DNA of 64,000 bases from Isoptericola halotolerans (GTDB taxonomy: Bacteria > Actinomycetota > Actinomycetes > Actinomycetales > Cellulomonadaceae): assembly GCF_013149785.1 (NCBI RefSeq), contig NZ_JABEZU010000003.1, forward strand, positions 434,001 through 498,000, given 5' to 3'. The notes beneath the pieces were generated by a model. That model was given only the letters and a program-made list of their open reading frames with translations, had not been told where the DNA came from and searched no databases. The translations under genes were made by a program, and so were the position numbers. Shown here in pieces: positions 1-64,000 of this stretch (the first letter of the stretch is position 1; each line of letters starts with the position of its first letter).

Positions 1-982
1 AGTCGAGCTCCCGCTCCACGAGCGTCAGGTCGCCCGACTCCAGGGCCCTGAGCCCTCGCTCCCACAGGTCCAGCACCTGCTTGACCTGCGGCGTGAGCTC
101 GAGGTGGGTCTCGACGTGCTCGCGGACGCGTTGGTAGTACTCCCCCTGCAGGTCGACCGCCGTGGCCGTGCGCCCGTTCGCCAGCTGGACCGGAGCCAGC
201 CCGGACGAGTCATGGCTGATCTCCCGGATCGCCCGGATCGGGTTCTCCAGCGTCAGGTCGCGCACCGGGATACCCGCCTCGACCAGGCGGAGCACCAGGT
301 CGGTGGCACCGACCTTCAGCATCGTCGTGGTCTCCGACATCGACGAGTCCCCGACGATCACGTGCAGCCGGCGATAGTGCTCGGCGTCCGCGTGCGGCTC
401 GTCACGCGTGTTGATGATCGGGCGCGACCGCGTCGTCGCGCTGGAGACGGCCTCCCAGATGTGGTCCGCACGCTGCGACAGGCAGTAGGTGGCACCCCGG
501 GGCGTCGTCAGCACCTTGCCCGCGCCGGTGAGCACCTGGCGCGTGATGAGGAACGGGACAAGCACGTCGCTCAGGCGGGAGAAGTCCCCCTGCCGCCGGA
601 CCAGGTAGTTCTCGTGGCAGCCGTAGGAGTTGCCGGCCGAGTCGGTGTTGTTCTTGAACAGGTGGACCTTGCCCGGCAGGCCCTCGTGCTCGAGGCGTTG
701 CTGGGCGTCGGCGACGAGACCTTCGAGGATCCGCTCACCACCACGGTCGTAGGCGACGAGCTGGCGCACGTCGTCGCACTCGGCCGTGGCGTACTCCGGG
801 TGCGACCCGACGTCGAGGTAGAGCCGCGAACCGTTGCGCAGGAACACGTTGGACGACCGGCCCCACGCCACGACCTTGCGGAAGAGGTAGCGGGCCACCT
901 CGTCGGCACTCAGGCCGCGGCCGTCGTCGGCGGCGCACGTGACGCCGTACTCCGTCTCGAGCCCGAAGATCCGTCGGTCCAT
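1..982 (-). CDS. pafA: Pup--protein ligase PafA (3' end outside window)
   Basis: PafA forms an isopeptide bond between the C-terminal Glu of deamidated Pup and substrate lysines, marking proteins for the proteasome. About 327 codons are present out of roughly 450 usual for the family; the C-terminus lies left of the window. The ATG at 982 gives the family N-terminus [13 protein letters not shown], whose first Glu belongs to the ATP/Mg site. Further conserved blocks are [37 protein letters not shown] and [13 protein letters not shown]. The start codon lies 10 bp after the prcA stop, so it is probably cotranscribed with pup-prcB-prcA. It is separated from the paralogue Dop by the shorter N-terminus and absence of the Dop loop. 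Confidence 0.96.
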
Positions 983-992
983 GGTCTCCCCC

Positions 993-1712
993 TCAGTCGT
1001 TCCCGGCGAGCAGGCCCGCGAGCACGTCGCCGTGCAGGCGGCGGAACGTACGCCGCGGACGGTCGCGCTCGAGCACCGCGACCTCCAGACCGGACGCCGG
1101 GATGGGGCGCTCGGCGCCCTCGGCCGCGACGGTGCCGTCCGGGGACACCGCGCCGAGCGCGCTCACCGCGACACGGAGCACGGCCCCCAGGTCCATCCCC
1201 TCCGACCACGCGGCACGCACCCGCGCCGTGAGCTGGTCGGCCTGGCCGCCCATCACCACGAAGCCGTGCTCGTCGGCCACGGACCCGTCGTAGCTCAACC
1301 GGTAGAGCTGGTCCTGCGCCGGTGCGGCACCGACCTCGGCCACGACGAGCTCCACCTCCAACGGCTTGGACTCGGTGGTGAACACCGTGCCGAGCGTCTG
1401 GGCGTAGGCGTTCGCCAGCCCGCGGGCCGTGACGTCCGTGCGGTCGTAGGAGTAGCCGCGCAGGTCCGCGTACCGCACCCCGGCGACCCGCAGGTTCTCG
1501 AACTCGTTGTACTTGCCCACCGCAGCGAACGCGATGCGGTCGTAGATCTCGGAGATCTTGTGCAGGGCACGCGACGGGTTCTCGGTCGCGAACGCGATGC
1601 CTCCGGCATAGGCGAGCACGACGACGGACCGCCCGCGTCCGATGCCCTTGCGTGCGAAGTCCGCCCGGTCCTTCATCAGCTGCTCGGGCGAGACGTAGAA
1701 CGGCATGCTCAT
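993..1712 (-). CDS. prcA: proteasome subunit alpha
   Basis: Non-catalytic alpha subunit of the 20S core particle; heptameric alpha rings gate substrate entry and dock the Arc/Mpa ATPase. The product is 239 residues and begins [23 protein letters not shown], the alpha-type N-terminal gate helix, followed by [11 protein letters not shown]. The ATG at 1712 overlaps the prcB stop (ATGA), which supports translational coupling; a second ATG at 1706 (MPFYVSPEQ) is also possible. A longer upstream reading frame exists but only runs back through prcB. There is no Thr nucleophile, as expected for alpha. Confidence 0.95.
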
Positions 1713-2566
1713 GCGTGCTGGCCTCCCTCGCTGCGTGCGGCGACGATCCGTCCGACGACCGCCGCGAGCGTCTCGTCGTCGACGCGGCGGTAGCCCTCGG
1801 CCGTCACCGTGGCGACCACCGGCCAGATCCTGCGCACGGTGTCCGGCCCGCCGGTCGCGCTGTCGTCGTCGGCCGCGTCGTAGAGGGCCTCCACGGCGAC
1901 CGAGACGGCACCCTCGGAGTCCAGCCCGGCTCGCCACAGCTTCTTCAGCGCACCGCGGGCGAAGACCGAGCCGGAGCCCACCGAGTGGTGCTCACGCTCC
2001 TCGTACCGCCCGCCGGTGACGTCGAAGCTGAAGATCCGGCCCGTCCCGCGATCCAGGTCGTAGCCGCCGAACAGCGGGACCACCGCCAGCCCCTGCAGGG
2101 CCATGGGAAGGTTGCCGCGGATCATCGTCGCGAGCCGGTTGGCCTTGCCGTCGAGGGACAGCAGCGAGCCCTCGATCTTCTCGTAGTGCTCGAGCTCGAG
2201 CTGGAAGAGCCTCACGAGCTCCACGGCGATGCCGGCCGACCCGGCGATGCCCACCGCCGAGTACTCGTCCGCCGCGAACACCTTCTCGATCTCCCGGCTG
2301 GCGATCATGCTGCCCATCGTGGCGCGACGGTCACCGGCCAGCACCACGCCACGCTCTCCGTCGGTGCCGAACGTCAGGGCGACGATCGTGGTGGCGTGCG
2401 GGGCCAGGTCGGCGGTGCTCGGAAGGGTGGCCGTGCCAGGTGTCGAACGGTTGCCGGGCAACAGCTCCGGTGCGTGCGCCGTCAGGAAGTCCACGAAGGA
2501 GCTCGACCCCGGACGCAGGAACGCGTCCGGCAGCCGGCCCGAGGCGTCAGCAGGACTCATCGACAC
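1709..2566 (-). CDS. prcB: proteasome subunit beta (proenzyme)
   Basis: Catalytic beta subunit, an N-terminal-nucleophile threonine protease. The 285-residue precursor carries a propeptide of about 58 residues ending HA before TTIVALTF; the first of these threonines (residue 59) is the predicted Thr1 exposed by autoprocessing. The downstream blocks [16 protein letters not shown] and [20 protein letters not shown] match beta subunits of other actinomycetes. The start may be GTG at 2566 or ATG at 2560; the latter gives a 56-residue propeptide. It follows pup directly and overlaps prcA by 4 bp. Confidence 0.95.
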
Positions 2567-2764
2567 TCACTGCCCGCCCTTCTGCACGAAGCCGCGCACG
2601 AACGACTCGGCGTTCGACTCGAGGACCTCGTCGATCTCCTCCAGCAGCGAGTCGACCTCGGCGTCGGACTCGGAGACCTGCGGGGCGACCGGTGCCGGCA
2701 CCTCCGCGTCGTCGTCGGGCGTCCGGTCGTCGCGCTGCGGGTTGACGCGTTCCTGACCAGCCAT
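2567..2764 (-). CDS. pup: prokaryotic ubiquitin-like protein Pup
   Basis: Small intrinsically disordered protein tag of the Pup-proteasome system, 65 residues, typical length. It is rich in Asp/Glu and has the central helical segment EVDSLLEEIDEVLESN that binds the coiled coils of Arc/Mpa. It ends FVRGFVQKGGQ, i.e. the GGQ form, so it must be deamidated to GGE by Dop before PafA can use it. The gene lies between dop and prcB in the usual order, 76 bp after dop. Confidence 0.97.
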   Translation of the reverse strand: MAGQERVNPQRDDRTPDDDAEVPAPVAPQVSESDAEVDSLLEEIDEVLESNAESFVRGFVQKGGQ

Positions 2765-2840
2765 GGGGTCCGCCTCCTTCGTCGTTGCTTCGAGGTGTGG
2801 TCAGCCTATGCCGTGCGGGGGACGATGCGAGCCGGGCGGC

Positions 2841-4475
2841 TCACGTGTCGCCGCGCAGACCGGCCAGCAGCGCGGCCGCGTCCGGGCTGGCGTCCAGCAG
2901 CTCGCCGATGTGCGCGGCGGTACCGCGCAGCGGGTCCAGCATGGGCACCCGTTGCAGCGACGCAGCGCCCGGGACGTCGAAGATCACCGAGTCCCAGCTC
3001 GCCGCGGAGATCTCGTCCGGGAAACGCTCCATGACCTCCCCCCGGAACCATGCCCGGGTGTCGTGCGGCGGGTGGTGGACCGCTCGGGCGAGGTCGTCCT
3101 CGGACACCAGTCGTTCGACGGCTCCCGCCGCCAGGAGACGGTGGTAGACGCCACGCTCGGGCCGGACGTCGGACCACTGCAGGTCCATCGCGAGCAACCG
3201 CGGATGGTCCCAGGCCAGGCCGTCACGACGACGCAACCGGTCCAGCAGGCGTAGCTTGGCGACCCACTCGACCTCGCGGGCGCAGGACGACGGGTCCTGG
3301 CCCAGGCGTCCGATCACCGAGCGCCACCGCTCGACCACCGCGTCGGACTCGGCGTCGGTCCCGAGCGCCGCCAGCGAGCGGGCGGCCACGTCGAGGTAGC
3401 GGGCCTGGATCTCCAGCGCCGTCGCCGTCGACCCGTCCGCGAGCTCCAGGGGCACCGACAGGTCGAGGTCGCGCGAGACCCGGCGCACGTCGCCGACGGG
3501 GTCGGCGAGCCGGAGCGCCGCGAGCTCCGCGCGCGCCGGGACCCCGGCCTCGGCGAGGTCACCGAGGTGCTCGGCGACCCAGAGCACCAACGACGTGGTG
3601 CCGAGCTTGAGATAGGTCGCCACCTCGAGGTGGTTGGCGTCGCCGAGGATGAGGTGCAGCCGCCGCCAGCGGGTCCGGTCGGCGTGGGGCTCGTCGCGCG
3701 TGTTGACGATCGGCCTGCGCAGCGTGGTCTCGAGCCCGACCTCGGCCTCCATGTAGTCGGCTCGCTGGGAGAGCTGGAACCCTGCCTCGTCCCCCGTCGG
3801 GCCGAGACCGACACGCCCCGAGCCCGTGAAGACCTGGCGCGTGACCAGGAACGGGGTGAGCAGCTCGACGATGGTGCCGAACTCGAGCCTCCGGTCGACG
3901 AGGTAGTTCTCGTGGGTGCCGTAGCTGGCCCCCTTGCCGTCGGCGTTGTTCTTGTACAGCACGACCTCCGAGCCGGGCACCTGCGCGAGCCGGCGGGTCG
4001 CCGCGAGCATCACCCGCTCCCCGGCCACGTCCCACAGCACGCCGTCGCGCGGGTTCGTCACCTCGGGCGAGGAGTACTCCGGGTGCGCGTGGTCCACGTA
4101 GAGCCGCGCCCCGTTGGTGAGGATGCAGTTCGCGGCGCTCGGGTCGTCGTACTCCTCCGCCTCGGGACGCTCGATCCGTTCGGGGCCCGAGGGCCGGTCC
4201 ACCACCGGTCCCGAGGGGGCGGGCGACGTGGGGTCGTCGGTGAGCAACGACGGGTGAGCGGAGGCGCGCTGCAGGTGGAACCCCCGCGCGTCGGCCAGCG
4301 GGTCCTCGTCGTCGTAGTCCCAGCGCGCCGGCGGGTGCCCGGGCCGTCCACCCTGGACCGACGCGCGGTAGGTGGTGACCACCTGCGAGCTCATGAGCAT
4401 CGGGTTGGCCGTGGGCCGCCCCGGCGCCAGCACGCCGTACTCCGTCTCGATCCCCATCACGCGTCGCACCGTCAC
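2841..4475 (-). CDS. dop: depupylase/Pup deamidase Dop
   Basis: Dop converts the C-terminal Gln of Pup to Glu and also removes Pup from substrates. The 544-residue product starts MTVRRVMGIETEYGVLAPG and contains a long linker near residues 40-110 (the Dop loop region), which separates it from PafA. The glutamine-synthetase-like ATP-grasp motifs include GARLYVDHAHPEYSSPE, YKNNADGKGASYGTHENYLV and [13 protein letters not shown]. It is the first gene of the leftward proteasome operon; its promoter should lie in the 93 bp before the divergent phosphatase gene. Confidence 0.95.
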   Translation of the reverse strand: MTVRRVMGIETEYGVLAPGRPTANPMLMSSQVVTTYRASVQGGRPGHPPARWDYDDEDPLADARGFHLQRASAHPSLLTDDPTSPAPSGPVVDRPSGPERIERPEAEEYDDPSAANCILTNGARLYVDHAHPEYSSPEVTNPRDGVLWDVAGERVMLAATRRLAQVPGSEVVLYKNNADGKGASYGTHENYLVDRRLEFGTIVELLTPFLVTRQVFTGSGRVGLGPTGDEAGFQLSQRADYMEAEVGLETTLRRPIVNTRDEPHADRTRWRRLHLILGDANHLEVATYLKLGTTSLVLWVAEHLGDLAEAGVPARAELAALRLADPVGDVRRVSRDLDLSVPLELADGSTATALEIQARYLDVAARSLAALGTDAESDAVVERWRSVIGRLGQDPSSCAREVEWVAKLRLLDRLRRRDGLAWDHPRLLAMDLQWSDVRPERGVYHRLLAAGAVERLVSEDDLARAVHHPPHDTRAWFRGEVMERFPDEISAASWDSVIFDVPGAASLQRVPMLDPLRGTAAHIGELLDASPDAAALLAGLRGDT

Positions 4476-4568
4476 GTTGCCACCCTATGCGTCCGGCCGT
4501 GCCGGGCACGGCGCCCGCCCGCAGGGAGAGACGACACCCACGGGTCCGCCCGCCGTCGCCCCTAGGCT

Positions 4569-6164
4569 GTGCCCGTGAACGACTGGTTCGAGGCCACCGT
4601 CCCGCACGACGGGTGCGGTGCGGCCGCGCGCGCCGTCGACTGGGGCTCGACGAGCCTGGGCCACCCCCGCGCCTGGCCGGAAGGCCTGCGCTCCGCCGTC
4701 GAGCTCTGCTTCAGCACCCTGTTCCCGACGCTGGTGACCTGGGGCCCGGACCTGGTCATGATCTACAACGACGGCTACCGCCGCATGCTGGGCTCGGACC
4801 TCCACCCACGGGCGATGGGGTGCCCGGCCGCCGAGCTGTGGGGCCAGATATGGGAGGACGTCGGGCCGTTGTTCGACGAGGTGCTCACGAGCGGCGAGCC
4901 GACCTGGAACGAAGACATGCTGCTGTGGATGAACCGGTCGGGCTATGTCGAGGAGACCCGGTTCACGTTCTCCTACAGCCCGCTGCGCGACGCGGACGGC
5001 GTCGTGCGTGGCGTGATGGACATCGCCACCGAGACCACGCAGCAGGTGGTCGACCAGCGACGCCTGGGCACCCTCGGCCTGCTCTCGACCGCGCTGCACG
5101 GACATCGCGACAGCCCTGCGGAGGTGGCCGAGGCCGCCACTGTGGTACTGGCGGCGAGCGCGGACGTCGAGCAGGCGCACCTCTACCTGGGGACGGAGCT
5201 CGTCTCCTCCACCGGCGACGGACCCTCGGCCCGCCCCACGGACGTCGACGACGTCCTGGGCGGCGGTCCGGGATCCTGGCGCGAGGGAACCCTGGTGGCG
5301 CCGCTCGGCGCACGGCGGGGCCGTCCCCCGCTCGGAGCGCTCGTCCTCGTCGGGAACCGCCGTCGTCCGCTCGACGACGCCCAGCACTCGTTCCTCGAGC
5401 TCCTGACCCGCACGACGGGTACGGCGCTCCTCGAGGCCGAGGAGCACCGTCGGGAGGTCGCCGAGGCCCGCTCGGTCAGCGACGCGCTCCAGCGCGCCAT
5501 GGTGCCGTCTCCACCTGACTCGCCCCGCTGGTGCACCCGCTACCGACCGGCCGACGACACGCTGGACGTCGGAGGCGACTGGTTCGACGTCGTGGACCAG
5601 CCCGGCGGGACGTCCGGGCTGGTGGTGGGCGACTGCGTCGGCCACGGGGTGGAGGCCGCGGCGTGCATGGGCCGACTCAGCAGCGCGGGCCGTGCCGTGA
5701 TGCTCGCCGGAGCAGGGCCCGCCCAGGCGCTGGAGACGATGGACGACTTCGCCCGGACCAATCCGGGCACCGAGTTCGCCACCGTCTTCTGCGGCGTCGT
5801 GGACCCCGTGCGCCGCGTCCTGGTGTACTCCAGCGCCGGGCACCCCCCGGCCCTCGTCGTCGCGGCAGACGGGTCGACCCGGTGGTTGGACCAGGCACGC
5901 GGCATGCCGCTGGCGGTCTCGCGCGAGCGGCGCGCGGAGCATGCCGAGCAGCTGCAGCCCGGGGACACCGTGCTCCTCTACACCGACGGACTCGTCGAAC
6001 GCCGCGACGAGACCCTCGGCGCCGGTCTGGTGAGACTGGCTCGCGCCGCCGCGGCGGCCTGCGGCACGGCCACCCTGCAGGAGATCCCCGACCGGCTCCT
6101 GGTCGACGTCCCGGCAGGGGAGGCCCGCGACGACGTCGCCCTCGTGCTCTACCGGGTGCCGTGA
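4569..6164 (+). CDS. PAS/GAF-type PP2C (SpoIIE) protein phosphatase
   Basis: Predicted RsbU-like serine phosphatase acting on an anti-anti-sigma factor or similar phosphoprotein. The 531 residues contain an N-terminal PAS-like sensor (about 20-165, with TWGPDLVMIYNDGYRRMLG), a central GAF-like region (about 175-300) and a C-terminal SpoIIE/PP2C domain. The metal-binding motifs are GGDWFD (about 335), VGDCVGHG (about 353) and LLYTDGLVERRDE (about 467). Start is GTG at 4569 or 4575. It stands alone, in opposite orientation between dop and arc, with no partner kinase or STAS protein nearby, so its pathway cannot be read from context. Confidence 0.85.
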   Translation: MPVNDWFEATVPHDGCGAAARAVDWGSTSLGHPRAWPEGLRSAVELCFSTLFPTLVTWGPDLVMIYNDGYRRMLGSDLHPRAMGCPAAELWGQIWEDVGPLFDEVLTSGEPTWNEDMLLWMNRSGYVEETRFTFSYSPLRDADGVVRGVMDIATETTQQVVDQRRLGTLGLLSTALHGHRDSPAEVAEAATVVLAASADVEQAHLYLGTELVSSTGDGPSARPTDVDDVLGGGPGSWREGTLVAPLGARRGRPPLGALVLVGNRRRPLDDAQHSFLELLTRTTGTALLEAEEHRREVAEARSVSDALQRAMVPSPPDSPRWCTRYRPADDTLDVGGDWFDVVDQPGGTSGLVVGDCVGHGVEAAACMGRLSSAGRAVMLAGAGPAQALETMDDFARTNPGTEFATVFCGVVDPVRRVLVYSSAGHPPALVVAADGSTRWLDQARGMPLAVSRERRAEHAEQLQPGDTVLLYTDGLVERRDETLGAGLVRLARAAAAACGTATLQEIPDRLLVDVPAGEARDDVALVLYRVP

Positions 6165-6170
6165 GCGGCG

Positions 6171-6198
6171 CCGCGCGGTGCGCGACGGCACCGCGCGG
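6171..6198. terminator. bidirectional hairpin between phosphatase gene and arc
   Basis: Perfect 11-bp inverted repeat (CCGCGCGGTGC / GCACCGCGCGG) with a 6-nt loop, in the 42-bp gap between the convergent phosphatase gene and arc. There is no clear U-tract, as is common for high-GC actinomycete terminators. Confidence 0.6.
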
Positions 6199-6206
6199 CC
6201 GTCGTC

Positions 6207-7860
6207 CTACAGGTACTGGCCGGTCGAGCTCACCGTGTCGATCGTGCGCGGGGTGCCGTTCTCGCCCTTCTTGGTCACGATCGTGCGGATGAAGACGATG
6301 CGCTCACCCTTCTTGCCGCTGATGCGCGCCCAGTCGTCCGGGTTCGTGGTGTTGGGCAGGTCCTCGTTCTCGTGGAACTCGTCCACGCACGCCGAGAGCA
6401 GGTGCTCCACCCGGATGCCGCGCTTGCCCGTGGCCAGCAGGTCCTTGATCGCCGACTTCTTCGCGCGGTCGACGACGTTCTCGATCATCGCCCCGGAGTT
6501 GAAGTCCTTGAAGTACAGCGTCTCCTTGTCCCCGCTGGCGTAGGTCACCTCGAGGAACTGGTTCTCCTCGTCCTCGGCGTACATCCGCTCCACGACCGAG
6601 CGGATCATCGCCTGGACCGCCTCGGCACGATCGCCGCCGTGCTCGGCGACGTCGTCGTCGTTGATCGGCAGGTCGGCCGTGAGGTACTTGCCGAAGATCT
6701 CGGTGGCGCCCTCGGCGTCCGGCCGTTCGATCTTGATCTTCACGTCCAGGCGACCGGGACGCAGGATCGCCGGGTCGATCATGTCCTCCCGGTTCGACGC
6801 CCCGATGACGATGACGTTGTCCAGCCGCTCGACGCCGTCGATCTCGGCGAGGAGCTGCGGCACGATCGTGGTCTCCACGTCCGAGGAGAGCCCCGTCCCG
6901 CGCGTGCGGAACAGCGACTCCATCTCGTCGAAGAACACCACGACCGGCATGCCCTGCGTCGCCTTCTCCCGGGCCCGGGCGAAGATCAACCGGATGTGCC
7001 GTTCGGTCTCGCCGACGTACTTGTTCAGCAGCTCGGGCCCCTTGACGTTGAGGAAGAAGCTCTTCGCGCTCGGGTCCCCGCCACGCTTCTCCGCCACCAT
7101 CTTCGCCAGCGACGCCGCCACCGCCTTGGCGATGAGTGTCTTGCCGCAGCCCGGCGGCCCGTACAGGAGCACCCCCCTTGGGCGGGCGCAGCCCGTGCTC
7201 ACGGTAGAGGTCGGGGTGGGAGAAGGGCAGCTCGACGGCGTCGCGGATCTGCTCGATCTGCGGCCCCAGCCCGCCGATGTCCTCGTAGGCGATGTCCGGG
7301 ACCTCCTCGAGGACGAGCTCCTCCACCTCGGACTTGGGCACCACCTCGAACACGAACCCGCTGCGCATGTCGACGGTCAGCGCGTCGCCCACCCGCAGCG
7401 GCGCGCCCAGTACCGAACCCGCCAGGCGGACGACCCGCTCCTCGTCCGCGCGACCGACGACCAGGACACGCTCGGCGTCGAGCACCTCCTTGATGGTCAC
7501 CAGCTCACCGATGCGCTCGTAGCCACCCGCGGCGACGACGGTCATCGCCTCGTTCAGCTTGACCTCCTGACCCGGCGCCAGCGCGTCGAGGTCCAGCCCG
7601 GGGCTGGCCTGCACGTGCATCTTGCGACCGGACGAGACCACGTCGACGGAGCCGTCGTCGTGCGCCGCCAGGAACGTGGCGTACGTCCCGGGAGGCTTCG
7701 CCAGGTCGTCGATCTGCTTCTTGAGCTCGACGATCTGGTCCCGCGCGGCGCGCAGCGCCTCGGCGAGCCGCTCGTTCTTCGCCGCGAGCAGCGCCAGCTG
7801 CGCCTCGCGGCCCGACGGCGCGGTCTGGACCGGCTCCGGGCGGACAGGGTGGTCGGTCAT
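6207..7860 (-). CDS. arc: proteasome-activating AAA ATPase Arc/Mpa, one-base frameshift
   Basis: Hexameric ATPase that recognises Pup, unfolds pupylated proteins and feeds them to PrcAB. The first part (start ATG 7860, [11 protein letters not shown]) has the N-terminal coiled coil, then OB folds, then [25 protein letters not shown]. The frame breaks after LRPPKG; the second frame resumes with [12 protein letters not shown] (Walker A), [10 protein letters not shown] (Walker B) and ends TGQYL, the C-terminal QYL that docks to the 20S core. A run of six C at 7172-7177 where five would keep the frame explains the break. Corrected length is about 550 residues, normal for Arc. Either a real lesion or a homopolymer sequencing error. 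Confidence 0.9.
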
Positions 7861-8033
7861 CGCGTCCCCTCTCGTGCGGCCCGGGCGGCATCCTCCACCG
7901 GCGAGGAGGAACCCCCGAGACACAGCACACTAAGGGTCAACACCCCGATCGCGTCGGTCATTTCACGTTTCGGTCGCGGAGTTCACATGATCCAGACCTC
8001 GCCGTGACCGGCTTGTGACCTGCAGGCCGTCGC

Positions 8034-9017
8034 TCAGTCCTGCGGCGCCTGACCGACCTCCCGTCGGACCCGGCGCACCTTCTTGTCCGAGACCGGGCGC
8101 TCGCCGAGATCGTCCTCGGTCCACTCGGCGTCGGTCGTGCCCGGGTAGGCGCCCTTCGCGGGGCGCCGCTTGCGCTCGGGCGGGGCGACGCCGTCCGCCA
8201 GCCGCCGCGCGGTGACGAGGAAGCCCGTGTGGCCGATCATCCGGTGCTGCGGCCGCACGGCCAGCCCTTCGAGGTGCCAGCCGCGGACCATCGACTCCCA
8301 CGCCGTCGGCTCGGCGAACCGGCCGTCGGCACGCAGGTCCTCCGCCGTCCGCGAGAGCTGGGTGGCCGTCGCCACGTAGCAGACCAGCACGCCGCCGGGC
8401 GCGAGCGTCCGTGCGACCGCGTCGACGTTCTCCCATGGCGCGAGCATGTCCAGCACGATCCTGTCGACGGTCCCCGGCTCGACGACGTCGGCCACGCGGT
8501 CGGCGAAGTCGCCGACGTGCAGGCGCCAGGCGGGGTGCTCGGTGCCGAAGAACGACTCGACGTTCCCTCGGGCGATCGCCGCGAAGTCCTCGCGGCGCTC
8601 GATCGAGTGCAGCTCGCCGGTGTCTCCGACCGCACGCAGCAGGGACAGCGTCAGCGCCCCGGACCCGACGCCCGCCTCGACGACCCGCGCGCCGGGGAAG
8701 ATGTCGGCCATCTGGACGATCTGGCCGGCGTCCTTGGGGTAGACGACGGCGGCACCGCGGGGCATCGACAGCACGTAGTCGCTGAGCAGCGGCCGCAGCG
8801 CGAGGTACTCGATCCCGGCGGTGTTCGTCACCACCCAGCCTTCCGGCCGGCCGATGAGGTCCTCGTGACGGAAGTAGCCCTTGTGGGTGTGGAACGTCGC
8901 TCCCTCGGCGAGCGTGATGGTGTGCATCCGACCCTTGGGGTCGGTGAGCTGGACCTTGTCGCCGACGCGCAGCGGTCCGCGGCGTTCGTCGGCGCCGGTA
9001 GCGGCAGGAGAAGTCAC
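8034..9017 (-). CDS. trmI: tRNA (adenine(58)-N1)-methyltransferase TrmI
   Basis: SAM-dependent enzyme making m1A58 in the T-loop of tRNAs. It is 327 residues, with an N-terminal small beta domain (VGDKVQLTDPKGRMHTITL), the conserved YPKDAGQIVQMADI segment, SAM motif I VVEAGVGSGALTLSLL and motif IV-like DRIVLDMLAPWENV. The last 50 residues are Lys/Arg-rich. It lies upstream of arc in the same direction, an arrangement common in actinomycetes, with 173 bp between them that may hold a separate arc promoter. Confidence 0.93.
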   Translation of the reverse strand: MTSPAATGADERRGPLRVGDKVQLTDPKGRMHTITLAEGATFHTHKGYFRHEDLIGRPEGWVVTNTAGIEYLALRPLLSDYVLSMPRGAAVVYPKDAGQIVQMADIFPGARVVEAGVGSGALTLSLLRAVGDTGELHSIERREDFAAIARGNVESFFGTEHPAWRLHVGDFADRVADVVEPGTVDRIVLDMLAPWENVDAVARTLAPGGVLVCYVATATQLSRTAEDLRADGRFAEPTAWESMVRGWHLEGLAVRPQHRMIGHTGFLVTARRLADGVAPPERKRRPAKGAYPGTTDAEWTEDDLGERPVSDKKVRRVRREVGQAPQD

Positions 9018-9028
9018 GAGGGTCGAGT

Positions 9029-10162
9029 CTACTGATCACCCGGCGGTCGCACCGCCGTCGCCACCCGGGCGACGTCGAGCACCCCGGAGACCCGGCCGTC
9101 ATCGAGCACCGGCACCAGCCGTGCACCCTGCGAGGTCCCGGCCAGGTGTCGCAGGAGATCCGGTCCGCCCTCGTCGGCGCCGACGGCCGATCCCGGCGCG
9201 AACGGCACCATCACCGCACCGACGGGCGTCGCGGCCGCCTGCGCGGGCGGGATGGCGGCGACGGCTCGCGGGTCGACCCAGCCGACCGGTGCTCCGGCGT
9301 CGTCGACGACCACCACGACGACGTCCCCCTCGGCGTCGACCGCCGCACGGGCGGCCTGCGCGGCGGGTGCACCGTCCTTGACGACGGCGGCGGGCACCGC
9401 CAGGGAGCGGACGGTGACGCCCGCGAGCCGCTCGCGCCGCCGGCCGGCCCGCATCGCCTCCGTGGCCCCCGACCAGAGGAACGCGCCGATCAGCGCCGCC
9501 CACATGACGGTCACCCAGGACGGCTGCCGCCCGGTCGCCAGCGGCCACGCCAGCGCACCGACGACCACCCCGACGCCCACGACGCGGCCGACCCAGCCGG
9601 CGACCAGGGTGCCCCGGGTGCGAGACCCGGTCGCCGCCCACACCGCGGACTCCAGCACCTGACCGCCGTCCAGCGGCAGCCCCGGGAGCAGGTTGAACGC
9701 CCCGACGAACGCGTTCGAGAAGGCTCCCGCGTACAGCAGCAGCGCCGGGACCGACGCCTGGGTCTGCGCCTGGAACCCGATCCAGAAGGCCACCGCGAGC
9801 GCGAGGTTGGTCAGCGGCCCCACCACGGCGACCAGCGCACTGTCCAGCGGGCGGGCGCCACCGCCGGAGTACGCGGTGTGGCCGCCCCACAGCGTCAGCG
9901 CGAGCTCGTCGACACGGTGCCCCCGCGACCGCGCGACCAGGGCGTGCGCGACCTCGTGGCAGAACACCGAGGCGAAGAGCAGCAGCACGAACGCGAACGA
10001 GACGACGATCACGCCGGTGGAGTCCATGCCGGGGGCGAAGGCACGCACGGTCGGTGCGAAGAGGACGGTCAGGACGACGGCGGCGAGGAACCACGACGGC
10101 GTCACCAGCACGGGGGCGCCGGCGACACGGCCGATCCGCCAGCCGGAGGAACGGGGAGGCAC
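9029..10162 (-). CDS. site-2 protease family (M50) membrane metalloprotease
   Basis: Intramembrane zinc protease homologue of the SpoIVFB/Rv2625c type with a C-terminal pair of degenerate CBS-like segments. The zinc motif HEVAH lies at residues 69-73 inside the second hydrophobic segment, and the third ligand motif NLLPGLPLDGGQ is near residue 160. Several other hydrophobic segments span residues 17-240. The soluble tail after about 255 is Ala/Val-rich and contains GAVMVPFAPG and RLVPVLDDGRVSGVLD, typical of CBS repeats. It lies 11 bp upstream of trmI and is probably cotranscribed. The substrate is unknown. Confidence 0.85.
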   Translation of the reverse strand: MPPRSSGWRIGRVAGAPVLVTPSWFLAAVVLTVLFAPTVRAFAPGMDSTGVIVVSFAFVLLLFASVFCHEVAHALVARSRGHRVDELALTLWGGHTAYSGGGARPLDSALVAVVGPLTNLALAVAFWIGFQAQTQASVPALLLYAGAFSNAFVGAFNLLPGLPLDGGQVLESAVWAATGSRTRGTLVAGWVGRVVGVGVVVGALAWPLATGRQPSWVTVMWAALIGAFLWSGATEAMRAGRRRERLAGVTVRSLAVPAAVVKDGAPAAQAARAAVDAEGDVVVVVVDDAGAPVGWVDPRAVAAIPPAQAAATPVGAVMVPFAPGSAVGADEGGPDLLRHLAGTSQGARLVPVLDDGRVSGVLDVARVATAVRPPGDQ

Positions 10163-10235
10163 GGACCCAGGCTATCGGTGCGGACCTGTGGACGACGCGA
10201 CGGCGGTGTGGGCGGCCCGCCGTAGGGTGGCGCGC

Positions 10236-11162
10236 ATGACCACGACGGCGGACCCCACCCCGGCTCTCCCCCCGGCCCTCGCCGACGACGCCGCGGACTC
10301 CCCTGCCGAGCCGACGCCGCTGCGCACCTCGCGCCCTCCGGCGCTGTCCCCGTCCCGGGCGTCGGACTTCCTGCAGTGCCCGCTGCTGTTCCGCTTCCGG
10401 GCGGTGGACCGGCTGCCGGAGCCGCCGTCGTCGGCCGCGGCACGCGGCACCCTGGTGCACGCGGTGCTCGAGCGCCTCTACGACGCACCGCTGGGCGAGC
10501 GCACCCGCGAGGCGGCCCTCGACCTGCTGCCCGGCGAGTGGGACCGGCTGGTCGAGGCCGAGCCGCGCTACGCGCAGCTGTTCCAGCCCGACGGGGACGC
10601 CGCGGACCAGCCTCTCGGGTCGTGGCTGGACGGGGCGGGACGCCTGCTCGGCACCTACTTCACGCTCGAGGACCCGAACCGGCTGGAGCCCGAGGCGCGC
10701 GAGCTGTACGTCGAGAGCAAGCTGGACGACGGCCCCCTGCTGCGCGGGATCGTCGACCGGCTCGACGTGGCACCCGACGGCGCGATCCGGGTCGTGGACT
10801 ACAAGTCGGGCCGCTCGCCACGCCCCGGCTTCGAGGGCAAGGCACTGTTCCAGATGCGGTTCTACGGACTGGTCGTCTGGCGCGAGCGGGGCGTGCTGCC
10901 CAAGATGCTGCAGCTCGTCTACCTCGGTGACGGCCAGGTGCTGCGCGCCGAGCCGAGCGAACGCGAGCTCGAGGTGACCGAGACGAAGATCCGCGGCGTG
11001 TGGGACGCGATCACGACCGCCGCGCGACGCGGCGAGTTCGTGCCCCGGCCGAGCAAGCTGTGCGGCTGGTGCGCCCACCAGGAGCGCTGCCCGGAGTTCG
11101 GCGGCACCACCCCACCCATCCCGGAGGGAGCGCTCCGCGCCCGGCTCGGCCTCGACGTCTGA
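10236..11162 (+). CDS. RecB family exonuclease (PD-(D/E)XK)
   Basis: Stand-alone Cas4/RecB-type nuclease domain of 308 residues, a family present in most actinomycetes. Visible are SPSRASDFLQCPLLFRFR (first Cys), RGTLVHAVLERL, the nuclease core GIVDRLDVAPDGAIRVVDYKSGR, the QMRFYGL motif and the C-terminal cysteine cluster LCGWCAHQERCPEF, which with the first Cys is the usual Fe-S cluster arrangement. ATG 10236 is the only start giving the family N-terminus; the open frame extends further upstream only as antisense of the M50 gene. Precise substrate unknown; DNA repair is inferred. Confidence 0.88.
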   Translation: MTTTADPTPALPPALADDAADSPAEPTPLRTSRPPALSPSRASDFLQCPLLFRFRAVDRLPEPPSSAAARGTLVHAVLERLYDAPLGERTREAALDLLPGEWDRLVEAEPRYAQLFQPDGDAADQPLGSWLDGAGRLLGTYFTLEDPNRLEPEARELYVESKLDDGPLLRGIVDRLDVAPDGAIRVVDYKSGRSPRPGFEGKALFQMRFYGLVVWRERGVLPKMLQLVYLGDGQVLRAEPSERELEVTETKIRGVWDAITTAARRGEFVPRPSKLCGWCAHQERCPEFGGTTPPIPEGALRARLGLDV

Positions 11163-11176
11163 CGGCCGGGCCGGCC

Positions 11177-11863
11177 TCAGACCAGCTCGAGCACCTCGCC
11201 GGCCGCCAGCCGGCGCAGCACGACGAGGTCCACGTCGGCGAGGCTCGCGGCGCGGCTGAGCCCCTCGCGCGGCTCGACCGGCAGCACCGCCTCGACCCCG
11301 AGGGTGCGCGCACCGGATGCCATCGCGGAGCCGATCCCGGCCGGCGAGTCCTCGATGGCGACACAGTCCTCGGGACGGACACCGAGCCGGCGCGCCGCCA
11401 CCAGGTAGGGCTCGGGGTCGGGCTTGCCCCGCGTGACCTGGTCGCCCGTGACGAGCGTGGCGAAGGCACCCGGCACGTGGGCGGTCACCGCCTCGGCCAG
11501 GACGGTGTAGCTCATGGTCACCAGGGCGCAGGGCACGCCCGCCTCGTCGAGCGCGGCGAGCAGCTCGCGGGCACCGGGGCGCCACGGGACGCCGTCGTTG
11601 ACCTGGGCGGTCACCCTGGTCAGCAACCACGTGACGATCTCGGCCACCGGGAGGTCGACCCCGGCGTCCCGCAGCACGGCAGCCGAGACCTCCAGCGGGT
11701 TGCCGACGAGCTGGAGCGCCTGCGCGTGCGTCCAGGTCCCCCCGTGCGCGGCGACGAGCTCGTGCTCGGCGGCGATCCAGTACGGCTCGGTGTCGACGAG
11801 GGTGCCGTCCATGTCCCACAGGACGGCGGCGGGCAGCATGGTCGGCGAGGCAGAGGCAGGCAC
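11177..11863 (-). CDS. HAD superfamily hydrolase (beta-phosphoglucomutase-like)
   Basis: Small-molecule phosphatase or phosphomutase of HAD subfamily IA. It contains the nucleophile motif AVLWDMDGTLVDTEPYW, motif II ALVTMSYT, motif III Lys in GDQVTRGKPDPEPYL and motif IV CVAIEDSPAGIGSAMASG. I chose GTG 11863 (228 residues); ATG 11839, eight codons later, is equally possible. It converges with the RecB-like gene 14 bp away. The actual substrate cannot be read from the sequence. Confidence 0.85.
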   Translation of the reverse strand: MPASASPTMLPAAVLWDMDGTLVDTEPYWIAAEHELVAAHGGTWTHAQALQLVGNPLEVSAAVLRDAGVDLPVAEIVTWLLTRVTAQVNDGVPWRPGARELLAALDEAGVPCALVTMSYTVLAEAVTAHVPGAFATLVTGDQVTRGKPDPEPYLVAARRLGVRPEDCVAIEDSPAGIGSAMASGARTLGVEAVLPVEPREGLSRAASLADVDLVVLRRLAAGEVLELV

Positions 11864-11964
11864 CGCACCATCGTACGGAGCCGTCGCCCGGCACCCCACC
11901 CAGCCCCCGGCCTGGTGACCGCGACCGCCCCCGGTGGGGCGCGCGGGCTGTATAGGCTTGCCAG

Positions 11965-12837
11965 ATGAGCACGGAGCAGCCGGTCGGCCGCCACACCGCA
12001 CGTCAGACCGTCATGATCGCTGCCTTCGAGGGCTGGAACGACGCCGGCAGTGCCGCGACGGGCGCCCTCGAGCACCTCTCGGAGGTGTGGGGATCGTCAC
12101 TGCTGCGCGAGCTCGACCCGGAGGAGTACCACGACTTCCAGGTGAACCGCCCGGTCATGACCACCGCCCCGGACGGACGGCGCATCATCACCTGGCCGAC
12201 CACCACCGTGTCCGTCGCCGACCTGCCCGACCGGCGGGTCGTCCTGGTCCACGGCATCGAGCCGTCGTTCCGCTGGAGGTCCTACTGCCGTGAGCTGCTG
12301 GACCTCGCCGAGGAGCTCGAGGTACAGACGGTGGTCACGCTCGGAGCGCTGCTCGCCGACGTCCCCCATACCCGGCCGATCCCTCTGACCGCCACCACCG
12401 AGAGCCCCGGCCTGCAAGCGGTCCTCGACGTCGAGCCGAGCACCTACGAGGGGCCGACCGGCATCGTCGGCGTGCTGCAGCACGAGGCGGCGGCACGCGA
12501 CTTCCAGTCCGTCTCCCTGTGGGCGGCCATCCCCCACTACGTCGCGAACCCGCCGTCGCCGAAGGCGACGCTCGCCATCCTGGCGCGGGTCGAGGAGCTG
12601 CTCGCCGCGGCGGTGCCGCTCGGGGACCTGCCGGAGGACGCCGAGGCCTGGCAGCACGGCGTCGACGAGCTGGCCGGCGAGGACGCGGAGATCTCCGAGT
12701 ACGTCCAGCAGCTCGAAGAGGCCAAGGACACCGCCGAGCTCCCCGAGGCGTCGGGCGACGCCATCGCCCGCGAGTTCGAGAGATACCTGCGCCGTCGCGA
12801 CCACGGGCCCGGCCGGGGCAGCCCCGACAAGGGCTGA
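11965..12837 (+). CDS. PAC2 family protein (proteasome assembly chaperone 2-like)
   Basis: A 290-residue actinobacterial PAC2-fold protein. The family shares its fold with eukaryotic proteasome assembly chaperone 2, but its role in actinomycetes is unproven. Recognisable are MIAAFEGWNDAGSAATGALEHL, RVVLVHGIEPSFRWRSYC, TLGALLADVPHTRPIPL and GIVGVLQHEAAARDF, plus an acidic C-terminal helical tail. It is transcribed alone, divergent from the HAD gene and about 7 kb from the proteasome locus. A link to 20S assembly is only suggestive, since PAC2 proteins also occur in proteasome-less actinomycetes. Confidence 0.88.
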   Translation: MSTEQPVGRHTARQTVMIAAFEGWNDAGSAATGALEHLSEVWGSSLLRELDPEEYHDFQVNRPVMTTAPDGRRIITWPTTTVSVADLPDRRVVLVHGIEPSFRWRSYCRELLDLAEELEVQTVVTLGALLADVPHTRPIPLTATTESPGLQAVLDVEPSTYEGPTGIVGVLQHEAAARDFQSVSLWAAIPHYVANPPSPKATLAILARVEELLAAAVPLGDLPEDAEAWQHGVDELAGEDAEISEYVQQLEEAKDTAELPEASGDAIAREFERYLRRRDHGPGRGSPDKG

Positions 12838-12845
12838 ACCGGGAC

Positions 12846-12869
12846 CCGTCCGCGAGCACCCGCGGACGG
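12846..12869. terminator. hairpin between PAC2 gene and mshC
   Basis: Perfect 9-bp stem (CCGTCCGCG / CGCGGACGG) with a 6-nt loop in the 37-bp gap between two convergent genes. Likely bidirectional terminator. Confidence 0.55.
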
Positions 12870-12874
12870 CCTCG

Positions 12875-14164
12875 TCAGAGCCGGACGCCCAGCAGGGCGT
12901 TCACGGCACGGGCCACGACCCCGGGCGCGCCCTCGTCGTCGTCCGCGGTGTCACGGCCCGGTGTCAGGGCGTGGTCCGCCCACGCGTCGACCGCGGCGAG
13001 CGCCCGCGGGGCGTCGAGGTCGTCGGCCAGCGCCGACCGCAGCTGCGCGAGCAGTGCGTCCGCCGCCGGAGCGCCGTTGCCCGACACGGCGGCGCGCCAG
13101 CGGTCCAGCCGCTCGCACCCCGCCTTGAGGATGATGTCGGTCCACTCCCACTCGCTGCGGTAGTGGTGCGCGAGGATGCCGAGCCGGACGGCCATCGGGT
13201 CGACGCCGTCGGCGCGCAGCGCGGACACCAGCACGAGGTTGCCGCGCGACTTGCTCATCTTGTGCCCCTGGTAGGCGACCAGCCCGGCGTGCACGTGCGC
13301 CGTCGGCGCAGCCTGCGGCCCGGCGAGCATCCGGGCGTGGGAGACGGACATCTCGTGATGGGGGAACAGCAGGTCGGATCCCCCGCCCTGGACGTCGAAG
13401 GGCAGGCCGAGGCCGTCACGAGCGATGACCGCGCACTCGACGTGCCAACCGGGCCGCCCGGTCCCGAGCACCCCGGCGTCCCACGCCGGCTCGCCGCTGC
13501 GCTCGCGGCGCCACAGGAGCGGGTCGAGAGGGCTTCTCTTGCCCTCGCGACCGGGGTCGCCGCCGCGCTCGGCGAAGAGCTCCGCCATCTCGGTCGCTCC
13601 GAGGCCGGAGACCGAGCCGAACGCCGGGTCCGCGGCGAGGTCGGCGTACACGTCACCGAGCTCGGGCGACGCGCCGCCCGCACCCGGCTCCAACGGCACC
13701 CGGTACGCGGTCCCGTCGGCGAGCATCTGCTCGACCGCACGGGCGATGGGCCCGACGTACTCCACCACGCCGGTCCACGGCTGCGGCGGGACGACACCGA
13801 GCGCCGTCATGTCCTCGGCGAAGAGCGCCGTCTGCTCGCGCGCGAGGTCGCGCCAGTCGACGCCCGTCGCCTGCGCACGCTCCAGCAGCGGGTCGTCGAC
13901 GTCGGTGACGTTCGAGCAGTAGGTCACCCGCTTGCCGGCGTCCAGCCACGCCCTGTGCAGCAGGTCGAAGGCGACGTAGGTGGCAGCGTGCCCGAGGTGG
14001 GTGGCGTCGTACGGCGTCACCCCGCACACGAACGAACGCGCCGTGTCGCCCGGAGCCGGGTCGACGAGGACGTCCGAGGTCGAGTCGTGGACACGCACCA
14101 CGGGGCGACGGCCGTCGGCCGGCGCGGGCAGCTCGGGGATCTGTGGGGAGGGCCAGGGATGCAC
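12875..14164 (-). CDS. mshC: cysteine:GlcN-Ins ligase (mycothiol synthesis)
   Basis: MshC ligates cysteine to GlcN-inositol, the third enzyme of mycothiol biosynthesis. It is a class I cysteinyl-tRNA-synthetase relative: 429 residues with the family start WPSPQIPELP, Cys and HIGH-like motif in CGVTPYDATHLGHAATY, zinc-site segment GRPGWHVECAVIA, HHEMSVSHA and the KMSKS loop HKMSKSRGN. It lacks the tRNA anticodon-binding domain of CysS, which fits MshC. Its stop faces the PAC2 gene; uppP ends 18 bp upstream of its start in the same direction. Confidence 0.95.
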   Translation of the reverse strand: MHPWPSPQIPELPAPADGRRPVVRVHDSTSDVLVDPAPGDTARSFVCGVTPYDATHLGHAATYVAFDLLHRAWLDAGKRVTYCSNVTDVDDPLLERAQATGVDWRDLAREQTALFAEDMTALGVVPPQPWTGVVEYVGPIARAVEQMLADGTAYRVPLEPGAGGASPELGDVYADLAADPAFGSVSGLGATEMAELFAERGGDPGREGKRSPLDPLLWRRERSGEPAWDAGVLGTGRPGWHVECAVIARDGLGLPFDVQGGGSDLLFPHHEMSVSHARMLAGPQAAPTAHVHAGLVAYQGHKMSKSRGNLVLVSALRADGVDPMAVRLGILAHHYRSEWEWTDIILKAGCERLDRWRAAVSGNGAPAADALLAQLRSALADDLDAPRALAAVDAWADHALTPGRDTADDDEGAPGVVARAVNALLGVRL

Positions 14165-14182
14165 GGTGCCAGGCTACCGGCG

Positions 14183-15055
14183 TCAGGCGGTGTGACCGGA
14201 GTTTGGTTCGAGCACCCCGGTCAGCAGCAGGACGACCACGAGTGCTGCCAGGGCGTAGCGGTAGTACACGAACGGCTTGTACGAGAAGTTGGACACGATC
14301 TTGAGGAAGCCGATCAGCACCACGTACCCCACGACGAACGCGATGACGGTGGCCAGGAGCGTCATCGCGACCCCCGCGGTACCCGGGGCGGCCACCCCGC
14401 GGGCAGCACGGGCCAGCTCGTAGGCCCCCGAGCCCATCACCGCCGGGATGGCGAGGAGGAACGAGTAGTCCGCGGCAGACTTGCGGGAGAAGCCCATCGC
14501 CAGGCCGGCGGTGATCGTGGCACCCGACCGTGAGACGCCCGGGATCAGCGCGAGGACCTGCGAGAACCCGAAGCCGGCAGCGCGCCGCGGCGTCATGTCG
14601 TCGAGCTCGAGCCGACGCGAGGAGTACGCGTCGGCGATCTGCAGCAGGACACCGAAGACGACCAGGCTCGCGACGGTGAACCACAGGTTGCGCATCGTGG
14701 TCTCGATGTGGTCGGCGAACAGCACGCCCGCCACGACGATCGGCACCGAGCCGATCGCGATGAACCAGGCCATCCGGGCGTCGAGGTCGTGCGCTCCCAG
14801 GCGCGCACGCCAGTCTGGGCCGTGGTCGCCCCGCAGCGACGTCCACCAGGCGACGCAGATGTCCCGGATCTTGCGCCGGTAGTAGAGCAGCACGGCGATC
14901 TCAGTGCCGATCTGCGTCACCGCCGTGAAGACCGCGCCGGGGTCGGCGCCACCGATCAGCTCGCCGACGATGCGCAGCTGCGCACTGGACGAGACGGGCA
15001 GGAACTCTGTGAAGCCCTGCACCAGGCCGAGGAGGATCGCTTCCCACGCACTCAC
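14183..15055 (-). CDS. uppP: undecaprenyl-diphosphatase UppP (BacA)
   Basis: Integral membrane phosphatase that recycles undecaprenyl pyrophosphate to the carrier lipid for peptidoglycan synthesis. The 290-residue product starts (GTG 15055) with SAWEAILLGLVQGFTEFLPVSSSAQ, containing the catalytic (E/Q)-rich motif and PVSSSAH-like block; the second motif LALIPGVSRSGATITAGL is intact. About eight hydrophobic segments are visible. A GTG at 15067 would add four residues. It lies immediately upstream of mshC, a common actinobacterial order. Confidence 0.93.
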   Translation of the reverse strand: MSAWEAILLGLVQGFTEFLPVSSSAQLRIVGELIGGADPGAVFTAVTQIGTEIAVLLYYRRKIRDICVAWWTSLRGDHGPDWRARLGAHDLDARMAWFIAIGSVPIVVAGVLFADHIETTMRNLWFTVASLVVFGVLLQIADAYSSRRLELDDMTPRRAAGFGFSQVLALIPGVSRSGATITAGLAMGFSRKSAADYSFLLAIPAVMGSGAYELARAARGVAAPGTAGVAMTLLATVIAFVVGYVVLIGFLKIVSNFSYKPFVYYRYALAALVVVLLLTGVLEPNSGHTA

Positions 15056-15136
15056 GGGCGGCAACACTACCCGTGCCCAGGACCGTTCCGGCGCGGGACG
15101 CTCCTGGTCGCAGGGCGCGCCGGTAAGGTGCAGCGC

Positions 15137-16108
15137 ATGGAACGACGGCAGGTGGGCACCTCGGGGCTGCGCGTCTCCTCCCTGGGGCTCGGGACCATGA
15201 CCTGGGGCCGGGACACGGCCGTCGACGACGCCTCGGCCATCCTGCGGTCCTTCGTCGACGCGGGCGGGACGCTGGTCGACACCGCGGCCTCCTACGGTGA
15301 CGGGGACGCCGAGCGCCTCCTCGGCGAGCAGCTCGCCGGCACCGTGGCGCGCGACGAGCTCGTGCTGTGCACCAAGGGAGGCGTGCGGCACGGGCCCGAC
15401 GGACCACGTCGCGACGCGTCCCGCGGCGGTCTGCTCGCAGACCTCGACGGCTCGCTGGCGCGTCTCGGTGTCGACCACGTCGACCTCTTCCTGGTCGCCT
15501 GCCCCGACCCGACGACGCCGCTGGAGGAGACGATCTCGGCGCTGCGCCTCGCGGTCACCTCGGGCCGGACCCGGTACGTCGGCCTGTCGAACGTCCCGGC
15601 GTGGACGGCGGCACGTGCCGCCACCCTCCTGGAGGCGGCCGAAGGCATCGGCCTCACCGCCCTGCAGATGGAGTACTCGCTGCTGCAACGAGGCGTGGAG
15701 CGCGAGACCGTCCCCGCCTCCGCCTCGCTGGGTCTCGGGCTCCTCGCCTGGTCGCCGCTCGGGCGCGGGGTGCTGACCGGCAAGTACCGGCGGGCGGTCC
15801 CGGTCGGCTCTCGGGCCGCCTCGGACCACCTCGCCGGGTTCGTCGGGCAGTACCTGGAGGACGGTGACGCGGCGGCCGTCGTCGAGGCCGTCGCCACGGC
15901 TGCCGAAGGGCTGGGGCGGTCACCGCTGGAGGTCGCCCTGGCATGGCTGCTGGCGCGCCCGACCGTCGCCTCCGCCGTGGTGGGGGCACGCACTCCCGAA
16001 CAGATCGCCGGGACGATCGGAGCGCTCGACCTGAGCCTGCCGGGCGAGGTGCACGCCGCACTGGACGACGTCTCGGCACTGGTACCCGGCTACCCCGAAC
16101 GCTGGTAG
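15137..16108 (+). CDS. aldo/keto reductase
   Basis: NADPH-dependent oxidoreductase with TIM-barrel fold, 323 residues. The start MERRQVGTSGLRVSSLGLGTMTWG is typical. Tetrad residues are visible in DTAASYGDG (Asp, Tyr), VLCTKGG (Lys) and, less canonically, VDLFLVACPDP where most members have His. Cofactor-binding segments are YVGLSNV, LAWSPLGRGVLTGKY and VVGARTPEQIAG. The replacement of the usual His by Ala-Cys in the DLFLVACPD segment is worth noting. No operon partner: it converges with the acidic-protein gene 9 bp away. Confidence 0.88.
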   Translation: MERRQVGTSGLRVSSLGLGTMTWGRDTAVDDASAILRSFVDAGGTLVDTAASYGDGDAERLLGEQLAGTVARDELVLCTKGGVRHGPDGPRRDASRGGLLADLDGSLARLGVDHVDLFLVACPDPTTPLEETISALRLAVTSGRTRYVGLSNVPAWTAARAATLLEAAEGIGLTALQMEYSLLQRGVERETVPASASLGLGLLAWSPLGRGVLTGKYRRAVPVGSRAASDHLAGFVGQYLEDGDAAAVVEAVATAAEGLGRSPLEVALAWLLARPTVASAVVGARTPEQIAGTIGALDLSLPGEVHAALDDVSALVPGYPERW

Positions 16109-16117
16109 CCGAGCGAC

Positions 16118-16408
16118 TCAGCGTCCGTCGTCGTCGTCCTCGTCGTCGTCGCTCTCGTCGTCGTCGCTCTCGTCGTCGTCGCTCTCGTCGTCGTCGTCCT
16201 CGTCATCGTCCTCGTCGAGGTAGAAGGGGGTGACCTCGGTGTACACCTGCGCCAGGGCGTCCTCGTACACCTCGAAGGCGTCGGCGAGCACCTCGTAGGC
16301 GTCGTCGACGGCGGGGTCCTCGTCGCCGCGGCGCGAGGACACCGCGTGGTAGTGGCCTTCGAGAGCAGCGACGAAGCGGTCCAACGCGGCACGCGGGTCT
16401 GCGGTCAT
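16118..16408 (-). CDS. small protein with poly-acidic repeat tail
   Basis: A 96-residue protein (ATG 16408, MTADPRAALDRFVAALEGH). Residues 1-70 form a predicted helical domain with DDAYEVLADAFEVYEDALAQVY; the last 25 or so residues are almost entirely Asp, Glu and Ser, encoded by 15-bp repeats. Related Cellulomonadaceae-type proteins are often labelled primosomal protein, but I see nothing that supports that name. The gene is divergent from the DUF5703 gene, 73 bp apart. Function unknown; the acidic tail may bind cations or basic proteins. Confidence 0.7.
   Translation of the reverse strand: MTADPRAALDRFVAALEGHYHAVSSRRGDEDPAVDDAYEVLADAFEVYEDALAQVYTEVTPFYLDEDDDEDDDDESDDDESDDDESDDDEDDDDGR
16126..16200. 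repeat. five 15-bp tandem repeats in the acidic tail
   Basis: Five consecutive 15-bp units of the form CGTCGTCGTCGYYCT; units at 16141, 16156 and 16171 are identical and the flanking two differ at two bases. On the minus strand each unit encodes Asp/Glu/Ser. The unit length keeps the frame, so unit gain or loss would change tail length only. Confidence 0.85.
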
Positions 16409-16481
16409 GCTCTGACGGTAGCGCCATGAGGGGCACAATGGGCACACGAAATCGCCGGACGGTCACCTGGGAGGCGAAGGC

Positions 16482-16688
16482 ATGGCATCGACCTGGCGCA
16501 AGCACGGGCAGTACGAGTACCGCGTGGTCACGATCGACCGGGGCACGTCCGTGCCGGACGCACGCCGGATGCTCACCGACGAGGCGGAGTACGGGCGCTG
16601 GGAGCTGGCCCGCAGCCGCCTCTACCTGGGCGGCGAACGCCGGGTGTGGCTGCGGCGCAAGATCATCAAGGCGACCTCGACCCTGTGA
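16482..16688 (+). CDS. DUF5703 family protein
   Basis: A 68-residue actinobacterial protein of unknown function. It has the family pattern EYRVVTIDRGTSVPDARRML, then EYGRWELARSRLYLGGERRVWLRRKII near the C-terminus. Length is normal. No signal peptide or membrane segment. It is followed 24 bp later by the fructosamine-kinase-like gene, and the gap consists of two 14-bp copies of TGACGGACACGTCG starting at its own stop codon. Confidence 0.8.
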   Translation: MASTWRKHGQYEYRVVTIDRGTSVPDARRMLTDEAEYGRWELARSRLYLGGERRVWLRRKIIKATSTL

Positions 16689-16712
16689 CGGACACGTCGT
16701 GACGGACACGTC

Positions 16713-17492
16713 GTGACGGAGACCTTCCGCAAGTCCCGGGAGGACGCCCCGCCCGGGTTCTTCGAGACCGAGGCGGCCGGTCTGCGCTGGCTCGCCGTCG
16801 ACGGCGGACCCCGGGTCGCGCGGGTGCTCGACGTCGGTCCGGACCACCTCGGCCTGGAACGGCTCGCCCCCGCGAGCGCCACGCCGTCGGCCGCCCGGGC
16901 TCTCGGCCGGTCGTTGTCCGCGATGCACGACGCCGGAGCACCGGCGTTCGGTGCCCTCCCGCCGGGGGCCGCGACCGGCTTCTTCGGCCCGCTGGACGAT
17001 CCCTTGGAAATGGTCGCCGGGTCCTGGTCCGACTGGCCCACGTTCTACGCCGAGGCACGGCTCCGGCCGGTCCTCGGGCAGGGGCGACGCCGCGGGGTCT
17101 TCGACGACGACGACGCCCACGCGTTCGCGAAGGTCTGCGAGCGCCTCCCCGAGCTCGCCGGCCCCGCCGAAGCTCCCGCGCGGCTGCACGGGGACCTGTG
17201 GTCGGGCAACGTGCTCTGGGCACCCGGCGCGGAGGGTGGTGGGGAGGCCGTGCTCATCGACCCGGCCGCGCACGGTGGACACCGCGAGGCGGACCTGGCG
17301 ATGCTGGCGATGTTCGGCGCGCCGCACCTGGACCAGATCCTCGACGGGTACACCGAGGCACGCTCGCTGGCACCCGGGTGGCGGGGCCGCCTGGGACTGC
17401 ACCAGCTCTATCCGCTGGCAGTGCACGCGGTGCTGTTCGGCGGTGGGTACGTGGAGACGACCCGCAGGCTCCTGGCCGACCTGGGGGCCTGA
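16713..17492 (+). CDS. fructosamine kinase family protein
   Basis: Small-molecule kinase of the fructosamine/ketosamine-3-kinase family, thought to repair or catabolise glycated amines. The 259 residues begin (GTG 16713) TETFRKSREDAPPGFFETEAAGLRWLA and contain LSAMHDAG, FYAEARLRPVL, the catalytic loop ARLHGDLWSGNVLW and metal-binding segment VLIDPAAHGGHREADLAM. The start is fixed by the tandem repeat just upstream, which leaves no in-frame earlier codon beyond the DUF5703 stop. It ends 3 bp before the converging M20 peptidase gene. Confidence 0.88.
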   Translation: MTETFRKSREDAPPGFFETEAAGLRWLAVDGGPRVARVLDVGPDHLGLERLAPASATPSAARALGRSLSAMHDAGAPAFGALPPGAATGFFGPLDDPLEMVAGSWSDWPTFYAEARLRPVLGQGRRRGVFDDDDAHAFAKVCERLPELAGPAEAPARLHGDLWSGNVLWAPGAEGGGEAVLIDPAAHGGHREADLAMLAMFGAPHLDQILDGYTEARSLAPGWRGRLGLHQLYPLAVHAVLFGGGYVETTRRLLADLGA

Positions 17493-17495
17493 CGG

Positions 17496-18839
17496 TCAAC
17501 AGGTGGACAACAGCCGGTCCAGGACCCGGGTACCGAACCGGAGGGCGTCGGTGGGGACGCGCTCGTCGACACCGTGGAACATCCCGGCGAAGTCGAGGTC
17601 GCCGGGCAGCTGGAGCGGCGCGAAGCCGTAGCCGGTGATCCCCAACCGGGCCAGGGACTTGTTGTCGGTGCCGCCCGAGAGCGTGTAGGGCAGCACCGCT
17701 GCTCCCGGGTCCTCGGCATGCAGGGCGTCGACCATCGCGTCGACCAGTCCGCCGCTGAACGGCACCTCGAGCGAACGGTCGGTGTGGATCGGCTCGATCC
17801 GCACACGCGGACCGGCCAGCTCGCGCAGGACACCCATCGCCTCGGCGTCATGGCCGGGCACGGTGCGCATGTCGAGCGTCGCCGACGCCGTGCCCGGGAT
17901 GACGTTGGCCTTGTACCCGGCGTCGAGCTGAGTCGGGTTGGTCGTGTGACGCACGGTGGCTCCGACGAACTTGGCGGCCGGCCCGAGGGCGGCGACGAGC
18001 GCGTCCACCTGCTCCGGGTCGGCGCCACCGGCGGGGTCGAAGGGCAGGCCCGTGAGGTCGGCCACCCCCCGCAGCAGCCGCTCCACCGTGGGGGTGAGCG
18101 TGTACGGCCAGGCGTGCTTGCCGATCCGCGCGACGGCCGCGGCGAGCTCGGTGACGGCGTTGTCCTGGTTCACCTGAGAGCCGTGCCCGGCCCGGCCGTC
18201 GGCCACCAGCCGCAACCAGGACAGGCCCTTCTCTGCGGTCTGGACCAGATACGCGCGCCGACCGCCCACGTCCACGGAGAACCCACCCACCTCGCTGATC
18301 GCCTCCGTGGCGCCCTCGAAGAGCTCCGGGTGGTGGTCGACCAGCCAGCGGGCACCGAGCACCCCGCCGGCCTCCTCGTCCGCGAACATCCCGATGACGA
18401 CGTCACGCGCAGGACGCCGTCCCTCGCGGACCATCTGCCGCACGACCGCCAGGATCATCGCGTCCATGTCCTTCATGTCGACCGCGCCACGGCCCCACAG
18501 CATCCCGTCGATCTCCTCCCCCGCGAACGGGTCGACGGACCAGTCCGTCGCCGCAGCAGGCACGACGTCGGTGTGCCCGTGGAGCACCAGGGCCGGACGG
18601 CTCGGGTCGGCACCGGCGAGCCGAGCGACGACGGAGGTCCTGCCCGGCGACGACTCGTGCAGCACCGGCTCGAGGCCGACGTCGGCGAGCAACCCGGCGA
18701 CGAGCTCGGCGGCCTTGCGCTCCCCCGGGCCCTCGTTCTGCCCGTAGTTCGAGGTGTCGATCCGCAGCAGGTCCTGACAGATGCCGACGACCTCGTCCTC
18801 CGCGGTGAGGTGGGGCGGGTCGGTTCGTGGAGAGGTCAC
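17496..18839 (-). CDS. M20 family metallopeptidase/deacylase
   Basis: Zinc-dependent exopeptidase or N-acyl-amino-acid deacylase (M20/ArgE-like), 447 residues from GTG 18839 (TSPRTDPPHLTAEDEVVG). Metal ligands are visible in LVLHGHTDVVPA, GRGAVDMKDMDA and FADEEAGGVLGARW; the dimerisation lid follows with AEKGLSWLRLVADGRAGHGSQ. C-terminal SGGTDNKSLARLGI and FHGVDERVP complete the catalytic domain. It is close to the family called M20/M25/M40 dipeptidases in other actinomycetes. Monocistronic. Confidence 0.9.
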   Translation of the reverse strand: MTSPRTDPPHLTAEDEVVGICQDLLRIDTSNYGQNEGPGERKAAELVAGLLADVGLEPVLHESSPGRTSVVARLAGADPSRPALVLHGHTDVVPAAATDWSVDPFAGEEIDGMLWGRGAVDMKDMDAMILAVVRQMVREGRRPARDVVIGMFADEEAGGVLGARWLVDHHPELFEGATEAISEVGGFSVDVGGRRAYLVQTAEKGLSWLRLVADGRAGHGSQVNQDNAVTELAAAVARIGKHAWPYTLTPTVERLLRGVADLTGLPFDPAGGADPEQVDALVAALGPAAKFVGATVRHTTNPTQLDAGYKANVIPGTASATLDMRTVPGHDAEAMGVLRELAGPRVRIEPIHTDRSLEVPFSGGLVDAMVDALHAEDPGAAVLPYTLSGGTDNKSLARLGITGYGFAPLQLPGDLDFAGMFHGVDERVPTDALRFGTRVLDRLLSTC

Positions 18840-18878
18840 GGGCCTACGGTACCCAGGCCACGGAAGGGCAGGAGCCGC

Positions 18879-19121
18879 GGCTACGCAGGCATCGTCGCGC
18901 CCGACGGCGAGGGCGAGGTCGGTGGGCTCGACGAGGACCGGGAGCCTGGACGCACCGGTCCCCTCGTCCTGCTGTTCTCGGACGACCTGAACGCGACGGC
19001 ATCGGCAGTCACGCGAGCCGGTGGCCAGGTCGTTGCCGGACCGTACGAGTTCCCCGGTGGCCGACGCTTCCACTTCACCGACCCTGCCGGCAACGAGCTG
19101 GGAGTCTGGGCGACGCGCTGA
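18879..19121 (+). pseudogene. remnant of a VOC (glyoxalase-like) protein, 5' end missing
   Basis: An open frame ending at 19121 matches the C-terminal two thirds of VOC/bleomycin-resistance-like proteins: GYAGIVAPDGEGEVGGL, VLLFSDDL, AGGQVVAGPYEFPGGRRFHFTDP and GNELGVWATR. No ATG, GTG or TTG start lies between the peptidase start and this segment, and the N-terminal beta-alpha-beta strand is absent. The upstream part of the frame is antisense of the M20 gene. Interpreted as a truncated gene left after a deletion at the 5' side. Confidence 0.65.
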
Positions 19122-19150
19122 GCCTGAGCCAGTGGATCCGGGTCAGGGCC

Positions 19151-19163
19151 TGAAACGTTTACG
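19151..19163. promoter_or_regulatory. LacI-type operator candidate before the LPMO gene
   Basis: TGAAACGTTTACG, containing the palindrome AAACGTTT around a central CpG, resembles LacI/GalR-family operators. It lies about 72 bp upstream of the LPMO start. Such regulators commonly control polysaccharide-degradation genes in actinomycetes; no LacI-type gene is in the window. Confidence 0.4.
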
Positions 19164-19234
19164 CGCCTGTCCGCAGCGGCTGCCGTCGGGCACTGTCGAG
19201 GCGACCTCGTCCGCACCGAGTGAAGGAGCTCGAC

Positions 19235-20614
19235 ATGCGAAGACTCGTAGCCCTGGCCGTCGCAGCGCTCGTCGGCGCCGCCGGTCTGGTGGTGGTGACC
19301 GACCCGCCCGAGGCCCAGGCCCACGGCGCGCAGGTGTTCCCCGGCAGCCGGCAGTACTTCTGCTGGCTGGACGGCACCGACCAGACCGGCAACATCGTCC
19401 CGCAGAACCCGGCGTGCGCCGACGCCGTCGCGGCCAGCGGCACCACGCCCTTGTACAACTGGTTCGGCAACCTCGACCCGGCCGGTGCCGGGCGGACCAC
19501 CGGCTACATCCCGGACGGCCAGATCTGCTCCGGCGGGGACAACGGACCCTACGACTTCTCCCCCTACAACGCGATGCGCGACGACTGGCCGCGCACCCAC
19601 CTCACCGCCGGTGACACCTACCAGTTCCAGCACAACAACTGGGCACACCATCCCGGGCACTTCGACGTGTACGTGACCGTCGAAGGATGGGACCCGAGCG
19701 CCCCGCTGTCCTGGGACGACCTGGAGCTGGTCCACACCGAGAACGACCCACCGCAGTCCGGTGGGCCCGGTGGTCTGGAGTACTACTTCTGGGACATCAC
19801 CCTGCCCGCCGACCGCAGCGGCCAGCACCTGATCTTCACCCACTGGGTGCGTTCCGACAGCCCTGAGAACTTCTACAGCTGCTCGGACGTCGTGTTCGAC
19901 GGCGGCAACGGTGAGGTCGTCGGCATCGGTGACGACCCCGGGCCCGTCGACCCGCAGCCCGAGGTCTGCCCTGACACCGCACCGGGTGTGCCCACGCCGC
20001 CCATGGCCTCGTCGATCACCGACACGTCCGCCCACATCATGTGGGGCCTGGCGCCAGGCTGCGTCACCGGCTTCGACGTTCTTGACTCCACCACCGGGGA
20101 CGTCGTGGCCGCCACCGACGGGTCACCGATGATCGACCTGATCGACCTCGAACCGGAAACCTCGTACGAGGTGGCCGTGCGCTCGCGCAACGACCACCTG
20201 GGGACCACCTCGGCACTGACCGACGCGGTCGAGTTCACGACCCTCGCCACGGACTCGGAGCCCGTGGACCCGCCGCCCGCCGGGGACTGCGAGGTGGACT
20301 ACTCCGCGCAGGCATGGGGCGCGGGCCAACGGGGCTACACCGCCTCGGTGACGATCACGAACAGCTCGGACGCTCCCGTCAACGGCTGGGAGGTCACCTT
20401 CGAGTACCCGGGCGGACAGACCGTGGACGTGCCCGGCTGGGGCGCTTCCCTCGCCCAGGACGGCACGGCGGTCACAGCGGTCCACCCCGCGTGGTCCAGC
20501 TCGATCGGCGCCGGGCAGTCGGTGACGTTCGGCTTCAACGGTGCCACGGCCACCGCCGGCGAGCACCCGGCGCCGAGCGACTTCACGCTGAACGGGACGG
20601 CCTGCACGAGCTGA
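19235..20614 (+). CDS. secreted AA10 lytic polysaccharide monooxygenase with FnIII and CBM2
   Basis: Copper enzyme that oxidatively cleaves cellulose or chitin. It is 459 residues. A signal peptide ends AQA, exposing His30 as the first ligand of the copper histidine brace (HGAQVFPGSRQYFCW). The second brace His lies in NNWAHHPGH (138-142). The AA10 domain runs to about 225 and contains the paired cysteines of the family. A fibronectin III module (about 247-345, PTPPMASSITDTSAHIMW) and a C-terminal CBM2 with conserved Trp residues (about 352-459) follow, so crystalline cellulose is the likely target. SD AAGGAG at 19223-19228 selects ATG 19235 over an in-frame GTG at 19220. Confidence 0.94.
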   Translation: MRRLVALAVAALVGAAGLVVVTDPPEAQAHGAQVFPGSRQYFCWLDGTDQTGNIVPQNPACADAVAASGTTPLYNWFGNLDPAGAGRTTGYIPDGQICSGGDNGPYDFSPYNAMRDDWPRTHLTAGDTYQFQHNNWAHHPGHFDVYVTVEGWDPSAPLSWDDLELVHTENDPPQSGGPGGLEYYFWDITLPADRSGQHLIFTHWVRSDSPENFYSCSDVVFDGGNGEVVGIGDDPGPVDPQPEVCPDTAPGVPTPPMASSITDTSAHIMWGLAPGCVTGFDVLDSTTGDVVAATDGSPMIDLIDLEPETSYEVAVRSRNDHLGTTSALTDAVEFTTLATDSEPVDPPPAGDCEVDYSAQAWGAGQRGYTASVTITNSSDAPVNGWEVTFEYPGGQTVDVPGWGASLAQDGTAVTAVHPAWSSSIGAGQSVTFGFNGATATAGEHPAPSDFTLNGTACTS

Positions 20615-20625
20615 ACCGGCTGACC

Positions 20626-20660
20626 ACGCCGGCCCGGTCCACCCACGACCGGGCCGGCGT
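20626..20660. terminator. strong hairpin between LPMO and GNAT genes
   Basis: Perfect 14-bp inverted repeat (arms 20626-20639 and 20647-20660) with a 7-nt loop, just after the LPMO stop and before the converging GNAT gene. Likely terminates both. Confidence 0.75.
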
Positions 20661-20683
20661 CGTCGTGACCCGGACCGACCGGG

Positions 20684-21286
20684 TCACGGGCGCGGCGCCT
20701 CCGCGGGCCACGGCTCCACCGGTTCCCGCGGGTCCTCGGGCAGCAACGACGCCATCCACGAGTCGCGCAGCACACCGCGCTGGAGGCCGAACTGGCGCAA
20801 CGTCCCCTCGGACCGGAACCCGAGCTTCCACGCCACGCGGCGCGAGGGCCAGTTGCCGACGTACGCCTGCCACTGCAGGCGTACGAGACCCAGGCCCTCC
20901 GGATCGAGCGCCCAGTCGGCGGCCAGGCGCGCGGCTGCCGTGGTCAGTCCACGGCCCCGGGCGTCGGGCGCGGTCCAGTACCCGATCTCGCCCGCCTGGT
21001 CCTCCCCCGGTGCTCCGACGGTCCGGGAGATGCCCATCATGGCCAGGACCGGTCCGTCGACCTCGCCCGGCGGCCGGACCGCCCAGGTGAACATCATGTC
21101 GTTCGCCCAGCCGTCGGCCACCATCTGCGTGACGAACCCCTCGGCATCGGCCCGGGAGTAGGGCGACGGGACGGTGGTCCACGTGGCGATCTCCGGGTCG
21201 GCGCACACCTCGGCGACGCGGTCGACATCAGCAGGGGTCGGGGTGGACAGCGTGGCCTCGGGGCCGCGCAGGACGAAGGGTTCCAT
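20684..21286 (-). CDS. GNAT family N-acetyltransferase (RimJ/RimL type)
   Basis: Acetyl-CoA-dependent acetyltransferase, 200 residues. It has the RimJ/RimL-like start VLRGPEATLSTPTPADVDRV, GEIGYWTAPDARGRGLTTAA (the acetyl-CoA-binding R-x-x-G-x-G/A region) and LQWQAYVGNWPSRRVAWKLGFRSEGTLR. This class acetylates protein N-termini or small amines; the substrate is not predictable. It is the last gene before the AI-2E exporter, transcribed leftward. Confidence 0.85.
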   Translation of the reverse strand: MEPFVLRGPEATLSTPTPADVDRVAEVCADPEIATWTTVPSPYSRADAEGFVTQMVADGWANDMMFTWAVRPPGEVDGPVLAMMGISRTVGAPGEDQAGEIGYWTAPDARGRGLTTAAARLAADWALDPEGLGLVRLQWQAYVGNWPSRRVAWKLGFRSEGTLRQFGLQRGVLRDSWMASLLPEDPREPVEPWPAEAPRP

Positions 21287-21329
21287 GCGCGCATCCTGCC
21301 AGGACGCCGTGCGCCGGGACGAGCGGATA

Positions 21330-22502
21330 TCAGGCGCGCGGCGAGGACGGGCGAGGGTCGGTCGACTCCTGCTCCGCGGGGCTCTCTGCCGAGTCGGCCG
21401 TGGTGGGTGGGTCAGGGCTGGTCGCGGCCGCCCCGGTGGGCAGCGGGACCGGGGAGTCCCCGCGCAGCGTGGAGAAGACGGTCCACACCACCGCCACCAG
21501 CGGCACCGCGACGACGGCGCCGAGGATCCCGGCGAGCACCGTGCCCGACAGCACGGCCACCGCCACGACCACGGGGTGCAGCGCGACCTGCTTGCCCATG
21601 ATCAGTGGCTGCAGCACGTGCCCCTCGAGCTGCCCGATGGCCGCGATGCCGAGCGTCACGATCAGAGCCGTGACGAAGCCCTGGGCTGCGAGGGCCACCA
21701 CGGCGGCGATGATCATCGCCAGCGGCGCACCGATGATCGGGATGAACGCCCCGATCAGCACGAGGACGGCCAGCGGAGCAGCGAGCGGCACGCCCAGGAT
21801 CTGCAGCAGGACGAAGGCGAGGACGCCGTCGATGAACGCGATGATGACGGTGCCACGGGCGAACCCGGAGAACGTGTACCACCCGGCACCCGCGGCGTCC
21901 CGCCACCGGCGACGCTGCCGTTCAGGCACCTGTCCGACGAACCATCTCCACATGCGGTCGCCCGAGTGCACGAAGAACACGGTGCAGAAGATCGCCAGGG
22001 CGATCACCATGAAGCCCTCGACGACCGACCCGGCGCGCTCCGCGGCCTGTCCGGCGATGTTCTGGGCGTTGTCGGCGAGCCACTGCTGCCCTGCGTCGAC
22101 CCACTCGTTGAGCTGCGCGCCCGTGATCGACAGGCCGAAGGGCAGGTTCTGCAGGGAGTCGAGGATCTGGTCCACCCCGGTGTCGAACTCACCGGCCAAA
22201 CGGGTCCACTGCCCCGCCACGGACGCGACGACATAGGTCAGCAGACCGCCGAAGACGATGACGCCGCTGAGCAGCGCCAGCAGGGTCGCCAGGGCCCGGG
22301 GCATGACCCGGGCGTACAGGTCGGCCAACGGCCGGAAGACTGACGTCAGCACCAGGGCAAGGAAGATCGCGACGAAGATGACCTGAACCTGAGCGGTCGC
22401 GTACACGACCAGCGCGACGGCCACGACCACGGCGACGAGCCGCCACGACCAGCCACCCGTCGTGCGCAACCACTGCGGGACGTCCTCCGTGGACTCGCTC
22501 AC
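21330..22502 (-). CDS. AI-2E family transporter (membrane exporter)
   Basis: Membrane protein of the YdiK/TqsA-like family with about eight hydrophobic segments in two clusters, 390 residues. Typical is the LIGAFIPIIGAPLAMIIAAVVAL segment and the EGHVLQPLIMGKQVALHPVVV motif in the C-terminal third. The C-terminus from about 350 is Pro/Ser/Thr-rich and soluble. SD GAGGGAG favours GTG 22502 over GTG 22508. The family name comes from proposed autoinducer-2 export, but many members transport ions or unknown solutes. Confidence 0.88.
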   Translation of the reverse strand: MSESTEDVPQWLRTTGGWSWRLVAVVVAVALVVYATAQVQVIFVAIFLALVLTSVFRPLADLYARVMPRALATLLALLSGVIVFGGLLTYVVASVAGQWTRLAGEFDTGVDQILDSLQNLPFGLSITGAQLNEWVDAGQQWLADNAQNIAGQAAERAGSVVEGFMVIALAIFCTVFFVHSGDRMWRWFVGQVPERQRRRWRDAAGAGWYTFSGFARGTVIIAFIDGVLAFVLLQILGVPLAAPLAVLVLIGAFIPIIGAPLAMIIAAVVALAAQGFVTALIVTLGIAAIGQLEGHVLQPLIMGKQVALHPVVVAVAVLSGTVLAGILGAVVAVPLVAVVWTVFSTLRGDSPVPLPTGAAATSPDPPTTADSAESPAEQESTDPRPSSPRA

Positions 22503-22550
22503 GACCACTCCCTCTGCCTCGGGTGCTGCCAGTGTGCTGCCCCGGAGGTC

Positions 22551-23330
22551 TCAGTGCACGGAGAACCCGCCGTCGACGTGGATCGACTGGCCCGTCACGT
22601 ACGACGACGCCGCGCTCGCCAGGAAGACGGCGGGGCCTGCGAAGTCTGCGGGCAGCCCGTTGCGGCCCACGAGCGTCCGGTCCGCGAGCGCGGCGACCCG
22701 AGCAGGGTCGTCCTGCAGCCGCCGGTTGAGCGGCGTGAGGACGAACCCGGGCACGAGCGTGTTCGCGGTGACGCCGTGCGGCGACCAGGCCTCGGCCTGG
22801 GAGCGGGCCAGCGACTCGAGCCCGCCCTTGGACACGCCGTAGGCGCCGCTGGTGACGAAGGCGCGGTGTGCCTGCTGGGAGCTGACGTGGATCAGACGGC
22901 CGTAGCCTCGCTCCGCCATGCCGGGTCCGAACCGTTGTCCCAGCCAGAAGGGCGCCTCGAGGTTGACGGTCATCGTGGCGTCCCAGACGGCCTCGTCGAT
23001 CTCGGCCATCGGCGGACGCAGGTTGATCCCGGCGCTGGAGACCACGACGTCCGGCTCACCGAAGGGCTCGACCACGTCGTCGCAGGCGGAGCGGATCCCG
23101 GCTCTCGTCGACAGGTCCCCGACCACCGCGGCGGCGCGGCACCCGGCGTCGGTGAGGTCGGTGACGGTGGCGTCCAGCGCCTGGCGGCCGCGAGCGAGAA
23201 CGACGACGGCGGCACCCGCGTTGGCCAGCGCTGTGGCGATCGCGCGGCCGATCCCGGAGCTGCCGCCGGTCACCACGGCGGTGCGACCCTCCAACGAGAA
23301 CAGGTCACCGAGAGAGCTCTGGCCGGTCAC
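22551..23330 (-). CDS. SDR family NAD(P)-dependent oxidoreductase
   Basis: Classical short-chain dehydrogenase, 259 residues from GTG 23330 (TGQSSLGDLFSLEGRTAVVTGG). The cofactor motif is TGGSSGIG; the NNAG motif is altered to SSAGI. The catalytic triad is in HVSSQQ and YGVSK (Ser, Tyr, Lys). The C-terminal GQSIHVDGGFSVH is typical. An ATG at 23393 would add 21 unrelated residues. The substrate is unknown; it is one of five SDRs in the window and the only one outside the 37-57 kb catabolic region. Confidence 0.85.
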   Translation of the reverse strand: MTGQSSLGDLFSLEGRTAVVTGGSSGIGRAIATALANAGAAVVVLARGRQALDATVTDLTDAGCRAAAVVGDLSTRAGIRSACDDVVEPFGEPDVVVSSAGINLRPPMAEIDEAVWDATMTVNLEAPFWLGQRFGPGMAERGYGRLIHVSSQQAHRAFVTSGAYGVSKGGLESLARSQAEAWSPHGVTANTLVPGFVLTPLNRRLQDDPARVAALADRTLVGRNGLPADFAGPAVFLASAASSYVTGQSIHVDGGFSVH

Positions 23331-23459
23331 GCGCGTACCGCCCTGGTCCAGGGAGGAGGTGATGTCTGCGATCTCACACCACGATCCTTCCACGGCCGGC
23401 GGGCCGCAGCGCCCAGGTGAAGTCGTCAGCCCGGAACACGCGTTGCCGACACAGCCTCG

Positions 23460-24161
23460 TCAGCGCTGCAGGGCGGTCATCAGATCGGCCGCGCGGTGCG
23501 GCGCCGTGCTGAAGACGACGAGATGGGTCGCGGTACCGGTGGCGAGCACGGGGTGGAGCTGTGTGAGATCGGCGTCGGCTGCCGACACCGACATGCCGTC
23601 CGCGGCAGGAAGCGCGCTCGTATCGATCAGCTCGGCGGCGCCCAGGCCGCGCCAGATCGAACCCAGTCCCACCCGCGGGGACAGCGCGTCGGTGACCGTG
23701 ATGTCCTCCGGCTCGGAGCCAGGCTCCAGGCGACGCAGAACCCCGGGAAGCCCGGACTCCAGCCCCCAGGTGACGTACTCGGTGAGAAACTCCACGGCCT
23801 CTGCACCAGCCTGCCGCACCGCTGACGTCGCCAGCAGCCGGCGCGCGCCGGACACCGCCTCCGCCTCGGCCAGCGCTTCGGGCACCTCGTCGGCGAGCTG
23901 CCGCACTGCCTCGTGGTCTTCTGCCTCGATCGGCGCGAGCGTCACCGCACGGGACACGGCGCGCAGCGCCGAGGCGTCGTCCGCACCGAGGGGGAGCACG
24001 CGCCACCCGATCTCACCCCCGAGGTTCACGGCAACGAGTTTCCCCTTCAGCGCGTCGAGGGCGTGCTCGGCGTCGAGACGCACCACGGTGCGGCGCGCGT
24101 CGACCTGCGAATAGCTGATGGCCCAGTGCCGAGCGGTCGCGATGACCTTCCGAGTATCCAC
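23460..24161 (-). CDS. hypothetical protein
   Basis: No family recognised. From GTG 24161 it encodes 233 residues starting DTRKVIATARHWAISYSQ. The sequence is acidic and Ala/Val/Leu-rich with alternating helix-like stretches (RQLADEVPEALAEAEAVSGARRLLAT) and a final strand-like segment THLVVFSTAPHRAADLM. There is no signal peptide or membrane segment. The open frame continues upstream to 24410 but there it runs through the tRNA-derived repeats, so that part is probably not coding. It is downstream of tRNA-Leu, a position often occupied by accessory genes. Confidence 0.6.
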   Translation of the reverse strand: MDTRKVIATARHWAISYSQVDARRTVVRLDAEHALDALKGKLVAVNLGGEIGWRVLPLGADDASALRAVSRAVTLAPIEAEDHEAVRQLADEVPEALAEAEAVSGARRLLATSAVRQAGAEAVEFLTEYVTWGLESGLPGVLRRLEPGSEPEDITVTDALSPRVGLGSIWRGLGAAELIDTSALPAADGMSVSAADADLTQLHPVLATGTATHLVVFSTAPHRAADLMTALQR

Positions 24162-24196
24162 GGGGAAACTCTCCCACCTTGTCCAGCGGCAGCGAA

Positions 24197-24480
24197 AACG
24201 CCTCGGTGGGTGTAGACCCTGGGGGGTCTTCGTCGCTGTCGTCGGGCGGTCCTCAGCGGCACGGCCGGTCCAGCGCACACGCACCGCGACGTGTCCCCCG
24301 TGTGCACTCCCCCGGTTCGCCAACGTCGAAGACCCACGGCGGTGGACCCGGGAGACACGACGCCGCTGCCTCGACGAGTGTCCGGAGGGGGACGTGAAAC
24401 CCGCACGCACCGACTCGCGACACGACAGAAGGCCCCCCGGTTGTGGACCCGGGAGGCCTTCGTCGTCGCTGTCTCAACGA
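24197..24480. repeat. decayed tandem copies of the tRNA-Leu 3' end and terminator
   Basis: This 320-bp gene-free stretch contains three related units. The unit nearest the tRNA is its terminator. A second copy (about 24327-24408) repeats terminator-like GGTGGACCCGGGAG and then CGAGTGTCCGGAGGGGGAC, identical over 19 bases to the tRNA end at 24478-24496, before diverging. A third, weaker copy near 24205-24240 keeps only AGACCC/GGGTCT and CTTCGTCGCTGTC. Spacing between the first two is 103 bp. The pattern fits repeated duplication or integration/excision at the tRNA 3' end. Confidence 0.65.
24429..24460 (-). terminator. terminator of tRNA-Leu
   Basis: 12-bp stem with one mismatch (AAGGCCCCCCGG / CCGGGAGGCCTT) and an 8-nt loop, beginning 22 bases downstream of the tRNA 3' end on the minus strand. 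Confidence 0.65.
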
Positions 24481-24481
24481 G

Positions 24482-24566
24482 TGTCCGGAGGGGGACTTGA
24501 ACCCCCACGCCCGATAAAGGGCACTAGCACCTCAAGCTAGCGCGTCTGCCATTCCGCCACCCGGAC
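24482..24566 (-). tRNA. tRNA-Leu (anticodon GAG)
   Basis: 85-nt tRNA with a class II variable arm. Acceptor arms GTCCGGG and TCCGGAC pair (one G-U); the anticodon stem CTAGC/GCTAG encloses the loop TTGAGGT, so the anticodon is GAG, reading CUC and CUU. The T arm is GGGGG-TTCAAGT-CCCCC. No CCA is encoded. Its 3' end is the repeated sequence described alongside. Confidence 0.95.
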
Positions 24567-24715
24567 AGGTGGACCGCCCCGAGCCCGTCGGCTCGTTTCG
24601 GTGCGGTGAAAAACATAGCACGGCAGGCGGCCCCACCTGCAAACGGGTCACGGTGGCACGGGTCACGTCCGGCCGACGACGACGGACCGGCCGGTGGATC
24701 GGCTAGCGTCCTGGC

Positions 24716-25192
24716 ATGGTCGACGAACGAGAGATGGTCCGCGCCTTTCACCAGGCCTTCGACATCCCGGTCAACGACGGCCGACCCGAACTGGCGCTGC
24801 CCGACGACCGCCTCCGGCTGCGCTACCGCCTGGTGGCCGAGGAGTTCGCCGAGCTCACCGGGGCCGTCCTGGGCCCGGACGCCCGCGCCGTCGTCGAACG
24901 GGCCGTCGAGGCGGTGGTCGACGGGCCGACCGACGACGCCGATCTGGTCGCGACCGCCGACGCCACCGGCGACCTGCGGTACGTGCTGCACGGTCTCGAG
25001 CTGGAGTGCGGGATCCCCGGCGAGGAGGTCTTCGCCGCGATCCACGCCTCCAACATGGCCAAGCTCGGCCCGGACGGCGTGCCGGAGCGACGGGGCGACG
25101 GCAAGATCCTCAAGCCGACCGGGTGGCGGCCACCCGACGTCGCCGGCGTCCTCGCGGCCCACCAGCCGGACGACGTCGGCGGCCCCGTGTAG
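24716..25192 (+). CDS. MazG-like nucleotide pyrophosphohydrolase domain protein
   Basis: A 158-residue all-alpha NTP pyrophosphohydrolase relative. The helix RYRLVAEEFAELTGAV has the metal-binding EExxE-type pattern, and ADATGDLRYVLHGLELECGI supplies the second acidic site (a (D/E)xxxD pattern). The C-terminal IHASNMAKLGPDGVPERRGDGKILKPTGW is characteristic of the phosphoribosyl-ATP-pyrophosphohydrolase-like subgroup. Likely a house-cleaning or nucleotide-modifying hydrolase. It is transcribed away from tRNA-Leu, 62 bp upstream of the membrane hydrolase gene. Confidence 0.8.
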   Translation: MVDEREMVRAFHQAFDIPVNDGRPELALPDDRLRLRYRLVAEEFAELTGAVLGPDARAVVERAVEAVVDGPTDDADLVATADATGDLRYVLHGLELECGIPGEEVFAAIHASNMAKLGPDGVPERRGDGKILKPTGWRPPDVAGVLAAHQPDDVGGPV

Positions 25193-25254
25193 CGTTCCTC
25201 CGGCCCGGACCAAACGGTCATCGGGTGCAGACCGGACGAAGGAGCACGCGCACC

Positions 25255-26094
25255 ATGATGGGTGGGCACCACGCCGCCTCGGGAGCAGCCGCCTGGGTGG
25301 CCGTCACCGCCACCACACCGATCGCGTTCGGCTGGTACCCGGTCTCGGACGTCGGCGTCATGACCGGCGCCCTGGTGTGCGCCGGCGCCGCGCTGCTGCC
25401 GGACGCCGACCACCACAACGGGACCATCTCGCACTCGTTGCCACCGGTGTCCGAAGGCGTGACGAAGTTCGTCTCGACGGTCGCCGGCGGCCACCGCAAC
25501 GCGACGCACTCGATCGTCGGCATCGCGGTGTTCACCGCGGTCGCCTGGCTGGTGAGCTTCGTCACCGTGGAGACCGAACGGTTCGGGGAGGTGCTGATCG
25601 GCCCCGGGATCATGGCCGTGCTCCTCATCGCGTTCGCGGTCCGGGCGCTGAAGCTGACCGGCCAGCGCCGGTGGTGGACCTGGAGCCTGTCGGTCTCCCT
25701 GGCGGCGTTCGTCGCCGTCTTCGCGCCCGAGGAGTGGTACTGGATGCCGTTCTGCGTCGGGCTCGGCTGCGCCGTGCACGTCCTCGGCGACCTCGTCACC
25801 ACCCGGGGCGTGCCGCTCCTGTGGCCGCTGAGGATCAGGTCCCCCCGCTGGGTGCGGCGGCACCGGTGGTTGCCGTTCGACGACATGTGGAGTCCGCGCG
25901 GGAACTTCTCGATGCCGCTGCTGGGCAACGCCGGGTCGTGGCGCGAGTGGGCGATCATGACGCCGGTGAGCGCGTACGCCGTGCTCGGCGTCGCCTGGGC
26001 GATGCTGAACCAGATGGGTTTCGACACGGCCGGCGCCTGGGACTCCGCCACCGAGATCGTCCTGTCGACCGGCGAGTCGCTGCTCGCCTCCTGA
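25255..26094 (+). CDS. YdjM-like membrane-bound metal-dependent hydrolase (DUF457 type)
   Basis: A 279-residue membrane protein with the YdjM/DUF457 signature: MGGHHAASGAAAW at the N-terminus, ALLPDADHHNGTISHS (Asp/His cluster) and GGHRNATHSIVGIAVF, all probable metal ligands, then CAVHVLGDLVTTRGVPLLWPL. Five or six hydrophobic segments alternate with these. SD AAGGAG at 25239-25244 supports ATG 25255. In E. coli YdjM is LexA-regulated; no SOS box is visible here. Function unknown; lipid or phosphoester hydrolysis is inferred from the metal-binding pattern. Confidence 0.8.
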   Translation: MMGGHHAASGAAAWVAVTATTPIAFGWYPVSDVGVMTGALVCAGAALLPDADHHNGTISHSLPPVSEGVTKFVSTVAGGHRNATHSIVGIAVFTAVAWLVSFVTVETERFGEVLIGPGIMAVLLIAFAVRALKLTGQRRWWTWSLSVSLAAFVAVFAPEEWYWMPFCVGLGCAVHVLGDLVTTRGVPLLWPLRIRSPRWVRRHRWLPFDDMWSPRGNFSMPLLGNAGSWREWAIMTPVSAYAVLGVAWAMLNQMGFDTAGAWDSATEIVLSTGESLLAS

Positions 26095-26230
26095 GCCGCG
26101 ACCGGACACGGCGCCGGGCACAGAACCCCGGACACGGCGGAGGGAAAAACCCTGGACCGGCACCCGAGGCCGTGGAACCCTCGTCGTGAACGGCGCAGCA
26201 GGTGCGCCCGCAGGAAGGGAGGGCCGAAGC

Positions 26231-26296
26231 ATGGACGACGTCGTCATGCACGCCCTGCCGCACACCTCGGCACGGGCCGCCACCACCGCCTGTTGA
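26231..26296 (+). CDS. putative 21-codon leader ORF before RIO kinase
   Basis: ATG 26231 follows a good SD (GGGAGGG, 26217-26223) and encodes 21 residues starting MDDVVMHALPH and ending ATTAC. Its stop codon (26294-26296) overlaps the first arm of a hairpin that competes with a second hairpin hiding the RIO kinase RBS. It contains two His codons and a final Cys codon. Coding status is inferred from layout only. Confidence 0.4.
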   Translation: MDDVVMHALPHTSARAATTAC

Positions 26297-26334
26297 GGAG
26301 CCGCCGACGGCCGCTCCTCCCCTCTGCGAGGAGC
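26295..26334 (+). promoter_or_regulatory. possible translational attenuator of the RIO kinase gene
   Basis: GAGGAGC occurs at 26295-26301 and again at 26328-26334; the second copy contains the Shine-Dalgarno of the kinase gene. GCTCCTC at 26313-26319 can pair with either. The two 7-bp hairpins are mutually exclusive: one frees the RBS, the other hides it. Confidence 0.45.
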
Positions 26335-26340
26335 CCACCC

Positions 26341-27213
26341 GTGCACCAGCACCTCCCTGATACACCCCTGACCTCCACCCCCGTGGTCGGTCCGGGTCCC
26401 GACCAACGCTGGTCCACCTGGACCTCCGTCACCAAGGGCCAGCGTGGCCCTGAGCCCCGACCCGGCTGGGTCGTCACGGCCGACGCCGCGCTCGACACCG
26501 AGCTCGGCGTCCTGAAGACGGGCAAGGAGGCCGACGTCTTTCTCGTCGAACGAGCCGTGCCCGACGACGCCCGTCAGCACAGCGTCCTGGCCGCCAAGCG
26601 GTACCGCGGGCGCGAGAACCGGCAGTTCCACCGGGACTCCACCTACACCGAGGGACGCCGTGCGCGACGCACCCGCGACCAGCGAGCCGTCGAGGACCGT
26701 CGATCGGCGTGGGGACGCACCGTCGCGGCCACCCAGTGGGCGGACGCCGAGTTCTCGGCGCTGTGCCGGCTGTGGGACGCGAGAGCCCCGGTCCCCTACC
26801 CCGTGCAGGTCGACGGCACCGAGCTGTTGCTGGAGTTCGTCGGCCACCGAGCGTCCGACGGCGCGTACGAGGCCGCCCCACGGCTGGCCCGGCTGCGGCC
26901 GGGCCGCGATGTCCTGGCCGACTGGTTCGACCAGCTGCGCCGGGCGATGAGCGTGCTCGCTCGGCTCGGTTGGGCGCACGGCGACCTGTCGCCGTACAAC
27001 ATCCTCGTCGACACGGCGGGCACGTCCGGCGCCCTCGACGGCGGACGGCTGGTCGTCATCGACCTGCCCCAGGTCGTGGACCTGGTGGCGAACCCGTTCG
27101 GGGCCGAGCTGCTGCACCGCGACTGCCGCAACGTCTGCGCATGGTTCGCCGCGCGCGGGCTGGAGGTCGACGCGGACGAGCTGTTCGCCGACGTCTTCTC
27201 CCAGGCGTGGTGA
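26341..27213 (+). CDS. RIO-type serine/threonine kinase
   Basis: Atypical kinase of the RIO1-like family found in some bacteria and archaea. It is 290 residues from GTG 26341, preceded by SD GAGGAG at 7-bp spacing. The P-loop-like segment is GVLKTGKEADVFLVE, the catalytic Lys is in LAAKRYRG, the RIO-specific insert is KRYRGRENRQFHRDSTYTEG (in part), the catalytic loop is WAHGDLSPYNILVD and the metal-binding loop VVIDLPQVVDLVANP. C-terminal HRDCRNVCAWFAARG is also conserved. Role in bacteria is poorly known; ribosome maturation is inferred from eukaryotic RIO1. Confidence 0.88.
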   Translation: MHQHLPDTPLTSTPVVGPGPDQRWSTWTSVTKGQRGPEPRPGWVVTADAALDTELGVLKTGKEADVFLVERAVPDDARQHSVLAAKRYRGRENRQFHRDSTYTEGRRARRTRDQRAVEDRRSAWGRTVAATQWADAEFSALCRLWDARAPVPYPVQVDGTELLLEFVGHRASDGAYEAAPRLARLRPGRDVLADWFDQLRRAMSVLARLGWAHGDLSPYNILVDTAGTSGALDGGRLVVIDLPQVVDLVANPFGAELLHRDCRNVCAWFAARGLEVDADELFADVFSQAW

Positions 27214-27216
27214 GGC

Positions 27217-27257
27217 CCCGACGCCGGCGCGACCGGGGCGGTCGTGCCGGCGTCGGG
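27217..27257. terminator. long hairpin after RIO kinase gene
   Basis: 18-bp stem with a single G-T wobble (arms 27217-27234 and 27240-27257) and a 5-nt loop GGGGC, directly after the RIO stop and before the converging ectD gene. Confidence 0.75.
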
Positions 27258-27324
27258 CACCGGTGAGGGGCCGGCGGCGGACCTGGTCAGGGCAGCGCGT
27301 GCCCGGACCAGCCCCGCTCCCGGG

Positions 27325-28224
27325 CTACCGCAGCGGCGTGAAGTCGCGGTCGGCGATGCGCGTCGGACGAGGCGCGGGTGCCGCGTACGGCTCGGCCAGC
27401 GTGTTCTCGACGCTGTTGAACACCAGGAAGATGTTCGAGCGCGGGAACGGCGTGATGTTGTTGCCCGACCCGTGCATGATGTTGCAGTCGAACCACAGCG
27501 CCGACCCCGCCGGACCCGTGAACTGGTCCACGCCGTACTTCCAGGCGAGCTCGGTGATGGCCTCCTCGCTCGGGACGCCGATCTTCTGCTCCTTGAGCGA
27601 GTCCTGGTGGTAGTTCTCCGGGGTCTCGCCCACGCACGGCACGTAGCTGCGGTGCGAGCCGGGCATCACCATCAGCCCGCCGTTGTAGGGATAGTTCGGC
27701 GTCAGGGCGATCGAGCAGCTCACCGCACGCGGGGCGGGCATGCCGTCCTCGGCGTGCCATGTCTCGAAGTCCGAGTGCCAGTAGAACCCGGTGCCCTTGT
27801 AGCCCGGCATGTAGTTCACCCGGGTCTGGTGCAGGTAGACGTCCGAGCCGAGGAGCTGGCGAGCCCGGTCCAGGAGGCGCGGGTCCCGGCTCAGCGCCTC
27901 GATCTGCTCGCTGATCCTCGTCACCTCGAAGATGGAGCGGACCTCCCCCGACACCTTCTCCCGCACGACCCGGGGGTCGCCCTGCAGGGATTCGTCGGAG
28001 GCGAGCCGTTCCAGCTCGGCGCTGTACTGCGTCACCTCACCGGGGGTGATGAAGTCCGGCAGGATGGTGAACCCGCGCTCGGAGTGCGCCTCCAGCGCGG
28101 CGGCGTCGAACGGGCCGTCGTCGTCCGTCCCCCACACCGTGGGGTGCTGACGTTCGATGATCTCGCCCGGGCGGGTCAGCCTGCTCGGGTAGAGGTCCGT
28201 CATGGTTTCCGTCGTGGCGGTCAT
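27325..28224 (-). CDS. ectD: ectoine hydroxylase EctD
   Basis: Non-heme Fe(II)/2-oxoglutarate dioxygenase converting ectoine to 5-hydroxyectoine, an osmolyte and stress protectant. The 299 residues show the signature FYWHSDFETWHAEDGMP, with Fe ligands His150 and Asp152, the distal ligand His251 in FDCNIMHGSGNNITPFPRSN (in part) and Arg262 for 2-oxoglutarate. SD GAGAAGGG supports ATG 28224. Length is normal. No ectA, ectB or ectC lies next to it, so ectoine must come from genes elsewhere or by uptake. Confidence 0.93.
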   Translation of the reverse strand: MTATTETMTDLYPSRLTRPGEIIERQHPTVWGTDDDGPFDAAALEAHSERGFTILPDFITPGEVTQYSAELERLASDESLQGDPRVVREKVSGEVRSIFEVTRISEQIEALSRDPRLLDRARQLLGSDVYLHQTRVNYMPGYKGTGFYWHSDFETWHAEDGMPAPRAVSCSIALTPNYPYNGGLMVMPGSHRSYVPCVGETPENYHQDSLKEQKIGVPSEEAITELAWKYGVDQFTGPAGSALWFDCNIMHGSGNNITPFPRSNIFLVFNSVENTLAEPYAAPAPRPTRIADRDFTPLR

Positions 28225-28388
28225 GGGTCATCCCTTCTCCCGGATCGTCCCGGGGTCGCGGCGTCTCATGCTCGCGGCGTGCTCGTCGCCCGTCGGTCGA
28301 TCAGGACCCGAGCACGCGCACGTGACCCATCGGAACGCGGAAGGGCACCCGGTAGCAAGTCGGCGGGCCGGGCGGGCGCGTCGACCGG

Positions 28389-29111
28389 TCAGCCGCCGAC
28401 GCCCACGCTGTTGTCCGGAGCGCCGTCGCCGGGCGGCAGGTCACCGCGCTCGACCGGGCCGTCCGTGCCGAGCCCGGGGCCTCCGTCCCCCGGACCAGTC
28501 CCGGGGCCGCCGTCGCCGGTGCTCGACGGCGCGGGGGGCAGCAGCGTGTCCAGCTCCTCGGCGGTGGGGACGCGCACGGACTCCAGCGCCGTGCGCAGCA
28601 CCTCGGGCTCCACCCCTGTGCCGGAGACCCGCACGATCGCGCCGTCCCGCTCGACGGCGTACTCCTGCGCGTCGCCGGCCGTGCGGTGGAACGCCTCGCC
28701 CTCCGCCGTGCACTCGACCGGGCCGTCCGCCTCCTCCCCGCCGGTGGTGAGCACCGGCAGGTCGGGACAGGTCTCCGCCGAGATCTCGCCCCTGAGGGTG
28801 GAGATCATGACCGCGTCCCCTGTCGAGGCGTCGGAGAGGACTGCGGAGTACCCGTCGGCGCCGTACGCACCGCCGGCGTGCGAGATCGCCTCCAGGCCGT
28901 CGACGTCGATCGTCAGCACGTACTCGGGCACCACGCCGTGGTACGCCGCACGCTCGGCGATCGTCGCCGGGTCGGCCGGTCCCGTCGAGGCGGCCGGTCC
29001 CGTCGAGGCGGTCGGGTCGGCCGACGACCCGCCGATCAGGTTCGCGCAGCCCGTCAGCGCCAGGACGGCGGCCGCCGTACAGCTCGTCCAGGCGGTCCGT
29101 CGTGAGCTCAT
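28389..29111 (-). CDS. putative secreted lipoprotein
   Basis: A 240-residue protein with a lipoprotein signal: Arg-Arg at 4-5, hydrophobic core, lipobox LALTGC with Cys22. Two short repeats of STGPA follow. The mature domain has two likely disulfide cysteines (ETCPDL and VECTAEG) and strand-rich sequence; the C-terminus from about 200 is Gly/Pro/Asp-rich and disordered. No domain family recognised. It lies between ectD and a GNAT gene, all leftward; a start-to-stop gap of 38 bp to the GNAT suggests an operon with it. Confidence 0.75.
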   Translation of the reverse strand: MSSRRTAWTSCTAAAVLALTGCANLIGGSSADPTASTGPAASTGPADPATIAERAAYHGVVPEYVLTIDVDGLEAISHAGGAYGADGYSAVLSDASTGDAVMISTLRGEISAETCPDLPVLTTGGEEADGPVECTAEGEAFHRTAGDAQEYAVERDGAIVRVSGTGVEPEVLRTALESVRVPTAEELDTLLPPAPSSTGDGGPGTGPGDGGPGLGTDGPVERGDLPPGDGAPDNSVGVGG

Positions 29112-29149
29112 GGTCCGCCATCCTGACAGGTCGGCGGGCGCGCGCCCCG

Positions 29150-29749
29150 TCAGTCGAGCGCGCGTCGCAGCCACCACCGCGGCAGCCTTCCGCTGGTGGC
29201 GGCGGTCTCCCCGACCTGCTCGAAGCCCTCGGACTCGAAGAGCGGGACGGTCCCGACGAACGCCGCGCTCACCGGGACCCGCGCACCGGGCGTGACCTCC
29301 ACCGGGAACCCCTCGACGGCCCGCGCCCCCCGGGAACGCGCGTGATCGACCGCTCCGCGCAGCAGCGCGCGGGCCACGCCGCGGCGCCGGTACCCGACCC
29401 GCACCACGAAACACATGACGACCCAGGTCGTCGGCCAGCCCTCGGGTTCGCCGCGGGGCAGGACGCGCGAGCGCTGCAACGACCCGGCGGCCGAGCGAGG
29501 AGCGAGCCCGACCCAACCGACGGGGGTCGTCCCGGTCCCGCCGCCGGTGTCCTCCAGGTAGGCGAGGAGCCCCGGGGGCTCGTGCGCGCACAGCTCACGC
29601 AGGTGTCCCTCGCGCCCGTCGACCGACAGGCCGCGTGGCATGCGCCAGTGCAGGCACCAGCAGGCCTGTTCGCGTCCCCGCGAGTTGAGCAAGGTCGCCA
29701 CGTCGTCGAACCGGCTCGCGGTCGCGGGTTCCACCCTCACCTCGACCAT
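29150..29749 (-). CDS. GNAT family N-acetyltransferase
   Basis: A 199-residue acetyltransferase. The N-terminal segment REQACWCLHWRMPRG is characteristic of a subgroup with a Cys-rich substrate-side motif; the acetyl-CoA loop is VRVGYRRRGVARALLRGAVDHA and the C-terminal FVGTVPLFESEGFEQVGE is typical of GNAT strand 7. Substrate unknown. ATG 29749 is used; the upstream 112 bp to the divergent SRPBCC gene contains the ArsR-type operator. Confidence 0.83.
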   Translation of the reverse strand: MVEVRVEPATASRFDDVATLLNSRGREQACWCLHWRMPRGLSVDGREGHLRELCAHEPPGLLAYLEDTGGGTGTTPVGWVGLAPRSAAGSLQRSRVLPRGEPEGWPTTWVVMCFVVRVGYRRRGVARALLRGAVDHARSRGARAVEGFPVEVTPGARVPVSAAFVGTVPLFESEGFEQVGETAATSGRLPRWWLRRALD

Positions 29750-29833
29750 GCCTCGACACTACGACGGGACGCCGACACCGACAGAGCGAGGTGTCACGCC
29801 GCGGGTGCACCGGTGGGCATCTCGTGGTTCAAT

Positions 29834-29849
29834 ATAAGCACCTACTTAT
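29834..29849. promoter_or_regulatory. ArsR-type operator before SRPBCC-ArsR operon
   Basis: ATAAG-N6-CTTAT inverted repeat in an AT-rich island, directly upstream of the SD (GGAAGGA) of the SRPBCC gene. Position and sequence fit a site for autorepression by the ArsR protein encoded second in the operon. Confidence 0.55.
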
Positions 29850-29861
29850 GGAAGGAACCTC

Positions 29862-30506
29862 ATGAGCATCACCATCGACCCTGTCGCCACGGCAGGACTC
29901 GTCGCCCGCGAGGTCCGCAGCGGCGAGCGCGGTGGCGAACCCACCCGCATCACGGTCGCCCGACGCACCTACGCCGCTGAGCGTGACGACGTCTGGGACG
30001 CCGTCACCTCCGCGGAACGGCTCCCGCGCTGGTTCCTGCCCGTGGACGGCGACCTGGCACCCGGCGGGCGCTACCAGCTCGAGGGCAACGCGGGTGGCAC
30101 CATCGAGCGGTGCGAGGCACCCGAGTCGTTCTCCGTCACGTGGGAGTTCGGTGGCGGCACGTCCTGGGTGACGGTCACGCTGCGCCCGCACGACGCCGGC
30201 ACGCTCCTCGAGCTGGTCCACGAGTCACCGGTGCAGCCCGAGTTCTGGGAGCAGTACGGCCCGGGGGCCGGCGGCGTCGGCTGGGACCTCGCACTCATGG
30301 GCCTCGGTCTGCACCTCGCCACGGGGGCTGCCGGCGACCCGCGCGAGGCCGACGCCTGGAGCGTCTCGCCCGACGGCGTGGCATTCGTGCGAGCAGCGGC
30401 CACGGCGTGGGGCGAGGCGGCCGCCGCCGACGGGGACGACCCCGAGTCCGCGCGGGCGGCGGCCGAGCGCACCGTCGCCTTCTACACCACCGCACCCGAG
30501 GCGTGA
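29862..30506 (+). CDS. SRPBCC (AHSA1-like) domain protein
   Basis: Ligand-binding START/Bet v1-fold protein, 214 residues, of the Activator-of-Hsp90-ATPase-homologue family. It contains VARRTYAAERDDVWDAVTSAERLPRWFLPV, GGRYQLEGNAGGTI and VTVTLRPHDAGTLLELVHE, the classic AHSA1 pattern. In actinomycetes this type is usually paired with an ArsR regulator. Here the ArsR gene starts 1 bp after its stop. Role unknown; binding of a hydrophobic ligand is inferred. Confidence 0.87.
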   Translation: MSITIDPVATAGLVAREVRSGERGGEPTRITVARRTYAAERDDVWDAVTSAERLPRWFLPVDGDLAPGGRYQLEGNAGGTIERCEAPESFSVTWEFGGGTSWVTVTLRPHDAGTLLELVHESPVQPEFWEQYGPGAGGVGWDLALMGLGLHLATGAAGDPREADAWSVSPDGVAFVRAAATAWGEAAAADGDDPESARAAAERTVAFYTTAPEA

Positions 30507-30507
30507 G

Positions 30508-30984
30508 ATGACCCGACCGGCGTCGGACCCGGTCTTCGCCGCCCTCGGCGACCCGGTGCGCCGACGGCTGCTGGAGCTCGTGCACCGTGCCGGCGAGCAG
30601 CCCGCGGGCGCACTGGTCGACGCGCTGCGGTCCGAGCGCGACATCTCGCAGCCGGCGGTCTCCCAGCACCTGCGGGTGCTGCGGGAGGCCCGGCTGGTGC
30701 AGGCGCGTGCCGAAGGCACCCGGCGGCTGTACGCCGTCGATCCTGTCGGGATCGACGCCGCCCGGAGCTGGCTCGTCACCTTCGCCGACCCGTTCTCGCA
30801 GCCTCTCGACGCGCTGGACACCGAGCTCGCCCGCGGCCGCCGCGACCGCCGTCGTGCCGCTGCGGCGAGCGACTCGGGTGGCACCTCGAGTGACACAGCA
30901 GGGACCGCTCCGGTCAGCGGAAGTCCCTCGACCGGGTCGCTACCGGGAGGTGCAGCGGGGCGAGGTGCTCGGCGAGCAGGTTGA
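30508..30984 (+). CDS. ArsR family transcriptional regulator
   Basis: Winged-helix repressor. Residues 1-100 form the domain: DPVFAALGDPVRRRLLELV, then ISQPAVSQHLRVLREARLVQARAEGTRRLYAV (recognition helix and wing). No cysteine metal site is present, so it is not a classical metal sensor. The remaining 50 or so residues are low-complexity Ser/Gly/Arg and overlap the 3' end of dnaE2 on the other strand by 71 bp. Typical relatives end near residue 110-120, so the tail may have arisen by loss of an earlier stop. Confidence 0.85.
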   Translation: MTRPASDPVFAALGDPVRRRLLELVHRAGEQPAGALVDALRSERDISQPAVSQHLRVLREARLVQARAEGTRRLYAVDPVGIDAARSWLVTFADPFSQPLDALDTELARGRRDRRRAAAASDSGGTSSDTAGTAPVSGSPSTGSLPGGAAGRGARRAG

Positions 30985-33900
30985 CGGCGCCGTCGGACCG
31001 TTCCACCTGCCCGCGCACCACCATGGCCGCCGCTCCCCGGGCCACGGTCCGGAACCGTCGCCACAGCCCGGGGGTGCAGATGACGTTGAGCAGCCCGGTC
31101 TCGTCCTCCAGGGACAGGAACGTCACCCCGCCGGCAGTGCCGGGCCGCTGGCGGTGGGTGACGACCCCACCGACGGCGACGCGACGCCCCGGCTCGGTCC
31201 GCATGGCTGCTGCGACCGTGAGCACCCCCTGACGGTCCAGCCCGTCCCGCACGTGCTCCAGCGGGGAGGTCGAACCCGGGGTGATCCCGGTGGCCCAGGT
31301 GTCGGCGACGTCGATCTCGAGGGGGGTCATGCCCGGCAGCGCCGGGGCCGACACCCCGACACTGACCCCCTCGAGCGTGTCCGGCCCCTCCTGGCCGAGC
31401 GCACCCGCGGCCCACAGCCCCTCGCGCCGGGTCACCCCGAGCGAGGTCAGCGCGCCGGCGGTGGCGAGCGCCTCCAGGCGCGCGGTGGACAGCTCCACCC
31501 GGCGCACCAGGTCGCGCAGGTCCCTGAACGGTCCGTGGGTGTCCCGCTCGGCGACCACCCGTTCGGCGACGTCGGTGCCCAGTCCTCGCACGGCCGCCAG
31601 CCCGAGCCGCACCGCCAGCCGGGCGTCGACGTCGAGCGGTGTCGCCCCGCTGCCGAGCATGCCCTCCGCACCGTCGACCATGCCGTGAGCGCCCGTCCCG
31701 CCCTCCGGACGGGCGCTCACGGCATGGTCGGCCGGGAACACGCCGGCGAGCGCCGCCGAGGCGTTGACGTCCGGACCCAGCACCCGCACCCCGTGGCGAC
31801 GGGCGTCGGCCACCAGGGAAGCCGGGGAGTAGAACCCCATCGGCTGCGCGGCCAGCAGCCCCGCGAAGAACGCCTCGGGATGGTGCACCTTGAGCCACGA
31901 GCTGGCGTAGACCAGGAACGCGAAGGAGTACGCGTGCGACTCGGGGAAACCGAAGTCGGCGAACGCCTTGAGCTTGTCGTAGACCTCCTCGCGGACCTCG
32001 GGCGGCACCCCGCGCTCGGCCATCCCGGCGAACAGCCGCCCGCGCAGCGCCTCCATGCGTTCCACCGACCGTTTGGACCCCATGGCACGCCGGAGCTGGT
32101 CGGACTCGGCCGGGCTGAACCCCGCGACGTCGATCGCCATCTGCATGAGCTGCTCCTGGAACAGCGGCACCCCCAGGGTGCGCCGGAGCGACGGCTCCAG
32201 CAGGGGGTGCAGGTAGGTCACCTCCTGACGGCCCCGGGAGCGTTCGATGTACGGGTGCACGGAGTTCCCCTGGATCGGACCGGGCCGGATGAGGGCGACC
32301 TCGACGACGATGTCGTAGAACGTCCGGGGCCGCAGCCTCGGCAGGGTCGCCATCTGCGCACGGGACTCCACCTGGAACACCCCGACGGTGTCGGCCGTGC
32401 AGAGCAGGTCGTAGACCCTCGGGTCGTCCTGCGGCAGGGTGTGCAGCTCCAGCCGCTCCCCCGTGCGCTGCTCGACCGCCTCGAAGGCGTAGCGGATCGC
32501 CGTGAGCATGCCCAGGCCCAGCAGGTCGAACTTCACCAGGCCGGCGTCCGCGCAGTCCTCCTTGTCCCACTGCAGCACCGTGCGGCCCTCCATCCGGGCC
32601 CACTCGACCGGGCACACCTCGATGACGGGCCGGTCGCACATCACCATGCCCCCGGAGTGGATGCCCAGGTGCCTGGGAAGACGCAGCAGGCGCTCCGCGA
32701 GATCCAGCACGGGCGCCGGGATCTGCCCCTCCTGCTCGGCCGACGGCGGCACCTGCGCGGGCACGACGTCGTGGGAGTCGTCCGCCCGTCGCAGTCCGCC
32801 GTCCGGCCGGTCCTGGCCGGCGAGCGGGTCGACGACCCGGCCGGCCGCGGAGCCCCACTGGGCGGCCACCCGGGCCTTCTTCTCGTCCCGCCGGGTGACC
32901 GGCGCACCACCGGCCGCTCGGGCGTCACGAGCCGCCGCGTCCGCGGCCGGGCTGACCGGGTCAGGTCCCCGCAACGACCCCCAGCGCTCGATGGACTTGG
33001 ACCAGGCGTCCTGCTGCCCGACGTCGTACCCGAGCGCGCGGGCGGCGTCGCGCACCGCCGAGCGCGGCCGGTAGGAGATGACGTTGGCCACCTGCGCGGC
33101 GTGCGTGCGCCCGAACCGGGCGTAGACGTGCTGGATGACCTCCTCACGGCGCCCCGACTCGATGTCGATGTCGATGTCCGGGGGTCCGTCCCGCTCGGGG
33201 GCGAGGAACCGTTCGAACAGCAGGCCGTGATGCACGGCGTCGACGGCGGTGATCCCCAGGGCATAGCAGACCGCGGAGTTGGCGGCGCTCCCCCGCCCCT
33301 GGCACAGGATGCCCTCGCGCCGGCAGAACTCGACCAGGTCGTAGACCACGAGGAAGTACCCCGGGAAGTTCAGGTCGGTGATGACGCGCAGCTCGTGGTC
33401 GATCTGCGCCCACGCCTTCGGCTCCCGCCCCGTGCTGCCGGGCCCGGGGCGCGGGCCGTACCTCTCGGTGGCCCCGCGACGCACCAGCTCACGCAACCAG
33501 CTCGCCTCGTCGTGCCCCGACGGCACCGGGTACGGCGGCAGCTCAGGGGCCACCAGGTGCAGGTCGAACGCGCACTCGGCGGCGAGCTCGGCGGCCGTCG
33601 GCACCGACCGCGGGTGCCGGTGGTGCAGCCGGGCCATCTCCGCACCCGAGCGCAGGTGCGCGGTCGGGGCCCCGGGCAGCCAGCCGTCCTGGTCGTCGAG
33701 GGAGGACCGGGCCCGCACGGCCGCGAGCGCCCCGGCGAGGTCCGCGTCGCGCGGGCGGGCGTAGTGCGCGGCCGTGGTGGCCACCAGCGGCAGCCCGGCA
33801 TCTTGCGACAACGCGGCGAGCGCGGCGTGGCGGTCGGCGTCCCGGGGGTCGCCGGTGGCGGTGATCTCCACGGCGACGTTGTCGTGCCCGAAGACGGCGG

Positions 33901-34441
33901 CGAGCCGGTCGAGCTCGCGGCGCGCGGCGGACCACGGGTCGGGGCCAGCAGCTCCGACACCTCCTTCCAGGGCTCGCCGCACGGCCCCCTTGCGGCAGCC
34001 GGTGAGCACCAGCCACTGCCCGTCGGCCTCGGCCCCGAGACGGTCGAGGTCGTAGCGCGCCGCCCCCTTGACCCCGGCCTCGAGGTGGGCGGTGGCGATG
34101 GCGCGCGACAGGTTCCGGTAGCCGTCCGGGCCGCGGGCCAGCACGAGCAGGTGCGTGGCCCGCGGGTCCGGGACGCCGGTGGGTTCGTCGAGCACCGGCG
34201 CGCCGCCGGGCGTGGGGGCCGGCAGGTGCAGCTCGGCGCCGAACACGGTGGGCAGGCCGACGGCCCGCGCCGCCTCGGCGAAGCGGACGACGCCGTACAG
34301 CCCGTCGTGGTCGGTCAGGGCCAGGGCCTCCAGGCCGAGCCGGTCGGCCTCGGCGGCGAGCTCGGCCGGGTGGCTGGCGCCGTCGAGGAAGCTGAAGGCC
34401 GAGTGGGCGTGCAGCTCGGCGTACCGCTCCGTCTCAGTCAT
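30914..34441 (-). CDS. dnaE2: error-prone DNA polymerase DnaE2 (ImuC)
   Basis: Translesion C-family polymerase responsible, with ImuA and ImuB, for SOS mutagenesis. It is 1175 residues from ATG 34441 (TETERYAELHAHSAFSFLDGA, the PHP domain). Catalytic acidic residues lie in PPDIDIDIESGRREEV, and the region FKDL-equivalents LLGLGMLTAIRYAFE and ECTPGLW-like CTPGLWRRF are present; it ends SRDFR as the family does. Two regions look inserted: a charged Ala/Arg stretch around residues 480-560 and residues 904-930, which are encoded by a palindromic repeat. It overlaps imuB by 8 bp. Expected to be LexA-controlled from the box before imuA. Confidence 0.95.
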   Translation of the reverse strand: MTETERYAELHAHSAFSFLDGASHPAELAAEADRLGLEALALTDHDGLYGVVRFAEAARAVGLPTVFGAELHLPAPTPGGAPVLDEPTGVPDPRATHLLVLARGPDGYRNLSRAIATAHLEAGVKGAARYDLDRLGAEADGQWLVLTGCRKGAVRRALEGGVGAAGPDPWSAARRELDRLAAVFGHDNVAVEITATGDPRDADRHAALAALSQDAGLPLVATTAAHYARPRDADLAGALAAVRARSSLDDQDGWLPGAPTAHLRSGAEMARLHHRHPRSVPTAAELAAECAFDLHLVAPELPPYPVPSGHDEASWLRELVRRGATERYGPRPGPGSTGREPKAWAQIDHELRVITDLNFPGYFLVVYDLVEFCRREGILCQGRGSAANSAVCYALGITAVDAVHHGLLFERFLAPERDGPPDIDIDIESGRREEVIQHVYARFGRTHAAQVANVISYRPRSAVRDAARALGYDVGQQDAWSKSIERWGSLRGPDPVSPAADAAARDARAAGGAPVTRRDEKKARVAAQWGSAAGRVVDPLAGQDRPDGGLRRADDSHDVVPAQVPPSAEQEGQIPAPVLDLAERLLRLPRHLGIHSGGMVMCDRPVIEVCPVEWARMEGRTVLQWDKEDCADAGLVKFDLLGLGMLTAIRYAFEAVEQRTGERLELHTLPQDDPRVYDLLCTADTVGVFQVESRAQMATLPRLRPRTFYDIVVEVALIRPGPIQGNSVHPYIERSRGRQEVTYLHPLLEPSLRRTLGVPLFQEQLMQMAIDVAGFSPAESDQLRRAMGSKRSVERMEALRGRLFAGMAERGVPPEVREEVYDKLKAFADFGFPESHAYSFAFLVYASSWLKVHHPEAFFAGLLAAQPMGFYSPASLVADARRHGVRVLGPDVNASAALAGVFPADHAVSARPEGGTGAHGMVDGAEGMLGSGATPLDVDARLAVRLGLAAVRGLGTDVAERVVAERDTHGPFRDLRDLVRRVELSTARLEALATAGALTSLGVTRREGLWAAGALGQEGPDTLEGVSVGVSAPALPGMTPLEIDVADTWATGITPGSTSPLEHVRDGLDRQGVLTVAAAMRTEPGRRVAVGGVVTHRQRPGTAGGVTFLSLEDETGLLNVICTPGLWRRFRTVARGAAAMVVRGQVERSDGAVNLLAEHLAPLHLPVATRSRDFR
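31652..31733 (-). repeat. palindromic repeat element inside dnaE2 (copy 1)
   Basis: Perfect 24-bp arms (31675-31698 and 31707-31730) with an 8-nt loop, followed on the minus strand by 12 bases and then GCATGCTCGGC. The arms read CGACCATGCCGTGAGCGCCC from the outside. The element keeps the dnaE2 frame and encodes residues 904-930 (ADHAVSARPEGG and onward to GMLG). It shares design and sequence with the copies at 39582 and 40281. Confidence 0.8.
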
Positions 34442-36071
34442 AGACGGCCTCCACCTGCCAGGCCCCGGCGACCTGGGCCAGCAGCAGCCCGCGCCCGTCG
34501 TCGAGCACCGCCTGCAGGTGCACCCGTCGGGTGCCGCCGTCAGGGGCCCACCATCGTTCGGCGAGCGGCCACGGTCCGGCCCAGCCGACGACCGCGTGCT
34601 CGCCGTCGTCCCAGCGCACCCAGGCCGGGTCGCCGCTGCGGGCGAGGCGGGCGTCGACGACGACGTCATCACCGGTCGCGTCGAGCAGACGGGCGGCGGT
34701 GGGTTCGGGCAGCACGGTGGCCGGGGCCGGGCTGGGCAGGGCCCCCGGCCACGGCCGGTCGGGGGGCCGCTCGACCACGGCGTCCTCGCCGTAGGGCACG
34801 AGCCGGACGCGGCTGCGCGGGTCACGCCCGCCGGCCCGCCGGACGGCGAGCACCCCGTCGCCGCCGAGCAGACCTTGCACGCGGTCCAGGGCCTGGCGGG
34901 CCCGGGCGTCCTGCCCGGCGTCAGCGCCCCACAGGGCGGGCTGGTGCGTGCCGGCGGGGGCGACGTCCTCCGCGGCGAGCGCGAGATGGACCAGGGGTGC
35001 GACCTCGGGCGACCCGTCGGTCCCGGTACGCCGGCGCGCGCCGTCGGTCAGCCAGCCCTCGAGCTGCCAGCGCACCCGGTCGGTGATCCGTGCGGCGGGC
35101 AGCCCCCCGGCCGCAGTGTCGGTGCGCCAGAGCCGCTCCAGCTCGCCCTCGGTGGTGCGGGCGGTGATGCGCAGTCGTCCGCAGGCCACCCCGTGGGCGA
35201 CGAGCAGCGTGTGCAGCTCCTCGGCGAGCCGGCGGGCCGCGAACGCGGCGACGTCGACCCGGCCGGCGGGCGGGTCGAGCGCGGTGCCGACGGCCAGGTC
35301 GACCTCGGGGCGCCGTCGGGCGGGCGGACGCTCGTCCTCCCCACGGGCCAGGCGGTGCGCCCAGACGCCGAGGTCACCGAACCGGGCCGACACGCTCGCC
35401 GCGGGCAGGGCAGCCAGATCCCCGAGGGTGCGCAGCCCGAGGCGCCACCACAGCCCGACGGCGTCCCGGACGGCGGCGACCGCGCCCGGGTCGCACACGG
35501 CGTGCACGAGCTCGCCCACCGGGCGCCCGGCAAGGGCTGCTGCGGATCCTCCGGGAGGGACGACGGCGTCCTCGCGGGCCGCGAGCACCGCGGCGAGCAG
35601 GCCGTCGGCCACTCCCACCTGGCACTCGTGGCCCGCCTCGGCCGTCGCGGCGACGAGCCGTTCGGCCAGCACCCGCTCGGTGCCGTGGTACCTCGCCGCA
35701 CCCTCGGCGGGCAGGAGCAGCAGGCCGGGGCGGGCGACCTCGAGCCCGGCCACGACGGTCTCGGCCCCGGCCGCCACGGGCTCGAAGGCCCGGGCGTCGC
35801 GTTCGTCGTCGGCCTCCAGCAGGACCAGCCCGGGACATGCCTCCTGCGCCTGCCGGCGGCGCATGCCGCGGCGCACCCCGGCGCTGCGCGCGACGGCGGA
35901 GGTCGCGACGACGCTGCGCCCCGCCGTCGTCCCGCCACGCGACGGCGCACCGAGGACGGCGGCGGGCACGTGCGCGTCGAGGCCGGCCTCCGCGAGCGCG
36001 GCGACGACCGGCCAGTCCGGCACCCAGAGCACGGCGGTGCGGGTGCTCCGGGTGCTGCTCCGCGTGCTCAT
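34434..36071 (-). CDS. imuB: ImuB, Y-family polymerase-like SOS mutagenesis factor
   Basis: Catalytically inactive Y-family polymerase homologue that bridges DnaE2 and the beta clamp. It is 545 residues from ATG 36071. The start TAVLWVPDWPVVAA replaces the active-site DxD motif, and the segment VARPGLLLLPAEGAARYHG stands where active enzymes have an SxDE motif, so polymerase acidic residues are missing as expected. LADLAALP-like helix-hairpin-helix sequence (LRTLGDLAALPAASVSARFG) follows. It overlaps imuA (ATGA) and dnaE2 (8 bp), so the three are translationally coupled. Confidence 0.9.
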   Translation of the reverse strand: MSTRSSTRSTRTAVLWVPDWPVVAALAEAGLDAHVPAAVLGAPSRGGTTAGRSVVATSAVARSAGVRRGMRRRQAQEACPGLVLLEADDERDARAFEPVAAGAETVVAGLEVARPGLLLLPAEGAARYHGTERVLAERLVAATAEAGHECQVGVADGLLAAVLAAREDAVVPPGGSAAALAGRPVGELVHAVCDPGAVAAVRDAVGLWWRLGLRTLGDLAALPAASVSARFGDLGVWAHRLARGEDERPPARRRPEVDLAVGTALDPPAGRVDVAAFAARRLAEELHTLLVAHGVACGRLRITARTTEGELERLWRTDTAAGGLPAARITDRVRWQLEGWLTDGARRRTGTDGSPEVAPLVHLALAAEDVAPAGTHQPALWGADAGQDARARQALDRVQGLLGGDGVLAVRRAGGRDPRSRVRLVPYGEDAVVERPPDRPWPGALPSPAPATVLPEPTAARLLDATGDDVVVDARLARSGDPAWVRWDDGEHAVVGWAGPWPLAERWWAPDGGTRRVHLQAVLDDGRGLLLAQVAGAWQVEAVYD

Positions 36072-36934
36072 GCGACCCTCAGGTCGCGACCCACGGCGAG
36101 GCGTGGGCCGACATCCTCGGCCGGTGACGGGAGATCCCCGCAGACGGGCACCTCGACGTCGATCTCCACGGGCCGGGCCGCCGCGCCGCGCCCGGTACGC
36201 AGCACCGACAGGGTGCGCCGACGCAGCCACCCGGCACCGGCGTCGGCACCCGACCAGGCCCCGCCGCGGGCGTCGAGCACGACGTGCGCGCCGGGCCACC
36301 GCTCGGTGGTGACCAGGACGGCGTCGCGCTGACGGGTGCGGGCGGCGAGCCGCCGGCGGTCGACGTCGGCCAGCGCGGCCCGCGGCCCGACGACGAGCAC
36401 GTCCATGCCGTCGAGCAGCGCGGCGAGCACGGCGGGGGCGTCCGGGCCCGGGGCGGGGACGACGGCGGTGCGCTCCAGCGAGATGCCGACGTCGGCGGCG
36501 GCGAGCATCCCGACGGCGGGAGCCCCGACGAAGGCTACCCAGGCGCCGTCACGCGAGGCGGTGGCGAGCAGGGCGAGCAGCAGGCTCGTGGAGCCCTGCA
36601 CGGTGAGGATGCCGCCGCTCGGCAGCCCTCCGGGCAGCAGAGGGGCGAGGGCGGGGTGCACCGTACGTGCCGGGGTCTCCGCGGGGATCTCTGGCACCAC
36701 CCGCGTCTTCGGCGATTCGGTCCGTACCGTCCCGAGCGGTGGGCCGGCCGGCGCAGGGATGGCCGGCGCAGGGATGGCCGGCGCAGGGATGGCCGGCGCA
36801 GGGATGGCTGGCCGCATGCTGCGGGGCGGCTCCTGCTCCGCGGCGCGCAACGCGGCCAGCGCTCGCGAGTGCCGGTCGTCGTGGGCCGCCCGGGGCTCAC
36901 GCACCTCGGGACGGGTCCCGGGGACGACGCTCAT
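36068..36934 (-). CDS. imuA: ImuA-like (RecA-fold) SOS mutasome protein
   Basis: First gene of the mutasome operon, 288 residues. The C-terminal two thirds resemble a degenerate RecA/SulA-like fold: ALAPLLPGGLPSGGILTVQGSTSLLLALLATAS followed by WVAFVGAPAVGMLAAADVGISLERT (each shown in part) and MDVLVVGPRAAL. A Walker A lysine is not evident. The first third contains four PAIPA repeats encoded by 15-bp tandem DNA units. ATG 36934 lies 44 bp from the LexA box. Assigned mainly by position before imuB; the sequence itself is divergent. Confidence 0.8.
   Translation of the reverse strand: MSVVPGTRPEVREPRAAHDDRHSRALAALRAAEQEPPRSMRPAIPAPAIPAPAIPAPAIPAPAGPPLGTVRTESPKTRVVPEIPAETPARTVHPALAPLLPGGLPSGGILTVQGSTSLLLALLATASRDGAWVAFVGAPAVGMLAAADVGISLERTAVVPAPGPDAPAVLAALLDGMDVLVVGPRAALADVDRRRLAARTRQRDAVLVTTERWPGAHVVLDARGGAWSGADAGAGWLRRRTLSVLRTGRGAAARPVEIDVEVPVCGDLPSPAEDVGPRLAVGRDLRVA
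36746..36805. repeat. four 15-bp tandem repeats in imuA
   Basis: Four exact units of GGCCGGCGCAGGGAT, giving PAIPA repeats in a linker of the ImuA-like protein. Frame-preserving unit length. Confidence 0.9.
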
Positions 36935-36977
36935 GCGGCCCCCTCCCGGCGGTCGAGCAGTCGGTCGGACCGCATGT

Positions 36978-36993
36978 TCGAACACTTGTTCGA
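36978..36993. promoter_or_regulatory. LexA (SOS) box before imuA
   Basis: TCGAACACTTGTTCGA matches the actinobacterial SOS consensus TCGAAC-N4-GTTCGA exactly; the symmetry extends to ATGTTCGAAC on both sides. It is 44 bp upstream of imuA and predicts LexA repression of imuA-imuB-dnaE2. Confidence 0.92.
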
Positions 36994-37081
36994 ACATGGG
37001 TTCAGTACACGCTCGCCCGCGGCTCGTGTCAACCGCGCTGCTCAGCGCCTCGCAGCACCTGCGACGCCGTCCGTTTCCCTG

Positions 37082-37101
37082 CATACCGCGCGGTCGGTAT
37101 G
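37082..37101. promoter_or_regulatory. TetR-type operator 1
   Basis: CATACCGCGCGGTCGGTATG: half-sites CATACCG and CGGTATG separated by 6 bp. The right half overlaps a likely -10 (TATGCT, 37098-37103) for the MDR gene at 37136. It is the exact reverse complement of operator 2 at 45106. Confidence 0.75.
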
Positions 37102-37135
37102 CTAGGCGCACAGTCCACGACGAGGAGGTCGTACC

Positions 37136-38260
37136 GTGCAGATCACCGGCGCCGTGCTCGAACGCTGCGGGGCACCCGCACCCTGGGCCGACTCACGCCC
37201 GCTGACCGTCGGACCGCTCGAGCTCGACCCACCCGGCCCCGGCGAGATCGCCGTCCGCATCGAGGCCGCCGGGTTGTGCCACTCCGACCTGTCCGTCGTG
37301 GACGGCAACCGCGTGCGCCCCACCCCGATGCTGCTCGGCCACGAGGCCGCCGGCATCGTCGAGGCTGTCGGTGACGGCGTCCCTGACGACGCGGGGACCG
37401 ATGTCGGCACCCGCGTGGTCATGACCTTCCTCCCGCGCTGCGGGCGGTGCGAGGCCTGCGGCACCGACGGTCGCCTGCCCTGCTCGGTCGGGTCGGCGGC
37501 CAACGCGGCCGGCGAGCTCGTCGGCGGCGTGCGACGGCTGCACCGCGACGGCGCCGACGTCCACCACCACCTGGGCGTGAGCGCCTTCGCCACCCACGCC
37601 GTCGTGTCGGCCACGTCCGTGGTCCCCGTGCCCGACGACGTCCCCGCAGACGTCGCGGCGCTGCTCGGCTGCGCCGTGCTCACCGGCGGCGGAGCGGTGC
37701 TCAACGCGGGCCGGCCCGCCCCGGGCCAGGCGGTCACCGTCGTCGGGCTCGGGGGCGTCGGGATGGCCGCGCTGCTGGTCGCCCGGGCGCTCGGCCACGA
37801 GGTGATCGGCATCGACACGATGCCCGCCAAGCTCGACCTCGCCCATGAGCTCGGCGCCCGCGCTCTGACCCCTGCCGAGGCTCTCGACGCCGGTCTGCGC
37901 GCCCCCGTCGTGGTGGAGGCGGCCGGGAACGCACGAGCCTTCGAGACCGCCTACGCCCTCACCGCTCCCGGCGGGACGACCGTCACCGTCGGGCTGCCCG
38001 GGCCGGACGCGCGAGCGAGCATCTCCCCGCTGAGCCTCACCGCGGAGGCACGCACCGTCATCGGCTCCTACCTCGGCTCGGCCGTGCCGAGCCGCGACAT
38101 CCCCCGATACGTGGAACTCTGGCGAGCAGGACGCCTGCCGCTGGAACGACTCGTCTCGGCCCGCATCGGGCTGGACGAGCTGCCCCGCGCACTGGACCGC
38201 CTCGCCGCCGGCGAGGAGCTGCGCCAGCTGATCACCTTCGACGAGAGGAACCCCGCATGA
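37136..38260 (+). CDS. zinc-dependent alcohol dehydrogenase (MDR)
   Basis: Medium-chain dehydrogenase oxidising an alcohol to an aldehyde or ketone with NAD(P). It is 374 residues from GTG 37136, SD GAGGAGG at 7 bp. Catalytic zinc ligands are in GLCHSDLSVV and LLGHEAAGIV; the structural zinc cysteines are in PRCGRCEACGTDGRLPC. The Rossmann motif is VTVVGLGGVGMAALLVA. It closely resembles the class III-like enzymes found in acyl and alcohol catabolic clusters. The downstream SDR overlaps its stop (ATGA), and a MaoC gene follows; operator 1 controls this unit. Confidence 0.92.
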   Translation: MQITGAVLERCGAPAPWADSRPLTVGPLELDPPGPGEIAVRIEAAGLCHSDLSVVDGNRVRPTPMLLGHEAAGIVEAVGDGVPDDAGTDVGTRVVMTFLPRCGRCEACGTDGRLPCSVGSAANAAGELVGGVRRLHRDGADVHHHLGVSAFATHAVVSATSVVPVPDDVPADVAALLGCAVLTGGGAVLNAGRPAPGQAVTVVGLGGVGMAALLVARALGHEVIGIDTMPAKLDLAHELGARALTPAEALDAGLRAPVVVEAAGNARAFETAYALTAPGGTTVTVGLPGPDARASISPLSLTAEARTVIGSYLGSAVPSRDIPRYVELWRAGRLPLERLVSARIGLDELPRALDRLAAGEELRQLITFDERNPA

Positions 38261-39018
38261 CCAGCACCACCCCCCGCGTCGCCGTCGTCACCGGCGGCGC
38301 CCGCGGCATCGGCGCCGCGACCGCAGCCCGGCTCGCGGCCGACGGGCACGCCGTGGCCGTGCTCGACCTGCTCGAGGACGTCGCCGCCGAGACCGCCGCG
38401 AAGCTCACCGCGGACGGCCACCGCGCGATCGGCGTCGGCGTCGACGTCGCCGACGAGGAGTCCGTCACCGCCGCCGTCGGGCGCGTGGTCGCTGAGCTCG
38501 GTGCGCCGACCATCCTGGTCAACAACGCCGGCATCCTGCGCGACAACCTGCTGTTCAAGATGTCCACCGACGACTGGGACGCCGTGCTCGGCGTGCACCT
38601 GCGCGGGGCGTTCCTGGTCACCCGCGCCGTGCAGAAGCACATGATCGACGCCGGCTGGGGCCGGATCGTCAACCTGTCCAGCACCTCGGCGCTCGGCAAC
38701 CGCGGGCAGGCCAACTACGCCGCGGCCAAGGCCGGCATGCAGGGGTTCACCAAGACCCTCGCGATCGAGCTCGGCAAGTTCGGCGTCACCGCCAACGCCA
38801 TCGCGCCCGGGGTGATCGCCACCGACATGATCGCCGAGACCGCCGAGCGCGTCGGCGTCCCCCTGGAGGACTTCCTGGCGCACATGGCCAAGGAGGTCCC
38901 GGTGGGCCGCGTCGGACAGCCGCAGGACATCGCCGCCGCGGCGTCGTTCTTCTGCTCGGAGGAGGCGTCCTTCACCAGCGGCCAGGTGCTGTACGTCGCC
39001 GGTGGGCCGAAGGCGTGA
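38257..39018 (+). CDS. SDR family, 3-oxoacyl-(ACP/CoA) reductase type
   Basis: FabG-like short-chain dehydrogenase, 253 residues. It has TGGARGIGAATAARL, NNAGILRDNLLFKM, active site NLSSTSALGNRGQANYAAAKAG (Ser, Tyr, Lys; shown in part) and GQVLYVAGGPKA. The conserved ILRD following NNAG is typical of enzymes acting on 3-hydroxyacyl-CoA or ACP. Overlap with the MDR stop and a following MaoC hydratase suggest dehydrogenation and hydration of a CoA-linked substrate. Confidence 0.9.
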   Translation: MTSTTPRVAVVTGGARGIGAATAARLAADGHAVAVLDLLEDVAAETAAKLTADGHRAIGVGVDVADEESVTAAVGRVVAELGAPTILVNNAGILRDNLLFKMSTDDWDAVLGVHLRGAFLVTRAVQKHMIDAGWGRIVNLSSTSALGNRGQANYAAAKAGMQGFTKTLAIELGKFGVTANAIAPGVIATDMIAETAERVGVPLEDFLAHMAKEVPVGRVGQPQDIAAAASFFCSEEASFTSGQVLYVAGGPKA

Positions 39019-39103
39019 GCGCGGGGAGCCCCTGCCAAGGGACGCCGAGGAACGAGGTGTACCGCAGCGAGGCACCGCAGCGGTCACGCGAAAGGAGAAC
39101 GGC

Positions 39104-39565
39104 ATGAGCGGTGTCATCCGCGTCGAGAGCCCCGCAGCGCTTGCCGACGCCGTCGGGCAGCAGGCGACCGGCGAGTGGTTCACGATCGACCAGGACCGGA
39201 TCGCCGCGTTCGCCGACGCCACCGAGGACCACCAGTGGATCCACCTGGACACCGAACGCGCGAAGGAGGGACCGTTCGGCACGACGATCGCGCACGGCTT
39301 CCTCACGCTGTCGCTGCTGCCGCGCCTCACCGGCGAGCTGATCGAGGTCGGCGCCGTCGCGATGGCGGTCAACTACGGGCTGGACCGGGTCCGGTTCCTC
39401 ACACCGGTACCGTCCGGCGCCCGGGTACGCGCGACCACCGAGGTCACCGGGGCGGAGCCCACCGCCCAGGGCGTGCGGCTCGCCGCGACGGTGACCATCG
39501 AGATCGAGGGGGCCGGGAAGCCTGCGCTCGTCGCCGAGAGCCTGTCGCTGTACGTCCCGGCATAG
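39104..39565 (+). CDS. MaoC family (R)-enoyl-CoA hydratase
   Basis: Hot-dog-fold hydratase, 153 residues, ATG 39104 with SD AAAGGAG. The catalytic hydratase-2 motif is DATEDHQWIHLD, with Asp42 and His47, followed by GPFGTTIAHGFLTLSLLP. VNYGLDRVRFLTPVPSGARVR is conserved in the C-terminal half. It is the third gene of the MDR-SDR-MaoC operon, 85 bp after the SDR. Adds or removes water at a 2-enoyl-CoA. Confidence 0.92.
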   Translation: MSGVIRVESPAALADAVGQQATGEWFTIDQDRIAAFADATEDHQWIHLDTERAKEGPFGTTIAHGFLTLSLLPRLTGELIEVGAVAMAVNYGLDRVRFLTPVPSGARVRATTEVTGAEPTAQGVRLAATVTIEIEGAGKPALVAESLSLYVPA

Positions 39566-39581
39566 CCAGGCAGTCCCCCGC

Positions 39582-39660
39582 CGAGCATGCGATGGCGGCC
39601 CGTCAGGAACGCCTGACGGGCCGCCATCGCATGCTCGACCGTCCTGAGGGCATGGTCGAC
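39582..39660 (+). repeat. palindromic repeat element (copy 2)
   Basis: Perfect 26-bp arms (39582-39607 and 39612-39637) around AACG, outer end CGAGCATGCGATGGCGGCCC; a 12-bp spacer and GCATGGTCGAC follow. It sits 17 bp after the MaoC stop in a 226-bp intergenic region and could also terminate transcription. Confidence 0.85.
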
Positions 39661-39791
39661 ACGCTGATCGGGTCGACCCGGGGTCCCCGGTCGCTGCACG
39701 TCCCGCAGCCCTCACCCTGAGCGCCGAACGTACTCGGCGGTACACACGGCGTGGTCGGCGCCGCCCGACTCCTGTCCGGCAGGATGGCCTC

Positions 39792-40271
39792 ATGCCTGAT
39801 GCGACGTCGCAGCCCCGTTCCCGCGCCCAGCGCATCACCGACACGCTGGCCATGCTGCAGAGCCCGGCCCGGGACGCCTGGGTCGCCTCGGCGTCGTCGG
39901 ACGACGACGGCGCGGCGCACCCGTACCTGATCCCGCTGTCCCTGGTCTGGTGGGACGAGCGGATCCTGCTCGCGCTCCCGGCGGCGTCCCGCACAGCACG
40001 CAGCATCGCCGCCACGTCGACGACACGACTCGCCCTGGGGCACACCCGGGACGTGGTGCTGGTCGACGCCGTCGCCGAGCAGACCGTGCCCGTGGCGGAC
40101 GCGCCGGCGGACCTCGCCGAGGGATACGCCGACCAGGCCGACTGGGATCCGCGCAGCGATCCGGAGGGCTACGTCTACCTGGTCCTGCGGCCCCTGCGCA
40201 TCCAGGCGTGGCGTGAGGTGGACGAGATGCCCGGGCGGACCGTCATGCGCGACGGCGCGTGGGTCACCTGA
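39792..40271 (+). CDS. pyridoxamine-5'-phosphate-oxidase-like flavin/F420-binding protein
   Basis: Split-barrel protein of 159 residues. Typical segments are MLQSPARDAWVASASSDDDGAAHPYLIPLSLVWWDERILLALP (in parts, substrate/cofactor strand pair), TRLALGHTRDVVLVDA and the C-terminal YVYLVLRPLRIQAWREVDEMPGRTVMRDG region, which matches TIGR03618-like F420-dependent enzymes only loosely. Cofactor (FMN, F420 or heme) cannot be decided. It stands alone between two palindromic repeats. Confidence 0.78.
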   Translation: MPDATSQPRSRAQRITDTLAMLQSPARDAWVASASSDDDGAAHPYLIPLSLVWWDERILLALPAASRTARSIAATSTTRLALGHTRDVVLVDAVAEQTVPVADAPADLAEGYADQADWDPRSDPEGYVYLVLRPLRIQAWREVDEMPGRTVMRDGAWVT

Positions 40272-40280
40272 CCCCAGGTT

Positions 40281-40362
40281 CGCCGAGCATGCGATGAGGG
40301 CCCGTCCGGTGATCCGGACGGGCCCTCATCGCATGCTCGGCGGGGCAGACGGCATGGTCGGC
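40281..40362 (+). repeat. palindromic repeat element (copy 3)
   Basis: Perfect 29-bp arms (40281-40309 and 40314-40342) around TGAT, with inner sequence GAGCATGCGATGAGGGCCCG; then GCATGGTCGGCC after a short spacer. It fills the gap between the PNPOx-like gene and the converging thiolase gene and probably also acts as a terminator. Confidence 0.85.
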
Positions 40363-40379
40363 CGGGGCAGGGGCTGGGC

Positions 40380-41603
40380 TCAGAGCCGCTCGAGCACCAT
40401 CGCCATGCCCTGGCCACCGCCGACGCACATGGTCTCCAGTCCGTAGCGACCGCCGGTCGTCTCGAGCCCGTTGAGCAGCGTCGTGGTGATCCGAGCGCCG
40501 GTCATGCCGAACGGGTGCCCGACGGCGATGGCCCCGCCGTGCACGTTGAGCTTGTCCTCGTCGATGCCCAGCTCGCGGGCCGACGGGATCACCTGGGCGG
40601 CGAACGCCTCGTTGATCTCCACCAGGTCCATGTCCTCGATCGCCAGGCCCGCGCGATCGAGGGCCTGGCGGCTGGCCTCCACGGGGCCGAGCCCCATGAT
40701 CTCCGGGGACAGACCGGTGACACCGGTGGACACGATGCGGGCCAACGGCTGCAGACCGAGCTCGTCGACCACCCGGTCCGAGACGATGACGAGCGCCGCC
40801 GCGCCGTCGTTGAGCGGGCAGGCGTTGCCGGCCGTCACGGTGCCGTCGGGCCGGAACACCGGGTCGAGGCCGGCCAGCTTCTCGACGGTGGTGCCCGGGC
40901 GCGGGCCGTCGTCGGCGGCGACGACGGTGCCGTCCGGCAGCGTCACGGGCGTGATCTCGCGCGACCAGAAGCCGTCCGCGATCGCCTGCTCGGCACGCTG
41001 CTGGGAGCGGGCGGCGAACGCGTCCTGCTCGTCGCGGCCGATGCCGTGCACCGAGGCGAGGTTCTCCGCCGTCTGCCCCATGGCGATGTACGCGTCGGGG
41101 AGCTCGCCGTCGCCGCGCGGGTCGGCCCAGACCGGCGCTCCCCCGACGGCACGCTTGGCGGTGCGCTCCGTGGCCCCGGCGAACCGAGGGTTCTCCAGGT
41201 CCTGTCCCTCGATGTAGTCCGACGAGCCCTTGACCATACGGCTCACGGACTCGGCCCCGGCGGAGACGAAGACGTCACCCTCACCGGCCTTGATGGCGTG
41301 GAACGCCATGCGGGTGGACTGCACGCTGGACGAGCAGTAGCGCGTCACGGTGGTGCCGGGGACGCCGTCCAGCCCGAGCAGGACGGCGACGATCCGCCCC
41401 ATGTTCATCCCCTGCTCGCCGCCGGGCAGGCCGCAGCCGAGGATCAGGTCGTCGATACGGTCCGGGTCGAGGGCGGGCACCTTGGCGAGCGCCGCCTCGA
41501 CCATCTGCGCGGCGAGGTCGTCGGCGCGCATCTCGCGCAGCGATCCCTTGTAGGCCCGCCCGATCGGCGAACGGGCGGTGGCCACGATGTAGGCCTCGGT
41601 CAT
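40380..41603 (-). CDS. acetyl-CoA C-acyltransferase (thiolase)
   Basis: Degradative thiolase of 407 residues that cleaves 3-oxoacyl-CoA. The nucleophilic Cys90 is in VTRYCSSSVQSTRMA, the His motif in NVHGGAIAVGHPFGMTGAR, and the second Cys in ETMCVGGGQGMAM. The N-terminus MTEAYIVATARSPIGRAYKGSL is typical of FadA-like enzymes. It follows an acyl-CoA dehydrogenase gene by 49 bp in the same direction, so both probably belong to one beta-oxidation-like operon. Confidence 0.93.
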   Translation of the reverse strand: MTEAYIVATARSPIGRAYKGSLREMRADDLAAQMVEAALAKVPALDPDRIDDLILGCGLPGGEQGMNMGRIVAVLLGLDGVPGTTVTRYCSSSVQSTRMAFHAIKAGEGDVFVSAGAESVSRMVKGSSDYIEGQDLENPRFAGATERTAKRAVGGAPVWADPRGDGELPDAYIAMGQTAENLASVHGIGRDEQDAFAARSQQRAEQAIADGFWSREITPVTLPDGTVVAADDGPRPGTTVEKLAGLDPVFRPDGTVTAGNACPLNDGAAALVIVSDRVVDELGLQPLARIVSTGVTGLSPEIMGLGPVEASRQALDRAGLAIEDMDLVEINEAFAAQVIPSARELGIDEDKLNVHGGAIAVGHPFGMTGARITTTLLNGLETTGGRYGLETMCVGGGQGMAMVLERL

Positions 41604-41652
41604 GATCTGGGTCCTTTCTCGGGTCTCACACGAGTTCGTGTCGCGCGAGTCT

Positions 41653-42870
41653 TCACACGAAGGCCGCGTGGCCGGTGATCGAGCGGCCCACGATGAGCTG
41701 GTTCATGTCCCGGGTGCCCTCGAAGGTGTAGACGGCCTCGGCGTCGGCGAAGTACCGCGCCACCCCGGTGTCGAGCGTGATCCCGTTGCCGCCGCAGACC
41801 TCGCGGCTCAGGGCGACGGTCTCGCGCATCCGGGTGGTGACGAACGCCTTGGCCAGGGCGGCGTGCTGGTCGCGCTGCGCACCCTCGTCCTGCATCTGGG
41901 CGAGGCGGACGCACATCGCGAGGCTGGCGGTGATGTTGCCGAGCGAGGTGGCGAGCTTGTCCTGGACGAGCTGGTAGGACGCGATCGGGTTGCCGAACTG
42001 CTCGCGTTCCTTGGTGTACCGCACGGCGGCCTCGTAGGCGCCGATCATGGTGCCGAGCGCCTGCCAGGAGACGCCGTCACGGGTCACGCGCAGCACGTTG
42101 GCCAGGTCCTTGAAGCCGTTGATCCCCTGCAGGCGGTCCGACTCGGCGATCTCGACGTTCTCGAGCGTGATGTCGGCGTTCTGCACGATGCGCAGCGACT
42201 GCTTGCGCTCGATCTTCGTGGCGGTGAAGCCGGGCGTGCCCTTGCGCACGATGAAGCCCTTGACCTGGTCGTCGGCGGTGTCCTTGGCCCAGACGACGAC
42301 GACGTCGGCGAACGTCGCGTTGCCGATCCAGCGCTTGGCGCCGTTCAGCACCCAGGTGTCGCCGTGGCGGGTGGCGGTGGTGCGCAGACCGCGGGCGGTG
42401 TCGGACCCGGACAGCGGTTCGGTGAGGCCGAAGGCGCCGATGAGGTCGCCGCGCGCCATGGGCGGGAGCCACTGGGCGCGCTGCTCGGGCGAGCCGCCGA
42501 GGCCGATCGAGCTCATCGCCAGGCCGCTGGAGACACCGATGAAGGTGCAGAAGGAGGAGTCCACGCGGGCCAGCTCCATGCCGACCCAGCCCCGGAAGAC
42601 CGCTGAGTTCTCGAACTGGGCGGTCTCCTCCCAGGCGGCGCCGACGGAGCCGAGCTCCGCGAACGGCTTGAAGAGGTGGACGGGGCACTCGGCGCGGTCC
42701 CAGTAGTCGTCCGCGAGCGGGCGCACCTCGCGCTCCATGAAGTCGCGGACGCGGCCGACGGCTTCCTGCTCGACAGGGGTGAGCTGGTGCTGGAAGCCGT
42801 AGAAGTCGACCTCCAGCTGCTCGGGTACCGCAAGAGCGGCGGCGGGGGTCGCCGGGGTGGTGAGAGTCAT
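41653..42870 (-). CDS. acyl-CoA dehydrogenase (glutaryl-CoA dehydrogenase-like)
   Basis: FAD-dependent acyl-CoA dehydrogenase, 405 residues. Recognisable are FGLTEPLSGSDTARGLRTTA, WVLNGAKRWIGNATFADV, QFGNPIASYQLVQDKLA and the catalytic-base motif YTFEGTRDMNQLIVGRSITG, where the Glu in FEGT is the base as in glutaryl-CoA and short-chain enzymes. It is divergent from the QsdR-like regulator with a 92-bp gap that contains two overlapping palindromes. Confidence 0.92.
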   Translation of the reverse strand: MTLTTPATPAAALAVPEQLEVDFYGFQHQLTPVEQEAVGRVRDFMEREVRPLADDYWDRAECPVHLFKPFAELGSVGAAWEETAQFENSAVFRGWVGMELARVDSSFCTFIGVSSGLAMSSIGLGGSPEQRAQWLPPMARGDLIGAFGLTEPLSGSDTARGLRTTATRHGDTWVLNGAKRWIGNATFADVVVVWAKDTADDQVKGFIVRKGTPGFTATKIERKQSLRIVQNADITLENVEIAESDRLQGINGFKDLANVLRVTRDGVSWQALGTMIGAYEAAVRYTKEREQFGNPIASYQLVQDKLATSLGNITASLAMCVRLAQMQDEGAQRDQHAALAKAFVTTRMRETVALSREVCGGNGITLDTGVARYFADAEAVYTFEGTRDMNQLIVGRSITGHAAFV

Positions 42871-42902
42871 GGTGCTCCGATCGTCGTCGATCCGTGGCGT
42901 CA

Positions 42903-42945
42903 GTGTGCATCATTCTGCGAGATGTTGCACACCTCGCGCAACATC
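42903..42945. promoter_or_regulatory. overlapping palindromes between acyl-CoA dehydrogenase and QsdR-like genes
   Basis: GATGTTGC (42921) and GCAACATC (42938) form one inverted repeat with 9-bp spacer; GTGTGCA (42903) and TGCACAC (42926) form a second. Position between divergent genes suggests the operator of the regulator at 42963. Confidence 0.6.
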
Positions 42946-42962
42946 CGGCTAGGCTGCTGCGC

Positions 42963-43616
42963 ATGCTCTCCCCGTCGAGCGACATCGCCACCGTGGGCCT
43001 GCGGGCCGCGCCGACCCGTCTGTCCGCGCGGCTCGTGCCCGGCGTCCACGCCGATGCGCTGCGCGCCTTCGAGCAGGCACGTGAGACCTTCGTCTCAGGT
43101 CACCGCATCGACATGGGCGGGCTCGCGACCGAGCTCGGCGTGGACCGCACGTCCGTCTTCCGCTGGGTCGGCAACCGCGACGCCCTGCTGTCGGAGGTGC
43201 TCTGGTCGCTCGCCGTGCCCACGCTGGTGCAGGCCGAGCGGGCAGCGTCGGAACCAGGGCCCGACGGCGCAACCCCGGTCGGCGCGGCGTACCTGGCCGC
43301 TCTCCTCAGCCACTTCGCCACCGACCTCATCGAGGCGGACTACTTCCGCACGTTCCTGAGCCGCGAGCCCGCCCGGGCGCTGCGCCTGCTGACCACCTCG
43401 GCGAGCCCCATCCAGCAGCGCTACGTCGCCACGGTCGAGCCGCTCGTGCGCGAGCACCTCGGCACCCGGCCGTTCGACGGCGCCATCGACCGGCATGCGC
43501 TCGCCTACCTGCTCGTCCGGGTCTCGGAGTCCTTCACCTACGCCGACCTCATCGCCGGCGAGCCGCCCAGCACCGACGCCGCGCGCTCCGCCTTCCGCCA
43601 CCTGCTGCGCGTCTGA
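42963..43616 (+). CDS. TetR-like transcriptional regulator with QsdR-type C-terminal domain
   Basis: A 217-residue regulator. The helix-turn-helix is IDMGGLATELGVDRTSVFRWVGNRDALLSEVLW, given in parts; the C-terminal domain (ADYFRTFLSREPARALRLLTTSASPIQQR, in parts) matches the QsdR subfamily of TetR proteins. ATG 42963 is preferred to an upstream ATG at 42894 because the latter would read through the palindromic operator. It likely controls its own operon (with the thioesterase) and the divergent acyl-CoA dehydrogenase-thiolase pair; the ligand may be an acyl-CoA. Confidence 0.85.
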   Translation: MLSPSSDIATVGLRAAPTRLSARLVPGVHADALRAFEQARETFVSGHRIDMGGLATELGVDRTSVFRWVGNRDALLSEVLWSLAVPTLVQAERAASEPGPDGATPVGAAYLAALLSHFATDLIEADYFRTFLSREPARALRLLTTSASPIQQRYVATVEPLVREHLGTRPFDGAIDRHALAYLLVRVSESFTYADLIAGEPPSTDAARSAFRHLLRV

Positions 43617-43650
43617 GCGCCCTCCGTTCGAGAGCACAGAGAGGACCCCT

Positions 43651-44064
43651 ATGCCCATCGTCCGCCACCCCTTCGCCCTGCGCTGGAACGACAACGACCA
43701 GTACGGCCACGTCAACAACACCGTCTACTACCAGGCCATGGACACCGCCGTGAACACCTGGATGATCCGCGAGGCCGGCCTCGACCCCGCGGGAGACGTG
43801 CGCGGCTACTGCGTGGCGTCCTCGTGCGACTTCCGTTCCCCCGTCGCCTATCCCGACGACCTCGAGGTGGGCATCGGTGTCGGGCGCCTCGGCACGACCA
43901 GCCTGACGTGGGACCTGCAGATCCTGCGCGCCGGCGACGACACCCCGGTCGCCGAGGGGCGTTTCACGCACGTGTTCGTCGACGCCGCCACCCAGCGTCC
44001 GGTGCCCGTGCCGGCGCCGATCCGGGCCGCGGTCGAGGAGCACCTGCTCGAGAAGGTCACCTGA
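43651..44064 (+). CDS. acyl-CoA thioesterase (4HBT hot-dog)
   Basis: Hot-dog thioesterase of 137 residues. The active-site segment is RWNDNDQYGHVNNTVYYQAMDTA, shown here in its core WNDNDQYGHVNN with the catalytic Asp and His typical of YbgC/4-hydroxybenzoyl-CoA thioesterases. SD AGAGAGGA precedes ATG 43651. It follows the QsdR-like gene by 34 bp in the same direction and so is probably part of the same regulated acyl-CoA unit. Confidence 0.9.
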   Translation: MPIVRHPFALRWNDNDQYGHVNNTVYYQAMDTAVNTWMIREAGLDPAGDVRGYCVASSCDFRSPVAYPDDLEVGIGVGRLGTTSLTWDLQILRAGDDTPVAEGRFTHVFVDAATQRPVPVPAPIRAAVEEHLLEKVT

Positions 44065-44071
44065 CTCCCGG

Positions 44072-45043
44072 TCAGCGGCCGTCCCACCATCGCAGCAGGA
44101 GAGTCCCTGCGAGCGTGAGCCACGGCGAGGGCTCCCCCACCGGCACGTCGACCTCGAACCAGACCTCGCCGGGATGGCGGTGGTCGCGGGCCCAGGTGCC
44201 GTCCGCACGTCGCGCCGCACGGACCCGCTCGACCGCCTCCGACAACCGCTCGTCCGGCGCCTCACCGTCGTAGGACGCGGCGCGGCGGACGTAGTCGGCG
44301 GCGCGCAGGATGCTGTAGTGCCCGTGGGAGGGGTGCTCGAACCGCAGCACCCAGGGCGCGAACAGCTCCCCCGTGGACCGCCGCCGCATCAGTCCACGGG
44401 CGAGCAGGTACTCCTGACCTGTCCGACGCGCCTCGCGGGCTCGGGCGTCACCGCCGACCCTCTGCTCGTAGTCCAGCAGGCCGTCGAGCACGTTGAGCGT
44501 GGACCAGAACGACGAGACCGTCGCGCCCGCGACCCACTCGCAGTTCCAGCCGCCGTCGGCCATCCGCCCGTCGACCAGGCGGTCCAGGATGCCGGTCACG
44601 TCCACCCCGAGCCAGGCGCCGTTGGCCAGGGTGAAGGCGTTGATGCAGCAGTCGACCTCGCCGTCCCAGTAGGGCAGGTCGTCGTACTCCCAGCGGCAGT
44701 CCCGAGCGAGCATCGCCGGGGTGTCGTTGTCGCGGAGGACGGCGGCGTCCAGACCCCACTCGCGCAGCGCCACGAGGGACCAGGTGGTCGCCGTCCACGG
44801 CTGGGGCGGGTCCACCTCGGCGAGCTGGACGTCGAAGTACGCCCGGCCGCCCGGGAAGTACGCGCCACCCGCCCACCGGCCGTCGTCGTCCTGCAGCGCC
44901 AGGAGCCGCGCCCCGAAGCCCTCGGTCGCGACGCGCGCCCGCGTCGCACGCCATGTCGCCTCCGGGAGGGACAGCAGGTCGCGTTCCACCTGCCACCGCA
45001 GCGCGGGGTCGGAGTCCAGCAACCACTCCGTCGTACCGGTCAT
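44072..45043 (-). CDS. squalene-cyclase/prenyltransferase-like (alpha/alpha toroid) protein
   Basis: A 323-residue protein rich in Trp, with repeats of the QW type found in terpenoid cyclases: LALQDDDGRWAGGAYFPGG, DGRMADGGWNCEW and ARRADGTWARDHRHPGEVWFEVD (in part). The catalytic DxDD or DCTAE motif of true squalene or oxidosqualene cyclases is not visible, so it is probably a non-terpenoid member of the alpha-barrel family. ATG 45043 is the first start after the TetR operator region. Function unknown; it converges with the thioesterase gene 7 bp away. Confidence 0.72.
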   Translation of the reverse strand: MTGTTEWLLDSDPALRWQVERDLLSLPEATWRATRARVATEGFGARLLALQDDDGRWAGGAYFPGGRAYFDVQLAEVDPPQPWTATTWSLVALREWGLDAAVLRDNDTPAMLARDCRWEYDDLPYWDGEVDCCINAFTLANGAWLGVDVTGILDRLVDGRMADGGWNCEWVAGATVSSFWSTLNVLDGLLDYEQRVGGDARAREARRTGQEYLLARGLMRRRSTGELFAPWVLRFEHPSHGHYSILRAADYVRRAASYDGEAPDERLSEAVERVRAARRADGTWARDHRHPGEVWFEVDVPVGEPSPWLTLAGTLLLRWWDGR

Positions 45044-45105
45044 GCGGCGAGCGTACGGCGACGTCAGGCCGCACGCTCCGGGGAGGATGCCGGCGCGCTC
45101 GACCA

Positions 45106-45125
45106 CATACCGACCGCGCGGTATG
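45106..45125. promoter_or_regulatory. TetR-type operator 2
   Basis: CATACCGACCGCGCGGTATG, exact reverse complement of operator 1. A -10-like TATGCT (45122-45127) overlaps the right end, 50 bp before the APH-like gene. It also lies 63 bp upstream of the divergent cyclase-like gene. Confidence 0.75.
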
Positions 45126-45178
45126 CTGCCAGGAGCCCCGGCACCGAGGCCGGGTCCGAGCGAGAGATGAGGTCGTCG

Positions 45179-46240
45179 ATGACCGACGTGCCCGGCCTGG
45201 ACACCGCGGGCCTGTCAGCCTGGATGGCGCGCGAGCACCCGGAGCTGGCCCCGCACCCGGACACCCCGCTGTCCGCCGAGGTCATCGCCGGGGGTCGCAG
45301 CAACCTGACGTACCGCGTCGACGGTGCGTCCCTGCCCCTGGTGCTGCGCCGCCCCCCGTTGGGTCACGTGCTGTCGAGCGCCCACGACATGCGCCGCGAG
45401 CACCGCGTGATCTCCGCGCTGGGAGCCAGTGACGTCCCCGTACCGGCGACCGTCGACGTCGTCGACGACACCACGCGCGGCGAGGTCACCGGGACCACGT
45501 TCTTCGTCATGGAGCGCGTGGAGGGCACCGTGCTCTCACGGCCCGAGCAGAACGCCGGCTTCACCACCTCGGGGCTGCACCACCTCGGCCTCACCCTCGC
45601 CCGGACCCTCGCGGACCTGCACCGGGTGGAACCCGCCGACGTCGGCCTGGCCGACTTCGGCCGCCCCGACGGCTACCTCGACCGTCAGCTCACCACCTGG
45701 CGGCGCCAGTACGACGCGTCGCGCTCGCGCGGGCTCCCCGCCCTGGACGAGCTGCAGGAACGGCTCACCAGCCATGTCCCGGACTCGGGCCGGACGGGCA
45801 TCGTGCACGGTGACTACCGCCTCGACAACGTGCTCGTCGCCGGCACCCGGCAGCGGCCCACGATCGCGGCCGTCCTCGACTGGGAGATGGCCACGCTCGG
45901 CGACCCCCTCGTCGACCTCGGCCTGCTGGGTCTCTACTGGGACATCCGCTCGCTCTCGGCGGGAGCCGTCGCCGCGAGCGCCGTCGTCCCCGACGTCGGC
46001 TACCCGACGTTCGACGAGCTCGTCGACACCTACGCCGCCCGCACCGGGACGACGACGCCCGACCTGTGGTGGTACCGGGCCTTCGCCGCCTACAAGCTCG
46101 CGGTGATCCTCGAGGGGATCCACTACCGCTACCGTGCCGGCGAGACCGTCGGCGACGGGTTCGACACCATCGGCGACCTCGTCGCCCCGCTCGCCGCCGA
46201 CGGTCTCGCCCGGGCGGCGGCCCGACCCAGGAGCACCTGA
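45179..46240 (+). CDS. APH-fold phosphotransferase (ACAD10/11 kinase-domain type)
   Basis: Aminoglycoside-phosphotransferase-fold kinase, 353 residues from ATG 45179. It has ISGG-like AGGRSNLTYRVDG (P-loop), the catalytic loop IVHGDYRLDNVLV and metal motif VLDWEMATLGDPLVDLG. This subfamily is the kinase module of mammalian ACAD10/ACAD11 and of bacterial LvaA, which phosphorylates 4-hydroxyacyl-CoA. The stop overlaps the start of an acyl-CoA dehydrogenase gene (ATGA-type), reproducing the ACAD11 fusion as two adjacent genes. An in-frame ATG at 45167 is less well placed relative to an SD. Confidence 0.87.
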   Translation: MTDVPGLDTAGLSAWMAREHPELAPHPDTPLSAEVIAGGRSNLTYRVDGASLPLVLRRPPLGHVLSSAHDMRREHRVISALGASDVPVPATVDVVDDTTRGEVTGTTFFVMERVEGTVLSRPEQNAGFTTSGLHHLGLTLARTLADLHRVEPADVGLADFGRPDGYLDRQLTTWRRQYDASRSRGLPALDELQERLTSHVPDSGRTGIVHGDYRLDNVLVAGTRQRPTIAAVLDWEMATLGDPLVDLGLLGLYWDIRSLSAGAVAASAVVPDVGYPTFDELVDTYAARTGTTTPDLWWYRAFAAYKLAVILEGIHYRYRAGETVGDGFDTIGDLVAPLAADGLARAAARPRST

Positions 46241-47442
46241 TGGACTTCTCCCCCGACGACCGCACGAGCGAGCTGACCGACCAGGTCCGTGCGTTCCTGC
46301 ACGACCACGTCCTGCCCGCCGAGCCCGTCCTGGACGCCCAGCTCGCCGCGACCCCCGACCAGTGGTCCTTCCGGCCCGTGGTCGACGAGCTCCGCGCGAA
46401 GGCCCGCGCCGAGGGCCTGTGGAACCTCTTCCTGCCGTCGCAGCGCGGCGCGGGCCTGACCAACCTGCAGTACGCACCGCTGGCCGAGCTCACCGGCTGG
46501 AGCACCCGCCTGGCACCGGTTGCGCTCAACTGCGCCGCCCCGGACACCGGGAACATGGAGCTCCTCACGGAGTTCGGCACCGCGGCGCAGCAGGAGCGCT
46601 GGCTCGCCCCGCTGCTCGAGGCCGAGATCCGCTCCGCGTTCTGCATGACCGAGCCCGACGTCGCCTCCTCGGACGCCTCCCAGATCGGCACGCGCATCCG
46701 TCGCGACGGCGACGAGTACGTGATCGACGGCCGCAAGTGGTGGTCGACCGGCGCCATGAGCCCCGACTGCCGGCTGCTCATCGTCATGGGCAAGACCGAC
46801 CCGGCGGCGGCGAAGCACCAGCAGCAGTCGATGATGCTCGTGCCGCGGGAGACCCCCGGCGTCCGGATCGTCCGCCCGTTGACGGTCTTCGGGTACGACG
46901 ACCGCGACCACGGCGGCCATGCCGAGATCGAGTTCGACGACGTCCGCGTGCCCGCCGAGAACCTGCTCGGCACCGAGGGCGGCGGCTTCGCGATGGCCCA
47001 GGCCCGGCTGGGCCCCGGCCGGATCCACCACTGCATGCGCGCCCTCGGCACGGCCGAGCGGGCGCTCGCGCTCGCGGGCGAGCGCGCGCGGAGCCGCTCC
47101 ACGTTCGGTGTGCCGCTGTCCGAGCAGGGCGTGGTCCGCCAGTGGGTCGCCGAGGCGCGCGTCGAGCTGGAGGCGCTGCGCCTGCTCGTGCTCAAGACCG
47201 CCTGGCTGATGGACACCGTGGGCAACCGCCGGGCCATGACGGAGATCCAGGCCATCAAGATCGCAGTGCCCCGTGCCGTCCAGCAGATCCTCGACCGGGT
47301 GATGCAGGTCTTCGGCGCCGCCGGCCTCTCCGGCGACCAGCCGCTGGCCGAGATGTTCGCCGGCGCCCGCGCCCTGCGGATCGCGGACGGCCCGGACGAG
47401 GTGCATCTGGCCTCGCTGGGCCGACGTCAGCTGCGCGCCTGA
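46240..47442 (+). CDS. acyl-CoA dehydrogenase (ACAD10/11-like)
   Basis: FAD-dependent dehydrogenase of 400 residues. Typical blocks are WNLFLPSQRGAGLTNLQYAPLAE, FCMTEPDVASSDASQI, YVIDGRKWWSTGAMSPDC and GRIHHCMRALGTAERAL (each in part), with the C-terminal RIADGPDEVHLASLGR, which is diagnostic of the ACAD10/11 subgroup. Coupled to the APH-like kinase by a 1-bp overlap. Together they may remove a 4-hydroxyl from acyl chains by phosphorylation and elimination. Confidence 0.92.
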   Translation: MDFSPDDRTSELTDQVRAFLHDHVLPAEPVLDAQLAATPDQWSFRPVVDELRAKARAEGLWNLFLPSQRGAGLTNLQYAPLAELTGWSTRLAPVALNCAAPDTGNMELLTEFGTAAQQERWLAPLLEAEIRSAFCMTEPDVASSDASQIGTRIRRDGDEYVIDGRKWWSTGAMSPDCRLLIVMGKTDPAAAKHQQQSMMLVPRETPGVRIVRPLTVFGYDDRDHGGHAEIEFDDVRVPAENLLGTEGGGFAMAQARLGPGRIHHCMRALGTAERALALAGERARSRSTFGVPLSEQGVVRQWVAEARVELEALRLLVLKTAWLMDTVGNRRAMTEIQAIKIAVPRAVQQILDRVMQVFGAAGLSGDQPLAEMFAGARALRIADGPDEVHLASLGRRQLRA

Positions 47443-47452
47443 ACAGCCACCG

Positions 47453-47509
47453 CCGTACGGCACGACGGCCCGCCTCCCCGATCGGGAGGCGGGCCGTCGT
47501 GCCGTGCGG
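47453..47509. terminator. strong bidirectional terminator
   Basis: 26-bp stem with one wobble (arms 47453-47478 and 47484-47509) and a 5-nt loop, in the gap between the acyl-CoA dehydrogenase and the converging Liv operon. Confidence 0.8.
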
Positions 47510-47515
47510 TTCAGG

Positions 47516-48799
47516 TCACTCGGAGGGCACACCGTCGTTGGTCAGCGGCACGTGCTGCGGCTCGACAGGCGTCACGGCACCGTCCGCCACACGGTAGGCC
47601 GCGCCCTCGACGAAGTCCTGCACGCCGGCGTCGACGACGGCGATCTGCACGCTGTCGTACGCGGCGTGGTTGTCCGCCGAGTAGGTCAGCGGGAAGCTCC
47701 CGTTGCCGACGAGCTCGCCGGACTCGATCACCTCGAGCAGCGCCTCCCGGGTGGGGTCCTCGCCCGCCTTGAGCAGGGCCTCGGCGAAGGTGTAGCCGAC
47801 GCTCATGCCGTAGACGACGTTGCCGTCGAAGATCGCGCCGCCGTTGTACTCGGCGTTGATCTCCTCGAACAGCTCGGTCCACTCGTTGCCCGGCGCGTTC
47901 TGCAGGTAGTTGAGCGACACGAAGCCCTGCAGCAGCTGCGGTGCGACGTCCTCACCCAGGAGCTCCACCAGGGTCGGGTAGTCCCCGCCCGACGACGACG
48001 CACCCCACTGCGGGAAGTAGCCCATCTGGGCCGCGGTCCCCACCGACAGCGCTGTGAAGCCGTTGATGGTGGCGAGCAGGTTCACCTCGCAGCCCGCGGC
48101 CTGCATGGCACCGAGCTGCGCCGTGACGTCCTGGTTCGACGTCGAGTAGGTCTGGTACTCGCTGACGCCGTCCTCGCCGGTCGCGATCTTCACGCCGGCG
48201 AGGAAGGACTCGCCGAAGTCGTCGTCCTGGCCGAGCACGCAGACCACGGCGTCGGGGTCGGCGTCGAGGAAGTGCTGTGCGAGTGCCGCACCCTCGACGA
48301 CGTAGTCGACGTTGAAGGCGAAGGTGTACGGGTACTCCTCGGGCTGGTTCCACAGCTCCGCGCCCGAGGCGACGAACAGGTCGGGTACCTCGTTCTGGTT
48401 GAGGAAGTCCAGCACCGAGGAGTGCGGGGGGGTCCCCAGCCCGTTGAGGAGCGCGAAGACCTCGTCCTGCTGGACGAGCTCGCGCACCACGGTCTGCGTG
48501 TTCGCCGGGTTGTACCCGTCGTCCTTGACGAGGTACTCGATGGTGCGCCCGTGGATGCCGCCGTTGTCGTTGAGGTAGTCGAAGTACGCCTTCGTCGCGG
48601 CGGAGATGCCGGCGTACCCCGACGCGGCCGGGCCGGTCAGCGGCTGATGGGTCCCGATGGTGATCGAGTCCTCCGCGACGCCGGGGGCGGCCTCGTCGGC
48701 TCCGCCGCAGGCGGACAGGACGAACCCGACGGCGACGGCACTCGATGCCGCCGCGACGGTGCGCACGCGGTGGCGTGCAGGGGTGGGAGTGGTCCGCAT
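47516..48799 (-). CDS. branched-chain-type ABC transporter substrate-binding lipoprotein (LivK-like)
   Basis: Periplasmic-type binding protein anchored to the membrane, 427 residues. ATG 48799 is preceded by SD GAGAGGTGA. The lipobox is LSAC with Cys31. The mature part has the type I fold pattern SITIGTHQPLTGPAASGYAGISAATKAYFDYLNDNGGIHG (in parts) and VVYGMSVGYTFAEALLKAG. Several such proteins bind fatty or aromatic acids rather than amino acids, and the catabolic context here favours that. It is the last gene of the five-gene Liv operon. Confidence 0.9.
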   Translation of the reverse strand: MRTTPTPARHRVRTVAAASSAVAVGFVLSACGGADEAAPGVAEDSITIGTHQPLTGPAASGYAGISAATKAYFDYLNDNGGIHGRTIEYLVKDDGYNPANTQTVVRELVQQDEVFALLNGLGTPPHSSVLDFLNQNEVPDLFVASGAELWNQPEEYPYTFAFNVDYVVEGAALAQHFLDADPDAVVCVLGQDDDFGESFLAGVKIATGEDGVSEYQTYSTSNQDVTAQLGAMQAAGCEVNLLATINGFTALSVGTAAQMGYFPQWGASSSGGDYPTLVELLGEDVAPQLLQGFVSLNYLQNAPGNEWTELFEEINAEYNGGAIFDGNVVYGMSVGYTFAEALLKAGEDPTREALLEVIESGELVGNGSFPLTYSADNHAAYDSVQIAVVDAGVQDFVEGAAYRVADGAVTPVEPQHVPLTNDGVPSE

Positions 48800-48804
48800 G
48801 GGAG

Positions 48805-49881
48805 TCACCTCTCTGTGAGCGATTGCGGTGCGGGCTGGTCGACCCGGGGTCGGAAGCGGTCGACCAGTGAGGAGAAGCGGCCGGAGAGGGCGTTCGAGAG
48901 CCCGCCCGGCCAGACGATCGTCACGAGGACGAGCAGCGCGCCGAAGACGAGGACGACCAGGTCTCCGGACAGTCGCTGCTCAAGCTCGGTGGACAGGCCC
49001 ATGGCCCCGGTGGCCGTGTCGATGAGCCAGGGCAGCAGGACGACGAGGAAGGCTCCCACCGCCGCCCCCACCAGGCTGCCGAGACCACCGACGACGACGG
49101 CCACGAGCAGCAGCAGGGAGAAGTTGAGGTCGTAGGCGCCCGGGCTGACGTTCTGGGTGAGGACGGCCAGCACGGCGCCTCCCAGGCCCGCCGAGAGCGC
49201 GCCGACGACGAAGGCACCGGTCTTGACCCGTGCCGGTGAGACACCGGCGAGCTTCGCCGCCACCTCGTCGCCGTGCACGGCCCGCATGCGCATGCCGGTG
49301 CGCCCGGTGCGGATGATCGCCAGCGGCGTGACCGCCAGCAGCGCGATGACGACCGCGATCCAGGCGTGCCACTGCTCGACGCCGACCAGTGGCCGCAGCC
49401 CGTCGGGCACACCCACGAACGGCACCCGCATGCCCTGGTCGCCGCCCAGGCCGGGGATCTGCGAGGTGAAGGCCGGCAGCGCGATGACCAGCGCCAGCGT
49501 CAGTCCCGCGAGGTAGGGCCCCTTGAGCCTGGCGCCGGCCAGTCCCAGCAGGCCGCCGACCACCCCGGCCAGGGCGAGCGCCCCGAGGAGGCCGGCGAGC
49601 AGCGGGAGAGGCCCGCCGATCCCGGCGGCGGACATCGGTCCGGCGACCAGCGCATACCCGTAGCCGCCGGCCGCCATCAGGACGGCGTGGCCGAGCGAGA
49701 GCTGACCGGTCAGCCCGATGAGCAGCGTCAGGCCCGCCGTCGCGCAGAAGACGGCCGCGACGAAGGCCAGCTGATAGTTCTGGTAAGGGCTCAGGACGAA
49801 GGTGACGGCGACCGCGACCGCGGCCAGACCGATGCCGCGCAGGGCGATCTTCTGGATCCTGGACAGGTTCTTGATGGTCAT
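48805..49881 (-). CDS. branched-chain-type ABC transporter permease (LivM-like)
   Basis: Inner-membrane permease of 358 residues with eight or nine hydrophobic segments. The conserved TLLIGLTGQLSLGHAVLMAAGGY motif identifies LivM-type permeases; the EAA-like contact loop is MRMRAVHGDEVAAKLAGVSPARVK, shown in part. It overlaps livH by 4 bp (ATGA). Together with LivH it forms the pore. Confidence 0.92.
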   Translation of the reverse strand: MTIKNLSRIQKIALRGIGLAAVAVAVTFVLSPYQNYQLAFVAAVFCATAGLTLLIGLTGQLSLGHAVLMAAGGYGYALVAGPMSAAGIGGPLPLLAGLLGALALAGVVGGLLGLAGARLKGPYLAGLTLALVIALPAFTSQIPGLGGDQGMRVPFVGVPDGLRPLVGVEQWHAWIAVVIALLAVTPLAIIRTGRTGMRMRAVHGDEVAAKLAGVSPARVKTGAFVVGALSAGLGGAVLAVLTQNVSPGAYDLNFSLLLLVAVVVGGLGSLVGAAVGAFLVVLLPWLIDTATGAMGLSTELEQRLSGDLVVLVFGALLVLVTIVWPGGLSNALSGRFSSLVDRFRPRVDQPAPQSLTER

Positions 49882-50756
49882 GCCGCTCGGGCCTCCTTGA
49901 CCGCGAAGATGCCGCCGGGTCGCACCAGCAGGACGAGCGTGAGCAGCGCGAGCACGGCGATCGGCGCCATCCCTGCTCCGAGGAACCCGGTCACGAGAGT
50001 GATGAGGACGCCGACGGCCACTCCCCCGACGATCGCGCCGACCGGCGAGTCGAGCCCGCCCAGGACGGCGACGGTGAAGGCGTGGACGAACAGGATGTCG
50101 GCGCTGTGGGCGTTGAGACCGAGCTCGGTGGGGATCAGCAGCAGCACTGCGACGGCCGCGACGGCCGACGACAGCATCCAGCCGATCGTCACCATCCGCG
50201 GTACCCGGATCCCGAGCAGCCGGGACACCTCCGGTGCGGTCGCCGCAGCGCGCAGCTGCAGGCCCAGCGTGGTGCGGTTGAACAGCACGGCCAGGGCCAC
50301 GACGATGCCGAGGGCGAGCAGCAGCACGAACAGGTCGTACGGCGAGAGCACCGCGACGTCACCGACGTACAGCGGCTCACGGCTGAACGGCGCCCGCATG
50401 GGCACGTGCCGCGGGCCGAAGAGGATGCCGATCACGGAGTGCAGGATCATGACCAGCCCGATCGCGACGATCATGCCGGGCAGCGGGTTGTCGCGCGGCA
50501 CGCGCCGGATCAGCCACCGTTCGACGGCGAACCCGACGAGCATGCCGGTCACGACGGCCGCGACCAGGGCGAGCCAGTACGAGCCGGTCCACGTGACGAC
50601 GGCGTAGGCGACGTACACCGCCACGGTCGCCATGGCGGCCTGTGCGAAGTTCACGATGCGGGCGGCACGCCAGATGATGACGAGGGACAGGGCGAAGAGC
50701 GCGATGACGAGACCGCGCGCGAGGCCGGTGGCGAGGAGGAAGGCGAGACGGTCCAT
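49878..50756 (-). CDS. branched-chain-type ABC transporter permease (LivH-like)
   Basis: Permease of 292 residues. The segment IWRAARIVNFAQAAMATVAVYVAYAV is the LivH signature following the first membrane helix; LQLRAAATAPEVSRLLGI is the ATPase-contact loop and LGGLDSPVGAIVGGVAVGV the conserved C-terminal stretch. Its start codon shares one base with the livF stop region, so translation is coupled along the operon. Confidence 0.92.
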   Translation of the reverse strand: MDRLAFLLATGLARGLVIALFALSLVIIWRAARIVNFAQAAMATVAVYVAYAVVTWTGSYWLALVAAVVTGMLVGFAVERWLIRRVPRDNPLPGMIVAIGLVMILHSVIGILFGPRHVPMRAPFSREPLYVGDVAVLSPYDLFVLLLALGIVVALAVLFNRTTLGLQLRAAATAPEVSRLLGIRVPRMVTIGWMLSSAVAAVAVLLLIPTELGLNAHSADILFVHAFTVAVLGGLDSPVGAIVGGVAVGVLITLVTGFLGAGMAPIAVLALLTLVLLVRPGGIFAVKEARAA

Positions 50757-51523
50757 CAGAACCCCAGGTAGGCGTGCCGGAGGGCAGGGTCGGCGGCGAT
50801 CTTCTCCGCCGGGGCGTCGGCGACGATCGCCCCGAGGGAGACGACGACGCCGCGGTCGGCGATCGACAGCGCGCTGGTGACGTTCTGCTCGGCGAGCAGC
50901 ACCGTCAGGCCGGTCCGTTCGGCCGCGTCCCGCAGGATGGCGAACAGCTGGGCCACCACCCGCGGGGCGAGGCCGAGCGACGGCTCGTCGAGCAGCAGCA
51001 CGCGAGGGCGGGCGATGAGCGCCCGGGCCAGCGCGAGCATCTGTCGTTCCCCGCCCGATAGCTGGTGCCCCAGACTGGCCCGCCGGCGCGCCAGCGGTTC
51101 GAACGTCTGGTACATCTCGTCCACGGCGGCCCTGCGCGCCTTGGTCCCCGGCAACCGCCAGAGGCCGCCGAGATGCAGGTTCTCGTCCACGGTCAGCTCG
51201 GTGACGATGCTGTGACCTTCGGGGACCTGGGCGAGACCACGGCGTGCGCGGTCCTCGACGGTGGTCTGCGTGACGTCCTCGCCATCGAGCCGGACCCGAC
51301 CGCTGCGCGGCGCGACCAGACCGGAGACGGTCCGCAGAAGGGTCGTCTTGCCGGCACCGTTGGCGCCCAGCAGGGCGACGACCTGGCCGGGGGGCAGCCT
51401 GAGCTGCATGCCGTCGATGACCGGGGCCCCGGAGTACCCGACGACGAGACCTTCGACGGCCAGCATCGCTGGTGTCGTCCCGTGCGAGGTCACAGCCTCG
51501 GCGGCGCGTGCGTCGGCGGTCAT
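50756..51523 (-). CDS. ABC transporter ATP-binding protein (LivF-like)
   Basis: ATPase of 255 residues. Walker A GANGAGKTTLL, Q-loop in GLAQVPEGHSIV, signature HQLSGGERQMLALARAL, Walker B RVLLLDEPSLGLAPRVV and the switch-His position in LTVLLAEQNVTSAL (Gln/Asn replaces His as usual for LivF). ATG 51523 overlaps the livG stop. A 20-residue N-terminal extension precedes the domain. Confidence 0.93.
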   Translation of the reverse strand: MTADARAAEAVTSHGTTPAMLAVEGLVVGYSGAPVIDGMQLRLPPGQVVALLGANGAGKTTLLRTVSGLVAPRSGRVRLDGEDVTQTTVEDRARRGLAQVPEGHSIVTELTVDENLHLGGLWRLPGTKARRAAVDEMYQTFEPLARRRASLGHQLSGGERQMLALARALIARPRVLLLDEPSLGLAPRVVAQLFAILRDAAERTGLTVLLAEQNVTSALSIADRGVVVSLGAIVADAPAEKIAADPALRHAYLGF

Positions 51524-52251
51524 GCGGCTGCCTCCAGCCCCAGGTACGCGGCTTCGACGGCCGGGTCGTGACGCACCTCGTCGGGGGTCCCGCACGCCAC
51601 GACCCGGCCGAAGTCCAGGACCACCACGCGGTCCGCCACCTCCATCACGAAGTCGACGTGGTGCTCGACCAGGAGCACGGAGCACCCCTGACCGGCCAGC
51701 CCGCGGACGGTCTCGGCCAGGGCGTCGATGTCCTCGCTGCCCAGCCCGCCGGCAGGCTCGTCGAGCAGGAGCAGGCGAGGGTCGGTGACAAGGGCCCTCG
51801 CCAGCGCGACGCGCTTGCGCTCGGGATAGGGCAGGGAGGCCACAGGGCTGCGCGCGTGCTCGGCGAGCCCGAGCCGGGCCAGCGTCCGTCGCGCCTTGCC
51901 GAGCCTCTGCTCGGCACCGAGGTCGAGGCTCGACAGCGGCACGAGAAGGTTCTCGACGACGCTCATGGACTCGAACAGACCCAGTCCCTGCAGGGTGCGT
52001 GAGACCTTGCGGGCGGACAGCCCAGTGGTCGACGACGGCGCCGGCTCACCGTTGATCCGGATGGTTCCGGAGCGGGGCCGCAGCAGTGCGCAGACGGCGT
52101 TGAACACCGTCGTCTTGCCGGCGCCGTTGGGGCCGATCAGGGCGACCGTCTCGGCCTCGCCCACGGTGAAGCTGACATCGTCGAGAGCGGTGAGGCCGCC
52201 GAAGGCGACCGTCAGGCCGTCGATCTCGAGTCGGGGGATCGTGCTGGACAT
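51520..52251 (-). CDS. ABC transporter ATP-binding protein (LivG-like)
   Basis: ATPase of 243 residues and first gene of the operon. Walker A GPNGAGKTTVFNAV, signature replaced by ASLPYPERKRVALARAL as in many LivG proteins, Walker B RLLLLDEPAGGL and switch VLLVEHHVDFVMEVADRV. SD GAAGAGG gives ATG 52251; a GTG at 52257 is also in frame. Operator 3 lies 40 bp upstream. Confidence 0.92.
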   Translation of the reverse strand: MSSTIPRLEIDGLTVAFGGLTALDDVSFTVGEAETVALIGPNGAGKTTVFNAVCALLRPRSGTIRINGEPAPSSTTGLSARKVSRTLQGLGLFESMSVVENLLVPLSSLDLGAEQRLGKARRTLARLGLAEHARSPVASLPYPERKRVALARALVTDPRLLLLDEPAGGLGSEDIDALAETVRGLAGQGCSVLLVEHHVDFVMEVADRVVVLDFGRVVACGTPDEVRHDPAVEAAYLGLEAAA

Positions 52252-52290
52252 CGGCACCTCTTCGTGTCGGGTGCGTCAAACCCTAGCGCA

Positions 52291-52310
52291 TAAACCGACT
52301 GGCCGGTATG
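52291..52310. promoter_or_regulatory. TetR-type operator 3
   Basis: TAAACCGACTGGCCGGTATG, matching CATACCG-N6-CGGTATG with two mismatches in the left half. It is 40 bp before livG; on the minus strand TATGCG (a -10-like hexamer) overlaps its end, as in operators 1 and 2. Confidence 0.6.
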
Positions 52311-52408
52311 TCATCTCGCCAGTTGTTGCACGGACGTGACGTGGAGTCGCTGGACGACGCACCAGCGCAGGGCCAGGCAGGTCCGCGCTCGACGGTTGGG
52401 CGCGCCTC

Positions 52409-52567
52409 ATGGCTGTCGGGGAACCGCACGAGGAGGCGCTCCCCACCTCCCGCACGTGTGTCGCCGTGATGCTGGACGCGCTGTGGGAGCTGCGCCTGAC
52501 CGGGGACCGGACGACGGCCGACACCACCGTCCGCGCCTTCCTCGAGGCGAGGTGGCCCCCACCCTGA
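52409..52567 (+). CDS. small ORF of doubtful status in the livG-Rrf2 gap
   Basis: The 335-bp gap between livG and the Rrf2 gene holds operator 3 and this 52-residue frame (MAVGEPHEEALPTSRTCVAVM, then DALWELRLTGDRTTADTTVRAF in part). The codon pattern is plausible but there is no clear SD and no family is recognised; it could be a gene remnant. Listed so the gap is accounted for. Confidence 0.25.
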   Translation: MAVGEPHEEALPTSRTCVAVMLDALWELRLTGDRTTADTTVRAFLEARWPPP

Positions 52568-52586
52568 CGACATCGAGCCGACTCGA

Positions 52587-53060
52587 TCAGCCCGCGGTCC
52601 GAGTCAGAGACGCCCGAGTGCGCGCCACGACCTCGTCGGACAGCGATCCCACGAGCTCGGAGATGACGACGGCACGCAGGCTCTCCCGCCAGGCGAGGTA
52701 GGCCTCGCGCATCTTCTGCGCCAGGAGGCATGGCTCGATGCACTCCTCGGGAGGCGCTGCTCCGCGGCCCTGCTGGCGGATCTCGTGGCAGGTGTAGGGG
52801 TCGGCCGACCCGCCGATGGCCTCGACCACGTCCAGGAGCGTGAGGCTCGAGGCGGAGCGAGCCAGCCTGAAACCGCCGCGGGGTCCGGTCGACGCAGACA
52901 GCACACCCGCGCGCACGAGGAGGGCGAGCTGTTTCGAGAGGTAGGGCGCGGGAAGCCCGAAGTGTTCGGCGAGCCGGCGGGCGCTGACCGCCTCGCTCGG
53001 CACCTGGGCCAACGCGGTCACGCTGTGCAAGGCCCACTCCGCACTCTCTGGCAGCTTCAT
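52587..53060 (-). CDS. Rrf2 family transcriptional regulator
   Basis: A 157-residue winged-helix regulator. MKLPESAEWALHSVTAL and VSARRLAEHFGLPAPYLSKQLALLVRAG form the DNA-binding domain, and GPRGGFRLAR is the wing. Three cysteines, Cys91, Cys107 and Cys111, are placed like the Fe-S ligands of IscR/NsrR/RsrR, so redox, NO or iron-sulfur sensing is likely. It is divergent from the NAD(P)-binding reductase gene with 63 bp between starts, the arrangement known for RsrR, which controls a neighbouring NmrA-like reductase. Confidence 0.88.
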   Translation of the reverse strand: MKLPESAEWALHSVTALAQVPSEAVSARRLAEHFGLPAPYLSKQLALLVRAGVLSASTGPRGGFRLARSASSLTLLDVVEAIGGSADPYTCHEIRQQGRGAAPPEECIEPCLLAQKMREAYLAWRESLRAVVISELVGSLSDEVVARTRASLTRTAG

Positions 53061-53123
53061 CGTGCCATCCTACCTATTGCCACTATCATCGACCCTGGAT
53101 ATCCGTATTTGAGGAGGAGAGCC

Positions 53124-53876
53124 ATGCGAGTAGCCGTCGTCGGTGCGACGGGGCGGATCGGGCGCCTGGTCCACAGCGCGCTGGAGCGCCATCACCACGA
53201 TGTCGTACCGGTCAGCCGTGCGCGCGGCGTCGATGTCGTGACCGGGCAGGGCCTGAACGACGCGCTCACCGGCGTCGAGGTCGTCGTCGACGTGACCAAC
53301 ACGACCGTCACGGACGAGCGGGCAGCCGAGGACTTCTTCCGCACCGCCACGGAGCACCTGCTCACCGCCGAGCGTTCGGCAGGCGTCAGGCACCACGTCA
53401 TCCTGTCGATCGCCGGGCTGTCCCGGGTCAGGGGCAACGCTCACTACGCGGGCAAGCGAGCGCAAGAAGCCGCCGTCGTGGCGGGCGACGTTCCGTGGAC
53501 GATCGTGCCCGCGACACAGTTCCACGACTTCGCCGAGATGGTCGCCTCATGGACCGAGGAGAACGGCGTGGCTCTGGTCCCCCCGTTGCTCGTCCAGCCG
53601 GTGGCCCCATCCGACGTAGCGGAGATCCTCGCCCGCGTAGCCACCACCGATCCCCGGGGGCGGCACGTCGAGGTGGCCGGGCCCGGGCCCGAGGACCTCG
53701 TCGACATGGCGCGGCGCACCGTCGCCGCTCGCGGTCGTGATGTCCAGCTGATCCCGAGCTGGCACACGGGGATCTTCGGAGTGGAGATGGCTGGCGACGC
53801 CCTCCTCCCGTCCGAGAGCGCCCACATCGCCCCCACGTCGTTCGACGCCTGGCTCGCGGGCATCAGCCGCACGTGA
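53124..53876 (+). CDS. NmrA-like NAD(P)-binding reductase
   Basis: Atypical SDR of 250 residues with the Rossmann motif VAVVGATGRIGRLV and HHVILSIAGLSRVRGNAHYAGKRAQE (in parts), where Tyr and Lys sit as in active SDRs. SD GAGGAGGA precedes ATG 53124. It is probably the target of the divergent Rrf2 regulator; in Streptomyces the RsrR/NmrA pair has the same layout. Redox function inferred. Confidence 0.87.
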   Translation: MRVAVVGATGRIGRLVHSALERHHHDVVPVSRARGVDVVTGQGLNDALTGVEVVVDVTNTTVTDERAAEDFFRTATEHLLTAERSAGVRHHVILSIAGLSRVRGNAHYAGKRAQEAAVVAGDVPWTIVPATQFHDFAEMVASWTEENGVALVPPLLVQPVAPSDVAEILARVATTDPRGRHVEVAGPGPEDLVDMARRTVAARGRDVQLIPSWHTGIFGVEMAGDALLPSESAHIAPTSFDAWLAGISRT

Positions 53877-54045
53877 GCGGACGCCCCCCGCGACGCCCCG
53901 GAGCATTGTCGCAGTTTCGCCCTACCCCAGGTGGCCACGGGGCGATCCGCTACGACGTCGACGAGGCGCTGCACTCGACCTGGGACTGCTGCGCGGACAG
54001 GTGACAGCGGTGGTCCGCGGGGAGCCGCGACCTGAGTGTGATCGC

Positions 54046-54792
54046 TCAGAGGTGCCCGACGCCGTTGATCATGCCGCCGTCGACGACGATCTCGGCCCCG
54101 GTGACGTACGCCGAGGACTCCCCGGCGAGGTAGAGCACCGTCCCGGTGAGGTCCTCCGCGCGTCCACCGCGGCGCAGCGGGATGGGCAGCCCGGACGGGT
54201 CGATCTTGGCGGTCATCTCCGTGTCGATGAACCCGGGGTGCACCGAGTTGACCCGGATGCCCGCCTCGCCGAGCTCGACCGCGAGCGACTTGGTCAGGCC
54301 CCGTACCCCGAACTTCGACGCGACGTAGCCGTGCAGGTGGGTGCTGCCCCGCATCCCCTCGACCGAGGAGATGTTGATGATCGATCCTCCCCCGCCGGCC
54401 TTCATCGCCGGCACGACCGCGCGGCACCCGAGGTACGTGCCGGTGAGGTTCACGGCGATCACGGCGTCCCACTTGGCGCGCGGGTAGTGCTCGATCGGGC
54501 CGGCGTTCGCGATCCCGGCGTTGTTGACCAGCACGTCCACACCACCCCAGGCCTCCACCGTGTCCGCGACGACCTCCTGCCACCGGTCCTCGTCGGTGAC
54601 GTCGAGCGCGACGAAACGCGCCCGCTCACCCAGCTCGGCGGCCAGGGCGGAACCGGCGTCCTCGAGCAGGTCGGCGACGACCACGCGCGCACCGGCGTCG
54701 TGCAGCGCGCGGACGTAGGCAGCACCGATCCCCCGGGCCCCGCCCGTGACGACGGCGACCCGGTCGGTGAGATCGGCGAGACGACTGACCAT
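54046..54792 (-). CDS. SDR family oxidoreductase (3-alpha/20-beta-hydroxysteroid dehydrogenase-like)
   Basis: Classical SDR of 248 residues: TGGARGIGAAYVRAL, NNAGIANAGPIEHYP, NISSVEGMRGSTHLHGYVASKFG (Ser, Tyr, Lys; in parts) and GAEIVVDGGMINGVGHL. The SSVEGMRG active-site region resembles cis-diol and hydroxysteroid dehydrogenases. It is the last gene of the SDR-TetR-QOR-SDR operon, 20 bp after the quinone oxidoreductase. Confidence 0.9.
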   Translation of the reverse strand: MVSRLADLTDRVAVVTGGARGIGAAYVRALHDAGARVVVADLLEDAGSALAAELGERARFVALDVTDEDRWQEVVADTVEAWGGVDVLVNNAGIANAGPIEHYPRAKWDAVIAVNLTGTYLGCRAVVPAMKAGGGGSIINISSVEGMRGSTHLHGYVASKFGVRGLTKSLAVELGEAGIRVNSVHPGFIDTEMTAKIDPSGLPIPLRRGGRAEDLTGTVLYLAGESSAYVTGAEIVVDGGMINGVGHL

Positions 54793-54812
54793 GGCTCTCC
54801 TCCGCACAGCGC

Positions 54813-55808
54813 TCAGTCGGCGACGTGGACGACCAGGCGTCCCGTCGTCGAACCCTCGGCGAGCAGCGCGACGGCCTCGGGGGCCCGGTCGAACGGCACG
54901 ACGTCCGCCACCACGGGACGCACCGCGCCCGCCTCGGCGAGCCGGGTGAGCTCGTCGTGCGCGGCGTCGACCAGCCCCGGGTCCCGCTGCTGGTAGAGCG
55001 CCCAGTGCAGGCCCAGCACCCCGTAGTTCTTCACCAGGGCGTGGTTCGCCCGGACCGGGGGGATCTCGCCGCTGGCGAACCCGACGACCACGATCCGCCC
55101 TTCGAAGGCGATGCACTTGGTCGAGGCCTCGAAGGAGGGGCCCCCGACCGGGTCGAAGACCACGTCGGCCCCCACGCCGCCCGTGAGCTCCTTGACCTGC
55201 GCGGCGACGTCCTGCGACCGCAGCAGCACGTGCTTCGCGCCGGCAGCCCGGGCGACGTCCGCCTTGGCCTCGCTGCCGACGACCCCGATCACCGTGGCGC
55301 CCGCGGCAGCACCGAGCTGACAGGCGGCGGTGCCCACACCCCCGGCCGCAGCGTGCACGAGAAGGCTCTCCCCGGCCGCGAGACCGGCACGACGGTGCAG
55401 CCCGAACCAGGCAGTCTGGTAGGCGATGGTCAGGGCAGCAGCCTGGGCGTCGTCGAGTGGCACGGGTGCGGGGCGGCACGACGCCGCCGGGAGCACGGCG
55501 TACTCGGACAGCACCCCGATGGCCGAGCCCACGACGCGCGTGCCGACGGCGAGCCGGTCGTCGTCGACCCCCTCGCCCACCGCGACCACGTCGCCGCACA
55601 GCTCGATGCCGGGGACGAACGGGAGCTCCGGACGCACCTGGTACTGGCCGCGGGCGAGCAGGACGTCGGGGAAGTTCACGGCCACGGCACGGGTGCGCAG
55701 GAGCACCTCGCCCGCTCCGGGCTCGGGGCGGGCGACCTCGTCGAGGCGCATGACCTCGGTCGGCTCGCCGTGATCGGTGACGCGCCAGGCGCGCATGGTC
55801 CGGGTCAT
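54813..55808 (-). CDS. NADPH:quinone oxidoreductase-type MDR
   Basis: Zinc-independent MDR enzyme of 331 residues. It has VAVNFPDVLLARGQYQVRPELPFVPGIELCGDV (in parts), the cofactor motif LLVHAAAGGVGTAACQLGAAAG and FDPVGGPSFEASTKCI. No zinc ligands, typical of quinone oxidoreductases and enoyl-CoA reductase-like members. ATGA overlap with the TetR gene. Acts on an enone or enoyl-type intermediate, by inference from the operon. Confidence 0.9.
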   Translation of the reverse strand: MTRTMRAWRVTDHGEPTEVMRLDEVARPEPGAGEVLLRTRAVAVNFPDVLLARGQYQVRPELPFVPGIELCGDVVAVGEGVDDDRLAVGTRVVGSAIGVLSEYAVLPAASCRPAPVPLDDAQAAALTIAYQTAWFGLHRRAGLAAGESLLVHAAAGGVGTAACQLGAAAGATVIGVVGSEAKADVARAAGAKHVLLRSQDVAAQVKELTGGVGADVVFDPVGGPSFEASTKCIAFEGRIVVVGFASGEIPPVRANHALVKNYGVLGLHWALYQQRDPGLVDAAHDELTRLAEAGAVRPVVADVVPFDRAPEAVALLAEGSTTGRLVVHVAD

Positions 55809-56389
55809 CGGTCCTCCACGGTGATGCTGCGTAGGAAGAGGTCGGTCAGCTGCTGCGCGACCTCGGTCTTGGTCTCGGGTCCTGCCGGCGAGTACCAGTA
55901 GGACAGGTAGTGGACGTCGGAGAAGAAGTGCGCGATCAGCACCGACCGCGGGACGTCGGTCCGCAGGGCTCCCTCGTCCTGGCCGCGGGCGACGAGCGCG
56001 GCGAACTCGTCGTGGTACTCGCGCCGTCGACGCGTGACCTCCTTGCGGCGCGGCTCGGTCAGCATGTGCATGCTGCGGAAGAACACCGTGCCCTCGGGCA
56101 GCAGGTCGATCGACGTCTCCACGACATCGGTGCACACCGCCCGCAGGACGTCCGTCGTGGCACCGCCGCGCGCGACGATCTCCTCGAGGCGACGCTTCTG
56201 GAGCGACAGCATCCGGTCGTAGATCGCGAAGAGCAGATCGTCCTTGGACTGGAAGTAGTGGTACATGGCGCCCTTGGTGACGCCGGCGGCCTCGACGATC
56301 TGCTGGACGCTGGTGGTGGCATAGCCCTGGGTCGAGAAGAGGTCGAGTGCTGCCTTCAGGACCGAGTCGGCGACGTTGGTGGTCTTCAT
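55805..56389 (-). CDS. TetR family transcriptional regulator
   Basis: A 194-residue repressor. N-terminal HTH: VLKAALDLFSTQGYATTSVQQIVEAAGVTKGAMYHYFQSKDDLLFAIYD, in parts. The C-terminal part has the TetR_C pattern seen in KstR2/FadR-like regulators of acyl-CoA catabolism. It lies in the second position of a four-gene operon, and the operon promoter carries operator 4, so autoregulation is likely. It is the best candidate for binding all four CATACCG-type sites in the window. Confidence 0.9.
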   Translation of the reverse strand: MKTTNVADSVLKAALDLFSTQGYATTSVQQIVEAAGVTKGAMYHYFQSKDDLLFAIYDRMLSLQKRRLEEIVARGGATTDVLRAVCTDVVETSIDLLPEGTVFFRSMHMLTEPRRKEVTRRRREYHDEFAALVARGQDEGALRTDVPRSVLIAHFFSDVHYLSYWYSPAGPETKTEVAQQLTDLFLRSITVEDR

Positions 56390-56400
56390 GGCCCCATCCT

Positions 56401-57141
56401 TCACCCGACGGGCGCGACGGACGCGCCACCGTCGATCCGGAGTGTCTGCCCGGTGACCCACGCGGCATCGTCGGACAGCAGGAACGCGATCGGCCCGGCG
56501 ACGTCGTCGGGCACCCCGAGGCGGCCGAGCGGGTAGCCGGCCGCGACCTCCTCCTCGCGCGACTCGTACAACGCCCGCGAGAGCTTCGTCTTGACCACCG
56601 CCGGCGCCACGGCGTTGACGCGCAGCCGGGGCGCGAGCTCGTGGGCGAGCTGGGCGGTGAGGTTGATCAGCGCCGCCTTGGAGACGCCGTAGAAGGCGAT
56701 GTTCGGGCTCGTGGAGGTTCCGGAGATCGAGGCGGTGTTGACGATCGAGGTCGTCAGGCCGGCCGCGACGGCGTCCCGCGTCCACTCCAGGGCTGCCACC
56801 ACGTTGACGTCGACGATCTTGCGCACCACCGACGGCTCGATCTCCAGCACCGGCCCCCAGGCCGGGTTGATGCCGGCGTTGTTGACCAGGTGGTCCAGCC
56901 GACCGTGGCGCTCGGCGACGTGCGCGAAGACGTGCTCGCGGTGCGCGGCGTCGTCGACCTTCCCGGCGACGGCGGAGGCGTGCTCCGCGCCCAGGGACTC
57001 CACGGCCTCGTCGAGGGCCTCCTGCTTGCGGCCCGTCAGCACGACCCGGCCTCCCTCGGCGACCAAGCGGTGCGCGACCGCCAGACCGATGCCCCGGCTC
57101 GCCCCGGTGATGACCGTGACCTGCCCCGCGAACCTGCGCAC
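56401..57141 (-). CDS. SDR family oxidoreductase
   Basis: Short-chain dehydrogenase of 246 residues from GTG 57141 (RRFAGQVTVITGASRGIGLAVA, in part), SD GAGAGG. NNAGINPAWGPVLEIE and active-site NTASISGTSTSPNIAFYGVSKAA (Ser, Tyr, Lys; in part) resemble the FabG/DHRS4 group. First gene of the TetR operon; the TetR start is 11 bp after its stop. Confidence 0.9.
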   Translation of the reverse strand: MRRFAGQVTVITGASRGIGLAVAHRLVAEGGRVVLTGRKQEALDEAVESLGAEHASAVAGKVDDAAHREHVFAHVAERHGRLDHLVNNAGINPAWGPVLEIEPSVVRKIVDVNVVAALEWTRDAVAAGLTTSIVNTASISGTSTSPNIAFYGVSKAALINLTAQLAHELAPRLRVNAVAPAVVKTKLSRALYESREEEVAAGYPLGRLGVPDDVAGPIAFLLSDDAAWVTGQTLRIDGGASVAPVG

Positions 57142-57205
57142 CGCGCCACCTCTCGAACGTCGTCGTCCTCGACCCGGCACCGCGACGCGTCCTCGCGCCG
57201 CAGGA

Positions 57206-57225
57206 CGTACCGCCCGGTCGGTTTG
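57206..57225. promoter_or_regulatory. TetR-type operator 4
   Basis: CGTACCGCCCGGTCGGTTTG, TACCG-N6-CGGT core of the same motif, 65 bp upstream of the SDR-TetR-QOR-SDR operon. Confidence 0.6.
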
Positions 57226-57332
57226 TTGTCCGCACGCTACCACGCACCGGGGTTTCTCGGCACCCTCCGCGCCCAGGGGACCCGCCCGACGGCGACGTTG
57301 CCCCGAGCCGTCGTCCGCAGCAGAGTGGGGCC

Positions 57333-57743
57333 ATGGACCTCACGCGCCCGTTGCCCCCGGACCCCTACTCGCTCCCGCCCGTCCCGGCGACGTTCGTGGT
57401 GAGCTGCTTCGACCCCGACGCTCCGGCGCCGTCCGGCTACTGGCACGGGCACGCGCTCGACGTCCCGGCCTCGGTGACGAGCTTCGCCCGCGGCGCCGGC
57501 GCGCACGACGGAGCCGCACTGCCCGACGGAGCGTTCCAGCTCACCTCCGACGGCGGTCAGGTCGGCTTCGAGGGCGCCGGACCACCACCCGGGGACCACG
57601 CGCACCGCTACGTCTTCGCCGTGCACGCCCTGGACGTCGACTCGCTCGGCCTGACCACGGACAGCACCAACGCGCAGGCCGCGTTCAACGCCTACTTCCA
57701 CACGATCGCACGCGCCACGCTGACCGGGACGTACCAGCGATGA
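57333..57743 (+). CDS. PEBP (YbhB/YbcL-like) protein, internally shortened
   Basis: Phosphatidylethanolamine-binding-protein-like fold, 136 residues against about 170-180 in YbhB/YbcL. DPYSLPPVP at the N-terminus passes directly to TFVVSCFDPDAPAPSGYWHGHALDVPASVTSF, so the usual segment with DVSPQLSW (about 35 residues, part of the ligand pocket) is absent while the frame stays open. The C-terminal HRYVFAVHALDVDSLGL is intact. The next gene overlaps by 4 bp. Function uncertain because of the missing pocket strand. Confidence 0.75.
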   Translation: MDLTRPLPPDPYSLPPVPATFVVSCFDPDAPAPSGYWHGHALDVPASVTSFARGAGAHDGAALPDGAFQLTSDGGQVGFEGAGPPPGDHAHRYVFAVHALDVDSLGLTTDSTNAQAAFNAYFHTIARATLTGTYQR

Positions 57744-58324
57744 GCGGGACGACGGACGAGCTGCCCACCCTCGGGGACCTCGCGTGGCACCCCGCGCTGG
57801 ACCGCACCGACCTGCTGGCCGCACCGGTGGCCGCAGCCTTGCACGACTGGGCCGCCAGCGACGACCGGGTGCGCACCCAGGTGGCGGTGGCGCCCATCGA
57901 CCCCGACCACGCGGACACCGCCACGCTCAACGACGTCCACGGCCTGCCGCCCGAGGCCTCTGCCAACTGCGTGGTGGTCGCCGGACGGCGCGGCGACGTC
58001 GAGCGCGTGGCGGCCTGCGTCGTGCCCGCCACGACCTCCGCGGACGTCAACACCCGGGTGCGCAAGCTGCTGGACGCCCGCAAGGCGTCGTTCCTGCCGA
58101 CGGACCGCGCCACCAGCGAGTCCGGCATGGAGTACGGCGGCATCACCCCGGTCGGGCTCCCTGCCGGCTGGCGGGTGCTGGTCGACGAGCGCTTCGCGAC
58201 GCCCGACGCCCTCGCGCTCATGGGCTCAGGGGTGCGGCGCTCCAAGCTGCTGATGCCGGGCGACCTGCTGTGCTCGGCGCCGTGGGTCGAGGTCGTGCCA
58301 GGGCTCGGCGTCGTGCGCGGTTGA
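57740..58324 (+). CDS. YbaK/ProX-type aminoacyl-tRNA deacylase
   Basis: YbaK-fold editing protein of 194 residues that would hydrolyse mischarged tRNA. LPPEASANCVVVAGRRGDVERVAACVVPATTSADVNTRVRKLLDARKASF (in parts) and the conserved GGITPVGLPAGWRVLVDERF loop, which includes the catalytic Lys region, match the family. ATG 57740 overlaps the PEBP stop. The same PEBP-YbaK pairing is not one I know as functional; they are probably only cotranscribed. Confidence 0.85.
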   Translation: MSGTTDELPTLGDLAWHPALDRTDLLAAPVAAALHDWAASDDRVRTQVAVAPIDPDHADTATLNDVHGLPPEASANCVVVAGRRGDVERVAACVVPATTSADVNTRVRKLLDARKASFLPTDRATSESGMEYGGITPVGLPAGWRVLVDERFATPDALALMGSGVRRSKLLMPGDLLCSAPWVEVVPGLGVVRG

Positions 58325-58350
58325 CCCCGGCGAAGTCCTGCCGCCTCAGC

Positions 58351-59352
58351 TCAGCACTCGGCGCGGCCGCGCCGCCAGTAGCCCATGAAGGCCACCGACT
58401 TGCGGTCCACGCCCTTGGTCCCGACCAGGTAGCGGCGGAGCGTCTTGATGACGCCGGCCTCGCCGGCGAACCAGGCGTACAGCACGGTGTCCTGCGCCAG
58501 CGGCTTGCCCGAGGCGTCGACCGGGACCTCCCAGAGGATCTCGTTGTCGATGTCGACATCCTCCAGCTCCCCGGCCGGCTCGCGGGCGCCGAGGGCGACG
58601 GGCTCGTCGTCGATCGATGCCCGCACACCCATCGCGAGCATCCGGTCGGCCGCCTCCTGGACGGCCGGCACGAGGCGATCACCGTGCTCGCCGTCCTCGC
58701 GGGCCAGCCAGGTGACCCGGACGCCGGCGGGTGCAGCGAGCGTCCAACGGTCCTCCCGGTGCGGGACCTCGAGGAAGACCTCACCGACCGCATCGGCGGG
58801 CAGCGCCTCGCAGATCGACGCGATCGCGGGCACCGCCGTCTCGTCACCGGCGAGCAGCAGGGCGTGGCTGGACCGCGGCGGGGCGAACTCCAGGCCGCCG
58901 TGAGCGCCGTCGTAGGCGGCGTTCGGACCCATGATCACCAGGGGCGAACCCGGTCGGGCTCCGTTCGCCCACCGCGACGCGGGTCCGGTGTCGCCGTGCA
59001 GGACGATGTCGACGTCGACCTCGCGCCGCTCCGGGCGCACCGCCCGCACCGTGTAGGTGCGCAGCGGGTTGCGACGCTCCTCGGGAAGGGCTCGCCACGA
59101 CGTGAACCAGTCAGGGTTCTGCCGGTCGAGGTACTCCCAACCACCGCAGGGTGCGGGCAGCAGGAACTTGATCCGCTGGTCGCACCCGTTGTCGGCGAAC
59201 TCGTGCAGGTCCGCACCGGTGAAGGTGATCCGGATGAACGAGGGACAGAGCCGCGTGACCCGCTGGACCTCGACGTCGAACATGCGCCACGGCTGCGGCG
59301 CGACGACGCCGGTCGGTTCGGTCTCGGTGGCGGCAGCAGCAGTCTCGGTCAC
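58351..59352 (-). CDS. siderophore-interacting protein (FAD-dependent ferric reductase)
   Basis: SIP/ViuB-like NADPH ferric-siderophore reductase, 333 residues. FAD binding: [42 protein letters not shown] (in parts); NADPH side: [24 protein letters not shown]-terminal [19 protein letters not shown] and [14 protein letters not shown] 59352 lies one base from an iron box that contains a -10-like TAGGCT 7 bases before the start, so the mRNA may be leaderless. An ATG at 59379 would put the box inside the coding region. Confidence 0.92.
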
Positions 59353-59371
59353 GCAGGTCAGCCTAACCTCA
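59353..59371. promoter_or_regulatory. iron box (DtxR/IdeR) at the SIP gene start
   Basis: On the minus strand TGAGGTTAGGCTGACCTGC matches 15 of 19 positions of the IdeR/DtxR consensus TTAGGTTAGGCTAACCTAA. It directly precedes the GTG of the SIP gene and predicts repression in iron-replete cells. Confidence 0.75.
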
Positions 59372-59405
59372 CCTGGCATGGTCAGGGCAACCTCCGTGAC
59401 CGGGG

Positions 59406-60026
59406 TCACACCCCGGAAGCCTCCTGGCTGGCCCGCACCTGAGCCATGCGCCGCAGCGTGAGCACGATCGGGTCCGTGAGCAGGGTCCCGAGCACGACCT
59501 GCCGCAGCGCGGCCTCCGGTTCGGGACCGGCCGTGGTCAGGTCGGCAGCCGCGACGACGTCCGCCGCCGCCGCGAGCGAGCGGAGGTAGTCGCCCGGCAG
59601 GTCCACGCCCGCGGCGCCTGCGGCCCGGAGCTGCTCGGCCAGCCGGTCGACGAGCAGCGGGTCGTCGCACCAACCGCGTTCCGCCACGAGCTCGACGGCC
59701 CGATGCCGGGCCGCGTCCCACTCCTCGTCCTCGGACGGGACCCCGCCCTCCGCCGCGACCAGCGCACGGTGAGCGGACCCGAGCAGGTCGTGGCGCGATG
59801 CCGGCGGGTCGTCCAGCGCGGCGAGAACATCCCGCACGGCGCCGAGGCTCAGCCCGGCCGACTCCGTGAGCGCCCGCACGAGCCGCACCCGCGACACGTG
59901 GGTGTCGTCGTAGCTCGCCTGGGTGCGTGACGTAGCCCGCCCCGGCGGCAGGAGCCCTTCGCGCAGGTAGTACTTCAGCGTCGCCACCGAGACTCCCGTG
60001 GCTGCCGCCAACCCTGAGATCCGCAT
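59406..60026 (-). CDS. MerR family transcriptional regulator
   Basis: A 206-residue MerR protein: [53 protein letters not shown] (in parts) is the winged HTH, followed by a dimerisation helix and a C-terminal domain of a type found in multidrug/ligand-responsive members; no metal-binding cysteines. SD GGAGGGAA supports ATG 60026. It is divergent from the DUF4188 gene and probably acts on the 19-bp-spacer promoter between them. Confidence 0.88.
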
Positions 60027-60041
60027 CCGTTCCCTCCGCTC

Positions 60042-60072
60042 TTGACATTGGAGACTAACACTCCCCAATAAT
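60042..60072 (+). promoter_or_regulatory. MerR-type promoter of the DUF4188 gene
   Basis: TTGACA (60042-60047), a 19-bp spacer and AATAAT (60067-60072). The overlong spacer with partial dyad symmetry (TTGGAG/CTCCCCAA) is the hallmark of MerR-activated promoters. It faces the DUF4188 gene, 39 bp downstream. Confidence 0.75.
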
Positions 60073-60110
60073 GGGTAGTGGCACTATCCAGAACATGCAG
60101 GAGGAACCCC

Positions 60111-60617
60111 ATGACCACCCTGATGACGCACCACCACGACGGCGCCCTCGCCGTGTTCCTCATCGGTGCACGGATCAACAAGTTCTGGCGGCCCGACGCC
60201 TGGGTCCCGACCTACGCCGCCATGGGGCCGATGCTCGCCGAGCTGCACCGCACCCCGGAGACCGGGTTCCTGGGCGCCCGCACGACCTTCGGCCTGCGCG
60301 GGCCCACGGTCATCCAGTACTGGCGCAGCGTCGAGGACATCTACCGGTACGCGAACGACGACGACCTTGCCCATCGGCCCGCCTGGATCGAGTTCCACCG
60401 GCGCGCCAGGAAGGCGCCCGGCGCGGTCGGGATCTGGCACGAGACCTACGCCGTCGGCGCGGGAGGGCACGAGTCCCTGTACGGGGACATGCCCCCGTTC
60501 GGGCTCGCCCGGGCCACCACACCCGTCCCCGCCCAGCACAAGGGACGGACGGCACGGGAACGCCTCAGGGCGTCCGGGTCGCCCAGAACGCCACCGCCGA
60601 CGCCGCAGCCACGTTGA
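60111..60617 (+). CDS. DUF4188 domain-containing protein
   Basis: A 168-residue protein with an SD AGGAGG and ATG at 60111. Recognisable DUF4188 pattern: ALAVFLIGARINKFWRPDAW, ELHRTPETGFLGARTTFG, VIQYWRSVEDIYRYAND and GAVGIWHETYAVGAGGHESLYGDMPPFGLA (in part). The fold is related to monooxygenase/heme-degrading ABM-type barrels. Adjacent to a divergent MerR gene, a frequent pairing. The tail overlaps the trmH-like gene by 53 bp. Biochemical role unknown. Confidence 0.85.
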   Translation: MTTLMTHHHDGALAVFLIGARINKFWRPDAWVPTYAAMGPMLAELHRTPETGFLGARTTFGLRGPTVIQYWRSVEDIYRYANDDDLAHRPAWIEFHRRARKAPGAVGIWHETYAVGAGGHESLYGDMPPFGLARATTPVPAQHKGRTARERLRASGSPRTPPPTPQPR

Positions 60618-61413
60618 GCGAGTCGACGCCGTCGGCCATCGGGATCTTCACCACCATGTCGGCAGCGGCGACCGCACCGCGGGACAGACCGTGCCCCTCG
60701 GTGCCGAGAACCAGGGCCAGCCGCGTGGGAGCGTCCGCAACCAGGTCGTCGAGCGAGACGGCGTCGTCGGCCAGGGCCAGCGCCCCGACGGTGAACCCGT
60801 CCGCACGCAGCCCGTCCAGACCCTCGGGCCAGGTCTCCAACCGGGTCCACGGCACCTGGAACACCGCCCCCATGGAGACGCGCACGCTGCGCCGGTAGAG
60901 CGGGTCCGCGCACCGCGGCGAGACCAGCACCGCGTCGACACCCAGGGCGGCGGCCGAACGGAAGATCGCCCCGACGTTCGTATGGTCGACGATGTCCTCG
61001 AGCACCGCGACACGACGAGCACCAGCACCGCCCCGCGCGCCGGCGACGAGGTCGTGCACGCTGGGCAGCACCGGGCGGTGCATGGCCGCGAGCGCCCCAC
61101 GGTGCAGGTGGAACCCCGTGATCGCCTCCAGCACCTGCTCGTCGGCGACGAACACGGGCGCCTCGGGGTGGGCATCGAGCACGTCGGCCATCGAGTCGAG
61201 CCACTTGTCGGCCATGAGGAACGACCGGGGCCGGTGCCCCGCCGCCAGCGCCCGCCGGATGACGTTCGAGGACTCGGCCATGAACAGGCCCTCGGCAGGC
61301 TCGCGCACGGTGCGCAGCTTGACGTCGGTCAGGCCGGTGTAGTCGTGCAGGCGCGGGTCGGACGGGTCGGCGACGCGGACGACGGCGGGGCGGGGTTCGG
61401 CGGGCGAGCTCAC
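60565..61413 (-). CDS. TrmH/SpoU family RNA methyltransferase
   Basis: SPOUT 2'-O-methyltransferase of 282 residues. N-terminal substrate domain LRTVREPAEGLFMAESSNVIRRAL; catalytic trefoil-knot motifs VLEDIVDHTNVGAIFRSAAALG (motif 1), LALVLGTEGHGLS (motif 2) and VKIPMADGVDSLNVAAASAVAFW (motif 3). Target rRNA or tRNA position unknown. It is 12 bp after the GH10 gene... in the leftward direction the GH10 gene lies downstream, so the two may share a transcript. Confidence 0.92.
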   Translation of the reverse strand: MSSPAEPRPAVVRVADPSDPRLHDYTGLTDVKLRTVREPAEGLFMAESSNVIRRALAAGHRPRSFLMADKWLDSMADVLDAHPEAPVFVADEQVLEAITGFHLHRGALAAMHRPVLPSVHDLVAGARGGAGARRVAVLEDIVDHTNVGAIFRSAAALGVDAVLVSPRCADPLYRRSVRVSMGAVFQVPWTRLETWPEGLDGLRADGFTVGALALADDAVSLDDLVADAPTRLALVLGTEGHGLSRGAVAAADMVVKIPMADGVDSLNVAAASAVAFWATRTP

Positions 61414-61425
61414 CCGGGGATTCTC

Positions 61426-62694
61426 TCAGCCCGCGAGCCGCACCCGCGTCGCCTGCTCCCCCGGCTCCGTGAGCGCGAAGGAGCCCGTGGCCCCGTCGGG
61501 CAGGCGCACCTCGTAGTCCCCGAGGAACCCGCCGACCCGCACCTGCCCGGCGTCGTCGGTGCGCAGGGTCGTGGGGGCGTGCCACCACTCGCCCTTGACC
61601 AGCGAGCGCAGCCGGTCGTAGGCCGGCTTCGGCGAGCCGTCGGCGCGCAGCAGACCGCCCGGAGCCCCGAGCCACATCCCGCGGTCACCCAGCCCCCAGT
61701 AGTTGACGACCTCCACGGCCGGGTGGCTGAGCAGCGTGCGGTAGTGCCGCTCGACCTCGTCGGCCTGGCGCTCCTCCCCCTCGGGCGTCGACGGCCAGGA
61801 CTCCACCTGCCAGTCGTTGAGGTCCACGACGTGGGCGGGCATGATCTCGCCGGACAGCAGGGTGGTCTCGGTGAAGTGGATCGGGATGCCGTACCGCGCG
61901 AACCTGTCCAGGATGCGCAGCGTCTTCTCCTCGCCCCAGTAGCCCTGGTGCATGTGGGACTGCAGGCCGAGCCGGTCGATGCGGATGCCCGCCTCGAGCA
62001 CCGCCTCGACGAGGCACTCGTACGCCGTCGACATGTCGAAGTCGTTGAGCAGCAGGGTGACGTCCGGGTTGGTGGCCCGTGCCTCCTCGACGGCCAGGCG
62101 GATCATCTCCACCCGACCCTTGAGCCGTGCCAGCGGGGTGATCGCGTTGTCCTCGGCAGTGAAGACGGGCATGATCACGGCCTCGTTGATCGCGTCCCAG
62201 GTGTCCACGAGCCCGGCGAAGCCGCCGACGTCGCGCCGGATACGTTCGCGCTGCAGCCGCTCGACCTCCTCGGGGGCCCGGCCGAGCAGCCAGCGCGGCT
62301 GGACCGTGTGCCACACCAGCGGGTGGCCCTTCACCGAGACGCCGCGATCGGCGAACCACCGGGCCGCGGCCAGCATCTCCTCGGTGCGGGGAGCGCCTTC
62401 CTCGGGTTCGAACGTGCCCCAGTAGAAGGGCAGGGTGGCGATGTTGAAGACGTCGAGCCAGCGGTTCGCGAAATCGTTGTCGTACGTCGCGTCGGAGGAT
62501 CGGTCGTTCGCGTGGTCCACCAGCTCGAAGCCGATGCAGCCGAACCCGAAGGCGTGCGCGGTCTGGGCGACGACGACGTCGGTGTCGGCGAGCGGCGTGC
62601 CGTCCGGCGCGAGGACGGTCACCAGCTCATCGGCGCGCCGGTGCGCGAGCGTGGGGTCGGGGACGTGGTCGGTCGGTGCAGTGAAGAGAGTCAC
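61426..62694 (-). CDS. GH10 family glycoside hydrolase, no signal peptide
   Basis: Endo-beta-1,4-xylanase family (GH10) barrel of 422 residues. KGHPLVWH (122-129) is the strand-3 motif; the acid/base Glu171 is in TWDAINEAV and the nucleophile Glu276 in IHFTETTLL. These motifs are modified from the usual WDVVNE and ITELD. The C-terminal 80 residues form a small beta domain (VRVGGFLGDYEVRLPDG). There is no signal peptide from either GTG 62694 or GTG 62712, so it acts inside the cell, perhaps on imported oligosaccharides. Transcribed leftward with the esterase gene upstream. Confidence 0.88.
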   Translation of the reverse strand: MTLFTAPTDHVPDPTLAHRRADELVTVLAPDGTPLADTDVVVAQTAHAFGFGCIGFELVDHANDRSSDATYDNDFANRWLDVFNIATLPFYWGTFEPEEGAPRTEEMLAAARWFADRGVSVKGHPLVWHTVQPRWLLGRAPEEVERLQRERIRRDVGGFAGLVDTWDAINEAVIMPVFTAEDNAITPLARLKGRVEMIRLAVEEARATNPDVTLLLNDFDMSTAYECLVEAVLEAGIRIDRLGLQSHMHQGYWGEEKTLRILDRFARYGIPIHFTETTLLSGEIMPAHVVDLNDWQVESWPSTPEGEERQADEVERHYRTLLSHPAVEVVNYWGLGDRGMWLGAPGGLLRADGSPKPAYDRLRSLVKGEWWHAPTTLRTDDAGQVRVGGFLGDYEVRLPDGATGSFALTEPGEQATRVRLAG

Positions 62695-62718
62695 AGACCC
62701 ATCGTGCCCCACCCGGCG

Positions 62719-63957
62719 TCAGGAGTGGTCGAACATCCGCACCGTGAGCTCACGCCACAGCTGCGTCCCCACACCACCGGGCGCCGCGTCGAACACGTGG
62801 GTCGCCGCGGGGAGGACCACGAGCTCGTGGGCGACGCCCGCGCCGGTCAGCACCCCGGCCAGCTCCTCGGCCCCGGCGGGTGGCACCAGGTGGTCCGACG
62901 CGCCGACCACCATCAGCGTCGGAGGTGCACCGGGGGTGACGTGCCCGGCCGGGGTGATCGCGGCGTACCGGTCCGGGTGCTGCTCCGGGGAACCGCCCGT
63001 GTACTGCTCGGCCAGCGACCGCCCGACGTCCCCCATCACGGGGTCGTCGTTGTCGTAGGCGCCCACCGGCGAGGCCACCGGGTACAGCGTGCTCACCGCC
63101 GAGACCGGAGGCACCGAGCCCTCGCACTCCGGGTCGAGGTCGCCCGACGCGGTGCGGTACGCGACCTCGAGCGCCAGGTTGCCACCCGCGGAGTCACCGG
63201 CCAGGAAGACACGGCCCGGGTCGCCGCCGTGATCGGCGGCGTGCTCGCCCACCCAGGCCAGGGCGCAGGCCACCTGCGGTTCGACGGCGTCCCAGCGGTG
63301 CCGCTCGTCGCTCGAGAGCGGGTAGTCGATGCTGACGGCCAGATAGCCCTGACCGGCGAACCAGGCCGCGTGCGACGCCGTCGTGCGCTGCGTCCGCTCC
63401 CCCGAGACCCAGCCGCCGCCGTGGACGAGGACCACGACCGGCGCAGGGCCGTCCGGCCCTCCCTCCGGCAGCCAGAGAGAGAGGTTCTGGGGGTCGCCCT
63501 CGTCGTCGCCGTACTGGGCGTCGACGTCCGGCGCGACGTCCCCCGGCGTGACCCGGAAGAGCTCGACGATCCGGATCCCGACGGCGTGCTCCTGCGCCAC
63601 CCGGAGCTGCTGGGTCACCACCGCGAAAGACAGCCCGGCGGCCAGCAGCCCGCCGGCGACGGCCACGACCCGGGTCACGGAGCCACGGCGCATCAGCGCG
63701 ACGGCCGCCGCCACGGTCACCGCGAGCCCGAGGACGACCATCCACGGCGCCCAGGCTGCCGCGTAGCCACCGACGTGCCCCCACCAGGGCACGGACGGCA
63801 GGAAGGCGCCGGCCGACACCACGGCGAGCAGCACCGCCAGGACGGCGAGGAGGCCGACGACGACGTTCGGGCGGCGACGGGTCGCGCCGCCGCCGTCCGT
63901 GGTTCCGGCGGCCGGACCTGCGGCGTGATGAGGTCGGTGGGCGGTCACGGGGGCCAC
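62719..63957 (-). CDS. membrane-anchored alpha/beta-hydrolase (HSL-like esterase)
   Basis: Serine esterase/lipase of 412 residues. The N-terminus has three hydrophobic segments (about 33-115), anchoring an extracytoplasmic catalytic domain. The oxyanion motif is VLVHGGGWVSGE, the nucleophile motif FLAGDSAGGNLAL, the catalytic Asp in VGASDHLVPP and His in ATHVFD, all of the hormone-sensitive-lipase type. GTG 63957 or GTG 63948 could be the start. It is followed by the GH10 gene after 24 bp, so a carbohydrate-esterase role, for example on acetylated xylan, is possible but unproven. Confidence 0.87.
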   Translation of the reverse strand: MAPVTAHRPHHAAGPAAGTTDGGGATRRRPNVVVGLLAVLAVLLAVVSAGAFLPSVPWWGHVGGYAAAWAPWMVVLGLAVTVAAAVALMRRGSVTRVVAVAGGLLAAGLSFAVVTQQLRVAQEHAVGIRIVELFRVTPGDVAPDVDAQYGDDEGDPQNLSLWLPEGGPDGPAPVVVLVHGGGWVSGERTQRTTASHAAWFAGQGYLAVSIDYPLSSDERHRWDAVEPQVACALAWVGEHAADHGGDPGRVFLAGDSAGGNLALEVAYRTASGDLDPECEGSVPPVSAVSTLYPVASPVGAYDNDDPVMGDVGRSLAEQYTGGSPEQHPDRYAAITPAGHVTPGAPPTLMVVGASDHLVPPAGAEELAGVLTGAGVAHELVVLPAATHVFDAAPGGVGTQLWRELTVRMFDHS

Positions 63958-64000
63958 TCTGGCACGGAGGTCCGCCCGAGCGCACCCGTCGTCGCCTACG

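Follow-up and report, generated by a model that had tools for sequence, protein, structure and literature searches.

The dnaE2 gene of Isoptericola halotolerans contains, within its reading frame, an 81-bp palindromic unit that we consider likely to belong to a family of dispersed, non-autonomous palindromic repeats carried by this actinobacterial family, and to be present in the gene as a tolerated in-frame insertion. Nineteen copies with the same architecture are found in the genome, related copies interrupt several conserved genes without breaking their frames, and the DnaE2 loop that holds the unit varies widely in length among close relatives.

A palindromic unit in the reading frame of dnaE2

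Within the window, a stretch of 64,000 nucleotides, dnaE2 (30917-34441, minus strand) encodes an error-prone DNA polymerase of 1175 residues, identified by Pfam and by NCBIfam PRK05672.1 (1427.6 bits; cut-off 939). The unit lies on the minus strand at 31652-31732 (G000:C3:465652-465732, where G000 is the genome of the window) and scores 93.6 bits with a covariance model of the family. It corresponds exactly to codons 904-930 of the gene, which starts at 34441, with its first base at codon position 1, and encodes the residues ADHAVSARPEGGTGAHGMVDGAEGMLG. In the coding-strand reading, the 5' arm of a 24-bp inverted repeat (31707-31730) is followed by an 8-nt loop (CGCCCTCC, 31699-31706) and by the 3' arm (CGACCATGCCGTGAGCGCCCGTCC at 31675-31698), the two arms being perfectly complementary (24/24 bp). 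A third half-site (GCATGCTCG, 31654-31662) lies 12 nt past the hairpin, giving a 21-bp period. The minus-strand order from 31732 to 31652 is GCCGACCATGCCGTGAGCGCCCGTCC, the loop, the reverse complement of the arm, 12 bases and the half-site GGCATGCTCGGC. When folded as RNA, the minus strand of 31651-31731 yields -66.1 kcal/mol, with z = -8.64 relative to shuffles.

The first-pass annotation had described a perfect 24-bp inverted repeat with an 8-nt loop and trailing half-site, in frame within dnaE2 and present twice more as intergenic DNA nearby, and both observations hold. The two intergenic copies, on the plus strand, lie at 39580-39660 (99.4 bits), 14 nt past the preceding stop codon, and at 40282-40362 (98.6 bits), between convergent genes whose stop codons are 10 and 17 nt away. 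The pattern CATGCNRTG-N16-46-CAYNGCATG is found three times in the window, whereas shuffles predict 0.01 occurrences, so that a chance origin is excluded. The half-site GCATGSTCG is likewise enriched (13 occurrences against 1.99 expected), with nine of the 13 falling within the three units. A search of window positions 30000-41000 against Rfam gave no match. Loss of a gene in genome G012 by recombination between the two window copies was considered and rejected, the gene being unmatched in G009 and G005 as well.

Upstream of dnaE2, an ImuA'-like ORF of the DnaE2 mutagenesis cassette (36071-37111, minus strand) was identified by NCBIfam NF058630.1 (166.3 bits, cut-off 65). Two overlapping LexA-like boxes lie near its start at 36979-37004; judged against the box consensus, one is exact (CGAACACTTGTTCG) and the other has one mismatch (CGAACATGGGTTCA). 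These boxes would fit SOS control of the imuA-dnaE2 cassette, and the first part of the ORF may be a leader. The same ORF contains four 15-bp tandem repeats (36736-36812) that encode repeated Pro-Ala-Ile-Pro-Ala, and elsewhere in the window a small ORF (16118-16447) has an acidic tail of DDDES units, also derived from 15-bp tandem repeats. The half-site CGAACATGC resembles half of an SOS box. A role of the units as LexA sites was nevertheless rejected, CGAAC-N4-GTTCG being found in none of the 82 units described below. Also set aside was a function as uptake sequences, since few half-sites lie outside the units: four of 13 in the window, and 13 of 32 in the genome, where the control gave 11.

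A dispersed family and the placement of its copies

The covariance model was built from seven copies, in whose alignment 98.1% of stem cells are paired and six pairs have changed on both sides. Searching the whole genome, as the first-pass annotation had proposed, this model returned 19 solid copies of the same architecture in 3.97 Mb, two more of them in frame in a tatD-like gene. Being palindromic, each copy is matched on both strands; a match at C2:352040 (29 bits) and two weaker ones were left out of the 19. Family matches at E <= 1e-3 were found in 25 of 58 genomes, comprising 13 of 18 from the same genus, six of 18 others from the same family and six of 22 from the same order, although all of the same-order matches and those of several same-genus genomes are weak.

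From seven genomes we extracted a set of 82 copies (19 from G000, 17 from G024, 15 from G010, 11 from G009, 10 from G027, nine from G012 and one from G002), taking only the dnaE2 copy from G002, leaving the remaining genomes with matches unextracted and omitting the matches L216 (40.3 bits) and L248:1824 (31.6 bits). The length is exactly 81 bp in 50 of the 82. The consensus unit reads GCCGARCATGC-arm / loop / arm-GCATGYTCGGC / 12 nt / GCATGYTCGGC, with a stem of 23-24 bp, and its ends form terminal inverted repeats (GCCGARCATGC ... GCATGYTCGGC). For 46 of the 82 copies the nearest neighbour comes from the same genome, against 13.5 expected, and across the seven genomes the arm sequences are genus-specific, with differences in both halves of the stem. 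The third half-site of the G027 copies has changed together with their arms, which suggests that a single recogniser may serve all three half-sites.

Beyond these relatives, two scans of a named genome collection with strict patterns produced no match, although records near the window's genome may be absent from that collection. Plasmids, phages and viral contigs gave no match to one window copy or to two exact patterns. When DnaE2 was compared with plasmids by tblastn, Tsukamurella, Amycolatopsis, Kitasatospora and Streptomyces came top among the 800 records listed, all with less than 60% identity.

Most copies lie outside genes. The flanks of 69 of the 72 non-coding copies were read with a simple ORF rule; the other three (G000 491814, G009_g and G012_e), each covered by a candidate ORF, were for that reason not counted here, and each is readable in frame 0 (defined below) into the following gene. 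The copy L230, flagged by the codon rule in another frame, was kept as non-coding because the Pfam domains of its pullulanase-like gene start 117 residues after it. In 61 of the 69 cases a gene 3' end lies on the hairpin side, at a median distance of 17 nt (49 of the 61 within 40 nt), and a single copy lies between two 5' ends. Between tandem genes, 28 copies are arranged hairpin first and seven in reverse (p = 5e-4). Copies just 5' of genes, with frame 0 open with them, were also seen (L139 2001-2081, L233 1401-1475 and L212 1401-1481), and the GGCATG of units in this position may be the source of a start codon or of an N-terminal extension.

The region spanning a glmS-like gene, acpS and a luciferase-like gene (L136 1710-3509, L209, L219 and L251) holds several units in G000, G009 and G010. 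Units near acpS and the luciferase-like gene occur in another genus too (G027), and some intergenic copies may therefore be old and kept. Other long palindromes, with arms of at least 17 bp, are common: 400-kb samples of G000, G005 and G008 contain 24, 26 and 23, respectively, whereas three random sequences with the same dinucleotides contain 1, 0 and 0; a few of the G005 palindromes consist of G and C runs adjoining gaps. By eye, many of these palindromes appear to follow stop codons. Some recur in a single sample (GTTGTGAGCGGGCGTTTGGCCC and GCCGAGATAGAG in G005, CTCGCTGTGGGTGCACGACACGCC in G008), and further examples are found in L317-L336 (G005), L337-L356 (G008) and L357-L376 (G000).

Coding copies and the DnaE2 loop

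Ten of the 82 copies lie inside conserved genes: in dnaE2 of G000, G002, G009, G010, G012 and G024, twice in one tatD-like gene of G000, and in a mannitol-dehydrogenase-type gene and an S9 peptidase gene, both of G010. Pfam domains continue across the inserts in DnaE2 (HHH_6, 884-1007), Mannitol_dh, Peptidase_S9_N and the second TatD insert, and the first TatD insert lies just ahead of the Pfam-matched part. All ten coding copies have a length that is a multiple of three, compared with 43 of 72 non-coding copies. All ten also use the same frame of the element (frame 0, GCC-GAR-CAT) on whichever strand is coding, with three in the orientation of the gene and seven in the opposite one. Among the 144 strand readings of non-coding copies, frame 0 is open in 127 and the other two frames in 81 and 112, so that frame 0 makes up 0.397 of the open frames. 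Because the dnaE2 copies are not independent, the agreement in frame rests on about seven events, for which the chance of a shared frame is 0.397^7 = 0.0016. Cys and Trp together account for 1.4 of every 100 residues in the frame-0 peptide; the corresponding figures for the other two frames are 6.6 and 6.8. The agreement could reflect either selection on the peptide or a rule governing insertion phase. Base pairing in the stems is poorer in coding copies than in non-coding ones (one-sided p = 0.012), as expected if the reading frame alone is kept.

An eleventh coding palindrome, omitted from the set (L216 1401-1483 in G009; 83 nt as the model delimits it), lacks the third half-site and has arms (GAGCGTCTCTG) unlike those of the family. 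The ORF that contains it, whose glycosyltransferase domains follow the insert, reads it in a frame other than 0, which counts against a universal frame; the shared frame was seen in ten of these eleven. By eye, its arms resemble a palindrome near C1:9116 in the G000 sample, and we read L216 as a member of a second palindrome family that also enters genes.

The DnaE2 insertion site is a turn that comes after the fingers domain and early in the helix-hairpin-helix (HHH_6) region. Nine residues occupy this place in Taq polymerase III alpha (between 877 and 887), compared with 47 in this DnaE2 (between 896 and 944), and the stretch between DVNASxALAGV and LAVRLGL ranges from 7 to 59 residues in the 18 same-genus genomes. 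An alignment of DnaE2 from the closest relatives, which the first-pass annotation had suggested as a check, shows that G008, which is sister to this genome in the tree, has a 23-residue loop with no such palindrome; together with the 19 copies in the genome, this supports its view that the copy is an insertion tolerated by the protein. The covariance model scores the loop in six of the 18 same-genus genomes (G000, G002, G009, G010, G012 and, weakly at 26.4 bits, G017), with no copy at E <= 0.01 in the other 12, and in one of 18 genomes from other genera of the family (G024, 30.9 bits). In G004 (L119, about 2719-2808) and G005 (L108, about 4158-4247) the same loop holds a different palindrome, with the core SNDSVASLPRLSR and 93% identity between these two non-sister species; the examined loci of other genomes have none.

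The DnaE2 tree, from which the loop was excluded for the 18 same-genus rows and in which it was included for four outgroup rows, places G000 and G002, with copies in the same orientation, beside the pair G009/G012, with copies in the opposite one, the inner order of this clade being partly unresolved. G010 (same orientation) falls in another clade, where its sisters have no copy, and G024 (opposite orientation) belongs to another genus. On this topology, orientation alone would require two insertion events in dnaE2 and the simplest count would be four; alternatively, one old insertion may have been followed by losses and flips. The window copy is perfect (24/24), yet eroded copies occupy this place in G002 and possibly in G017; its perfection implies that it is young or has been refreshed by conversion. 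The bases after the unit are common to G002, G016 and G017, favouring an older insertion at this point.

This distribution bears on the suggestion of the first-pass annotation that the unit may alter the polymerase surface or the mRNA structure, and on whether the hairpin is regulatory and kept by selection, its RNA attenuating the SOS polymerase at the level of transcription or translation, or its 27-residue loop altering DnaE2 activity. Such a role might account for the occupation of one loop in six same-genus genomes (G017 weakly) and one other genome of the family and for a hairpin of -66 kcal/mol, and the main text of Di Nocera et al. (PMC3733652), which notes REPs within DnaE2 and repair genes in other bacteria, points the same way. 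We nonetheless find it quite improbable: 12 of the 18 same-genus genomes show no copy there at that threshold, and the variable loop length together with the poorer stems of coding copies argues against a conserved role.

A further alternative is that the hairpin in dnaE2 acts as a transcription terminator, with DnaE2 mostly truncated before its C-terminal 245 residues. The same unit is found 3' of genes with its hairpin first, and the dnaE2 copy has that orientation. This reading is very unlikely, however, given that the downstream frame is conserved and intact, that seven of ten coding copies have the opposite orientation, and that a consensus scan (blind to terminators without a T-run) matched no T-run terminator there.

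The two inserts in the tatD-like gene of G000 provide a second locus for comparison. TatD was readable in 16 of 18 same-genus sequences (all except G015 and G006) and, by eye, the other 15 are without the two inserts; G009 has a longer first site, possibly a relic. Across the 18 TatD loci, the two copies here score 71-73 bits with the covariance model and no score elsewhere exceeds 22.2 bits; a weak match in G002 (20.8 bits) falls at the first site.

How the copies spread was approached through their flanks and neighbours. Direct repeats of 4 nt flank two of the 72 non-coding copies (0.34 expected), and target-site duplications of 5 or 6 nt flank none of them; no exact empty site was found. 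Among 20 ORFs near clustered copies, scanned with Pfam, 15 are metabolic or housekeeping genes and five are without a domain, and no transposase was seen. A search of the genome for the terminal sites gave 32 matches, 19 in known copies and 13 outside, compared with 11 for a reversed-pattern control. The lack of a target duplication and of a mobiliser among these results would suit local terminator-like palindromes that do not move and are homogenised through gene conversion; the copy in dnaE2 would then be an old variable-loop palindrome overwritten by the prevalent sequence. The abundance of other long palindromes, and the different one in the same DnaE2 loop of G004 and G005, are also in keeping with this idea. 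We regard it as improbable, since tatD holds two copies that are missing from at least 14 of 15 readable relatives, and since DnaE2 copies occur in opposite orientations.

Our preferred explanation remains a mobile family with an occasional tolerated insertion. Its copies would ordinarily reside just 3' of stop codons with the hairpin facing the gene; there they most likely form a hairpin at the 3' end of the transcript, whether functional or simply tolerated, and such hairpins might work as terminators or stabilisers. The unit would be mobilised in trans by a protein factor, and from time to time a copy would enter a gene. Because it comprises 27 codons, has half-sites every 21 bp and usually has one frame open on both strands, a copy would be translatable as a short polar peptide either way, and insertions would survive where the host protein has a free loop. 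The dnaE2 copy probably adds a harmless loop of 27 translated residues to the polymerase. A stronger version, in which the geometry of the element (27 codons, half-sites every seven codons and a benign frame open on both strands) is adapted to life inside genes, with a repeated liking in several lineages for the loop of the SOS polymerase, where it may tune damage-induced mutagenesis, seems to us rather unlikely.

Relation to known palindromic repeats

The family shares several features with the GTAG and CGTC REPs, which, as the main text of PMC3733652 describes them, adjoin gene 3' ends between convergent or tandem genes and are in some cases intragenic; CGTC REPs are also without a dedicated transposase, as is the case here. 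That study (Di Nocera et al. 2013) reported REP-tagged DnaE2, excinuclease and other repair genes, and a palindrome in dnaE2 is therefore not unheard of; in this respect such insertions are less unprecedented than the first-pass annotation had supposed. The word Actinobacteria is absent from its main text. The family nevertheless differs from REPs in its stem, which is 23-24 bp long compared with the 5-13 or 8-9 bp given there, and in having a third half-site in place of an unpaired GTAG or CGTC end tag: in the copy alignment CGTC sits inside the stem and the ends read GCCGAR..YTCGGC. The Y1 (RAYT) transposase PF01797 was found in none of 36 same-family genomes and in two of 58 genomes overall, both from other families, with five of 14 controls positive. 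The long stem, the lack of a tag and the lack of a Y1 transposase in the 36 family genomes rule out a GTAG/CGTC REP/RAYT origin.

MITEs such as Correia/NEMIS, ERIC and YPAL are similarly short and non-autonomous, with terminal inverted repeats and open frames fused to genes, as summarised in PMC2229807; the family differs from them in showing no target-site duplication and perhaps in having no parent insertion sequence.

The closest likeness is to the Rickettsia palindromic elements (RPEs), from which events of this kind are best known. These are palindromic and dispersed, occur both between genes and in frame in unrelated genes, encode a conserved peptide and later decay, on the accounts in PMC2229807, PMC10969869 and PMC6649704. 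A guanylate kinase with such an in-frame insertion stays active (PMC2229807, PMC10969869), RPEs lose their repeat identity (PMC6649704), and R. conorii RPE-4 and RPE-6 have been equated with CGTC REPs in the main text of PMC3733652. The family described here shows in-frame insertion in unrelated conserved genes (dnaE2, tatD twice, the mannitol-dehydrogenase type and the S9 peptidase) and one conserved peptide frame in all ten coding copies of the set, the divergent L216 using another. The parallel drawn by the first-pass annotation accordingly stands for behaviour (entry in frame, one preferred frame, loop position and later decay), and we do not extend it to sequence kinship. The unit here belongs to another phylum, is GC-rich and 81 bp long, has a third half-site at a 21-bp period, and most of its copies that were read lie downstream of stop codons.

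Among the open-licence papers listed in our searches we found no actinobacterial case of such protein-coding palindromes. The mechanism, a tolerated palindromic insertion, is ordinary in principle; the repeat family and its lineage are those for which we found no report, and the data on frame and recurrence are unusually clean. They carry the caution that gene-end hairpins can turn into peptide sequence. The recurrence of copies in the same DnaE2 loop, together with the REPs reported earlier in DnaE2, raises the question of whether such genes are tolerant or preferred. As in the RPEs, a palindromic repeat lies in frame within protein genes, a behaviour that is now extended to an actinobacterial family, in which comparative data on gain, both orientations and decay allow the spread of short hairpin repeats, and their accommodation by proteins, to be studied.
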